DNA of 64,000 nt, taken from NCBI GenBank assembly GCA_907164885.2, contig OU015496.1, forward strand, positions 102,447,068-102,511,067. Reading direction: 5' to 3'. Under the pieces are notes generated by a model. It was given only the letters and a program-made list of their open reading frames with translations. It ran no database searches and had not been told where the DNA came from. The translations under genes were made by a program, and so were the position numbers. The stretch comes from Dolomedes plantarius. Lineage: Eukaryota; Arthropoda; Arachnida; Araneae; Dolomedidae. Positions within the stretch are counted from its first letter, which is position 1. The number at the start of each line of letters is the position of its first letter. Below are positions 1 through 64,000 of the stretch, piece by piece.

Positions 1-625
1 CTAGATCTAGCGACGTGCAGGTAACTTCAGGCGCACTTATGTTTGATTAATACCGAACGGTATGAGAGCTTAGGGCAGTTCCTTCCTCTAACTGCATTAG
101 CTGCGTCGCATTTGATGTGCCTGGTGTAAATGATGCAAAGGATCTGTATCGACTCTCGTACATCACATTACACGCATTTCATGTGTGACTTAAACGTACA
201 TAACATCATAGTTGGTAAAAAGTTGAGCTACATCTAACTGTTCCGGAGTAATCCTCTCTCCTTAAAACTTTATATTTGGTACACTTGCTATGTAAATAAA
301 TAAAGTGTACATTTAACTATAGGGGAACACTTTTTTAATCAAATCTCGCAAGGAGATAAGATCTTACGCAAGTTACGTTCTTTCAGCTTGCTATGGTAGA
401 GAAAATTTTCGGTATGGGAATAATGATTGTAGAGATACAGGAGAGGTATTCTAAAATGACATCTAGGTATAGGAATTGACCAAGCCAATTTACATTCCAT
501 GTTGCATCAAATATTCATGGAATGCGAAAAGAGAACGAAAACATTAGAATTTGTCATATAGGTAGCACAGTAACAGAGGAAATATCTTTCTTTCTCTCCC
601 TTTTTATACATTTACAATCTCACAT
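1..625. other. AT-rich non-coding DNA, nothing recognised
   Basis: No ORF with recognisable protein motifs, no SINE box pair and no clear inverted repeat was seen here. The only long reading frame runs into the following TA array and encodes Tyr-Ile repeats, which is a microsatellite artefact. Confidence 0.6.
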
Positions 626-634
626 TTATATATA

Positions 635-704
<70 letters not shown>
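626..704. repeat. (TA)n microsatellite
   Basis: Nearly pure TA dinucleotide repeat with a single phase break near 640, followed by a short TG run (705-718). Confidence 0.97.
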
Positions 705-707
<3 letters not shown>

Positions 708-728
708 GTGTGTGTGTGGTTTTTTGGA

Positions 729-905
729 TGGTGTTAAGCACTATATACTCAACTTTTGAAACATAAGGACTAATTAGACCGGGACATGCAGTTTAAAATC
801 AAATCCGAATGACAACAAATATCCATACCAACAGTGAGACTTGGACCCAGAGGCTTCGCACTGAATGCCAACGCCTTAGCTCATTGACAATCGCTTGGCA
901 TATAC
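729..905 (-). repeat. tRNA-derived SINE (family 2), fragment
   Basis: On the minus strand the right part resembles a tRNA: a box A-like 'caatgagctaaggcg' followed by a box B-like 'gggtccaagtctc'. The body ('taattagaccgggacatgca') is shared with a copy at 36583-36719 and more weakly with one at 14703-14875. That distributed tRNA-head-plus-body structure is what defines a SINE. The copy is decayed and lacks an evident tail. Function as a tRNA is unlikely. Confidence 0.7.
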
Positions 906-1060
906 TATCTGCATGGTACTCAGATCAATATGAGATGGAAGCATAAGGAACAGTAAGTAATCTATTGGGCCTTTGCGTCCTCAACTGATGAGTCATCATT
1001 GGTATAAATTTTTAAAAAAAGTCTCATTTTGGACAATCTGAGTTTCACTTACAAAAAAAT

Positions 1061-1101
1061 CTATATTGCATATGGTGTTTGTCAAACCATATGCAATATA
1101 G
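1061..1101. repeat. Perfect 15-16 bp hairpin
   Basis: 'ctatattgcatatgg' at 1061-1075 is exactly complementary to 'ccatatgcaatatag' at 1087-1101, with a short loop. No coding or mobile-element context identifies its role. Confidence 0.85.
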
Positions 1102-3017
1102 TACATACTATGGTAAATAACGAATAAATTGATAAAGCTTGTAATTTTAAATTGTCTGTTTAATTCTGCCTAGTTTAAAAAAAGACCCTGGAAGATAGGA
1201 AAAAAGTCAGGGAGAACGTATTATAAATCTCTTATGAGTCTGAAAATTACTATAAGGCCCAAGGGGCCAGTGAATACCCACTTTCATCGATTTAACATTA
1301 CCTTCAGGGACCAAATTTATGCTGAAATGGTTAGTAAATGCAGCTAAGTTACGTTTTCATCGCAAAACAATATTGAAAGTTCTACCTGCAGTTAGGTATT
1401 TCTGAAAACGGCTTAAACCTACATAAAACGTCTCATAAAATTTGGTTAATTCCCCATAAACCATGATTTTGTGCTCTAGTAATATCAGGGTAATAGATAT
1501 TTATGTTTCAGTTTGTTTCCTTTCATTATTTCGATGAATTTTACCTTGACCTTCTTTAGTGTTTTGAATTTTCTCCGACGGTTAGGTTAAAGCTATGTCT
1601 ATAGCAGATAAAAAGCTTTTTTTTTAATATTCAAGAGTGGGTTTCTAACTTTCGACAACAACATGTCTCAGTCTCTGAATGAACTTTAATTTTTATTAAT
1701 ACGGACATTTTCTTAGACATATAAAGTTTCTTTATTGAAAAATATTACCCGATACCTGAAACGAAAATTTTTGGTTCTACCAAAATATTTTTGCCAAACT
1801 GAAACAGAAAACAAATGAATGAGGAAGGTGAGCCCCAGCAATTATTTATTCAATATTTGTTGAAATATTTGAAGTCTGAGTGTAATTCTTATATCATCTT
1901 CCGGGTTAAGTCTTGATCGTTATTCGGTTTTTAAAGATAATAATTTTGAATACCCAGTCTCACAAAGGTACGTAGAAACAAATGGAAGAAATGGAAGAAA
2001 AAACCTTTTGCTAGTTTTTATTTTAAAAGTGTTCGACAGCTCATTTAACAATACCATATCGTATATTTTTAACATATAAAATTACGTCATTATAGAAAAT
2101 ATAAAGCAAGTTTTCTGATTAAATAATTCAGTATGCTATAAATTTACTTCAAACTATCCGCAACCTCTCAAATTTTTTCACGACCCTTCGGGGGGTCTCG
2201 ATCACCAGTTTACGCACTACTGCCCCACAAAAATAATTCCGTATAATTTCATGAAAAATATATTTCTTGGATTCTAATACATCGGTTAAGCAGTAGGTCC
2301 TGGTCAAATTAGCCCTAGTGTAGCAAAAAATGATCCTAGTGCTCCCAACCTAATTAACCTAAAAAAAAAACAGTAATTCCTTTCAGATATCAATATTATT
2401 TTCTAGGCATATACTCTAATAATGCTTAAAAATTCCTCATTCGTCCATAGCTTTAACCGTGTTTTGGTTTTCTCCAGCTGGCTGTGAAATTATTTCCTCG
2501 CAATTGAAGAAACAAATGCCATAACCTGAGAGGATTTGCAATTCCTTTTTCAGCACAAGACTTTTAAATGGTAAGAAGAAGGGAAAGAGGGAGAGAGTAA
2601 AAAAAATAACGTGTACAGCAGAGGAAGTGGATTTAATTATTACGAGATCTGAGTAAACCTTGTTAGATCCGTGTACTGACTAATGAAAGCACACACAAGA
2701 ATAATGAACTCCATTTAAAGTCGTTAGCTCATGTCCCTAATTATATTGTTATCCTCTTCAGAATGGCAAGAAGAAAGTCTATTTATAGTACCAAGTAAAG
2801 TGCGAAGGACAAGCTCCGGTGAAATTAGAAATTTGTTAATTTAAATGTCTTTGGTGATAGTTGTTTAGCGAGATGAGTTGCAAGTAACATTAATTTATGT
2901 TATCTTAAGACTGCAGTATAAATATTCCGTTCATTATTATAAACTATATGTATGCATATATAATCATACTTAGCTAACTTTAAAATAACGTGTAAAATTA
3001 GGAGTATTCTTTTTATT

Positions 3018-3021
<4 letters not shown>
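1102..3021. other. Non-coding AT-rich DNA
   Basis: Many short homopolymer runs; all frames are closed at short intervals. No transposase, RT or SINE motif was recognised. Confidence 0.55.

Positions 3022-3091
<70 letters not shown>
3022..3091. repeat. (TA)n microsatellite
   Basis: About 35 TA units following a 'ccgca' edge. Confidence 0.97.
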
Positions 3092-6637
<3,546 letters not shown>

Positions 6638-6732
6638 CAGGTAGTTTCTTCTAACGAAACTTCCGCGGGATATTAACGTAGGATTACTTATCATTGCTTA
6701 CCTCTTTTCTATGTATATATGTACATATGTTT

Positions 6733-6738
<6 letters not shown>

Positions 6739-6793
<55 letters not shown>
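6739..6793. repeat. (TA)n microsatellite
   Basis: Pure TA tract inside repeat RA. Confidence 0.97.
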
Positions 6794-6797
<4 letters not shown>

Positions 6798-6806
6798 AAC
6801 TAAACT

Positions 6807-6988
6807 CACGGCGCAACAGTCCGATGTGGACCAGGGCCGGCGGTACCCATCTCCACTTTCTTGACCTTGGGGCTTAGGGTGTCATACAGCATATGTCTGA
6901 GTCAGGTGGTCAACCTGACGTGGGACCCCCAGAATTTAGTTCCCAAGCATGCTTGGTCCTCATTTTATCGACCCACTCAAGGGATGAA
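6807..6988 (+). repeat. SINE-like fragment with 'cattttatcgaccc' body
   Basis: The stretch includes 'gtcaggtggtcaacctgacg' (a short palindrome) and 'ctcattttatcgaccca...gggatgaa'. From memory, this 3' body resembles a SINE 3' domain widespread in invertebrates, but I cannot align it here. It is cut off by the TA tract at 6987, so only a part remains. It sits between the halves of repeat RA. Confidence 0.4.
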
Positions 6989-7052
6989 TATATATATATA
7001 TATTATATATATATATATATGTATGTACGTATGTGTATATATACGTATATCA
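6987..7052. repeat. Impure (TA)n microsatellite
   Basis: TA repeat with interspersed 'gtatgtacgtatgtg'. Confidence 0.9.
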
Positions 7053-7310
7053 AAATTTTTACGTATTTTGGTACTTTTCTGTTTAACTGTTTATTGCTTA
7101 GCCAAGAGATACAGACTTGGTTTGCACGCTGTCAAAACTATAACTTGCGAGGATGGACGTACGGACAGTTTTAGCGTCTGAAATTTTGCTTTTTGGTGGA
7201 CTGTTATGGAGGAACGTAATCCTACGTTAAAATCCTACGACGGGTTTTAAACGTGAGTGAAAGTGTGTCTCCATCCCCAAGGAAACCAAGTGGTCGTTCT
7301 TTGAATTTTT

Positions 7311-7478
7311 GGAACACCTGGAAATGTGCAACGAGTACGTAAATCCGCTATTTGTGAGGAAGAGACCGCCATTCCTCCAGAGATGACCAATAGAGTGATT
7401 GGACACTTTAGAAAACGGATTCGGCAGTGCATTGCAAATTGCGCGAGCCACCTGAGTAATGTTAATTTCAAATGCTAA
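7311..7478 (+). pseudogene. C-terminal fragment of a mariner/IS630-type transposase
   Basis: One reading frame, in phase with the ATT at 7350 and ending at a TAA at 7476-7478, encodes 'ICEEETAIPPEM' followed by 'NRVIGHFRKRIRQCIAN' and 'HLSNVNFKC'. This is the usual C-terminal pattern of long-TIR mariner-like transposases (acidic helix, then a basic 'F..R...CI...G.HL..V.F' end). An in-frame stop lies at 7302 and everything upstream, including all three catalytic acidic residues, is missing. It is a short fossil. The family assignment rests on the motif only. Confidence 0.6.
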
Positions 7479-7692
7479 TGGAAAAAATCCGAATTGTACC
7501 TACTTTTCGAAAATATAAAGCTTTTGTTTTCTGCAAATTGTTTCGTTCGTTTCAAATTACTCTTTCCACTCTACCTCACCCTGTTTAACTCTATATATAA
7601 ATGATTTACAGTAAATAAGCAAAATCTCCTGATAAAAGCCATTTAAACATATTAATTAAAATGAAGGATGTAAGTTGTAATAAGATGTAATG

Positions 7693-7732
7693 TATATATA
7701 TATAAAGAAATGAACTTGACTAATGATAAAAA
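7693..7732. repeat. Short TA tract with a flank shared with 5390-5430
   Basis: 'tatataaagaaat.aacttgactaat.ataaaa' occurs here and immediately after the TA array at 5394. The two positions therefore share a duplicated microsatellite plus flank. Confidence 0.7.
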
Positions 7733-7870
7733 ATATTTCAGGTAGTCTCTTCTACCGAAGCTGCCGCGAGTTATTAACGTAGGGTTACTTGTCGTTGCTT
7801 ACCGCTTTTTTTTGACGCATTTTGAAACTTTTCTGTGTAACTGTTTAATGCTACTGGGTTTGGTGTTGGG

Positions 7871-8170
7871 TTTTGGTATACGCCGATATAAGTCGATAAG
7901 AATGGCGTATTTATACTGCTTTAAATGACGGTTCTAAGTTCATATTAGAAATGGAATAAGTTAATATAAGTTATGATTAGCCCACTTATATCACTTGATA
8001 TGACTTACACCCCAGTAAAATCCCTTCATATAAATACTCTATAGCTATAGAAATAAGGGATATGACTCGATATAAAATATAACGGGAGGAGCACAGTTTT
8101 ATTACTTGATATAAGTGATTAAAAATACCACTTGATGCAGGGGATCTAAGTTGATTTACGTATACCAAAA
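7871..8170. mobile_element. 300-bp MITE with TTTTGGTATACG ends
   Basis: A perfect 12-bp terminal inverted repeat, TTTTGGTATACG at 7871-7882 and CGTATACCAAAA at 8159-8170, bounds an AT-rich interior with recurring 'atataagt' motifs. It has no coding capacity. The size, TIR and position inside a disrupted repeat support a non-autonomous DNA transposon. A target duplication could not be fixed, so the superfamily is open. Confidence 0.6.
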
Positions 8171-9317
8171 TTAATCCACTTTTCTTATCACATATTATTT
8201 TATCATAGGCTTTCTATAGGTTTCTTTATGTCTACTCTTTACTATTCTAAAATGTAGTGAGTGCTAGTTACCAGGGCTAGAAAAAGTACTTGTAAAAGAA
8301 GGGGAAATTAATAGATTAAGATCTGAAACGTTCTAATACGATAAGTTCTAATACGATAGATCATTGATTAAGTATAGTTTGGAAGAGAAAGGTTAGTCCG
8401 ATCTGGTAAACGGGCAGAAGAGTCATCAGTTATATTGAAGTTAAGTCATTATAACTGAGTAAAGTAATAAGATCATCAAAATTTACGAACTAAATTAATA
8501 ACTTATAACGGATTCGTGAAATATATTGTCTTGGCATATTTTAACATTCCCTTCAATAACATTTATATTTTGCTAAGGAACAGTTTGTTATCTTTCGTAT
8601 GATAGTCTTATTTAGGAGGAAAATAAAATGATATTCAGTGGTCAATGTCACGAAAACAACGAATTCCTCAAAAAGTCATAATATAAGTGTGTTCATCAAA
8701 CACATACTTTTCAAGATATATCTGATCATATCTTTATTGATGTAGCGATATCCTTTTTTACTTTATTTTCCTTTGCTCTGTCGTGCAAATTTTGGTTTTA
8801 TATCAAAGATATCCTAATCAACACACATTGTTGGCCCAAAAGCAAATTTTCGTTACATGGTTTTAAAATGGTTACTGTTGGCAGAACTTCCAGAAATAAA
8901 TATGTACTAACCGCAAAATGTTTATAGTACTTGGCTGCCAACAATTATAAAATGTTGTTGTCCCAAATACAAATGAGAGTTCAACCGCTCTCTCAGCAGT
9001 TGGGCCAACTAACAGATAACCGTCGGGTGAGCTGCAATGCCGACCGTTGTTTCAACATAGTCCCAACGGAAAATCCAACTGTTTGCCAACTATGCTAAAA
9101 ACGGTAGTCCACCAATTCCCCGACGATCTTGTGTTTATTTAGGATGTAAATGATTAGTGAATAGAAAGTAGCCCCCGTTGTTTGGCTCAGAGGTGGGTAA
9201 GGATGTAAGATGTTAGGTTTTCCTGGTATAGTTTAAACTATCATAAATATATTCATAATATATTTATGATTCATGTCCACCTTGTAAAGACCACACTACG
9301 TCTTACCACTGATGATG
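8171..9317. other. Non-coding DNA with hairpins and a GTTGG/CCAAC-rich part
   Basis: At 8840-9120 'gttggc' and 'gccaac' words occur in both orientations, suggesting a decayed fold-back. At 9240-9270 a 13-bp stem ('atcataaatatat'/'atatatttatgat') is perfect, and it abuts the palindrome 'tagtttaaacta' at 9229-9240. Confidence 0.55.
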
Positions 9318-9524
9318 TACTTTTCTGTTAGTACTTTTCTGTTTAATACTTTTCTGTTTATCAGTTTACTGCTTGCCCAAGCGATACAGACTAGATTTGG
9401 CGCGCTTCCAAAATTATAACTCGCGACGACGGACGGTTTTAGCGTCTGAAATTTTGCTTTCCGAGGACCGTTAGAGAGGAACGTAATACTACGTTAAAAT
9501 ATCTAGTTATAACTTTGGGATTGA

Positions 9525-9614
9525 GCTGAAATGTGTATCTTGATACACATTTCAGCAATTGTCGTTGCAATTATATATGCAACGACAAAAGTTTATGTCG
9601 TTGCATATATAATT
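9525..9614. repeat. Cluster of three perfect inverted repeats
   Basis: First, 'gctgaaatgtgtatc' (9525-9539) pairs with 9542-9556 across a 2-base loop. Second, 'gtcgttgca' (9561-9569) pairs with 9578-9586. Third, the 18 bases 9569-9586 are exactly complementary to 9597-9614. The second and third share one arm, so they are mutually exclusive folds. Confidence 0.9.
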
Positions 9615-10871
9615 TTGTATTTGTATAAATTGGCTTTTTGTATAAAGGTCATATTCTATGAGACTTATTTATACCCTTTGATTTTATCATGTTCATTTTA
9701 TCATGTTCATTGTTCATTTGAAATAACAAATCATGATTCCACATGAGCAGTTAACATGGCGAAACAGAAACAAACCTGCACAAAAATAATTTCAGGTTTT
9801 TTCTGATATTTTGTTAAAAAGAAATAAAAATATAGGCATTAAAAATATAAGAATAGTTATACCAGGACATATCTATTTATTTTGCCTTTGTGTCCTGCAT
9901 TTCAATTTATTTTTATATAAATTCCACATAATCACATATTATATCCCTAAATTTTCGAATATTTAACATTATGCTGCGCACACCTAATTTTTCTTTTCAA
10001 AAAGTCCGATCTAATAACCAATTCCAAGTAGTAAATCAATTCCAATAGGACATTATAAGAGTGAGATAAAAAAAAAACGCATAAAACAAAGTACTCCAAA
10101 CAGAAAAGTTTTGCCATTTGCCAATATTTCGTGTCAACTGACGTGAGGCTCAATCTGATAAACTCTAATCCCTTTTAATTTACTGGGATCTCTCTTTGAC
10201 CTGTGGTAAACATGACCTGAATAATAAAATCTGGCAGAGTAAGAAATTATCGCCGTAGGAAATGCTGTTAGCATTCGCATCACAATTCCCAGTAAGGACT
10301 CCCTCGCGTGGAATTAAGGTAAACAAATTTCTTTTATTAACGATACAGATACAAAGGAGTCGAAGAAGTGTGAATCCCCGGAATGAAGCTGTTTTTAAAG
10401 GAACGATTTTTTTGTGGTGATTGTTAAATGAATAACCAGAGGCACACACACGTAAGTTTCGTCCTTGTAGGACTAAAAAAATAATACTCATCTAAGATTC
10501 TTATTTAACAAAATGAAAAAATTGTGGATTGTGGAAAAATTGTATAATTAGTTTCTCAAAGCTTGATGATCAGAGTTTTGTAAAGGAATAATGACACATT
10601 TTTATCTACGTCAGCAGTTTGTTAAAATGCAATGGGAGAAACATCTTTTAAATCAGATTGCATACAAATGATAGAATAACAGATAAAATTAAAGCTCATG
10701 ACATTACAGTTAATTAACACTAGTTAGTACCCGTCAAAACATGACGGCTAGATAGTAAATAAGTGCACTAATACACAATTATACTCAACATATCATTGCC
10801 AAATGTTGAAAATCATAATAATGCGTAGAAACAAATTAATGTGTTTAAGCGGCCTCGTGCTTAGGGAGTAT
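9615..10871. other. Non-coding DNA including an old interspersed repeat
   Basis: 10225-10365 resembles 13560-13700 ('aattatcgcc', 'attcgca', 'gtgtggaattaagttaaacaaatttcttt'-like words in the same order) and, more weakly, 6010-6150. This is consistent with an old repeat of unknown class. The rest shows nothing I can name. Confidence 0.45.
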
Positions 10872-11162
10872 CTAAAGTCAGATTTAACAATGTCACTGAG
10901 TATGCGCAGAAAGATATTTTTTTAATTACAAATTATTGCTAATTAAACAGCGCGAAATAAACGATTTCCATCAGGTAGGTTTAATATTATATTTCACAAA
11001 CATAATTATCATAAAATTATAAATGACAGAGAGAGAGAGAGAGATCTATAGAAACTCCTCGGAATAAACGTGTTTATCATTAAAACATGTCACTGAGCAT
11101 ACGCAGAAACAGCGAGTTTTTAAAGCCAGAGTTAAACATGCCACTGAGCATACGCAGAAATC
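10872..11162. repeat. Three copies of a roughly 38-bp motif
   Basis: The motif around 'cactgagcatacgcagaaa' occurs at about 10875-10912, 11085-11113 and 11124-11162. The first and last are also followed by a similar 'tttttaatt.caaattat.gcta' segment. A (GA)n tract lies at 11029-11043. Local duplication is the simplest explanation. Confidence 0.75.
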
Positions 11163-11716
11163 AATTTTTAATTGTAAATTATCGCTAAATAAAAGAAATT
11201 GCGGTTACAAAAGCCAAATTTCACAAATCTACAGATTACAATCTTTCATTTAAGACCAAAATGAAGTAAACTGATGCAGTAGTTTTGTCTCACGGACTGC
11301 CCAAAATGTCAGCTTAGCAACATAAATATATAGATTTTTATCTGTGAATAAAGGTGCAGAATCCTGATGGACAATTCCACCTCTATAAGGTACTATTCAT
11401 ACTAACTATATTCTACAATTCATTGAGGAGCAATCTTCAAAGATGATATAACTTTTTTTCTCTTAGAATGATTCTTCAAAGTCATTTCAGCCCCAGGAGA
11501 CCACAATCTAGATTTAGTTATACTTTACAAAGAACTGGTCAATAAAACTCTAAACCCCCCAGGACACACAGATGAAGTTGATGAAATTCAGCCATTTTTG
11601 GCTCTAGCTTTAAGAAGGGCTGAACTTTGGATTTTTAATGTATATATTTCAGACTTTCCCTCATATTTTTACGTAATCTTTCTCAGCAATATCTTTATGA
11701 AACGAATCCTCATTCT
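11163..11716. other. Non-coding DNA, nothing recognised
   Basis: No coding or repeat signature was identified between the local duplication and the following MITE. Confidence 0.5.
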
Positions 11717-11882
11717 TAGTGCCGTAACTAGCCATTCCTCTGCCCTGGGAAAGAATTTGCATTTGGACCACTCAATTAATTAGGTTTAGGAAAAAATAAA
11801 ACAAATACAGCATTTTGGGTCCCCCTCTTCCAAGTGGGCCCTGGGCGGGTGCCTCTGTTGCCCCTGCCTAATTACGGCACTG
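11717..11882. mobile_element. MITE with AGTGCCGTAACTAG ends, copy 1
   Basis: Inverted ends 'agtgccgtaactag' and 'ctaattacggcact' bound about 166 bp. The interior ('gccctgggaaagaatttgca', 'cagcattttgggtccccct', 'gccctgggcgggtg') recurs almost intact at 20651-20803. No coding capacity. No clear target duplication could be read at this copy, so I do not assign a superfamily. Confidence 0.8.
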
Positions 11883-12110
11883 CTCTTGCATACCTATGCA
11901 TCCTTCCATTATCCCATCTTCCCCTTGAAAAAGTTTTAAAATGGGCCTTTTTCTCGATTTTTCCTCTTATTAAATAAACCTCTTCCAAAAATTTCCACTT
12001 TGGTAAGGGATTTTACTTCCAAATCTTTTGCACTCTCAAAGCTGTTCCCGATCTTCAAGGAATCTGAACTCTCAACAGCTACGACCTTTGACTCATTATT
12101 TGATCTTCCG

Positions 12111-12365
12111 TAAGTCTCTATCGCAAAGAAGTGTCTTGGATGAATTCATGCGTAATCAGATAAAATATGATGTAACATTATAGGATTGCTTCCATATTTC
12201 CTTACTAGGAGTCAAGTAAAAAATCGCACAAAGTGCGAATAATAGTGGTAGAAAAGAGGAGAAGGCCGTTTTATTTGCGAAAAGTGGTTTTTATTATGTT
12301 TTACAATGAATCTAGATTTTTTTTCTTCTTCTTATCTCATAGTTCAAATTATCGCATGCCACTAT
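12111..12365 (+). repeat. Repeat segment linked to SINE 1 (also at 42540-42812, inverted)
   Basis: The stretch from 'gtctctatcgcaaagaa' to 'cttcttcttatctcatag' is matched on the opposite strand at 42540-42812, including the exact words 'aaaaaatcgcacaaagtgc' and 'gttttacaatgaatcta'. In both places it lies directly before a family-1 SINE head, so the SINE and this upstream segment were copied together. Confidence 0.75.
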
Positions 12366-12672
12366 CCCATCCAGGTGTTCGGTTCAAATCCCGACTAGTG
12401 CCATAAAATACCTTCGTGTCTCAGCAATACATAGGCACGTGAATTCAATAGATCAGAGAGTCCTTCTACGATATTAGAGAGGGTGGGGGGAAGGTACGAT
12501 TCTGCCAGATGTCGCTCCTAGGGGTGCGCGGTAAAAATTGTGGTGGCACCTGACTAAATCGGACTCCAATCCTTGTGGTACCATAGTAAACCGGAACCGC
12601 AACCCTTAGCCAGCAATCGTAGATGGACCTGGTCTTCAATACTCCAGCCAGGGGGTTAAGTAGCTACAACTT
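12366..12672 (+). repeat. tRNA-derived SINE family 1, long copy
   Basis: A box B-like 'ggttcaaatcccgac' (about 12381) precedes a body with 'cagatgtcgctcctaggg', 'gtggcacctgactaaatcgg' and 'gatggacctggtct', ending near 'gctacaac'. Other copies lie at 33176-33300, 40100-40190, 40793-41068 (minus), 48225-48455 and 48700-48900. The 3' ends share 'aacaac'-type tails. It is probably RNA polymerase III-derived and mobilised by a LINE, by analogy with known SINEs. Confidence 0.8.
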
Positions 12673-14032
12673 TAAATTCCGAGTCTACAAGTATGTGGTT
12701 AGTCAATGGGAAAAATAACTTATGTTTCCCACAAATGAGGCCTTTATTCCCATATTGACAAACCTTGATTCACAGTCATCGCAGAACAAAGTTGAATAAC
12801 TGTGCAATTATTTCACTAGTTCTAAATAGCGCAGCACACTTCCTCATCAATGACAGCTTCACTCGACTATCAGGTACTTTGAAAGACAACAACGAACAGC
12901 TTCAAAAGCGTTGTACATTAATTCTTATGTTTTTATCGAAGCAATTATACTCTAATATAAGTGACCGCTGAATTTCTCAGAAAGTTTGATCCTGATCTTT
13001 GGCTCAATTCTGTGGCTGGATTTTTCCCCTAAGAGTCGAGAATTTGTATCCTGTTAGCTCGCTGATTCACGAGTTACTATTTTGAGAGTAACATATATTG
13101 TTTTTCATCGAAGAATTTCAAGCACATAAAGTAGAAATCAGACTTATTTACTTCTTTTAAACCAGCATGAAGTTTTAAAAAAGGTATAAAAAATGTATTT
13201 AATGTATCGCAAAAAAATCAAATATTTTCATAATAATGTTGAAGAAGATTTTGCCAAATCTTTTTATATCCTTTAAGCCATATATATAAAAGCGAAAAAT
13301 TTATTATCATACCCTTTTCTTAATAATTTAATAAACGTATGCATTTAATAGTTCTTTACAGGAGAAAAAAAAAGTCATATCTCCTCTCCTCAATTTACCA
13401 AGAAAGAAATTTTATATCTCTGCATTAAGTTTTATTCGTGTAATATGTATTAGAGTGCAGATGATGTTAGTAAATATATTACGATTTAAGCTCATTTTAT
13501 TTACGTAAAGCTCATAGAGATCAGCCGTAAAAGTGACTGAAATGCTAATAAAACCGAGCTGTAACACAAATTATCGCCATGATTTAGCGATTTTAGTATT
13601 CGCAACAGCTACCTGTAAGGGCCCTCTTGTGTGCAATTAAGTTAAACAAATTTCTTTGATTAGCAATCGAGTTACTGGTGAATTACTCGGAGGCCCGGGA
13701 TGGTTGCTAGTTAAGGAAAATATTTAAGTAAGTTTATATTACGTAATCTTGGCGATTTGCTCCGAGACATAAATATGGGTGTAATGCAATTTTAGTAAGC
13801 ACGTTACAGATGTAATAAATGCGCAGTCATAAAAATACATGCATTTTAATGGTTAAATTATATTTTAAAGGGATTAATATTTATTGTTGGGAGTAAAAAA
13901 AGGAAAAAGCGATACACACAACGAATAAATGTAAAATAAATAGTTAGATTTATTGTACATGAAAAAAGACATATTGAAGAAAAAGTGTTCATTTATCTTT
14001 ACGTGAAATAAATATACAAATAATAAATAAAT
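12673..14032. other. Non-coding DNA
   Basis: 12745-12775 shares 'gacaaaccttgattcaca' with 48690. 13560-13700 is a copy of the old repeat also at 10225. Otherwise only AT-rich sequence with short frames. Confidence 0.5.
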
Positions 14033-14039
14033 AAATATA

Positions 14040-14136
<97 letters not shown>

Positions 14137-14137
14137 A
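14033..14137. repeat. (TA)n-(TG)n compound microsatellite
   Basis: About 85 bp of TA followed by a TG run (14121-14137). Confidence 0.97.
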
Positions 14138-14702
14138 TGCATATAATTTTATTTATGCATTTATTTATGTATAGAGGGATGGTGATTATTCGTATTATGG
14201 AGTTTTGAAATGTATCTTGATAAACTAAACACGCGTAGCGTGTATATATTAATTTATATATGATTACATTTCATAAAAAAATGGCTAACATATTCACCAT
14301 AGATATGATTGTATTATAAATATTCTCTGGAATAAAATTTACTTATTGTTGCATTTGTAAAATCATAAGCTATAATAAGAGGACAAAATATGACTGGAAA
14401 CTATGACAGGATAATGGGGATAAAAATCTGAATTTGAAAATGCAATGTTAGTTATGTTCATGTTCGAAATATGAGAAGTCATAGCCTACTTTCAGACTAA
14501 AGTTACTGAATTGAAATATATAAAAGTGTGTTTTCTAGAAAACATTTTGACCTAGAGAGGTAACTGAGTTATTTTAAAACAAAATAAAAAGGAAAGGGAA
14601 GGCCGTTGACTGAGATCATATAAATAACCACTCCGCGAATCGTTCTTTTACGCTGTAGATATTTTCCTTTTTTAGCATTTTTCAATAAATTTTGAAGACT
14701 GG
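14138..14702. other. Non-coding DNA, nothing recognised
   Basis: AT-rich, with no open frame or repeat homology that I could detect. Confidence 0.5.
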
Positions 14703-14875
14703 TTTGTTTGGTTCAGAGCATTAAGCTCGACACATACTACACAGGCTAATTAGACTGGGCCTACTTTAAAACCAATGCTAACTCTGCTATGTCAACAGTG
14801 GGACTCAAATCCACAGATTTTGGACCGACTGCGAGTACTCTAGCCAGTTGACCATCGCCAGGGCAGGACAAGACC
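14703..14875 (-). repeat. tRNA-derived SINE family 2
   Basis: On the minus strand there is a box A-like 'tggtcaactggctagag' and a box B-like 'ggatttgagtccca', then a body with 'gcccagtctaattagcctg'. It matches the copies at 729 and 36583. A weaker relative may lie at 15290-15425 ('gggatccagaggctatgtcc'). Confidence 0.7.
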
Positions 14876-15507
14876 GTATTTTTTAAATACAGTGATTTTC
14901 TGTTCATTGTATGTCATTAAACGAATGGCAGGACTAGAGCTGTACATGGGGAAGGAATGTAAAACAATTCTAATAATATTTAATATTCAATTCTCAAATT
15001 ACTTTTTTCATCGGATTTCTTTTTTACAGGCATACTGGAAAAATTAACCTTCTTGAGCTTGCACTTCTGTATTCCGCGAAATTTCACAGACTTTGTCATG
15101 CTTTTCAGATCTAAAGTCCTCTTCAGATAAAGAAAATAAAAATATTTTGATCCAGAATTAATATTTTTATGTTGAGATCCAACGATTATAAAAGTTACAG
15201 TTTTGACCATTCTTTATATAAATGAATAAAGCTTACTGTCAAAGAATTGGTACCCAATTTGCGAAAACTTTACATTTCGTTTTACATATACTATTAGCGG
15301 TATTTGCTTATTGGACTTCGAGAGCTACTGACATTTTTGCTTCAGTTAGCTAAACAGATTGGGATCCAGAGGCTATGTCCGATTGCGAATGGATCCTAAC
15401 GCACTCGCCATCACAAAACGCAAACCAGCAGCGACTCACTTTTTACTGGACTCACCACAATGATGATACCCCTCCCAATTATTACAACCAAATGGTCTTT
15501 TTTAAAT
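14876..15507. other. Non-coding DNA with a possible SINE 2 relic
   Basis: Mostly unassigned. 15290-15425 may be a decayed SINE 2 on the minus strand, judged by the spacing of 'gggatccagaggc' and 'gcactcgccatc'. Confidence 0.4.
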
Positions 15508-16349
<842 letters not shown>

Positions 16350-16918
16350 TATATATGTATATATAAATATAGACACATAGTTCTCCCATAGTTTATTAAT
16401 AACAAAAGCTCTCCTATTCACCTAGAATTATAAATATCATTAAACGACAATGATTAAAGTATTAAAGCAAATCGTTTCGTAGATTAAAAAATAACTAAAT
16501 TGGTAAAAATTTATTTTACCTAGCTAAGAATTAGTTTAACTTTTAAATATACAATTGTTGAGTAGGCCCTGAATAACAGATATTTTATGACATGCTAACA
16601 CATAAAATATGCACTAAAAAAATAAAAGCTTTAGAGTAATCTAAAGCCACTGCTGATACAGTTGGACATTTTGACAAACCCGGTTTCCCTTTCAATTTTT
16701 CTGACTGCGAAGAAATAACTGAGAGAGATGACTGGAAAAGATGAATAGTTCAGACTAGAGCCGCCATTCAGATGGCTTGCAGACTTCTGGTTTAGAAATG
16801 TTTGCTTTGGAAGCAAAATAAATATAGATGGCATAGGGAGAAAAGAACTGGCGTTCAATACTATTCATACAAGTGCGTCAGTGATTTTTAAATAAATAAT
16901 CGTTTATACTATAGTATG

Positions 16919-16920
<2 letters not shown>
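16350..16920. other. Non-coding DNA, nothing recognised
   Basis: The open minus-strand stretch at 16631-16858 has no recognisable motif and is not called as a gene. Confidence 0.5.
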
Positions 16921-16968
<48 letters not shown>

Positions 16969-17047
16969 CTGTTACTTTAATGGTTATGAAAGTTATTGTT
17001 TAAATTGAAACGATAACTTTCATATATATATATATATATATATATAA
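16921..17047. repeat. Two (TA)n tracts flanking a hairpin
   Basis: TA tracts at 16921-16964 and 17024-17047 enclose a near-perfect 18-bp hairpin (16985-17024: 'tatgaaagttattgttta' against its complement with one G-T pair). Confidence 0.9.
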
Positions 17048-17874
17048 TATTTTACTAAAAGTACCCAAAACAACGTCTGTGGGTTAGTTTGCTTTAAAAA
17101 TCACCAAAAAATTGAATATAATTGTAATGTGATAATAATTAGCTACACACTTTTTGCACCAACAGTGCAATGTAGGAAACTAAAAAAGTTTTGGATATGA
17201 AAGAAAAAATATCTGTTTCGATCCTGGTACTCAAATTTGTTGTCAGTTTTTGACCGTTCAAAAGATAGTCCTTTAAAGTAAAAATTTCGCTATAAAGATA
17301 CACATATAATTAAAGAATTAGGGAAAGTTTAAGGAAATTTATCTGTCTAAATTTTACCATGCAGATCTGGAGTAAAAATTTGATATTTCATGAAATGATC
17401 TTAATCAAAAGAATAATATAAAGCTTATCTTGTTTAAATAATTTTATTCAGTTGTAAAAAGTGTGTATTGAAATCTACATAATGGAGAAATGAATAAGGA
17501 GTTCCAATAACTTGATGTTTTATCAAATACCCAAAACCTTTTGAGTTACAGCTTTTAGTAATTTACTTATATACCATAATATACCATATACAAACTTATA
17601 AACACAAACATATAAACACACATATATATATGTGCGCATGTGTATATATTCATCCTTATGACTGTGCCATAGCCTCCATTCGCGTAATCTAGTAGAATGA
17701 AGAAAATTTGCACTTTTTTCATAAATGAACTTTATTCATATAGTATACATAGAGATTGCGCCACTACACTGAAAAGCAGAAATGTGTCGCATATAAACAT
17801 TCCAGACATAATCTTATCTTTAATTGCATGCATACATACAAACATACATAGAAATCTTATACCGAGACCTTCAA
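17048..17874. other. Non-coding DNA, nothing recognised
   Basis: AT-rich with short alternating purine-pyrimidine stretches near 17600-17640 ('acacatatatatatgtgcgc'). No gene. Confidence 0.5.
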
Positions 17875-17990
17875 AGCACTTAACTGAAGAACGGCTAAAT
17901 GGCTAAGGCACTGCGCTTGTGAACCAGTGTCTCAGAGTTTAAATACCTATGTAGAGTGGTAATGGTTGCATACAATCGGAATCGGGTTTC
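17875..17990 (+). repeat. tRNA-like SINE head (family 2-like)
   Basis: 'ggctaaatggctaaggcac' resembles box A with its surroundings and 'cagagtttaaatacc' a degenerate box B, about 40 bases apart. The order resembles the family-2 SINE head seen on the minus strand at 729-905. The body differs or is decayed. Confidence 0.5.
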
Positions 17991-18270
17991 AGCTATGGAT
18001 TACAATCTGTTTAACCCTAGTGTTGGAAAAAGATGACCATTGACTTACACATTAAGAGATAATTTACACCTTGGACTTTGAAAAAAAATTTCAACTGCAT
18101 TTCAATGTATTAACTATTTTAGTTTTGATTTTCTTTAGCAGATAAAGATGTGTAATTGTTACCGCTCGACTGCCTCGTAATATTTTTTTGTAAATATACA
18201 TTTTGTAAGTGCTGATTTTCCGTTGTCTTTTCTATGAAACAATCGGTGTAATTTTACCGCTTTATATATA

Positions 18271-18318
<48 letters not shown>

Positions 18319-18479
18319 GTATTAATGTATATTTGTTTTAATCACGTTAATTATATTATTACAATAACAATGTCACTTTTGGATATAATTTTTTTTCTTA
18401 TACAATCACTGTTCTCCATTTGATATCATTTTAAGCTCTTTGCTACTCAATATATTCAAAGCAACGCCCACATATTGCA
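17991..18479. other. Non-coding DNA with a TA/TG microsatellite
   Basis: The microsatellite occupies 18264-18317 (TA then TG). The rest is unassigned. Confidence 0.6.
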
Positions 18480-18720
18480 CAAATAATGTTTCGACACTAA
18501 ATGCTTGAATGGAAACTGCAACAATTGATGCAAGGTAGGCGACTGGACGTCATAAAGCAAGACATGTTTAATGATGTCTTGTAGGAGTTTGTGAACAATC
18601 CTTATATTCTACTAATGCCGGAAATGTGGTTATGCATTAATATGATCAATGTTGCCCAAACGTATGTGTTTGAGGTAGTCTTATTACATAGACATTTGTT
18701 TGAAAGGACGCTGCGTAGTA
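18480..18720 (+). repeat. Interspersed repeat RB, copy 1
   Basis: Shares an ordered set of words with 25360-25640: 'cactaaatgc.tgaatggaaa', 'gaatgtcat', 'ttaatgatgtcct', 'tactaa.gccg' and 'tttga.ctgcgtcgcccaaa'-like text. A shorter relative is at 21960-22095. No coding capacity and no ends were found; class unknown. Confidence 0.55.
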
Positions 18721-19159
18721 AGGGAACTTTCTACTTTTTATTCTTTATAATGGTAAAAATTTCCCGTTTGTTCCGTGCTTCACGTTAAAGGTGAATGTTT
18801 CCGATTACAATCTAGTCTAAAATCACAGAAAAAATCTACTGGTAGTAAGATGTTGAGTTATGTTCATTCTCTCACCCGAGTTACACTGTAAGGGTAACAA
18901 ATAATAATAAAGTTACTGCACTCAATAAAAACCCAGTAACTTCTGCAATTTAATCCGAGCAATCGGATCAATCATCTGCAAAAATCAGAGTAACATACAG
19001 AAAATTTTTTATAATATGTATAATATGCTGCATTTCAGAAGAGGCCAAAGAGTACCAGTTAAAGGAGCCGTTAGATATTCAGATACGCGTATTAAGAACG
19101 TGCCTAATGTGTATTTTACTTTGAGTGTTGTTTCAGATTGAGAAGATGTTTATACATAC

Positions 19160-19160
<1 letters not shown>
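18721..19160. other. Non-coding DNA, nothing recognised
   Basis: No motif or repeat identified. Confidence 0.5.

Positions 19161-19226
<66 letters not shown>
19161..19226. repeat. (TA)n microsatellite
   Basis: Abuts the left end of a Tc1-like element. Confidence 0.97.
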
Positions 19227-19228
<2 letters not shown>

Positions 19229-19710
19229 CTGCTGGCCACTGTAAATGCAACACCCTGAAGGAAACATGCAAATAACATGAAATTTACAACATGCATTAGC
19301 GGAGGTGAGATATGCAAATGATTAGAATTTCAGCGCAGACGCACATCACGCGCGCCTGTGGCGCCACTTCAAAGCGCTATTTAAGGCTTGGAGATTTCGA
19401 CGATTTCAAGTTCGGCAATTGTGTTTTTCTTGTGTTTTTTTCAAAAAACGATCAATTATGCCTCGTCGAAAACAGCGATCATCTTTTGATCAAGTATCCG
19501 AGTTCGACAGAGGAAGGATAGTGGCCTACCGAGAGTGTGGATTATCTTTCAGGGAAATCAGTAGTCGTTTTGGACGAAACCAAACAACTGTATTGCGGAT
19601 ATGTGATCGTTGGATGCAGGAGTTTAAGACGGACCGGCGTGTTCGATCGCATCCACCTCAGCGCATCACTTCACGTGATGACAAGCAAATAGTGCGCATG
19701 GCAGTGACGG
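19227..19710 (+). mobile_element. Tc1-like transposon, 5' part only
   Basis: The left end 'cactgctggccactgtaaat' followed by 'gcaacaccctgaagg' looks like a Tc1-family terminus and directly follows a TA tract, as expected for TA-targeting elements. The leader leads to the transposase start at 19458. The element stops abruptly at about 19710, where TA repeats and a MITE of another family begin, so the catalytic half and right end are absent. Confidence 0.75.
19458..19710 (+). pseudogene. Tc1-type transposase, N-terminal DNA-binding part
   Basis: From the ATG at 19458 the frame encodes 'MPRRKQRSSFDQVSEFDRGR', then a paired-like helix-turn-helix ('GLSFREISSRFGRNQTTVLR') and the second DNA-binding region ('RRVRSHPPQRITSRDDKQIVR', ending 'AVTD'). 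This is the order found in Tc1 transposases, whose N-terminal bipartite HTH binds the element ends. About 84 residues of an expected 340 or so remain. The DDE catalytic domain is gone and the frame runs into TA-encoded Tyr/Ile. The length and loss of catalysis mean it is dead; at most it could bind DNA. Confidence 0.85.
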
Positions 19711-19749
19711 ACGTGTATATGTATATATATATATGTATATATATTAAAA

Positions 19750-20002
19750 TAAGTAATGCTCGGAAAATTTTTTGTTTGCGCCAATAAGATCAGAGGGACT
19801 TTGGAGTTTTTTTTCCATGTAAAAAAAAAAAAGTTTCCAAAAGTAACCGAAAGAGGGCGCTCACACGTCATACTGAGACGTTTTATGCAAATCAGGCAAA
19901 CTCAAACATAAAATCAGATCGCGCAACAGAAAATTTTTCCGAGCGTTATTTCTTTTATTACGAATTTTTAAACTTTGCACGAATTTATGACGCCCCCGGT
20001 AT
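19750..20002. mobile_element. MITE derived from the long-TIR transposon at 62.4 kb
   Basis: The left part (19753-19910) matches the left TIR at 62456-62620 ('taatgctcggaaa', 'gatcagaggga', 'ccaaaagtaaccgaaagagg', 'gagacgttttatgcaaatca'). The right part (19920-20002) is the opposite end, ending 'gaatttatgacgcccccggt'. No transposase remains between them. The outermost left bases are replaced by TA repeats. It is one of two internally deleted relatives side by side (next at 20025). Confidence 0.85.
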
Positions 20003-20024
20003 ATATATATATATATATACATAA

Positions 20025-20650
<626 letters not shown>

Positions 20651-20803
20651 CTGTGTCGTAACTAGCCATTCCCGTGCCCTGGGCAAGAATTTGCATTTAG
20701 TACCCTTAATTAATTAGGTTTGGGAAAATAAAATAAATACAGCATTTTGGGACCCCCTTCCAACTGGACTCTGGGCGGGTGGCCCTACCTAGTTACGGCA
20801 CTG
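20651..20803. mobile_element. MITE with CAGTGCCGTAACTAG-type ends, copy 2
   Basis: Ends 'ctgtgtcgtaactag' and 'ctagttacggcactg'; interior as in copy 1 (11717-11882). It is bordered by TA repeats on both sides, so a target duplication cannot be told from the microsatellite. Confidence 0.8.
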
Positions 20804-20818
20804 TATATATATATATAC

Positions 20819-21405
20819 ATTTGCTAGAATTAGGGCTTCAATTTCTCTATCTCCCTGTCTAATGTGGATATAATTTGCGGATGCTGTCTTAAAATATCAG
20901 GTACCCTGACGTGCCATCTTTTTGTCTTTCTTTATAACGTTTTAGTGACAGCTGGAATCCAGCAACACCACAGATGGATATTCACGTAGTACAGCACAAA
21001 ACGTCGCTACTTGCATACTCGGAACTTGAAAAAATGTGTCACTACAACAGTCTACAGACATCGAATTTTGATGCCCTACACGGAATCACAAGAGATTAAC
21101 GTTTTAAATAACTGATATCTTTAACTTTTAGGCAGCCTTTCATCACTTATGATATAAGTTTGCAAGATTTAGATTGTTTTTATGAGACTTTAAAAAATCC
21201 TTAAATTTTAATACCAATAATTTCAAAATGTGGGTGTATAGTGCAGTTTTTATTCTCCCACGAGAAAGGATGAAAGGGAATTGAGATAGTAAATATACAA
21301 AACAATGAATAATGAATTGCTAGCATAAATTCGCTTGATTTAACGACGGTGGGGGATAAGCATCATTTCGAGTACTATAGCTTAAACTCATTTACTTATA
21401 AGAGC
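20819..21405. other. Non-coding DNA, nothing recognised
   Basis: No motif or repeat identified. Confidence 0.5.
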
Positions 21406-21665
21406 TCGTTAGTCGTGGGTTTTATAACCCAAAATAAAGTGAGATATTGAACTCGAAAGAAGAGTTTGTCTACTCACGTTGGTGTGCTTTTCGACACAAT
21501 TTAAAGTGAGTCGTATAATCCATTTTAGTGAGTTGGCGGCGGGTAACCCGCTTGGGATCTGGGTTCTAGAACCCACTTTGCCACAAGGGTTGTACGACTC
21601 ACCAAAGGCGAGTTCTACTGTACAGTGGATTTGAACTCGGAGAAGTGGGTTCACCGAACGACTTT
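21406..21665. repeat. Hairpin-rich 260-bp unit, possible MITE
   Basis: Contains 'gtgagtcgta' (near 21507) facing 'tacgactcac' (near 21592), and small palindromes 'gggttttataaccc', 'gggtaaccc' and 'gggttctagaaccc'. The outer ends are partly complementary ('agtcgtgggtt' left; 'cccac...cgaacgact' right). It is less AT-rich than its surroundings. The structure suggests a fold-back or MITE, but no second copy was seen in this window. Confidence 0.5.
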
Positions 21666-22640
21666 TTTTCTCTGTGCATAATAAAACATACTATTTAGAT
21701 AGAAATTTTTCTTCCTCATCATTTCAAACAGTTTATAGTACTGTATACGATAATACCATTCGTCCCTTATTAAACATGAAATTAGTCTCACAAGTGTTTA
21801 TTTATCTATTTACACTATGCAACACACCAATGAAATAAATGCAATGTGTTATTCACGGCGCGTTGCAGCGTCTTCCATTTTTCACAAATAATGACCTTCC
21901 CTTTCATGTTAGAATAAAAAGAGAGATTACTGTTCATATAAAACACGAGGTTGTGTTGAAAAGGGAGATTTTATTGACGATGTCCTGAAGGAATCTGAGT
22001 ATTCTTGTCTTCCTGTTTAAACTATAGAACGAGCAAAGGTTTTACTTTGATCAGCGGTGCATAAAGGAATATATTTTATGAGTGCCTTGCGTTAACTCTT
22101 ATGTTTGCTTTTCGTTTAAATTACATCCTGAATCCAAGTTTGGTGAAATTCCCATTTCATGTTTTTTAATGTGTAATTACTCCTGTTGTTACTTCTAACA
22201 ATGTGCGATTCCGAGGGAAGTTTCAAAAATATATTTCTAAAGGTTGACGTATTCCCATGAGATGATAATCCGAAAACGCTTTGATATTCCTGCGATAGTA
22301 TGTTTGTATGTTGTTGTTGTTTTAGAAATATTCCTGTGTTTGCTTACGGATAGTTTTATAAAGCTCATCCTGTCTTTTTTAATTAGGTCATTTGTCGTAG
22401 CTCCCGCTACTCTACGAAAACATTCAGGAATTTTACTTTGAAGTCATCCATACTAAATGAAAAAGGCAATTTAAAGACCGATAGACAAGGTACGTAGCGT
22501 TATTAATTTAAATGAGTTATATGCTGCTGAATTTCCAGATTCGACTCCCTTGAGTTCGCAATGTTAAAAAAAAATGGCTGCGTACACTCTGAGTGGGTGT
22601 AAATATTGTCCTGATAGGCCTTATTTATTACAGGAAAGAA
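21666..22640. other. Non-coding DNA with a piece of repeat RB
   Basis: 21960-22095 shares 'acgatgtcctgaaggaat' and following words with repeat RB. The rest is unassigned. The left edge of the LINE is somewhere between 22580 and 22650. Confidence 0.45.
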
Positions 22641-24725
22641 ATTATTAACTATACCAAACACATTAATTGGAATTTATTTAAAAGTAATCTAGATAGTACT
22701 CCTTACATCCCCCCCATCGTAAATAATATTAACGATCTGGAAAACTTAGTTACCAGTATAACTACAGACATTAACAACAGCCTAAATAATAGTACCAAAC
22801 TTATTCCCCCTAAAACTAACACGTTACACGACCAACACCTTAAAATTTTAATCAACAATAAAAATAGATCCCGTAAAAATTGGCAACATAACAGAACTCC
22901 TGATAATAAAACTAAAAGGAATCAAGCTCAGGAAGACTTTAAATACTATCTTCATGACATTTCTAATAAAAACTGGCAAAATTACATAGAATCTCTAGAC
23001 ACCACTGAAAACTCCATTTGGCGAGCCGCTAAAAGATTTAAAAATCAATATCGTACCATTCTCCCTTTAAAAGACCCAGATAGTAACACTTATGCAGAGA
23101 CCGAACAGGAAAAATGTGAACTAATAGGTAAAAATTTTGCTAAAAACTTCACTCCGAATCCCATCCTAAACAATAGCACAGAAAACATTGTTAATACTAA
23201 TATAAATCTTTTTCTCAACACCCCACATGAAAGACTAACTCCATACATTGTCCCCATTGACGTTATTAATATGATCAAAAAACTCCCTAATAAAAAAGCC
23301 CCAGGTGAAGATAATATTAATAATACCATGCTCAAAAACCTCCCCTACAAATATATCTTTAAAATTACTATTGCTATCATCTCCATCATTAAATTTGAGC
23401 ATTTCCCCCATAGTTGGAAAAATTCTATTATTGTCCCTATTCAAAAATCTAACAAACCCAGCAATTCCCCTAGCAGCTACAGGCCCATTAGTCTTCTAAA
23501 TTCAATAAGTAAATTAGCTGAAAAATTCATAGTTAAATATATTAATGATCACCTTCAAGGAAATAACATTCTCATCCCTAATCAATTTGGCTTTAGAAAA
23601 TCCCTCTCTACCCCTCACCAAGTTTATCGGCTAACAGAACATCTAACACATGCTAGGAAAAATAAGCAATCCACTGCAGCCCTGTTCCTAGACATTTCCT
23701 TAGCCTTCGATAAAGTCTGGATCGATGGACTCATCCACAAATTAATTAACTATAATTTCCCCCCCCCCCCAAATCATCAGGATTCTCATTTCTTACCTAA
23801 AAATTAGAACTTTTCAGGTCAAAATTAATGGTCAGCTTTCTAGCAAATTTAATATCTATAGCGGCCTGCCACAAGGTAGCGTCCTCGCCCCCATTCTTTT
23901 TAATTTATTTGTTAATGATTTTTCAATTCACTCTAATGTTAACTGAGCAATTTTTGCGGACGACACAGCCGTTTATTCTTCTTGTAGAAATTTTAAATAT
24001 GCGGTCAAAAACATTAATAAGTACATGACTATCATCCAGCAGTGGCTCGACAAATGGAAAATCAAAATTGACAATGAAAAATGTATAGCAGTTATGTTCA
24101 CTTCAAAGCGTAAAAAATCCTTCCTAAATCATCAAATTAAAATCGGAAACACAAATCTCCCCTGGTCTGAAACTGTAAAATATCTTGGCATTGTTCTCGA
24201 TAAAAATATCACTTTTAAACATCACATCACACACGTTAGGAACAAGTTTCGAGCAGCTCTCAGACTAATATATCCCTTAATTGCTCGGAACAGCAAATTA
24301 AGCATTCAAAATAAATTGCTCATGTATAAATCGTTTCTTCGTCCTATACTAACTTATGGTGGGCCAGCATGGTCATACTGTGCTGAAATGCATATTAAAA
24401 AACTAGCTTCTCAGCAGAGCAGCACGATCAGATAAATAATAAATGCCCCTTGGTACTTCCGTAATGTTGACATCTACAATGAAATCGGTCTCCCCACTCT
24501 TAAAAAACACCTTCAAAATCTAGCCATTAACTTTCACTACAATATCGATAATTATTTACTTAAAGACTTAGCAAATTATGATCATGCTGACCCCTCTAAC
24601 AGGAAACGGCCTAGAGTCATCCTGTCTTTTTCTTAAATGTTTTGTCCTTCGTCCTTATTATAAAAAAATAAAAAATAATACTTGGCTTGCCAAGGTAAAA
24701 AACAACAAAAAAATTTTATAAAAAC
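22640..24725 (+). mobile_element. Jockey-clade-like LINE, 5'-truncated
   Basis: The element starts inside ORF2 (linker 'INWNLFKSNL'), lacking ORF1 and the endonuclease, and continues through the RT to an A-rich 3' region (about 24660-24725). 5' truncation is typical of target-primed reverse transcription. Codons are A/T-rich like the flanks. The 3' tail is A-rich rather than pure poly-A. A target duplication was not resolved. Such elements usually supply the enzymes for SINEs, several families of which occur nearby. Confidence 0.88.
22641..24636 (+). pseudogene. Non-LTR reverse transcriptase (ORF2), frameshifted
   Basis: In order: linker; RT block 'KKAPGEDNINNTMLKN'; 'SWKNSIIVPIQK'; 'SYRPISLLNSISKLAEK'; 'NQFGFRKSLSTPHQV'; motif A 'ALFLDISLAFDKVW' (about 23680-23721); 'GLPQGSVLAPILFNLF'; motif C 'FADD' (23953-23964); then thumb 'WLDKWKIKIDNEK', 'VKYLGIVLDKN' and the C-terminal part to a TAA at 24634. 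A 12-base C run at 23759-23770 marks a frame change, a TGA sits just before the FADD motif (23944-23946) and another stop is at 24433. In the intact enzyme motifs A and C hold the catalytic aspartates that copy element RNA at a nicked target. Both survive here, but the protein is broken. Confidence 0.88.
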
Positions 24726-25359
24726 AAATAAAAATGTATTTCTATCCTTAAACTTTCTCTTTTAATTTTATTCATCTTTGCATCGTATGTACACCCTCTT
24801 TTCTACTGCCCTGCAAGATGCTTACTCACTTTTTCTTATACTATGAACTCACGGATTAGCAGCGGCCCAATCATTTCACTCCTTTCCTATACTCTGTTTC
24901 ATTGGTTCCCCTCTGCTTATTACCTGAAAGTCTGCAATTGAGGGCGTGGCCCAGGAATTGCAGTTGCGACCCATTTCCTATGGTCTTATGGTCCAGTTCC
25001 AAGAACTAATGCGAAGTACGAATTCAGTTTGATAAAGCGCATATCACATATTAAGATAATAGAAAACATTTTGATAAAAATAAATATTTTCTACCTTTTT
25101 GACCTTTATGAAGAGCAAATGGAACGTTTTGAGAACTCTAAATTATTTTTTCCAACTTCTATGTTCTTTGAGTCATCAGTTGTTTTTTAATATATTTGGA
25201 GCTTCATAAATTTACCTCTCACCCTCTCTGTTATCGATAAACTCCAGAATGAATCAACAGAAGACATAAGTTCTACATTCACAATTAAGACATTTATACG
25301 TCACTAGTGTTCCTCTTTACATAAAGCGATGTCATCTGAAAGGCGTGTTCATTCATCTT
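24726..25359. other. Non-coding DNA downstream of the LINE
   Basis: The first part may be LINE 3' UTR. No other feature was seen. Confidence 0.45.
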
Positions 25360-25640
25360 GTATTGCTTCTTTCACTTGGCACGAATAATGGCTCTCCACT
25401 AAATGCCTGAATGGAAAACGATAACGATTTATGGAAGGACTGCGATTGAATGTCATTAGGGAAACTCTTTAATGATGTCCTAAAGGAATTCGGTAGCATT
25501 CCTCACATTTTACTAAAGCCGCAGAACGCGAGCAGACATTGCTTTGATCTGCGTCGCCCAAATGGATCTGCTTAGTAATATCTCTTTACATGTCTTCTCG
25601 TGGGCTTGTCCTCCAGTTTGAATAAAACGCCAGAGTTTTA
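25360..25640 (+). repeat. Interspersed repeat RB, copy 2
   Basis: Matches 18480-18720 in the order given there ('ctccactaaatgcctgaatg', 'ttaatgatgtcctaaagga', 'tttactaaagccgcaga'). Confidence 0.55.
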
Positions 25641-28249
25641 ACTCGGGTAATCATCAGAGTTTTAAATGTTTTCATATCAAAATGGTTCTAGTAACGTTAT
25701 ATTCTGTTTTATGCACTTCAAAATGCTTTCTTGTTTTAACTCTCATTTTAAGTACATGTGATTTGAGATGTATCTAACTCAGCAAAAGATCCCTGAAGCA
25801 AATAGGGCTAAGATATAAAACTGTAAAATTCATGTAATTTAAACATGGTATAAGAAGATCTTAAGGCGTTGATTGTAAGAAACTGTCTGACAATCCCCAG
25901 AGAGATGAACGCTGTAGGAGAAATGAAATAAAACAGAAGAAATTATTGATGATATTTGAATGAAACAAATACATTTATTCAAGACATAGAATGGTATATA
26001 GACAATTTAAATTTAGTATGGCTTTTTAAGTAGAAAGAAATCGCAAGTGGTGGACAATACTGGGCTATAGAGAATGTCTTCAAGAGCTTCCAACTCGGTT
26101 TTCTGTAGCGTCTCTAAGGTGAAACTACTGATATAGAGTCTCGAACTGTCGTGTATTAATGGACTTTTACCCTTGTGCACATAGCTTGTTCTTTAACCTT
26201 TTACGCGTTATGCAGATCCCAGAGCTAGTGGTCAAATCATCTCCATGAACTCCTAATAAAAAACAAATTTGCTGTCCCAGAAAACAGTAAGCTGTCACAT
26301 TCCAGTAATTTGAATTTTGAGTTTTTTTCACTAGAGTATCAGTTTTATGTTGGTAAGCCGTAATTAGTTATTCATTTAGGTCTAACCAATACAACCAGTG
26401 CTTTTATTGGAGACTATCATAGTAGTAATGGTAACATCACAACATCTTTAATTTTCGGTATCACTATGAATGATGCAGAAAATCATTTTCGTGTTACAAC
26501 ATAGTATGCAAACACCTTTGTCTTGTACTGTTTTTTCTCTCATCCGTTAATTCATGCTAAAGCTTAAACAATGTCATTGACTTCGCCTAAGTGAATGCTA
26601 GCTTATACCAGAGTTTTCTGGGATATTTTTTTGATTTTCCATGTAATCTTATCCCAGAAAGACATTTATCCGATAATTTTTTATGCAAAATGAATAAATG
26701 GAAATTCTTCGCAAATTAAGAAATTCATTTTGGTAAGTTTGATCATTCACTTTTTCAAATACACCGCCTTTACACCACTTTACCCCCAAAACTGAGAGAA
26801 ACAAAATAATCGCCAAATGATTGCTAATCGGAACTACAGCCTTGAAAGTGTTGCAGTTTAGTAACTCTTGGCCCAGTTTTAATAAAACTTGCTATAGTCT
26901 TTTTCCAGTCATGTAAGAAGTACTGTATTTTCTAACAAATATTGCGACCGTGTGATGATTTTGTTGCGTTGAAACACTGCAAAACTCTAGAGTAATTATG
27001 TATATTATATTTTATAAGTTATGGTAATATATTATGTATATTATCTCTATAAGAACATTAATTTGCTATTTGTTTAGTGAGGGTAAAAAAAAGTGTATTT
27101 TTGTTTCAGTGATATAGAGAGTCAGTTAAACTTACTTGTTGTATATTAACAATCATGCTACTTAAAAATATAAACTTTAATACATTTTGTTTTAGTTAAT
27201 CCATCCACAAATACATATTATTTATCTTTAATTATTTAATTATTGAGAACACTTCATGAAAGCACTTTATACTTACTCCACACTAAGTAAATGTAAAGTT
27301 TAATGTAGTTTCTTGTTTAAGGACACTCTAAATGAATATCAAATGCAAAAAGATGACAATCTCTTTCTTGTAAAGTAGCCTCTTATATCGAAGGAAAGAA
27401 ATAAGTTATTACTTTAATTGCTTTTAAATTGTACTGATGACTTCATTTGATAAAAAACAACAAACGAAATAGTTTTGAAATATCGCTTTTGATGTTAAAC
27501 TTCGAAACAGAGTATTGGGCACTCATGAAAGTTAATTAGATTCTCTCTGAAATAAAAATTTTAAACTAACAATCTTTAATTTAAGATTGCCAAATACCAG
27601 AAGTGTACTTACCAAAAAGTTCCTCGTTGTCTTCAATCTAAAAATGAAGGAAGTTGATTTATTGCTTTAAAAAGTATTTGCACGACACAAGATTTGAAAT
27701 ATTTTTTAAAGACGAAAGCCTTTATCAAGGACATTAAAATGTATAAATATGCTAATACAAAATGGATTTCTCGCCTATCCACTGTAAAAAATATTGAAAT
27801 TCGATCTTTTTTACCAAGTCATTACGAAAACAGATGTCGACGCGTAAATGGTAAGATAAATCAGAAGTATTGAAACACATTCATTGAAAAATAAGAAATC
27901 TTGAACATTTTGACTATAGATTTTTAAAGCTTACTTAAAAAAGCAAAAACTGATTTTCGTGATATGAACTTATTCAGATTTCATGATAAATATTTGCTAT
28001 TAATTATGTATTAGCAATTAACGCATTGAATAAATATTTCCTAAAGACCTTTTAAATTAAAAAATGTAATTGTGCTTCGTTTGTCATGATGGTATGAATA
28101 TCAATACTCTCTTTGAGAAAAAGCACTACATAAATAGTTAGTTCATACTGTTGATAGATGATATATTATGAATGTCATGTGACAAATATGATTGTTTCAT
28201 ATACAGATACATACGCGTATACACACGCGCATACATGCGTACATATATA
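25641..28249. other. 2.6 kb of non-coding AT-rich DNA
   Basis: No open frame, inverted repeat or family motif of note. 27080-27130 and 30340-30390 share loosely similar words ('tgatata.agagt'), which may be a very old repeat. 28200-28245 is an alternating purine-pyrimidine stretch with 'acgcgtat' words. Confidence 0.45.
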
Positions 28250-29767
28250 AGAGGATCATAATTAAACTTGGCCTATTCAGTTGGCCGTCTGTAGTTGTAA
28301 CTAAAAGGCGGATTGAGCTAAAATTTTACAGATAGACAATTCAAAGGATTCTCTGAATGATTCCGAAAATTTGCATAAGCATACGAATTCAAAGCGAATT
28401 CTGGGTATAAAAAGGATGACATCTAGTATGTATTATTCTTTCAGTTATGATGGCAGTTAAATTACAAGAACGTGTATCAAAACCAGGGAAATGCAGTTGC
28501 AGCTCTTCGCAAATTTCGACGTCAAAAGAAATTGCGTCGGGGTCCAATGTCTCCACAAGGTGGGAGAGACATGATATCTTGATTGGAAAGCACTGGGTGT
28601 TTGAGCGTTCAACGTGGCAGAGGGCGAAAACCTATCAGCGAAGCCATTAGGCTTATTATATATATATATCCGTTTCAAAAGTAGCAACAAGCGTTGTCGA
28701 GCAGTCACTGACAAATTATCATGGAGTCAGCAGTGCATGTGCAGTGTCACGACAATTAGACGTACCGTATAGCACCGCGCAGAAGATCCTGAGAAAAATA
28801 GTGAATATTTTACGGTATAAGATCAGCTACAACCAGCTTCTTACCGACAATGACCATCGCTTATCTTTTTCCCTGATTTATCTTGCCCGAATGGAAGTCG
28901 ATGACTCCTGGTCGTGGAACATTTTCTGGAGTGACGGGGCTCATTTTTATCTGAACGGAACTATGATCACCCAGAATTGTCGAATTTGGGCCTTGGAAAA
29001 TCCACGTGCCTTCTACACAATTCTGCAACACTCGCCTAAAGTTACCATCTGGTGTGGATTCACTTCCCAATTTATCCTTGGATGATTCTTTTTCGAAGAA
29101 CTTAAAGATAATGGCCCTGCCACATGTTCTGTAACAGCCCTTCGATATCGTGACATGCTCAACAGTTTCGTTTTACATCAACTCTAGCAGCGACAATGCC
29201 TTGAGTCTATTACTTTTATGCATGATGGTGCCCCTCCACTTAATGATGTCTGCGTGCAGAGGTTTTTGCGACAACGTTTTACAGATGACAGGATTATTAG
29301 CCGTTCGTTTCCTACTCCTTGGCCGGCCAGTTCTCCCGATCTCACTCCGTGGGATTTTTGGTTATGAGGCCATTTAAAGAACTTTCTTTATAAGGGGAAT
29401 GTTACAACTTTGGCTGACCTGAAGGACCGCATAACATTGTATGTTCGACAGATTACTGGCGATCAGCTGCGGTCCACTGTTGAACACGCTGTTCATTGCC
29501 TGCAAATTTTGCATACTAATGAGGGAGCCCACATTGGACATTTTTTTTGCATCGCTATGTAACGAATAGATTATGATTGAATTGGAATTGGTAGCTTGTT
29601 TCAATTATTTCCATGTAATGCGCCCTCTGGCGAACATTTTTGAACTATTTTTTTTTAATCTTTCAGCCCATTCTTTGAATTGCCTACCTGCAAAATTTCA
29701 GCTCAATCCGCCCTTTTGTTACAGATGCAGAGGGCACTGAATAGGCCAAGTTTAATTATGATCACCT

Positions 29768-29770
<3 letters not shown>
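28250..29770 (+). mobile_element. Mariner/IS630-like transposon with about 105-bp TIRs
   Basis: The left end (28251-28354) and right end (29666-29770) are inverted copies: 'gatcataattaaacttggcc' near 28253 against its complement near 29744, continuing through 'ggcggattgagct.aaattt'. The right end is bordered by TA repeats (29771-29803) and the left by 'atatataa', fitting TA targeting. The left outermost bases have decayed. It encloses one decayed transposase on the plus strand. Element length is about 1.5 kb, near complete. It is related to the element at 62.4 kb but has different TIR sequence. Confidence 0.88.
28447..29562 (+). pseudogene. DD37D-type mariner-like transposase, decayed
   Basis: Split across frames: 'NQGNAVAALRKFRRQKKLRR' (about 28480-28545, HTH region); then 'VPYSTAQKILRKIVNILRY' (28763 on); then 'FWSDGAHFYLNG' (about 28925), 'CRIWALENP', 'VTIWCGFTSQFILG'; then 'MHDGAPPLNDV' (about 29220) and 'SPDLTPWDFWL' (about 29335), ending at the TAA 29560-29562. 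The acidic triad would be D in 'SDGAH', D in 'HDGAPP' and D in 'SPDLTP'. By my count 37 residues separate the last two. The reaction in the family is cut-and-paste at TA sites. Defects: several frameshifts, stops at 29083 and in 'FWL*', a TA-repeat insertion near 28655, and 'DG' where relatives have 'DE' in the first motif. Confidence 0.82.

Positions 29771-29803
<33 letters not shown>
29771..29803. repeat. (TA)n microsatellite at a transposon edge
   Basis: Directly follows the right TIR. Confidence 0.95.
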
Positions 29804-29806
<3 letters not shown>

Positions 29807-30548
29807 ATGTATTATGAACATCATCCTATAACAAAACTTAAGTTACATATTCTGTGATAAACATCTGTCTTTTTTCCCCCACACATCCTTATTCTAGTTA
29901 TTGTAGTTATTGTACATAGAAAAAAGATACATATCGATATATAAAGTGATACTTTCAGGCCTAAAGTATGTTTTCTAGTGGAACCTCTTCGCCTCCGTCC
30001 ATTTCAGATGCAACAGTAAATCGATATATATTGACTTAGACCCAATAATGCGGAAACTTTGAGCTTACATTTACTGCTAGTGGACAAGTTTCATTTTTTT
30101 CTCCTTCGCTCAGATCAATGAACCAAAAGAATACATTATTGTTTATTGGATGAGATGTCATACACGATTGTTCAAAGGGGTTTATACTGTAGTCTTAATG
30201 TCGATAACCCCTGAATATCATAACGTAATACGTACTGATTTCTTTTGTATGATATTCACTATCGCACTGAAAGATTTTGAAATTGGAGAGTTGGAGATAA
30301 GCATTCAATAAATGAATAAATACTTAGTTTGGATAATGTAAAATATGTGAGTATATTTGTTTGACTGATATAAAGAGTATTGTAAATTTATTTGCTGCAG
30401 TTTGGGCCAAGCCAGTTACAAATAGGAATTTTTATAGATAACTTTCATCTAATTTGCCTCTCAATTTAATTTTTTAATTTGGTGAATGATATGATCCGAG
30501 TAACTAAATTTAAAACTCTTTTCAGATGACACTCATTATACTTCCTTA
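29804..30548. other. Non-coding DNA, nothing recognised
   Basis: No motif or repeat identified. Confidence 0.5.
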
Positions 30549-30694
<146 letters not shown>

Positions 30695-32011
30695 CAAGGT
30701 GCGCCTGTAAAGTAACCGGACAAATTAAAAGATCAAACGATAAAATTTAAAAATGTGAAAGAATAATCACCTGGCTAGGAAGAGTGACATCTAAATTTTT
30801 GTTAAAGCCATTTAAACTGGTTTTTTGGCCGTTTGCATATCGAAACGCCGTAATAATTTTCCTTTACTGAGAAGGCATTGTACAAAAATATTTGCTTCGG
30901 AATGGAACAACGTTGTAACATTAAATATTGTTACAAATTGGGTAAATCTGCTGCCAAAACTTTAGAGATGATTCGAACAGTATATAGTGATGCATTGTTA
31001 TCAAGAACACAAATGTATGAGAGGTACAATCGCTTTAAATGTGGGCGAGAAAGCACTGAAGATGAACCGAAGACAGGGCGCCCTTCAACTTCAAAGAATG
31101 AGGAAAATGTGTAGAAAATTCGTTCTTTGGTAAAAGTTGATAGACGTGTAACAACTCAGCAACTTTCAGACATGCTTGGAATAAGCAAAAAAAGCTGTAG
31201 ATTAATTTTAATGGAAAATCGGATAAAGAAATAAATTTGTCCTCGGTTCGTGCCTCGGATTTTGACAGAACATAAAAGGGAAGACAGAAAAGCTTGCTGT
31301 GAAGATTTGTTGACTACTGTGCAACGGGACAATTTCTCAAAGTGTATTATAGCAGGAGATGAGACCTGGTGTCTACGATACGACACAGAAACAAAAAGAC
31401 AAAGTACACAGTGGAAAAGACCGGCTTCTCCCATACAAAAATAAAGAAAGCGCGGATTTCAAAATCAAAGGTGATGCTGATTGCATTTTTTCATTAGAAG
31501 AAACCTATTCCCCACGAATTTGTCCCTGAAAATCAAACAATTACTCGGTGTTTTTACAAGGAGGTTTTTTTTATATTAAGAAGCAGGATAGTGCGTGTTA
31601 AGAGAGGAACTGTTTGGTTCTGGGCAATGGTTTCTTTTACACGGAAATGCTAGGCCCCATACAGCAATTTATATACAACAATATCTTGCTAAGCATTCAA
31701 TTCCAGTGATAAATCCCCCATAATATTCCCCCGACTTATCGCCAGCTGATTTTTTTCCTTTTTCCGGAGCTTAAGATGGCCATGAAAAGACTGAGATTTC
31801 AAAACGTCTCGGATATTTAATCAAATGTTACGCGTATTTTGCGAACGGTTAGTTCCAACGCCTATAAACAGTGTCTCGGTGACTTGAAGAAACGTTTGAA
31901 AAATTATATAGACTCTTCAGGCGATTATTTTGAAGGAGATAAATTTATTTGAAGGTGAGTAATATTTTTCTTATTTCTAAAATATTTCCGGTTACTTTAT
32001 GAGGCACCTTG
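30695..32011 (+). mobile_element. mariner element, full length but inactive
   Basis: The left end 'caaggtgcgcctgtaaagta' at 30695 (after TA) and the right end 'ttactttatgaggcaccttg' ending at 32011 are TIRs of about 28 bp ('gtaaccgg' next to each). The 1317-bp length is the usual mariner size and one transposase occupies the middle. (CA)/(TA) repeats flank it on the left and (TG)/(TA) on the right. The TA duplication is clear on the left and ambiguous on the right. Confidence 0.9.
30902..31952 (+). pseudogene. mariner transposase, many stops
   Basis: ATG 30902 ('MEQRCNIKYCYKLGKSA'); N-terminal HTH pair ('TLEMIRTVYSDALLSRTQMY', 'RFKCGRES', 'EDEPKTGRPST'); 'KVDRRVTTQQLSDMLGISKK' linker; catalytic 'IIAGDETWCLRYDTETKRQ' (about 31345-31400, first D and the typical GDETW motif); then a decayed middle; the C-terminal 'LKKRLKNYIDSSGDYFEGDK' ends at a TGA at 31950. 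In family members this is a DD34D cut-and-paste enzyme of about 345 residues. Stops occur at 31112 and 31232, around 31442 and onward, with frameshifts in the second half, where the second and third aspartates are no longer in one frame. 'GDETWCL' has C where V is usual. Confidence 0.9.
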
Positions 32012-32017
32012 TGTGTG

Positions 32018-32138
<121 letters not shown>

Positions 32139-33175
32139 TCCATAATTAAGGAAATAAATTTTATAATATCTAATTATTTTTTGGAGTAACTATTTATTGT
32201 TCTTTATTGAATACTTTTGGTGGCAATATTTATTGCTGTGATTCGTCATCTTTCAAATAACTGGAACATATTTCTTACTCTTCGTATTCTTACCGAGATC
32301 AGTACATTGTAAGGGAACTGGTTTTCCGAAAATAAAACAGCTTTACCGAAAACAAAAGATTCCTGTTTCACCCGACAGATGACAGCGATGGAATCTGACA
32401 TAAATCCAGAAGGAATACATTTATAAGGAATGGATTACGAAGTATGATTGTGAATACCTTGAAGTAAGCAAAACATCTCCTGATTTTAACCAATTTCTTT
32501 CAATCATGTCTCTTTGTAATCGAAAAGTTCCCAATTTAGTATCAGAGTATTATTCTTATTAACAATGAGTTATTGTGCACCGTATCTGCGGTATTGAATT
32601 TGAGGCAAATTAAGTCAGTGTTTTAATATAATAGAAATGGTGAATTTTATAATCCCTTGTAGCAAATTGAGTTTTATTTTCATGTTCTGACAAGGAATGC
32701 TTATAATTTTTAAAAAGATTTTTAAATCTAATTTTGGGAAAAATTGGCATTATTTCGAAAGCTCTAAATAGTTCATATCTTTCAGATAAATGCATATTTA
32801 TGTGGTGCAGTTAAGAAATGCCTAGTATTATTGAAAGAAACTTTAATTTGTTGCTTACTATAATAATAAATCTGTACTAAATACTCTGACCAATTTTTTA
32901 AAATTAGTATTTTCTAATATGATGTTTCACAGAGAAATATAACAGTGTACATACCAACTGCCATTGTTTATCTCAGTTTTATTTTTACCTTATAAAGAAA
33001 TGCATTATATTTTGTTTACTCTTTGGTTATTTTATTTGATTTCTTTCCTGTCACAGTTTTTGCAAAATACCTCATGATAACACCTATCTATAACACTTAC
33101 ACGCGCGATATAGGAACATCCAGTGTATGCAAATAGTTAGTAATGGACTGGGATAAGGGTAAGATCTTCTCTATA
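32139..33175. other. Non-coding DNA, nothing recognised
   Basis: AT-rich; no motif. Confidence 0.5.
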
Positions 33176-33300
33176 TACAGTTTCCTTCTAGGAGGTCAGA
33201 GAGCGTTGGAAGATTCCAGATGTCACCCTAGGGGAAGAGCGGTCAAAACTGTGGTGGCACCTAGCCAAGTCGGACTCCGACCCATTTGTACAGTAGTTAA
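33176..33300 (+). repeat. SINE family 1, body fragment
   Basis: Shares 'ccagatgtcaccctagggg', 'gtggcacctagccaagtcgg' and 'cagtagttaac' with other family-1 copies. The tRNA head and 3' tail are missing. The open frame across it (33143-33424) is fortuitous. Confidence 0.75.
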
Positions 33301-33747
33301 CTTAGAAAAGAAGAGATACCTATTAGTTAGTGAGCTGGTTGGATGGTTGATGGTTATTTACGACTGCATGATCGATCTTTTGCCACAAGAGGTCCAAACG
33401 GAGCCTATTTTAAACCTATTTTAGAAATAGGCCTATTTTAGAGCGCCGGATAATACCCTTTCCTTGTGGAATCCTTAGAAGTTAGAATTTTCATCTTATA
33501 ATTTATGCTCAATCTTTCTAGATGACATTGCAGGTAACGGATTTAAAAAGGAGAATTTGTTTTACGTAATCAAACGAGAGGTGGTGGAACGAAGTGACCA
33601 GAGTCTCGGGCCTTAGAGGTTAGAATCCAAAGTGAATGGAATGACAGATAAGAAGCAGTTAGGTTGGAATTTTCTGATTTGTCTGGCCATGGCAATATTT
33701 ACCGGAAATTCAGCAAATGCATTTTTTTCATTCTAGATGTTACTTAG

Positions 33748-33751
<4 letters not shown>
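33301..33751. other. Non-coding DNA with a weak tRNA-like stretch
   Basis: 33580-33640 contains a possible degenerate box A and box B ('gaggttagaatcc'), too decayed to assign. Confidence 0.35.

Positions 33752-33786
<35 letters not shown>
33752..33786. repeat. (TA)n microsatellite
   Basis: Short pure TA tract. Confidence 0.95.
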
Positions 33787-33790
<4 letters not shown>

Positions 33791-34429
33791 CTTAGTGATG
33801 TACTATTTTGAAACATACTTTTATTAATTATATTCTTAAAAAGTACTTATTTGAATAATTAAACTGATGTGTTTTATATTTATGTTCTCTAAACTATGCA
33901 GCCAGTTTATTATGTAAAAATATTTCGATATCTATAACACCCTAAATACATTTTCAGGAATATAATCCTATGCCTTAACGAAACTTCTGATATTTCTCTA
34001 TGTAAACAAAGAACTTTCTTTACTCGAGTTCCACAATAAAGAAAACCTATCCCAAGATCTTTCTTCTATCTTATATTTTTATTTCTCGGATGATATTTAG
34101 AAAAAAAAATACATGTAAAAAAAAAGTTCTTTCCCCGAGGATATTTTTAAAAGCAGATCCTCTTCATCTCTCTTCAAATTTTGGACGTTACATTGAACCG
34201 ATATTTGTCGATAAAGGCGCAATTCCACCGAAACTATGTGTTTGTGTTGAGTAACTCGGAATTAGTTTTATTTGTGGAGTAGAAAATATATTCTTATTTA
34301 TATAGTTATTATGGCGAGGAATTGCCAACCATTTATTTGAATTTTTTCACCCATAAATGAAATTCTTTTCAATGATTTTTGTGTACTTCGGTGCAGCTTT
34401 ATATGTTGATAAATGACTAAATAAACATG
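33787..34429. other. Non-coding DNA, nothing recognised
   Basis: No motif or repeat identified before the tandem array. Confidence 0.5.
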
Positions 34430-34990
34430 AAATATTTCCGATGTATTTTCATTTAAAATTACGGGAAAAGTAAATATTTAATAAATAAATAATTTTCGAA
34501 GTGCGCTTATAATACACAGTACCTTTTTAAAATAGATTAATAACCTAAACGTTAGGCGTGTAAAGTATGAATAATCCAAAATATTTTCAATTAAAAATTT
34601 GACAAAATTCAATATTTAATAAATAAATTGTTTTTGATATTCACTTATAATACCAAAATCCCTTTTAAAATAGATTTTTCATCTAAATGTTAGGTATGTA
34701 AAGTGTGAATAATCTAAAATATTTTCAATTAAAATAACTGGAAAAGTAATTATTTAATAAATAAATCATTTTTAAATGCATTTATAATTCACATTATCCT
34801 TTTAGAATTGATTTATAACAAAATATTAGGGATGTAAAGTATTAATAATCCAAAATATGTTCATTTAAAATTATGAGATAAGTCAATGTTTAATACCTAA
34901 ATGTTTAATACCTAAATTTTTTAAATTATCTTATACAATATCCATTTAAAATAGATTTTTTATAACCAAATTTTTAAAGATATATTAAGG
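34430..34990. repeat. Tandem array, four units of about 137 bp
   Basis: Landmarks 'aataatc.aaaatattttcaat' start at 34570, 34708 and 34844 (spacings 138 and 136), with an older first unit at 34430. Units also share 'atttaataaataaat' and 'cc.tttaaaatagatt'. The last unit has an internal 13-bp duplication ('aatacctaaatgt'). It is AT-rich and non-coding and lies just left of the element at 35239. Confidence 0.88.
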
Positions 34991-35238
34991 AAGTAAAGAC
35001 AGATAAAGAAATATACTGGTCGCTCGCCAAATTGGTTAAGTCGATGCAATAAAAAGGGGGATAAAAGAGATAAAATCATATAGAATGATTTAAAAATTCC
35101 CCTCATAATATAAATTCGAATACACATTCTAGAGTGTATTATTTCAGATGTAGCTTTTATATGCCGACATATAAAGTCTTATAAGTTAGAATATCCTTGA
35201 AATAATCATCATAATTATTGCAATTTTTGCGTGACTAA

Positions 35239-36212
35239 AGCCTATATTACACTATAAAAGTTCTTTGACAAAGATCTTTTATAAAGTTATTTTTGTAGGA
35301 GATGAGGCTAAATCTCTTAAAATTCGAGCTTTTTAAAATAGATTTATTATGCACCTACGGCTTAAGGGGAACCACCATAAAAGATTTCAGCTTCCAAGGC
35401 CCTTTGATTCCAGAGATACAGTGGGTTTCTTTTTTTTTGGGGTGGAGGGGGTAAACTCCTTAAAAATCAAGCTCTTAAAAATATTTATTGGTGTGTACCT
35501 AGGGTTTAAGGGGAACCACCATACAAAATTTCAGATTCCTAGGTGCTATGGTTCCAAAGATACAATGGGTGTTTTTTAGTGGAAGAAGGGGTTAAGCCTC
35601 TTTAAACCCCCTTAAAATTTGTATTTTTCAAAATGTTTTTAGTGGGCACCTAGGGCTTAAGGGGAACCACCATACAAAATTTCAGATTCCTAGGCCCTAT
35701 GGTTCCAAAGATACAATGGGTGTTTTTTAGAGGCAGAGGGGTTTAATCCCCTTTAAATCCCCTTAAAATTCATATTTTTTTAAAAATATTTCTTTGTGGG
35801 TACGTAGATCTTAGGAGTAACCACCATGCAAAATTTTATCATCCTAAGACTTTTGCTTCGAAAGATTTGTGTTTCTTTTAAGATACTCATTTTGAATATT
35901 TTTCGTGTATTTCTGTTTTGTCATTAGTACGCAATTTTTAATAAGAGCTAAAATTATTTCGAATCGAAATCTTGTTCTTCATCGGCCACGTTTTCAACAC
36001 ATTTGTATTTTTTAGTATGTTATTCCTCGAAATGTTTAAAACATCTGGGCACCGAAATCTTTTATAAAACTTTGACGAAGAGCCCAACTTTTACAAAAGA
36101 ACTTTTATAAAAGTTATCTTTTATCAAAGTTCAGGCATTACACTGTTATTTCTCGTCAAACTTCTTTTATAAAAGATCTTTGTCAAAGAACTTTGATAGT
36201 GTAATATAGACT
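35239..36212. mobile_element. PIF/Harbinger-like non-autonomous transposon
   Basis: The left end 'agcctatattacactataaa' (35239) and right end 'tgatagtgtaatatagact' (to 36212) are inverted copies extending about 50 bp ('gttctttgacaaagatcttt'). Both sides carry TAA (35236-35238 and 36213-36215), a 3-bp target duplication of the TWA type used by PIF/Harbinger elements. The superfamily call is inference from TIR plus duplication. The 974-bp interior has no transposase. Instead it holds four tandem repeats (35340-35885) and, near the right end, extra inverted pieces of the TIR (36055-36165, 'aaaagttatcttttatcaaag'). Confidence 0.8.
35340..35885. repeat. Four tandem units of about 150 bp inside the transposon
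   Basis: 'aaggggaaccaccata' with 'aaatttcagattcctagg' and 'ggttccaaagatacaatggg' recurs. The 'accacc' anchor falls at 35371, 35515, 35666 and 35820. The middle two units are nearly identical, the outer two diverged. An open frame through them (35349-35579) is a repeat artefact. Confidence 0.92.
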
Positions 36213-36582
36213 TAAGGGAATTAATCGATTTGAAAAGGGATAAAACAGCTAATCCAGCCTTCAAATTATTTTTTTCTACAGAAAAAAATATTGAAATAAT
36301 TGTTTAATTTTACAAGTACTTACTTCTGCTGCAGTTGGAGTGTAGTAGACTAATTTATTTTACATTTTCAAAAAAATTGAAAAAACTGTAAACTATTTAC
36401 CGTTATCGTCAAGTACTTGCTTCTGCATTTGATTTGCATTATTGCAACGATTTGCATTAGAGTATGGACTTGATTGCCTCTTGAAAAAATTTACTTACTT
36501 CCGATGGTCCAAACAAATTTTGTCACTGAGTAGTGTTAATCCTTATTATTTTGGAAATTCATTATGATTGTAAAAAGTTAGG
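36213..36582. other. Non-coding DNA, nothing recognised
   Basis: AT-rich; contains repeated 'acttgcttctgca'-like words only. Confidence 0.45.
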
Positions 36583-36719
36583 TTTGGTTTGGTTTTGAGC
36601 ACTACGGTCAACTTTTTACTACACGAAGGCTAATTAGACCGGGACATTCAGTTTAAAGACTATTCCGAACGGCTACAAACGTCCACGGAAAAAGTGGGAC
36701 TCGAACTCGCAGGATCTTA
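36583..36719 (-). repeat. SINE family 2, cut at a Tigger insertion
   Basis: Best copy of the body 'ggctaattagaccgggacat' with the complement of box B ('gggactcgaactcgcag'). It ends within a few bases of the Tigger element's left TIR, so the box A part has been lost or displaced. Confidence 0.75.
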
Positions 36720-37074
36720 ATACAGTTGACTCTCTGTTTAACGACTTTCAGGGGACCCTGAAAAATCGACCTTAAGTAGAGATCGTCCTTAAACAGAATT
36801 TGTGAATAAAACAACATTATTTTTCACTCTTTACAGGCTTAGGACTATCAATATATTTCTTAATATACTGGGTGTTTAAAAAAGTTATTTTTATTATAGT
36901 TATTATTTTATCAATAAAAAGTTATTTTAAATTATATTTAAAAAAGAATACAAACACTACAATCAATTAGGTTTTATAATGGTCAAAAAGTGCTGATTGC
37001 TTCATTTTTCACCTTGCTTTCGGTATTCTCTTTTCCAGATTTTCTAAACTGTGAAATGTGTCATTTTCCATATT

Positions 37075-37720
37075 CTATGTAATATAGCGTCGGAGATCAT
37101 CTAGAGCAGAAGTTGCATCTGTGTAAGACGGTGGCATTGTTTCATTTTCCGTGTCTTCAACTTTACCTTCTTCATCTGACACTGTGTTTTCGCTAACTAT
37201 ATCTTCATAAATTTGTTCAACATTTCTGTAATCTGTTGTCAAAACACATTCCTCACAGTTTTAGAAATCTTGAATTGAAACATCCTCATCTTCAACAAGA
37301 CTTCTCCATACTTCAGGGGAAATGTCGTCTTCGTTGATTTCTACATCCGTACTTTGCAGTTCCACTACAAGTACTTTGTGAATTCCAGCAACGCGAAAGA
37401 AGTTTTTTATTGTGGATGAAGAAACTTCTTTCCATGCTGATGTTATCATGTGCATTACTTCCAAGATCGTAAATTTTCTAATTTTCATACTATCAGCCGC
37501 ATTGTTTATTAATGGATGCTCTTGATTCATGAAACCATTGCAGTACTACCTTATCAAACTCTTTTGATCGGCTACATTGAATTTTCTGCCGTTCGGATTT
37601 GGATCCCAAACCAAATTTTTGTGATGCTTCAAGAATTTCCTCTTTGTTTACTAAAATGCCTTTGAGAGTAGACTCGGGTAGCTGAAGTTGTCTTGCGAAT
37701 TGAATTTTTGTATTGCAACA
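37075..37720 (-). pseudogene. Tigger transposase with catalytic core deleted
   Basis: Minus strand, in order: psq-type HTH ('IQFARQLQLPESTLKGILVN', 'KEEILEASQKFG') and the start of the CENP-B-type HTH ('FDKVVLQWFHESRAS', about 37520-37545); then a jump to the C-terminal end of the DDE domain ('MKIRKFTILEVMHMITSAWK', 'EVSSSTIKNFFRVAGI', about 37380-37490); then the acidic tail ending 'PPSYTDATSALDDLRRYI' at a TAG (37075-37077). The two HTHs bind the TIRs in the family. The three catalytic aspartates and roughly 250 residues are missing, the junction shifts frame, and a TAA at 37261-37263 breaks the tail. Dead; at most a former source of DNA-binding domains. Confidence 0.85.
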
Positions 37721-38013
37721 CTTTCTTCCCAGTCTTCAATATTTTCACCTTTTCGTGTAGCGTAAGATGCTTTCACTTTGATGCAATTTTGCTCTGCTCA
37801 CCTAGTATTCGTACTGGAATGAGCTCCTACACACAAACACGAATTATCTAAACATGAACACCTTTTTCCCGGAAGGAGAAGGAGAGCTGCTCTGAGAGAG
37901 GGCTGCTATCGGACAGTTCGTAAGTCACATGACAACAGATGGCAGGGACAATAGAGTGATTCAGCTCCCGCACTAAGAACTCCATGTAAGAATATTCGAC
38001 CTTCCGAGATCCC

Positions 38014-38987
38014 TGTAACCGTAATTGTTTATATGATTTTAAATGAAATTATTGGGATTGGGAGTTTATTATATTATTAATTTAATTTATTGGTTAAAGA
38101 TTGTGGTTAGTACATTGATGTGCTTCCCAAATAATGGAAATTAACTCTGGTTATATTGACAAATTAATTTATTGAATATTAACACACATAAATAATACAC
38201 TACAATATTACTAAATATTTCATCCTTCCTCTACACTTACTATATGTATACACTCATAATCAAATAATCAACACACTTTAAATCGATTTTGCGCGTTCAA
38301 TTAATTACTACTTATTCTTCTAATACATATACTTTACACCCTTAATTAATAATTGTCATCACTCTACTACTTGGCGCGCACTATCGTCATATATATACTT
38401 GATCAATATTTAGTTACTGCAACATCTATCCATATCCGCATTATCATTCATTACTTAGGACAAGGTAGCATGGCTTACGACAAAATTGGGAAACAACAGA
38501 CAATACCTCCGTTTGATGATACGTCGGGCACTGTTGACATCATAACGCTGGCAGTCGCATCTTGGTTTTAGACATCTCAAGAGTGGGATCGCAGGGCTTG
38601 GTTGATCACTGGAGTCTCGTATTCGGTTGACGCTCATTCATCTGTCGGTGGTATCGTGTTCTTTAACATCTCACAGGTGAGACCGCAGGGCTTAACTTGA
38701 TTTCTGGTGCCTCGTCTCGAATTGTAGCTCATTCATCTGGCGGTAGTATCGTGTTCAATATTTTTCTATATGGGCTACTTCGTTTCCATCTCTATCAACT
38801 CTATCACTATTTTCTCAATCCATCTCTATCAACCGTCACGTCTCAGTCTATCTCTATCAACCGTGAAGTCTCAGTCTATCTGTCGTGTAGCCTCTTTTTT
38901 CTTTTACTCAAAATGTCTTCCATTACTTAATTCTTCGTCCCGCCCACTCTGAAATTTCATTGGTGTCTCCAGTCCCTTTTCACAACA
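38014..38987 (-). mobile_element. 3' LTR of a minus-strand LTR retroelement
   Basis: On the minus strand the segment runs from 'tgttgtgaaaaggg' (38987) to 'caattacggttaca' (38014), i.e. TGT...ACA ends. It is preceded by a polypurine tract ('gaatgatggagggtgga', 38988-39004) as expected for a 3' LTR. An AATAAA lies near the downstream end (about 38170). That end is clearly related to the solo LTR at 41074-42534 ('tattcaataaattaatttgt', 'aagattgtggttagta'). Inside are two tandem copies of about 96 bp (38570-38762) and a short 'ctctatcaaccgt' repeat (38820-38890). Confidence 0.78.
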
Positions 38988-39276
38988 TCCACCCTCCATC
39001 ATTCGCTTGGGTTTTTAATTATTATTTCTTTGGTGACCATTCCTAGTTAAGGGGCGTATCTCTCTTCCTGACCGCTATTTCGTTGTTCCCACGGATGGAT
39101 TTCCTCTTCTTGTGGGGTCCACTTTTATGACCCTCAATAAATTCTGCCTCCCTGACTTGCAAGACTTTTATATCTGCTTTTATTTTCTTCCCTCTTTTGC
39201 GTTCTGAGCCCTCTTTCAGCGATTCGTTTATGGAATAAAATTGCTCTTCACTATTATTTACCATCATATCTTCCAA
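38988..39276 (-). pseudogene. LTR-retroelement internal remnant next to the 3' LTR
   Basis: Minus-strand frame 39043-39276 encodes a lysine/arginine-rich end ('GSERKRGKKIKADIKVLQVR', 'EFIEGHKSGPHKKRKSIRGN', ending 'RKRDTPLN') 50 bases before the polypurine tract. By position it is the last part of the element's polyprotein. No RT, integrase or protease motif remains, so gag, pol or env origin cannot be told. The 5' part and 5' LTR are absent. Confidence 0.5.
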
Positions 39277-39810
39277 TTAACTTGCCTTCTATACCTATTT
39301 CTTTGTGCGCTTTCACGATGTCGCGAAACTCTGCGACATTTCTCCCCCTTCTCTCTCAAAAAAAAAAAAAAAAAAAAAGACTGATATCCATTTTCCTCTG
39401 TTCCTTATCATTTTCTGCACCACTGCTCACTGCGATCTTTCTCCATCTTCTCGTCTGCTCGGTTGTTTCCCAACGTATCAAAGCGGTTGCTCCTTGCCCT
39501 ATGTTGTTCCCTACTTACTACTTACTATATTATATTTGCGTATCTCAGCCTATTAACGTCATTTATCGACAATTTTCCTCATCTATTGATTATTTAACAT
39601 ACGACTGCAAAACTTTCTCAACAGATGATTAACAATTTAAACAATTAACACGATAATCACAGCAAATTATTCTAACACTACATTTTAACATTAACTTTAT
39701 GAGTTGTATAATTATTATCATTATTATTTTTACATCATATCTTCCAATTAACTTGCCTTCTATACCTATTTCTTTGTGCGCTTTCACGATATCGCGAAAC
39801 TCTGCGACAA
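39262..39810. repeat. 80-bp direct repeat flanking a 390-bp spacer
   Basis: 39262-39340 and 39730-39810 are almost identical ('catcatatcttccaattaac', 'ttctttgtgcgctttcacga', 'tcgcgaaactctgcgaca'). The first copy is followed by a pyrimidine stretch and A21 (39359-39379); the second by a C13 run. The spacer matches nothing else in the window. It may be a local duplication formed when the LTR element inserted or rearranged. Confidence 0.85.
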
Positions 39811-40099
39811 TCCCCCCCCCCCCGTTTTTCCCACTGCAAGAAGTCTATGATTGCAACATGGCAAACATCAAACAAATTCCGGTTCTGTTATTGAAACCAA
39901 ACTTGTTTTCCCCCACAGAAGGTTTCTCCCCTTCAGATAAAATGTTGAAGAAAAAGTTTATCATGTAAAAATAAATCGTCGTTAAACAGAAACAAATTCG
40001 TCTTTAAATAGAATTTTTTTACGTCGGGGGGGACCGGGACTGGGAAGAGAGCGTCGTTAAGTAGAGCGTCGTTAAACAGAGAGCCAACTGTATAATCAT

Positions 40100-40190
40100 T
40101 ATAAACCGAAGCTTCAACCCATAGTTTGCTAGCCCATATGGACCTGGTCTGGAATACTACTGGCCAGGGGACATTAGAAACAACAGCATC
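40100..40190 (+). repeat. SINE family 1, 3' end fragment
   Basis: 'ataaaccgaagcttcaaccc', 'atatggacctggtctggaat' and 'ggacattagaaacaac' match the 3' part of family-1 copies (12590-12660). It lies immediately right of the Tigger element. Confidence 0.7.
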
Positions 40191-40792
40191 AATAATATTA
40201 CAGCTATATTTAAGATAGTAACATTTGTATTCTTATAGAAGATTCTTGTCTATCTTAGAAGAAAAGAAAATTATTTCATCAAAGTCTCATTACTTGTAAT
40301 TTCTGATTCAGGAGGGACGATAACTGTACCTAATACACCCTATTAATGAACATGCCATGTCTTGAGATCAGTCACGTTACAATCACGAACTAATTGCAAC
40401 CTCTCAGGACCCAGGTTTGTTTCCTCAACATGAAATACCCCATACCACATGGATACAAGGAACACCCATTTTATCCGGAATAGCTATGAAACAGACGTCA
40501 AGAGCTCAGGTGGGGAGTGTAGTGGAATGTGGTCAACAGATAGCGCTACTGATCGTTAGGATTAATATGAAATAGGTAAAGATAATTCATTTGTCATTGA
40601 CATAGGTGCCCTGAGAAACGTCGTTCACGTTCCGGATTTATTTCGTTGCTAGTAAATAAATATAGTGTTTGAGCATTATCAATAGGCATACATTTTAAAC
40701 GGTATTATTATCCTTCTTAGACGCAGTGTTGCGTTCTGTAAGCAAAAACAAAGTATTGATTGTGTTGTTGTGGTTGTTGTTACTTATGTCCC
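40191..40792. other. Non-coding DNA, nothing recognised
   Basis: No motif or repeat identified. Confidence 0.5.
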
Positions 40793-41073
40793 TTGGCTAA
40801 AGTATTCAAGACCAGATCCACTAAGGCTATCGAGCTGAAGGGGGCGTCTCCAGTTTACATTGGTACGACAAGGGTCAGAATGCGATTTAGCCAGGTGCCA
40901 CCTCAATTTTGACTGAGCATTCCTAGGAGCGACATCTCGCGGAATCGCATCTTCTCCCACCCTCTCTGACATCGTAGAAGGACACTCCGGTCTATTAATT
41001 TCACTGGCACATATCTTGCTCAGACTCGGAGGTATGTTATGGTACTAATCGGAAGGATTCGAACCGAGCACCC
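40793..41073 (-). repeat. SINE family 1, interrupted by a solo LTR
   Basis: Minus-strand copy: 'gatttagccaggtgccacct', 'gcgacatctcgcggaatcgc', 'ctctctgacatcgtagaagg' and a box B complement 'ggattcgaaccgagcacc' at 41055-41072. The SINE head and its upstream segment resume at 42535 after the LTR, so the LTR landed just beside box B. Confidence 0.85.
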
Positions 41074-42534
41074 TGTCATAGGGACATGACAATAGTGCCA
41101 CGGCGAGGGGCACGAGAATTGAAAATTACGGGACGAAGTAAAATAACTGCTAAATGTAAGAAAGAAACATGGCAAATGACGGGCAATAAAAGAGAAGGGG
41201 AGAAAGCCAACAATATAGAGAAACTAAATATAAAGATTGTGCTTGTAACAAGAAGTATAAGATAAAACTTCAAGAGAGTGAGTTGCAACGAATAGAAGAA
41301 AAGAAGGAAGGGAAGACTAAATTTATGATGGCTATAAAACAGGCCACCCTGCTTGATGCCAGAGCATGGGAAAAGGTTAAATTAGGGGGAGAATTTTATA
41401 AATCCCGCCCTCGATGCGCATTGGTGAAAAGGGGATTGAGAAGAGGCAGCCACGTGCGAATGGCGATGGCATGGTAATAATATGACCAATGGAAATTGTA
41501 AGAGGCGGAGTCAGCATTAATAAGAGAAAATAATATGAAATAAGATAGGAAGGCACATAAGAAAGTGAGTTTGTTAGAAGTTTGAAATAGAGGTAGTGTC
41601 AATCCGATGAATATGTAGGAAGAACCCCGATGATATAAATATAAGTCGTGGCCCATGCAAAGGATCCCTAATACCTAGGAAGAGAGCGCCCCAGTGTCCC
41701 GTGCCGAGGGTCTGCAATGAGTGAAGGAGCCATATAACCTATGATGAGAGTGCCCCAGTTTACTGTGTAGAGTGTTTGCCATGATTGAAGGAGCCATGTA
41801 CCAGACGAAGAGAGTGTCCTAGTTCCATTTCGATGATAATACAACGAAGCGCGTCCTTACGAGTGCCAGCTGCCCATCATAGTGATCAAACAGTCATCTT
41901 TCGAGCTACCGACTTTTGCGTTTCCTTTTCATATGACCGTCATTTCTTCTCAGTGTGTAGCCTTAATAACTAATATAGAGCGCGAGGAGGATGTTATTTG
42001 AGTATAGAATGTTAAGGAGGTGACCGATAATTCGTAAAAAACAATTTAATTAATATGATGTTATGCTTATATATGAGTAAATATTGGTAGTAATGGAACA
42101 AGGTTATATGAGTGATTATGCTTATAAAATGTTATCATAATAAGTGAATGAATTAAATATATGAGCCGTAGAGAATTAACTTAATAGTAATGAAGTTGTG
42201 ATTAATGTGAAGATGGAGTATGAAATATTATCGTAAATAATTGAATGAATTAAATACATGTGTCGTAGAGAATTACTTAGTAGCAATGAAGTTGTGAGTA
42301 ATATGTGTAGATGCAGTATGAAATATTTAATAGTATTGTATCGTAGTGTTTATGTGTTAATATTCAATAAATTAATTTGTCAGTGCAAACCAGAGTTGTT
42401 TCCATCATTTGGGAATGACAACTAATAATGCAATATACTAACCACAATCTTAATGAATTCAAAATCATAATTATCATATTATTATAATTTATTATAATAC
42501 CCCAATTCATTATTCTTATCTTTTCACTGCCACA
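41074..42534 (+). mobile_element. Solo LTR, 1461 bp, with 5-bp target duplication
   Basis: Begins 'tgtcatagggacatgac' (41074) and ends 'cactgccaca' (42534), giving TGT...ACA. CACCC stands directly on both sides (41069-41073 and 42535-42539). Removing the segment restores a family-1 SINE that matches 12366 onward, which fixes the boundaries. An AATAAA near 42367 suggests plus-strand sense with a long U3. It has tandem subrepeats: about 73 bp around 'cgccccagt...gaaggagccat' (41672-41825) and about 105 bp around 'gaatgaattaaata...gtagagaatta' (42146-42350). There is no internal region, as after LTR-LTR recombination. It shares U3 with the fold-back at 58628. Confidence 0.9.
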
Positions 42535-42812
42535 CACCCGGATGTTATAGTGGCATGCTATAAGGTGGACTATGAGATAAGAAGAAGAAAAAAAGGTAGA
42601 TTCATTGTAAAACATCATGAAAACCTTATTTCACAATTAAAACAGCCTTCTTCTCAAGCACCCTTTTCGTCGTTAATGTTTGCACTTTGTGCGATTTTTT
42701 ACTCGACTCCTAATTAAGAAATCTGGAAACAATCTTATAATGTTTCATCTTCTTTTATCTGATTCCGCATGAATTAATCCAAGATTCTTACTCGTCTTTG
42801 CGAGGGACTTTC
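42535..42812 (-). repeat. SINE-linked repeat, second half after the LTR
   Basis: Complement of 12111-12375 (see there). Begins with the duplicated CACCC. Confidence 0.8.
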
Positions 42813-43683
42813 CGATCTACAGAATATCCGATCTACAGTACCCATATCCGGTTTAAAGACGGAAAAATTTATTGTAGCTCGTTGTTGTAGTTTAAAATTA
42901 TTGCTAGACATGCGAAATAACTCAGTACAACACCTGTTGTTATGATCCGGACAGTTGTAGTCATTTGTCTTTACGTTTTACAACTTCTTGCTTGTTTAAT
43001 CATATTATACCGTTTTATCTTAATTCATAACGTTACCTTCCGAAATCCTTTCCTATCTACATAAATATATAAGATCTTTTCATAAATTTAAGGGGTTCAT
43101 CCAGTAAAAGATTACGTATATGGATATATGTATATATTCAAAAGAAATTTAATATTTTCAGTAGAAATTCTATTTCCTTCTTTCAAATGAATCCATCTCT
43201 TTCGCGAGACCTGAAACAGGCATTAAAATAATCCTTTTTAGATACTTTTATATTTCCGTCCTATCCTTTTTGAATAGATTTTGTATATGTCTTCTCCTAT
43301 CCAGTATATTTCTTGCTATCAGTTTACAGACTACGTTTTGCAAATAATGAAAAACATTTAGAATTTCTAGGCTATGATAAACGGGATTTGTCAATGTCAT
43401 ACTTTAACTTATCATCGATTTATATCTCATAGTTTGTTCTCAATTCACAGCAGAATTACATGGAAATTTTTTTATTACTAATTTTTCCTCAAATGTGCAC
43501 AATAAACTCATAGATGTTGTTTTGTTTATATAAAATGCTGCTGTGTAGATGTTTTAGAAATATTAAAATACACATTTTTTTCATCTTATTATATTAAATT
43601 TTATGAGTCTCAGTACTGAATGAATCTACCTTGGGTATATGTATAAAAAACACACTGCTGAGTGTATACAGGAGAGTGTATAA

Positions 43684-43685
<2 letters not shown>
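42813..43685. other. Non-coding DNA, nothing recognised
   Basis: No motif. A short local repeat 'ccgatctacag' occurs twice at 42812-42840. Confidence 0.5.

Positions 43686-43719
<34 letters not shown>
43686..43719. repeat. (TA)n microsatellite
   Basis: Adjacent to the 8-bp duplication of the hAT-like element. Confidence 0.95.
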
Positions 43720-43723
<4 letters not shown>

Positions 43724-43727
43724 GCAT

Positions 43728-46636
43728 TAGGGTGGCTCGAAAAAAACTTTTTTTTAAATTTCAGATTGCTTGTGTGCGCAAAAGTTGCCATTGGTATAGA
43801 CGTGAAAAAATCACTAATTATTATTTTTTTATTAATTTGTCTTCCGGTCGCGGAATGCCATCGAAGTTAGCAAAAAATTGTGAAAAACCTTAATTTTTCA
43901 TAATTTTTTTAAGTACGCCAGATGGTTTTAATTCGTTCCTATACCATTAATTAACTACTAAAAGTATGTAAAATCAATATATATGCACTTATTATACATT
44001 TGTTTCATATCTTCCGGTCGCGCAACATAGTACAAAATGAGTAAAATTAGTAGTTTTTGCAAAATTTTAAAATTTGACTGTTTAGTACATTTTAATCATA
44101 CTACTTTTAGAGATGCTATAGTTTAATTCTATTACAATAATATATTTAAAATCCAAGCATATCAGATAAACTTTGATATTCAAGTAGAATTCGGTTGCGC
44201 AGCTTCGTCAAAAACAGCAGAGTAGCCTACTACCGAGAGGCGAGACGTACGTGGCAAATGCCGCGCCTTGACGAGTGACCGATACGTGACGAGTGACCGA
44301 TATGGCGTATCGGATCGCGCTACGACTGCTATTGCTTCAAGTGTACTGCAAGATGTTGGGTTGATTAATGAATCAGATACTTCTTATGTTGTAGACAAGA
44401 GTAAAGTCCGAAGAGAAAAAACTTGTGTGATAGCTAGTTTGCAAAGTGATATAATTTTAGAAATTTATGGTCTTTACTTTGATGGACGAAAAACAATACA
44501 TTGCCAATTGAAAAAACTGGCAAAAGACACTTTCGCAGAATCTATAAGGAGGAGCATTACTCTTTAATTCAGGATCCAGGCTCCACTTACATAGGACTCA
44601 CTTGTCCTTCTTCAAGCTCAGCAACAGACATAGCCAAAAGCATCACGTCTTATTTATCAGTAAATGGCTTTTTACTTGACAAATTGGAAGTTGTTGGATG
44701 TGACGGTACTGTTATTAATACGGGCTTAAGAAATGGTGTAATTCGACAAATAGAGATACATGTGGGAAGACTTCTACAATGGAGTATTTGTCTTCTCCAT
44801 TACAACGAACTGCCATTCCGCCACCTTTTCCAACACTTATATGAAAATACAACAGGCCCAATAGGATATTCCGGACCGATTGGAAAGGCCCTACCTGATT
44901 GTGAAAGACTACCGGTTGTTGATTTGAATCCTATTGATTGTGAGATTCCAAAGTTGACAAGCATATTCTTAGCAAGGACCAATTGTACTTGAGATATCAG
45001 AAGTCATCAAGTCAGGACATTGTTCAGAAGACTTTGTAGTACGGGATCCTGGCCCAATGTCACATTCAAGATGGCTTACTATTGCAAACCGAGTTTTGCG
45101 CCTCTACATCAGTGTGTCAAGAGTGTGTCAAGCCCTTCTGAAAATCGGAGAGAAATTGTCACATTCATTCTCAAATGTTATATACCTATGTGGTTTGCCA
45201 TAAAAATAAACCGCAAATTCACAGATGAGCCTAGACATGTTTACAAAACTATTGAATCTACAAGGTACTTACCACAAGAGCTGCTTCAAGTTGTTGATCC
45301 CGTTTTACAACGGAATGCTTACTTTGACCATCCCGATAATTTACTTTTGGCTATGGTAACTGATGAAATACACCATATCCGAGAGCTGGGCTTTAGGCGT
45401 ATCATGAAGGCAAAGCAAGCAATATCTGAAAGTGACTCTATCAGAATCTTTAAACCACCAAACCTGAACTTTGAAGCTAAAGACTATACCGAAATTATCA
45501 AATGGAACACCAGTACACTCACTCTTCCTCCACTGTTAAGAACATTGACTAATGAAGAGATAAAACAGTATGTGATCAATGACTTCAAGCCTTTTATAAT
45601 TATAGATGCTTTTCCATGCCATACACAGGCAGTTGAAAGATGCGTTAAGCTAGTGACCGAAGCTTCAAGTAAAGTGTGTGGACACAGTTCCAGAGACGGC
45701 TATATTAGAACCACATTACTGTCACGCTCAGCGATGCCAACTTTTTCACACAAATCAGAATTTCGATGTTTATCGATAGATAAATACTAGAAAGGAAACA
45801 TAAAGAGAGAGAAAGCGAAATAAATTTGTACATATTGTAAATAACACACCCTACATTGGATGGTTGGTTGGGTAGGGTGTGGGTGGAACTCGAAATGCAG
45901 CCACCTCCCCGTGGTGAGTTCTGGGTCGTTTTGTAAACAAAATAAGCAAAGACCTGCACCAACAATTGAATATTGAAAAAAAAAATTACCAAATATTTAC
46001 TATTAGAAAATTTCTAAATTATCTGAAAGGAAACATTGTCAAACAACAAAATTATCAGACAACGATAATGACTGCTACCGGCTGCGAGCGCATCGCTGGC
46101 ATTCGTCACGTACGCCTCGCCTCTCTCTCCAGGTAGCCTACTCTGATGTTTTTGACGAAGCTGCGCAACCGAATTCCACTTGAATATCAAAGTTTATCTT
46201 ATATTCTTGGATGTTTAATGTAATATTCTAATAGAATTAAACTATAGCATCTCTAAAAGTCGTATGATTAAAATGTACTAAACAGTCAAACTTTGAAATT
46301 TTGCAAAAACTACTAATTTTACTCATTTTGTACTATGTTGCGCGACCAGAAGATATGAAGAAAATGTATAATAAGTTCAAATATATTGATTTTACATACT
46401 TTTAGTAGTTAATTCATGGTATAGGAACGCAATTAAAACCATCTGGCGCGCTTAAAAAAATTATGAAAAATTAAGGTTTTTCACAATTTTTTTGCTAACT
46501 TCGATGGCATTGCGCGACCGGAAGACAAATTAATAAAAGAATAATAATTAGTGCTTTTTTAACGTCTATACCAATGGCAACTTTTCTGCACTCTAGCGAT
46601 CTGAAATAAAAAAAAAGTTTTTTTCGAACCACCCTA
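43728..46636 (+). mobile_element. hAT-like transposon with about 535-bp TIRs
   Basis: The ends 'tagggtggctcgaaaaaaac' (43728) and 'gttttttcgaaccaccccta'-type (46636) are inverted. The match continues inward for over 500 bp (43728 to about 44262 and 46102 to 46636), including 'gttgcgcagcttcgtcaaaaac' and 'cttccggtcgcg' twice per arm. ATATGCAT stands on both sides (43720-43727 and 46637-46644), an 8-bp duplication as made by hAT or P-type elements. The interior holds one decayed transposase. Total 2909 bp. The two arms differ by scattered substitutions, so the insertion is not very recent. Confidence 0.88.
44268..45790 (+). pseudogene. hAT-like transposase, three frame changes
   Basis: Segments in order: 'DIILEIYGLYFDGRKTIHCQ' (about 44448); 'STYIGLTCPSSSSATDIAKS'; 'LEVVGCDGTVINTG' (about 44685-44728); 'LLQWSICLLHYNELPFRHLF' (44773 on); in another frame 'VVRDPGPMSHSRWLTIANRV' (about 45039-45098); then 'LQVVDPVLQRNAYFDHPDN', 'IRELGFRRIMKAKQAI', 'FPCHTQAVERCVKLVTEASS' (about 45613-45672) and 'RDGYIR'. 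The layout D (FDGRK), D (CDGT), C..LH, RW, late E resembles the RNase-H fold of hAT transposases; this is inference. Frame changes lie near 44560, 44980 and 45130, with TGA at 44990. I recognise this sequence type as common in arthropod genomes but cannot name its subfamily. Confidence 0.75.
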
Positions 46637-46644
46637 ATATGCAT

Positions 46645-47794
46645 AATGGGCCTCTGTGGCCGTTTTAAGAGGTGCCCGGCTACAGAAGTTTCACTATATA
46701 TATATATATATTCACCATTTATATAATTCACTTTTTCTATATATATACACATACAATGTTGAGTACACATATTATAAAAACCTTTCGCAGGATTCCCACA
46801 ATAGAAATCTAATTTGATTGAACCGCATAAAGAAACAACATCAAAAATTTAACTAACAATTAAGTGCATATAATATATCTCATCCATAATATCAAGAACA
46901 CTACTATGCAAAAATGTTGCGCCCTTTACTATAGTAGGTCTTTGAATTGTAAGACTAGGGAAAACGGATATTTTTCATATCCAATTATAACTACACTGTC
47001 ATAATTTATCAAAAGTCCCTTCAAAATTTGAAAAAAATAAATTTATCAAAAAATATATGAAAATGTGATCTTTGAAAAAATAATGTTCAGATTTATCTAT
47101 CAGAATGACGCAACTAAAGCGGATTTGTTCTACTCGTTGAATACGATAAAAGAAATCAATTCCAATGTAAAACATTTTCTTTGTAACTCTCCTCCTCAGG
47201 TAATATCCAAGAAGAATATACATGAAAAATGAGTCTCCTCGAAGCATGTTTTCCAACTGAGCTCGCATTCACCTCTCTCCAATTTAGAGATGGAACAAAC
47301 ATGAGTCGATATCTAAAGATTGGTAAATCAAATTGAGGGAGCACAGGATTCGGATGTACTCACGAGAATGACGTTTTGTATGATAGGATCAATAGAATCT
47401 GATGTGATCAATGGGGAGGCATTTTATTCCATAGTTTGTTCAAGATTTCAACATTCTAAACGTGTCGAGATGTATATTTTGGAGAAATCAATTTCTGAGT
47501 GACTAGTTCACGTATTCGATTTGAAAGGTCACTGGAATATCTATGAATGGCGTCTTGGGTACTAAAAATGTGCATACGAAATCGCATGAAAGATACTGTC
47601 TAAGCTCACGAGATGCAAGTTTATATGCAGTTCCTAAATATCCCCAAGGAGTTATTACAGTTAGTAAATGGCAGTATTCTCCTTGTGTGATCTCCTCCAA
47701 CCCTTCAATGTCCAAATTAAGATTAGATAGTTAAATTACACCCGTCGCACGTTTTAGAAATTGAAATAAACCAAACTAAACCATTTCAAGCTGC
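46645..47794. other. Non-coding DNA with a short TA tract
   Basis: TA tract at 46696-46711. Overlapping open frames near 47320-47730 on both strands show no motif and are not called. Confidence 0.45.
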
Positions 47795-48010
47795 TGAGGT
47801 ATCCTAGTGATACCGCGTCAGCATTCGGGCCCATAAGTGCTCGGTTCGAATCCCGACAATCGCTATTAAATACATTCGTGTCTAGGACGGATATGGATTT
47901 GTTAACCCCTTCCTTCTCTCTTCCGTCAAAATTACGGGGTGAGGTTTCGCCCTTTATTTCAAGTGCCCGTGAAATTTCCGGGCTGGAGTGTTCAAAAGTA
48001 ACACACCAAA
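47795..48010 (+). repeat. tRNA-derived SINE with family-1 head and another body
   Basis: 'gaggtatcctagtgataccg' with box B 'ggttcgaatcccgac' (about 47851) form a tRNA-like head. The text after it ('acattcgtgtct') matches family 1 at first, then diverges to end near 'ccgggctggagtgttcaaaa'. It may be a related subfamily or a chimera. Confidence 0.7.
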
Positions 48011-48023
48011 AAGATAAAAAAAT

Positions 48024-48905
48024 ACATTTTCATTTATCCTGAAATTTTTTTATTTCTTATTTTACACACCAGATGGCAGCACAAGATTATTTATATTTAT
48101 GTAATTGGAGATGGGCTTATTTAAACTAGATGCGGCAGATCAAGAAATAAATGGAATCCTTTTCTGTTTTCTTGAAAAGTATGCGATCATTAAGGGATTT
48201 TAAATCCTTAGACCGGAAAGTCCCTCTAGGGTCCCTCTGAGGTCAGAGAGGGTTGGAGAGGGTACGATCCTTTAGATGTCGGCCCTGAGGGTACTCGATA
48301 AAAATTGACGTGGCACCTGGCTAAATCGGATTCTGATCCTTGTGGTGCCATTGTAAACCGGAGCAGAACACCTCAGTCCGCAAACGTAGATGGACCTGGT
48401 CTAGAACACTCCGGCCCGCGGGCATAAGCAGCAACAACTTTAACAGCTGAGTCAATAGGAAAAATAATTTTTCCAACCCCCCAAAATCAATTTCATTTAC
48501 ACTGAAATTTTTTTATTTCTTATTCTACATACCAGATGGCAGCACAAGATTATTTATATTTATGTAATTGAGGATGGGTTTATTTAAACTAGATGTGGCA
48601 GATCAAGAAATAAATGGAATCCTTTACTGTTTTCTTGAAAATTATACGATCTTTAAGGAGTTTTAAATTACTGAGGGTTTTATTCATGGACTGACAAACC
48701 TTGATTCACATCGAATCCTGATTACGATCCTCAAGATGTCACCCCTGGGGGTGATCGGTGAAAATTGAGGTGGCACCTAGCTTAAACGGACTTCGACCCT
48801 TGGGTAGCTATTGTAAACTGGATCCGCACTTCTCATTCCGCAAAGCCTATATGGACCTGGTCTGAAACTTCCGGCCAGTGGACATTAACAACAACAAGAA
48901 CAAAC
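48024..48905 (+). repeat. Tandem duplication of about 455 bp, each unit with a SINE 1
   Basis: 48029-48210 and 48486-48667 are over 90% alike by eye ('accagatggcagcacaagat', 'aagaaataaatggaatcctt'). Each is followed by a family-1 SINE body (48225-48455 with 'gatggacctggtctagaaca', and 48700-48900 with 'atatggacctggtctgaaac'). The SINE parts are more diverged than the unique parts and differ in their left edges. Either the SINE was duplicated with the unit and then partly replaced, or it inserted twice. Confidence 0.85.
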
Positions 48906-49367
48906 CAATTTAATTTTTTAAATAATCATTTAATGTGCTGTGCTATTTGTTACCATGCTACAACCGTCGGTATTAGATTTTTAAAAAAAGTGGTAACATA
49001 TAATAATACAAGCTACTACAGACAGATTCTACAAGACCGTTATTACAGGGGAAAACGAGTGATGTCAGATAGTAAAAAACAGATAGATACTGCCACAAGA
49101 AGGCGTACCGGAACTCAGGTCAGTTTTAGAGTAGAAGGTTTCCAAAACATTCTCCCTTTTTCCCCATCTTTGAAATTTGTGATCCTCGAATATCTATTAT
49201 GTGTCAGCTAAAAACTGCTCTTAATTGTTGCTGCTTCAAAAATTATTCTACCCCTTTCCAACTTCAAAAAAAGTTTTCTTGCAAGTACTTGTTTTGATAG
49301 TTAGGTGTATAAAATAGACTATCCTAGGGGAAAATATGAAGGAAAGGAAGATCATCTAACGCTTTAA
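48906..49367. other. Non-coding DNA, nothing recognised
   Basis: The open frame 48933-49211 has no recognisable motif. Confidence 0.5.
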
Positions 49368-50059
49368 TCTATATATATAAAACAGTTCCGTAACTGACTC
49401 ATTCATTCACTGACTGACTGACTGACATACAACGCACAGACCAAACCGCTGGACCTAAAGGGCTGAAATTTTGCATGGCGATTCTTCTAATAGTGTAGGG
49501 GTGCACTAAGAAAGGTTTTTCAAAAATTCTTCTTAGATTTTTTTAAATTAAATTTTTAAGCTGTTTTTTAAACTTTTTTTGCGTTTGCTTTTAAAATAAT
49601 ACATTTAGGGTTATAAAATTTATATCACGAGAAAGATCATAAAAATTCCTTCAAAATGAAATTTTTTTTCGAATTTTTACCTCCATTTCCGGATTTTTGG
49701 TGAATTTTTAAAGATTATTTTTTAGAATTTAATTTATTAAATGCTGATCACGTGATTTCTGTTTCTGGTACTTTCAATAAATTTATCGTCACGTGCGTAA
49801 CAACTAAATAGACAAAAAAATATTTTTTTCTCTTTCTAATGCAGCAGACGATTGGATATTATCCAAAAAAAATGCATATCCCTTACGATTTTTTTATAAA
49901 TATATATATAGAGATAGATATATATTTTACATCAATTGTATACATTGATCATCGCATTTATTATAAATATATATATTTATTTTTTGGCATAAATTGCATA
50001 CGTTGACCGTTGTATTTAATTTGAATGTACTCCGTAGCGAAGCGCGGGTTTTCAGCTAG
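49368..50059 (+). mobile_element. Non-autonomous Helitron, copy 2
   Basis: Begins TC ('tctatatatataaaacagtt', 49368) after A, ends CTAG ('gcgcgggttttcagctag', 50059) before T. There is no target duplication. 692 bp; aligns in full with the inverted copy at 15655-16349, including 'gcatggcgattcttctaata' and 'taatgcagcagacgattgga'. No coding capacity. Differences between the copies are scattered substitutions and A/T-run length changes. Confidence 0.9.
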
Positions 50060-50195
50060 TGTGAACATAATCTAATAAGAGGGCGTTACAAGTTATATAA
50101 TTGTGAAACTAAACTTTTGATGTTTTTGATATATATATATATATCTTACCAAGTATTTATAAACATTCTTGATCAGATACATATATACATACACG

Positions 50196-50238
<43 letters not shown>

Positions 50239-51347
50239 TCTCAAGGATGTCTACTGAAGGCCCAAAAGGTATAACAGTGAGGAATCCATCATACATTTAT
50301 ATTCAAATAAGAATTAATACCAAATTAAATCACAAAAATTTCCTGTCATTTTTACTAAAGCTTGTATACTGCAAAAAATGTGACTTTTTTCATTTTAAAC
50401 GTATCATCAATATTTCGTTCTCTATTTAATTTCAGATTTGTTAAATATCATTAAAAATACTTAATATTGTTTAAAAAAAACCCATCAAAACTAAGGCCAT
50501 TCGTTTGAGAAGTCAACACTTTTTTGTAAGTATAGAAAGTATGCAATGTTAAAGTAATGAGACGTGAATGAATATATAGATAGCACGGAAAAGAAGTTAT
50601 TACAGGATATCAAGGGAAATGTGGGGACATAGACTAGTAAAGGAAAATAATGTTAAGTTTTGTGAAACGTATTTTGTGTTTGTTTTGACGCATTTTGTAT
50701 TTGTTATGTCAATGAAAACATTTTGTATTTTCTACACTTCATTGAATTTAGAGGACATCTTGATGTTTTGGAAAACTGTTGATGTTAGAAGTGAAAATTT
50801 TCAGGGATTTGAATATTCATGCATAAGTAAAAAAAGCATGAGTGGAAGAATATTTTTCTATAATTTTACAGGTCATTTGAGTTTATCGAAATTGTACATA
50901 CATTATTGAAAATCCATGAATATTGTTTTAACAGTTTCTGATTGACTTTTTTTGTTGTAGTTACTGTTTCTCTATATACTAAGTTCCACCTCTACAAAAA
51001 AGAGAAAAATATTTATGGTTAACTCAAAAATACATCATGTGTTTCATCTTTTAATCTGTAAATTGTTAATTCTATAATTGTTTTTTTGTAAAATATTTTT
51101 TAAAACTAAATACGTTATAAAAGTATTAATACAATTAGTGTCAACTACAATCATGTTGAAAAAATGCATTAAGAGTTATTTTTTTTGAATGCACCACATT
51201 TAAAGTTTAGGAAAAAATATTATCATCAGCTTAACCTTTAGCTTACGGGGTCAGTTTTTCCAGTTCCCTATTTAGAACAGGAAATTTCATACCCCCTTTG
51301 TAACAACGGCCATTAAGGGGGTTATATAAATAAATAAATAAATACAT
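50060..51347. other. Non-coding DNA with a TA tract
   Basis: TA tracts at 50129-50144 and 50200-50235. The frame 50619-50909 has no motif. Confidence 0.5.
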
Positions 51348-52083
<736 letters not shown>

Positions 52084-52099
52084 TATATATATATATATT

Positions 52100-52679
52100 C
52101 ATTCTTGGGCCCGAATTCTTGGGATACATGCTATCCCACCCCGTAAGTAAAAGGTTAATGGCAGCACCAAGCAGAGTCGGTAATTTCACAGTGTTTATGT
52201 TTGCATACTGAAAACTGTAAAAGAGTAAAAGTTATTGGATTGAAATTTCTAAAGATCTGAGAAATGGAACTAGCACTTTTGATTCATACATAATATTAAA
52301 TGTAAATTTTTATACATAACAGGAAAAAAAAATGTTTCAGCCGAACGGTCATTCATAATAAATAGGGGTCCAATCTTAAAACTTCCGAATTCTTGCGAAC
52401 TACGTGAATGGCAAACATTACCATTAAAGCGATTGAAATTGTGAGGCAGATTTGAATTTTATGTCTTAAGAAGCTATCAAATTTTAGTCTCGCGAGTTGA
52501 AAAAACAAACTGAAATTTCATCAGCAAAGTTATTGCCCATGCAGTTTATGATGCAGGCATTGATGAATAAGAAATTTTATAAAAAGGGGAAAGGAAGTTT
52601 GAGGTATCGAGATAAATGCTTGAAAATTTATCAAAAGGTTTTCAAATTGATGTTATGATATTATTTATAAAGTAATATA
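52100..52679. other. Non-coding DNA, nothing recognised
   Basis: Near its left edge 'cccaccccgtaagtaaaagg' faces 'cctttagcttacggggt' at 51234, left of the transposon. This may be coincidence. Confidence 0.45.
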
Positions 52680-52960
52680 CTGTCGCCGAGTGGGTAAGTG
52701 GTTAAGGCATCATGCCGGGGGCGCGGATTCGATTCCCGTATAAGACTTAGTTGTATTTTGGTGAACCGGTCAGTCTTCCGCCTGCAAAAGGAAGGGGTCT
52801 AGAAAGGGGAGCTGCAATCCATCAATTACTGGTGATATCGTTTGTTAATAAAAAATCTTCAGTGATTGTGTGATTTATTTGTTTCCCTTTGCTTGTATTC
52901 ATATGTAGACTGCACTGGGGTGTAATGTCGTTATCCCCCATGGACATTAGCCCAAAAAAA
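52680..52960 (+). repeat. tRNA-derived SINE family 3
   Basis: The head 'gtcgccgagtgggtaagtgg' with 'ttaaggcatcatgcc' (box A region) and 'gcggattcgattcccgt' (box B) is the best tRNA-like sequence in the window. It is followed by about 200 bp of body ending 'atggacattagcccaaaaaaa'. There is no clover-leaf 3' acceptor arm, so it is a SINE rather than a tRNA gene. No second copy in this window. Confidence 0.75.
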
Positions 52961-53634
52961 GTAATATACAATTAGATATTGTTGAGTGAAATGAATATTA
53001 TGATACTTCAATACTTCTTTGGGTACATTTTAAAGGAATATAGAATTACCTTATTAGATTAATTACCTTATTACTGTTTACATATTGATCCCTATTCTCC
53101 ATACCGTAAACGCAGTTTTTTTTCAAAAAGTATAACAAGGAAATAGGGTAGTAGCTTCAAAACAATTTAGCGGTTCTTTTTCGTTCCCACACCATAAGCG
53201 TTTCCGCGTACCTCATAGTTTCCCCAAAGACTCTGGATATTTGCCATAAGCATGTATTTATGGCTTTGCATTCGCGCCATGATGATATCCGTTGCAAATT
53301 GCAAAAATCTATCCTTGTGGATTATTGACCCCGTAATACAAAATGTAATCCCCCTGGGTTCATAAATGTTCTAAGCCTGTTCCAGAATGGGTACGTTTTC
53401 TGAAGGTATCAGCTCATATTCTCGCCACTGTAAATTGAAAGGGTTCCATGCATTTCTTCCCCAAGCAAGGAGAAATTTTTATGTATTTAATAAATATAAA
53501 CAGAGGAATTTGGGGGAGGAGAGAAATATCCATTCTTCGTTAGAATTGCCTTCTTCCTTTGAGATGAGTAAAGTAAATATTTATTGCTCTAAGATACTTG
53601 AAAAGTTTCAGTTAAGACAAAGTACTCATGAGAA
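52961..53634. other. Non-coding DNA, nothing recognised
   Basis: Open frame 53387-53665 without recognisable motif, overlapping the array edge. Confidence 0.45.
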
Positions 53635-54736
53635 GTTTTCTTTTTATGTCTTTCTTTCGTTTTAAGATGCAAGTTTCACCTGCTTATCAAAGGAGGAAGA
53701 ATATTTTCGAATAAAACCGTTTCTGACTGTTCTCATATAAATTTAATTGAGAAATTTCTCCATGTTTGTTGTAATGTAATATTTAAATCTGATAATTAAG
53801 AACTTCCGCGTAAAATTCTGGAGGAAATTTCAAGTTGTTAACTTTTGCCTTACCGGTTACTTAGTGACAAAAATAAAATGCAGTGCCACAGAAGTAGCTA
53901 AACGTCCTTATAAACTGGGTATTTTAAATTTCTACGCAAACAAAAGAAATTTTAACGGATATTCTTTAACTGGAAAAGTAATTATATCACAGAAATAAAT
54001 TATATTTTATTGGTCTATATAAAGTAAACATTTCATAATGTACATTATTATATTCTTTTTGGTATTACATAGTATAAATTCGATTTCAATATTGTAGATA
54101 AGACCGTATCTTAATGCAATACCAAAGAGATATTCATTATTCACTCTTTAGATTTTTTCATGTCTTTCTTCCATTTTAAGATGCATTTTATAATACCTTT
54201 ACCTACATAGCAAATGAGTAAAAATATTTTCGAAATAAATAGTTTCTAACTATTCTCATGTAAATCTAATTAAGAAATTTCCCATTTTTGTTGTACCTCA
54301 ATATGTAAATTTGCTGTATATAATATTCCACCTAAAATTCTGGATATTTCAGGTTATTAAAATTTGTTTTTCTAGGTACTAAAAATGAAAAGTGGAGAAA
54401 ATATCAAAAATGATAAAGAGACCATGATGAACTATTATAAATGTATTTTCAATAATGTAAATTTAATTCCATTAACATTAATAACACTATCTCTATATGC
54501 ACTGAAAATTAGATATTTCATAATGATCTTAACGCAATACCAAATATGTATTGCAATATTTACCCCTTGGATTTCTTTTTTACCTTTCTCTCTGTTCAAG
54601 ATGCATTTTTTGTAACTTCCATATTTATAGCAAATGATTAAAAACATTTTCGAATGAAATAATTTCTAACTATTTTCATGTAAATATAATTGAGAAATTT
54701 CCCATGCTTGTTGTACTGTGATATGTTGCTGTTTAA

Positions 54737-55493
54737 GGTGACTGCCTACTTTGAAAATGTCATTTTTTGATTATTTTGGTCAATTTCATGTTTTGCAAAA
54801 ATCGTGTAATTTAATCTTTTCTCTTTTAAAAACCATTTTGATTTTTATTGTACATCATTTAGAAGCAGAGTAAAAACACCGTCTGCTACAAAATTGAAGT
54901 GACAAACAACTTTAAATGCGTTTTTCTCAGAATTATTGTTTTTAGCACAAATCTCTACCATTATCAGGAAATCTCACATAATAATGCATATAATTTGATA
55001 AAATTTTCAGGAAATGTTTTAAATGCTATTGTTAATGAAATGATGTACAATAATTGATATATAATAATAGTTTGTACAATAATATAATTGATGTACAATA
55101 ATAGTTTTTTTTTTCGGGGGGGGCTGTTTTTATAAGGAAAGGAATGACGAATCTGGGATAATATTCATATTGGAACATAAAACTGTGTGTATCATTTTTG
55201 TATTTTAAAATTTTTCTTAGATTGTAGGTCATTTTGAAGATAACTGTGATATGTATTTTGTGTGAGAAGGAAATAAAAATAGTAGTATTAGAATTTTGTG
55301 CAGAGTGATAGGCGTTTTAGCTAAATTTCATTAAAAATTACTTCAAATTGACCAATTTATAAAAAAGGTATTATATTAAAAGGTAAGTTTTTATTCTCTT
55401 TTTAATTTTTATGTTCTATTTTACTATAAAAGACAAAAAAATTCTTTAAAAATGATCTTAAAATAAAATTGGCTCCGAACGTAGGCAGTCACC
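54737..55493. mobile_element. TTAA-targeting transposon, non-autonomous
   Basis: Inverted ends 'ggtgactgcctac' (54737) and 'gtaggcagtcacc' (to 55493) are flanked by TTAA on both sides (54733-54736 and 55494-55497). The TTAA lies at a position where undamaged array units read 'ctctttaa.aacttcc', which supports the boundaries. 757 bp, AT-rich, no open frame. TTAA duplications are made by piggyBac and Kolobok elements; the ends do not start with the CCY of most piggyBacs, so Kolobok-like is a guess. Confidence 0.82.
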
Positions 55494-57329
55494 TTAAAAT
55501 CTTCCTCGTAAAACTGTAGCCATTTCCGGTTATAAACTTTTGCCTTTCCAGTTACTAAAAATTAAATGTAGGTAAAAAAAGAAAAAAAAAGTCATTATAA
55601 ACTTTTATAACTTTATTTCCGATAATATAAAATTAATTTCAACATCGTTGATAACAATATCTCTTTATGCAATACCAAATCTATATTGCATTATTTCAAT
55701 TGAGAAATTTCCAATGTTTCTTATACTCTAATATGTAAATATGCTCTTTAAGAACTTCCACATAAAATTCTGGAAATTTCAAGTTATTGACTTTCGCATT
55801 TCCAGTTACTCAGTGATCAAAAATATTATATAGAGGCAAAAAAGTAACACAACGTCCACAATCTAGATCTTTGAAACCTCCACTCATTTTTATTTCAACT
55901 CAGCAAATAAGAATAGATTCTCTTCAACTTGGATTGTAAAGATATATAGAAGAAATTAATTCTCTTTTCTCGGTCTTTATTAAGTAAATATTTCATAAAA
56001 TATATGCAATATTTTTTTTTTAGTACTGCATTCTATAAATTTATTATCAATATCGTTGATAACACTATCTTTATGCAATACCAAGTAGGTATTGCATTAT
56101 TTGCCCTTTAGATTTCTTTTTATGCCTTTATCTAGTTTTAGGATGCATTTTATGTAACTTTCCTCTGAGATTTATCTTACTTACTCATTTGAGCAAATGA
56201 GTAAGAATGATTCCGAATGAATTAGTTTCTGAATATTCTTATATAAGTCAAATTGGAAGATTCTCATGTTTGTTAAACTGTAACATGTAAATTTGCGCTA
56301 TAAGAAAGCACTTAAAACTGTGCAAATTTCAAGTTATTAATTTTTACCTTGCCAGTTATTCAGTGACCAAAATGAAATGTAAAACTAAGCGCTAACAAAG
56401 TATCCTCACAAACTGAATGTTTTAAACCTCTACTCATTTTTCTTTAAACTCAACAAATAGGAAAGAATTTTATTTAACTGGAAAACTAAATATATCGAAG
56501 AAAAGAATTCTCCTTGCTTGCTGTTTATAAAGGAAATATTTCATAGTATATATTATTATATTCATTTTGGTACTGCATACTATAAATTTATTTTCAATAT
56601 CATAGATAAAGCGATCTCTTTGTGCAATACCAATTGGATATTACATTATTTACCCTTTATTTTTTTATGCGTTTCATCGATTTAAGATGCATTTTGTATT
56701 GCTTTCACTCTCTATGCAAATGAGTAGGAATCTTTTCAAATGAAATAGCATCTGACTATTCTCATATTTATCTAATTGAGAAATTTCTAATCTTTATTAT
56801 TATGTTATATGCAGTTTTGCTCTTTAAAAACTTCCCCGTAAAATTCTGGAAATTTCAGGTCATTCACTTTTGCCTTTCCAGTTACTTAAAGTAAATTTTT
56901 CTTTAAATGTAACAAAATGACATGGCAAACTTAATCATTTAGATTTCTACTCACTCTTTTCTAAACTAAAGAAATAAGAATCGATTGTCTTTAACTGGAA
57001 AAGTTATATATATCGAAGAAATTAATTCTATTTGTTTAGTGTTTATAATGTTAATAAAGATAACATTTCGTAAAATATATTTTTATATTCTTTTTTGTAT
57101 TGCATATTATAAATTTATTTTTAATATCGTAGATATAGCATATCGTAGATATAGCTCTTTATGCAATACCAAACAGATATTAGATTATTTACTCTTTAGT
57201 TTTTTTATTCCTTTCTCTCATTTTAAAATGCATTTTATATTACATTCACCTGATTAGAAAATGAGTAAGAATATTTTCGAATAGCATAATTTCTAATTAC
57301 ACTGACCAACAAATTTGAACTTTTTTTCT

Positions 57330-58440
57330 GTCCTTTAGATGAAACTATGTCATTCTGTATAAACAAAAGGTGCTTGATTCACATATGAAAACCAAAATGG
57401 TCCATCACTTACCGTTTTTGTAGGAGACCCAGTTTTCATATTTATACAAATTGGTTACAGAAAAATGGAACAGATGCTTGATTATAGAAAACACAAACAC
57501 TAAAATGATATTTTGTCCATTTCCTCTTGTAGACATCTGTTGGTGTGTCCCTGATTCCAGACCAGCAATATCAAGCTAGCATATTTCCATTCCATCGTCC
57601 ACTGAAACCCTTTTCAGACATAGAGATGTCCTGGTGAAAACTTTCCCCATGCTCATCACTAATTGCTCCAAGGTTTTGAGGAAAGAAGTCCAGATGTGAG
57701 TCCAAAAAGTGTAGTTTTAAAGACATATTTCAACCTATAACACGAAAACATTTCACAATGTCACCAACAAAATGTTCATAGTTGTCAGCTTTCTCGTTTC
57801 CAAGGAAACTGATTTGAATGCCAGCCAGGCTTCTTTTTCTGCTTGTGACAATTTGTTTTCAAAACTTCCTCATGAAAGACTGCTTTAATTTGTGGGCCAG
57901 TAAAAACCCCTTATTTTACCTTTGCCTCACTTAAATTTTTGAATTTGTTCTTGAGATTCAACAAAGCCACTCCTTTTCTGTCCAGAGCTTTTACAAATAA
58001 TTTCATCAAACCGACTTTAATGTGTAATGGTGGAAAAAAGACACATTGTGGATTCACAAGTGGTTCATGTCATATGTTTTTGGTGCTAAGAATGAAGTTT
58101 TTCTTGGAGGCCACTGTTTACGGATGTAGTGAATTTTCCTGTCACGGCTGTCCCATTCGCAGAGAACGCAGCAGAATTTAGTGTATCCCTGTTGCATGCA
58201 TATTAATATCCTAATGGCTTTCAAATCTCCACAAATGTGCCATTTGAATGTAGTGTACTCAATTAACTTCAGTATAGAACTCATAACTTCGTAAGTTTCC
58301 TTTGTATTTGTGCAATATGCTACAGGAACAGACGGACAAACACTAGCTATATGGAGGGTCACTGCTTTAAGATTACGTTCGGACAAGTCAATAAACAGGC
58401 GCCACTCTGCTGGATTATGGCCTATTTATGGCCTATTTAT
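57330..58440 (-). pseudogene. Transposase-like protein, decayed (CACTG element)
   Basis: Minus strand, in order: 'AEWRLFIDLSERNLKAVTLH' (about 58350-58410); 'MSSILKLIEYTTFKWHICGDL' region (58220-58300); 'GYTKFCCVLCEWDSRDRKIHY' region (58110-58190); 'VNPQCVFFPPLHIKVGLMKL' (about 58000-58060); 'FVKALDRKG'; 'GVFTGPQIKAVFHEEVLK'; and far downstream a relic 'EKGFQWTMEWKYASLI' (57580-57640). I recognise this as a type abundant in arthropod genomes. Candidate acidic residues are the D in 'LFIDLS' and the D in 'CGDLK'. Stops occur at 57917 and many later positions; the region between 57900 and 57650 is short compared with relatives. Confidence 0.65.
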
Positions 58441-58627
58441 GTCCGAATGCCTGAAATAGGCCATTCACATCACAACAATATAAAGATGGCTTTTTTCTCC
58501 GCAAAATAGTCTACAAAATGGCTTTGTCGTCTTAAAAATAAACATATTTTGTGTAGCGGCGCTTGACGCTACAGTATAGATTTTCATTGCTAAAATGTGG
58601 ATTTTGGCAAAAATGGTGCGAGGTAAA

Positions 58628-59152
58628 TGTCATAGGGACATGACAGTAGTGTTACGGCCAGGGGCAGGAACATTGAAAAGTACAGGACAAAGTAAAATAA
58701 TTGTTAAATGCAAGATAGAAACAGGGCAATAAAAGAGAAGGGAGAAAGCCATAGGCCGAAACGAAATTTAGAGATTGTGTTTGTAGCAAGAAATAGAAGA
58801 TAAAAGTTGAAGAGAGTGAGTTGCAAGAAGAGAATAAAAGAAAATTTATGATGGCTATAAAACAGCCCACCCTGTTTGAAGCCGAAGCATGGGAAAAAAG
58901 TTAAAGTTGAAAGATAATTTATAAATCCCGCCCCCAATGCGCATCGAGGGCGGGATTTATAAATTCTTTCTTGCTACAAACACAATCTCTAAATTTCGTT
59001 TCGGTCTATGGCTTTCTTCCCTTCTCTTTTATTGCCCTGTTTCTTTCTTGCATTTAACAATTATTTTACTTTATTTTGTAACAATTATTTTGTCCTGTAC
59101 TTTTCAATGCTCCTACCCCTGGCCGTAACACTACTGTCATGTCCCTATGACA
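58628..59152. mobile_element. Palindromic LTR-derived fold-back with 5-bp duplication
   Basis: Starts 'tgtcatagggacatgacag' and ends with its exact complement 'ctgtcatgtccctatgaca'. Both arms match the U3 start of the solo LTR at 41074 ('gggcaataaaagagaaggg', 'ataaatcccgccc'). The left arm is about 310 bp and the right about 210 bp, lacking a segment around 'gatggctataaaacagccca'. The arms meet at ATGCGCAT, itself self-complementary, which in the solo LTR is followed by ordinary LTR sequence. GTAAA stands on both sides (58623-58627, 59153-59157), so the whole palindrome inserted as a unit. Open frames in it are fortuitous. Confidence 0.88.
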
Positions 59153-59670
59153 GTAAACAAAAAATAATTACAGATTCATTATTTTCAGCCAAAAATATAC
59201 GATAAACACACATTTTCATTTGAAAGACATTTTTCATGTTGTACAGTGTTATTCTCATGTAAGTCTAATTAAAAAATTGCCAATTGTTTGTACTACTGTA
59301 ATATGCAAATTTACTCCTTAAAAACTTCGTAAATATCAAGTTATTAATTTTTTTCTTTCCAGTTACTCAGTGACCGAAAATAAAAGCTAGAGCAAAAATA
59401 TTACAAAACATCCTAACAAACTGGATATTTTAAACTTCTACTCATTTTTCTTTAAACTGAACAAATAAGAATGGATTTTCTTCAACTGCAAAAGTAAATA
59501 TATCGAAGAAATCTATTGTCTTTACTTGATCTTAAAGTAAACATTTCATAAAAGTATATTAAAATATTCTGTTTGGTACTGTATATTATAAATTTTGCTT
59601 TTTATGGTGTGGCAATATCTCTTTATGTAAAATATCGCAATGTATTTCATTTACTTATAAATAGAGAATA

Positions 59671-61279
59671 AATGTCTAGACTGTAAAAATAATAATTGAA
59701 TATAAATGTGTGTTACATATAATTATTAAAGGTTGTTATAATTTTTCAACTAAATGTGATTGTTGAATTTTGACTCAAATATTAGTTATTAAAATATTTT
59801 AAGATAAATCTAATGTTTCATATTGCCAAATGGAAATTACAATATTTTAAGATGCGATAATTATGCAAATTTAAAGATACAAGATTACTCTACGTTCAAT
59901 ATACATAATTTTAAACTCACCATCAGACATTTTGCTTACCCTGCTTTCTCAATATATTGCTTATATTTACGCTTTATATATTTCTTATTATATTCCTATT
60001 CCCTAAATTTTTAGAGATTTTGGTCTTATTCCCTCAATATAATAGATGAAGGACTAGAAAATAATGAACTGTTTACCTGAAGATAATTGAATTTGGAATG
60101 AATCCAAGAAAAGCTCTCTTTCCACCAGTTTATTTATGAAGATAATTTATATATCTTTACCCCTGGAGATAAAGATATGCATAACAAAATTGAGTCATGT
60201 TTGTGCAGAGCGAAGAAAAACCCCAAATAATTTTTTAGATGCCACGTATTAATTTATTTTAGAACTTAATACTGCGTATTTTTATTGTCTTGCAGATTAA
60301 AAGAGAGTTCGTACGCATATAGAGGCCCTCAAATTAGTAATTAACTCCTTGAGTTTGTTTGTCTATAATTAAATGCAGTTAAACGGAACCGAAAATTGCC
60401 ACATTATAAAGATTTATGTATTTTTGAAATGAGCAGAAACATTAAACGTGTTCCGTACATTTAACACCATGGTATTCTGAATTTCAAGTGCACTATTCGT
60501 CATATTTCATAGTTTATTCATAATTAGGTTTCGATTTCTATGACGACATATAGGCTCTTTTCAACCCTTATTGCTGACAAATGTTATCTAAAAGAGGAAT
60601 ATTTTGATTACGGAATAAACAATTCTTGTTTTTTGAAAAAAAAGATAATTATTAGATATTCATAAATTCCTCATGATTTATAAAATTTCTAAATATTTAA
60701 AATTGGAAATTAATATAAACTTCTTTGAGAATGATTATGGATTAAACTTATGATCATTCAATAAAATATTTTTTGTCCTTAATCATTTTTGAAAAGTCAA
60801 TTTCTAAATGTAGTATTAAAGGGAACTTGAACTGTTTATGGCTTATGAATTGGGTAAACAAATAATCTCATGTGGTCTTGCATATATACGCATGCGTATG
60901 TATAGCCTCTCTATTTGTAAACTGAATTTCTATATTATTATAAACAAAGATGATTGTTTGCTTTGTCTAGATGACTGTCGATAATAAAGCAAAACAAAAT
61001 TACAATGGTTATGAGAATGTATCAAATTATTAAATTGTAATATTATTTACTCGGCTAATGTTATTACTGTTTGGAGGTAATAGGATCATAACTAAGGTAC
61101 GAGATAGTGAGAGAAAATAGTCAAAATTTACTTCTTCATACTAGTAGATTATTATTCTTTTCGTTACAATCTAGTACAAAGCCAATAAAACCGATTTCCT
61201 GACCTAGAAAGGAGCTATTTGTTTTAGAAAAATCTAACAGAGAGACTGCCTTTAAAACTCCCATTAAATGTGGTGGTAC
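59671..61279. other. Non-coding AT-rich DNA
   Basis: No family motif, TIR pair or SINE box recognised. The small frame 59823-60014 encodes no motif. Confidence 0.5.
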
Positions 61280-61480
61280 CAAGTGACAAACATCTAGGTC
61301 ACCCAAGAAGAGCAGTGGCTGAAGTTTACATTTCTGTTGGGCATGATTGCTTTCTGAAACATCTTTATCGTTTTCGACGACAAAGACGTCCCCTTTCCAA
61401 GATATTCGAGCTTACACAGGATATGGATACAAATCACATACATTACTATCTTGATTTCTCTTTGTCCTTTGAAGTCATTA
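61280..61480 (+). pseudogene. LINE ORF2 C-terminal scrap
   Basis: The frame encodes 'HLGHPRRAVAEVYISVGHDC', 'FLKHLYRFRRQRRPLSKIFE' and 'LTQDMDTNHIHYY'. The order '(A)AV...R...GHD.L..HLYR......P.C..C.....(M)...HIL.C' is the conserved end of many arthropod jockey/R1-type ORF2 proteins (after the RNase H part). The cysteines expected in 'C..C' are lost, and no RT motif lies upstream. Assigned by motif memory, so moderate confidence. Confidence 0.55.
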
Positions 61481-61589
61481 CTAGGAGGCAAGGATTTGAC
61501 TGGGTTGTTAGACTTTCTAACTTTCTTTGTATGCCCATTCTATTTTGCTTGTTGTCATTCTATTGTAAACCAACCATTGGAAATTAAAA

Positions 61590-62400
61590 GAACAATCTAG
61601 TATGCCCTCATCTTCACTCTATACTCATATTTCGGTTGTTACGGTATCCTTTCGACGATATATTACGACATAATACGGTATAATTGAACATATTTTCCAG
61701 TGGTTGGAGACGAATATGAGAACCATCTTCAAGTAGCAGTATTTTAACCTGCGTCTCTTAAACTCGAGGCTTCTACAGACTTAAACAGGTTAGTGTCTTA
61801 TCCTTGGACTCTATTACAAGCTATGAAATTTTCATTCTTGTTTCTTAAGTTTGTGTTTGATTAACTTTTATCGCAGTTAGAATAGAAAGGAATAATTTTT
61901 CGTTACAATAATAACCAGTTTTTCTTTATCATACGTCTGGTATCCATTTAACTTTTGTCAATTCGCTACTGACCTTTAGAAAGTTTTTCTTCTCTTTGTC
62001 TGTTTTCTTTTTCCATTACGAATTCTCCTTCGCTGTATTTTTGGTAACTATTTAGCTACTGCGGTCACCTTTCATTCATAATTTTTTGCGTTATTTTTTG
62101 TTGATTACCAATTTTTAAAGAAAATAGGATTTTCTACTTCTTAACTATTGCGATCTACCGTTCTTTGTTCTATTTTTCTTATGTAATTTTTTTTCTATAT
62201 TTGGTTTAGTGTAAACATTCAAGATTCATATGTTAGGATTCTAATTACCTATTCCAAATTACAATACGTCTTCCCATCAGTTTATAGTTTTAATTCAGAA
62301 CCAATTTTTATGAGTCATGTGTACGGATGCATATTCATCTTTGATACCAACATTATTTATTGGTCCTTTCCTGCAGTAACATATGAACCATGTTAAAATA
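61590..62400. other. Non-coding DNA, nothing recognised
   Basis: AT- and pyrimidine-rich on the plus strand; no motif. Confidence 0.5.
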
Positions 62401-62404
62401 TATA

Positions 62405-64000
62405 CCGGATGCGTCATAAATTCGTGCAAACTTCAAAAATTCATAATAAAAGAAATAATGCTCGGAAATTTTTTCTGTTTGCACCAATATGATCAGAGGG
62501 ATTTTGGATTTTTTTCCATGTAAAAAAAAAAAAAGTTTCCAAAAGTAACCGAAAGAGGGCGCTCACACGTCATACTGAGACGTTTTATGCAAATCAGTCA
62601 AACACAAACAGAAAATCAAACATATCACAATAACATGAGACTGTGCATTTATTTTAAAGTAATAGATGTTCAACATTACCACGATCACAAGGTAATAGGC
62701 AAGTGAGGCGCGTCACTACGCCCATTACAGCGGAGTGTAGAATGTCGCCATCGATGGCAGCGACTGTCTGTCGAATGGCATTTTTCAGTTCCACCAAAGT
62801 GGTTGGGGAACCCCGGTACACACGAGACTTTAAGTATGCCCACAACCAAAAATCCGCCGACTTCAAGTCTGGTGATCGTGAGGGACACTGAACCTTACAA
62901 CCTCGACTTATCACTCGGTCTTCAGTGAAAGATTCCAACAGGAACGTCTTGACATCACGTAAAATGTGGGGCGGCGCACCATGTTGCATGAATGTGACAA
63001 CATGTAACGCATGTCTCTCCTGCAATGCAGGCTTAACGTGGTCACGCAAAAGCGTAAGATACCGTGCTGCAGTGACTGTATAGGTTTTCCACCCGAATAC
63101 AGGAAAGGCTCTTCAAAAAAGAAAGGGTCCAGAATAAAAGAAGCGGGGAAACCGCACAAAACAGTCACAAGAGGAGAATGTAGTGGCCGTTTCAGATACT
63201 CAAGAGGGTTTGAAGTCGCCCAGATACGACTGTTTTGCGTATTAACGTCACCACGCAGTGAAAAGTGGGCTTCATCCGTCCACATGACATTCAGCAACCA
63301 TTGTGGGTTACTTTCCATTTGTGCCAGAGCCCATGTAGCAAAGATTTGTCTTGCATCTGTATCTGCCAGTAATAACTGGTGAAGTGCATGGATTTTGTAC
63401 GGATACAGATTCAACATTCCGTGCAGAATACGTTGAATCGACGGTTCCGGAATCCCCGTTCTTCTCTCAGCTTCAAGAGCACTGCTACTTCCCGTTGATG
63501 TCTCGGCTGCCAAATTTTCCATGGAACTTTGTACAACATGGACGCGGTCCGCGCTCAAGGATCGCCTGCCAATTCGTGGACGATCCTCCGAACTTCCCGC
63601 TTCCTGAAGACGTTGTACTAAATTCAGTATCCCATTCAATGAAATAGGCCTTTTTCGCGCCTTCAGTCCTTTCTCCGTGCAAAACTTTCGCAATGCAACA
63701 GTTGGGGATTCACCATTCTTGTAGAAAAGTTTAACAACTAACACTCGATCTGGTAAAGAAAGCATGCTGCCGGCTTCGAATGACGGATTCATTTCCAACC
63801 AGGTGTTTTATTGATAGCCTGATTTGCACAAAACGTCACAGTAGGACGTGTGAGAGTCCTCTTTCGGTTACTTTTGGAAGCTTTTTTTTTTTTTTACATG
63901 AAAAAAAATCCAAAATCCCTCTGATCATATTGGCGCAAACAGAAATATTTTCCGAGCATTATTTCTTTTATTATGAATTTTTGAAGTTTGCACTAATTTA
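62405..64000 (-). mobile_element. Mariner/IS630-like transposon with about 205-bp TIRs, right end cut by the window
   Basis: The left TIR (62405 to about 62610, 'ccggatgcgtcataaattcg' after TATA) is repeated inverted at about 63803-64000 ('aacagaaatattttccgagc', 'ttgaagtttgcactaattta'). The outermost bases lie beyond 64000. The transposase is on the minus strand. Internally deleted relatives lie at 19750-20002 and 20025-20460, so the family has amplified as MITE-like copies. Their intact right ends ('gacgcccccggt' before TA repeats) show what the missing end here should look like. Confidence 0.9.
62654..63798 (-). pseudogene. DD37D-type mariner-like transposase, one frameshift
   Basis: Minus strand from ATG 63798 ('MEMNPSFEAGSMLSLPDRVL'): HTH region 'VALRKFCTEKGLKARKRPIS'; 'RRTGIPEPSIQRIL' (second HTH); 'QWLLNVMWTDEAHFSLRGDV' with the first catalytic D; 'SRIWATSNPLEYL'; 'FFFEEPFLY'. 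A frame change near 63050 leads to '[20 protein letters not shown]', 'MQHGAPPHILRDVKTFLLES' and 'SPDLKSADFWLWAYLKSRVY', ending at 62654. The third D is in 'SPDLK'. The second should be D in '.DGAPPH', but the copy reads H. By count 37 residues separate those positions. About 380 residues, near full length. Loss of the second acidic residue plus the frameshift make it inactive. Confidence 0.88.

Follow-up and report, generated by a model that had tools for sequence, protein, structure and literature searches.

The window, a 64,000-nucleotide stretch of a Dolomedes plantarius contig (OU015496.1), contains an imperfect palindrome built from two LTR heads that face outward (Table 1). Both of its ends carry the same 17 bases, TGTCATAGGGACATGAC, read on the plus strand from 58628 and on the minus strand from 59152, and GTAAA stands directly outside each of them; an initial annotation of this DNA had reported exactly these identical outward-facing U3 ends and flanking 5-mers, and its coordinates and letters are correct. 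At up to three mismatches, TGTCATAGGGACATGAC has one further copy in the window, at 41074 (expected in all, 0.06); the two termini match most of 29 family LTR heads and have the TG...CA form of LTR ends. Of 63,395 window positions, 164 have equal 5-mers at the spacing of the GTAAA pair. When the arms are aligned, 189 of 196 columns match and 7 do not, and their alignment score of 291 rules out a chance palindrome, since 500 shuffles reached no more than 38.5. The arms had been described as copies of the same U3 end, yet they are unequal: the right arm has a 19-nt insertion and an internal deletion of ~121 nt, the left a 1-nt gap, and the palindrome is accordingly lopsided. Family copies match 58934-58967 of the right arm at 97-100%.

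Table 1. Features of the double-U3 palindrome and of related elements (window positions unless another locus is named)
Feature	Position	Strand	Description or basis
Double-U3 LTR palindrome	58628-59152		525 bp, imperfect, two U3 heads outward
Left GTAAA target-site duplication	58623-58627	.	5 bp
Right GTAAA target-site duplication	59153-59157	.	
Left arm: U3 head, collinear with LTR family to CCCGCCC	58628-58933	+	Arm alignment, 29 family copies
Right arm: inverted U3 head, LTR letters retained to ATTGG	58934-59152	-	Family matches
Centre: CCA (complement of LTR TGG), then octamer ATGCGCAT	58934-58944	+	Family comparison
Right-arm internal deletion point (~121 nt), LTR left at GTAGCAAGAA	58966-58969	-	Arm and family alignment
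Right-arm 19-nt insertion, in part duplicating its neighbour	59073-59091	-	Arm and family alignment
Solo LTR, more divergent subfamily	41074-42534	+	1461 bp, TGT...ACA; CACCC duplication; uninterrupted paralogue
Uninterrupted paralogue of the repeat hosting the 41074 LTR	12134-12670	-	78% over 550 columns
Second double-U3 element	C11:103547866-103548506 (L056:1001-1641)		641 bp, two outward heads, GGTCT duplication

Several other repeats share the window. Degenerate units, many ~520 bp apart and roughly 70-80% alike, occupy 53641-59595 and include the right flank of the palindrome from ~59250; searching with the flanks found no empty site for the palindrome within the 64 kb. An element at 43721-46645 has inverted terminal repeats of ~549 bp (92%) and frames of 163 and 256 aa that have no Pfam match. 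At 51440-52098, two inverted arms of 205 nt, 95% alike and separated by 249 nt, adjoin an AT microsatellite, and at 22593-23807 lies a LINE-type reverse transcriptase frame (RVT_1) whose best named relatives are in spiders, at ~41% identity.

What kind of element supplied the two heads? The family was sought in the assembly that the window comes from (390 contigs, 2.78 Gb), the best 40 of 1896 candidates being scored. It is large, with units of ~1.3 kb that read TGT...ACA: in 21 of 29 loci (L003-L031), an ACA lies 0.92-1.37 kb on and is followed by an exact repeat of the 5 bases that precede the head (the other 8 have none), and an exact 5-bp duplication accompanies six of ten further heads (L046-L055; L049, with no exact head, was left out). 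A polypurine tract, GAGAGAGAGGGGGTGAA, follows a run of T's directly before the TGTC head in L003 and L055, and a PBS-like site, TTTGGTGCCCTGAAAC, lies behind the LTR of L028. Behind this site (L028/L032) are frames of 309 and 190 aa, the shorter of which carries CDICVQDDHDVKEC, a CX2CX4HX4C pattern that we take to be a gag-like CCHC knuckle. Pfam assigns neither L032 frame to a family at its cut-off (one DUF match falls below threshold), and the 309-aa frame had no protein match at E 0.01; a further 5000 bases are N, pol was accordingly not seen, and no 3' LTR was found for L028 where L032/L033 can be read. Because of the polypurine tract, the PBS-like site, the gag-like knuckle, the TGT...ACA termini and the 5-bp duplications, the family is taken, from its sequence features, as a probable LTR retrotransposon. 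A DNA transposon is ruled out by the same tract, site and knuckle and by the asymmetry of the 41074 unit, which has TGT...ACA only. A viral relative was set aside, as the single 17-mer match in a GC-rich viral contig showed no likeness on either side and is taken as chance; a 24-mer found no match in prokaryote genome contigs. Two loci have heads in the same direction: L055, with heads at 1501 and 2807, 1306 bp apart, and the polypurine tract directly before the second; and L057 (C6:128118000-128120300), with minus-strand U3 heads at 1097 and 1342, 245 bp apart, perhaps a tandem partial duplication or a nested copy.

The solo LTR at 41074 is flanked by CACCC at 41069-41073 and 42535-42539, and the paralogue of its host repeat aligns across its joined flanks. 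This LTR and the other solo LTRs of the family (L004, L006-L014) are like the palindrome in their U3 head, TGT terminus and 5-bp duplication; they run from U3 to U5, whereas the palindrome lacks U5, ends in U3 on either side and so is not an ordinary solo LTR. Integrase normally takes one U3 and one U5 end. Since a normal insertion has one of each, the U3 ends on both sides, framed by identical 5-mers, make it very probable that the palindrome was inserted as one unit. The U3 ends, the GTAAA duplication and the shared family traits thus support the LTR origin and unitary insertion proposed in the initial annotation; for the two ends and the duplication, integration of a linear DNA that carried U3 on either side is the best explanation.

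Did both arms come from the same source? An 11-nt insertion that marks a subfamily is present in 10 of 46 family heads and absent from both arms. The arms also share a T at column 26, which occurs in two of the 29 copies L003-L031 and in nine of the 46 heads, a sample picked by likeness to the arms. Outside the join, eight differences are private to the left arm, with columns 336, 337 and 340 counted as later mutations; one substitution and the two large indels are private to the right, whose differences at columns 202-207 stem from the alignment at the edge of its deletion and are left out of the counts. All these private differences may be later than the insertion. Arms from clearly different subfamilies, which would have told against insertion of a single cDNA product, are not what is seen: in this small sample the two are of one subfamily type with a shared allele, and a single source element appears to fit them better than two subfamilies.

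The most informative part of the palindrome is its join. The initial annotation placed the fusion at the self-complementary octamer ATGCGCAT and stated that this octamer is normally internal to the LTR, at about 41413. The latter is correct (the solo LTR has it at 41414-41421), and the octamer does lie in the centre of the palindrome, at 58937-58944; the join itself falls between 58933 and 58934, 3 nt beyond the octamer. The family reads CCCGCCC-TCG-ATGCGCAT-TGG at 31 of 33 loci (single mismatches tolerated outside the triplets; the pattern left the other two unparsed). Read in the LTR direction, the right arm keeps the LTR letters through TGG and then continues as GGGCGGG, the complement of the left arm, its LTR identity ending at the 3' end of TCGATGCGCATTGG. 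The left arm reads CCCGCCC-CCA-ATGCGCAT, with CCA in place of the family's TCG. The T and G at the two informative triplet positions are invariant in 29 of 29 copies, and it is from all of these that the left arm departs, at exactly the two positions predicted by pairing with TGG; the left-arm CCA is therefore read as the complement of the right-arm TGG.

TCGATGCGCATTGG is a 14-nt quasi-palindrome (308-321 in L003 numbering). Within a 1390-nt LTR stretch it is, with seven half-pairs, one of the two longest quasi-palindromes with zero loop, and it has the most Watson-Crick (five) and GC (three) pairs among them; the other, at 1191-1204, has no GC pairs. With DNA parameters, the predicted energy is -12.4 kcal/mol for pairing of two strands versus +2.4 kcal/mol for the exact hairpin. 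The best intramolecular fold predicted for the 30-mer ending at the join is a different one (-1.5). In the predicted 14-mer duplex the inner 12 bases of each strand are paired, with the terminal T.G wobble open, and the 30-mer ranks 37th of 1360 for self-pairing. TATAAA starts 27 nt ahead of the last base of TCGATGCGCATTGG; if the usual TATA spacing applies, as we assume, transcription would be predicted to start ~3 nt past TCGATGCGCATTGG, and the right arm would then reach near the end of U3.

How could a linear DNA acquire two U3 ends? In the model that we favour, as a whole at a little better than even probability, plus-strand U3 DNAs pair tail to tail, copy each other and are then integrated. 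The plus strands would begin at the polypurine tract, which puts the U3 end at their 5' end, and would halt close to the predicted border of U3 and R. Two such strands would pair tail to tail via TCGATGCGCATTGG: the 3' end ...ATGCGCATTGG would meet TCGATGCGCAT..., with two G.T pairs tolerated, and extension would proceed from the next base, each strand serving to extend the other back to its 5' end. The product would be a linear double-stranded DNA with a U3 end on each side, inserted by integrase with the family's usual 5-bp stagger; integrase is able to use two like ends in vitro. The two G.T wobbles would have been resolved toward the right-arm strand, leaving CCA, and the right strand would have skipped ~121 nt beforehand or lost them later. 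Some observations weigh against this model: the two transitions next to the join could have arisen by later mutation; extra steps are demanded by the ~121-nt deletion and the 19-nt insertion; and both the rank of the 30-mer and the open terminal wobble in the predicted duplex would count against pairing at TCGATGCGCATTGG.

The window palindrome has a counterpart elsewhere in the assembly. A search with the right arm, in which the best 40 of 1322 candidates were scored, found a second double-U3 element (C11; Table 1). Its left arm, of 459 nt, extends past the octamer; its right arm, of 182 nt, is 96.7% like the left, and where the two meet there is no palindrome and an overlap of 1 nt at most. 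Both C11 arms have the 11-nt insertion that the window arms lack, and on this marker the C11 element belongs to another subfamily and most simply represents an independent event; the column-26 T is present in all four arms. Despite the different subfamilies, both right arms quit the LTR within one base of GTAGCAAGAA(A) (58966-58969 in the window), equivalent to LTR 166-167 when insertions are discounted. This coincidence may suggest GTAGCAAGAA(A) as a stop site of plus-strand synthesis. The existence of two such elements suggests that double-U3 insertions recur in this LTR family, as a recurring mistake of the element; because the C11 join has no palindrome, pairing at one is not required for double-U3 products.

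C11 lends weight to the leading competitor of tail-to-tail pairing, in which host end joining or microhomology joining links two separately truncated U3-bearing cDNAs by their tails and integrase then inserts the product with its two U3 ends. Such joining explains the blunt or 1-nt C11 join, at an unrelated place, better than pairing does, and the exit of both right arms within one base of GTAGCAAGAA(A) looks as if cDNA often ends there. At the window locus, by contrast, it would need luck: the best quasi-palindrome of the LTR ends right at the join, and the far side of that quasi-palindrome has been copied into the other arm. We consider end joining less probable than pairing as the origin of the palindrome, though a serious rival.

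Another use of the same self-complementarity would be a single plus strand that folds back at the octamer and forms a hairpin by self-copying; opening or copying of this hairpin would later yield a linear palindrome. This is the fold-back priming proposed in the initial annotation, and part of that proposal survives: CCA for TCG is what priming of a 3' end at a self-complementary site would leave. A hairpin would leave the identical join footprint, and the column-26 T shared by both arms speaks for it too. What speaks against it is that a hairpin has a single integrable U3 end, that the exact stem has a positive folding energy, and that the deletion and insertion in the right arm must then be later changes. 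Pairing of two strands fits better on account of the single end and the unfavourable stem, and we hold the hairpin route to be unlikely. The initial annotation also allowed for inverted autointegration; this reaction leaves no free U3 ends and, as far as can be reasoned from it, does not predict a double-U3 structure.

Could the palindrome instead come from a family of fold-back DNA elements that have U3 termini and move as DNA? In keeping with this would be the existence of two double-U3 elements whose duplications differ, a column-26 T found in all four arms and in 9 of 46 heads, and a right-arm break at GTAGCAAGAA(A) common to both elements. Against this, the window and C11 elements differ in the 11-nt marker and in their joins, and of the best 40 of 966 candidates the window locus is the only one to match the 90-bp centre of the palindrome in full. 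No inverted head lies within 1.5 kb on either side of the 29 loci L003-L031, nor do any of the loci L046-L055 have heads in both directions. The suggestion of a proliferating fold-back family thus finds no support in these searches: siblings of the palindrome with its own join are missing from the best 40 of 966, older or rarer ones may lie lower in the ranking, and what the genome does hold is C11, with another join, subfamily and duplication. A family mobile as DNA is, to our mind, very improbable. That two LTRs were inserted independently, or that a normal insertion was later rearranged, is barely credible: either would account for the arm differences and nothing else, a normal insertion has a U5 end whereas here identical 5-mers lie outside two U3 ends, and C11 repeats the same architecture.

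The palindrome partly resembles several known systems. In retroviral self-primed strong-stop DNA, formed at the TAR hairpin of HIV, a cDNA primes its own copying once its 3' end has folded or paired at a self-complementary site. The palindrome would be alike in self-complementary 3'-end priming; TAR self-priming, however, involves minus-strand DNA at the start of R, is not known to give U3 ends and is a side product in vitro, whereas the palindrome is a genomic insertion with U3 ends. Fold-back elements and MITEs have long inverted arms, a target duplication and no coding capacity. The palindrome shares all three traits, but its ends are those of a retrotransposon U3 and no copy sharing its join is among the best 40 of 966. 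TRIMs carry a PBS and a PPT between their LTRs. In the accessible parts of the literature they are, like the palindrome, small, non-coding and mobilised by the enzymes of a full element; as presented there, their two LTRs have the same direction, while the palindrome arms are inverted and meet at the centre, so that the direct repeats of a TRIM are lacking.

Titles and opening lines of abstracts in the open-access literature mention no genomic double-U3 palindrome among the matches listed, and the available portions of PMC5445492 and PMC11226609 describe none; the words "palindromic LTR" do occur in the descriptions, as far as accessible, of two LTR-finding tools. The component steps are already known. 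What those titles and opening lines lack, without a claim that it is unpublished, is a genomic double-U3 insertion, found twice in one family and with a readable priming footprint.

The two elements provide genomic evidence that an LTR-retrotransposon integrase has inserted DNA with two U3 ends and no U5, with a normal duplication, apparently at least twice. Their joins record where plus-strand synthesis may have stopped and what was copied next; in animals this step is difficult to observe. They also show one route into a genome for palindromes that have convergent promoters and could give rise to double-stranded RNA. It is conceivable, though on balance doubtful, that the family regularly makes tail-to-tail dimers of plus-strand U3 DNA, with synthesis halting repeatedly around LTR 166 and an inherent quasi-palindrome close to the border of U3 and R, and that integrase inserts these dimers as a steady minor class; if so, this class would consist of convergent double promoters without U5.
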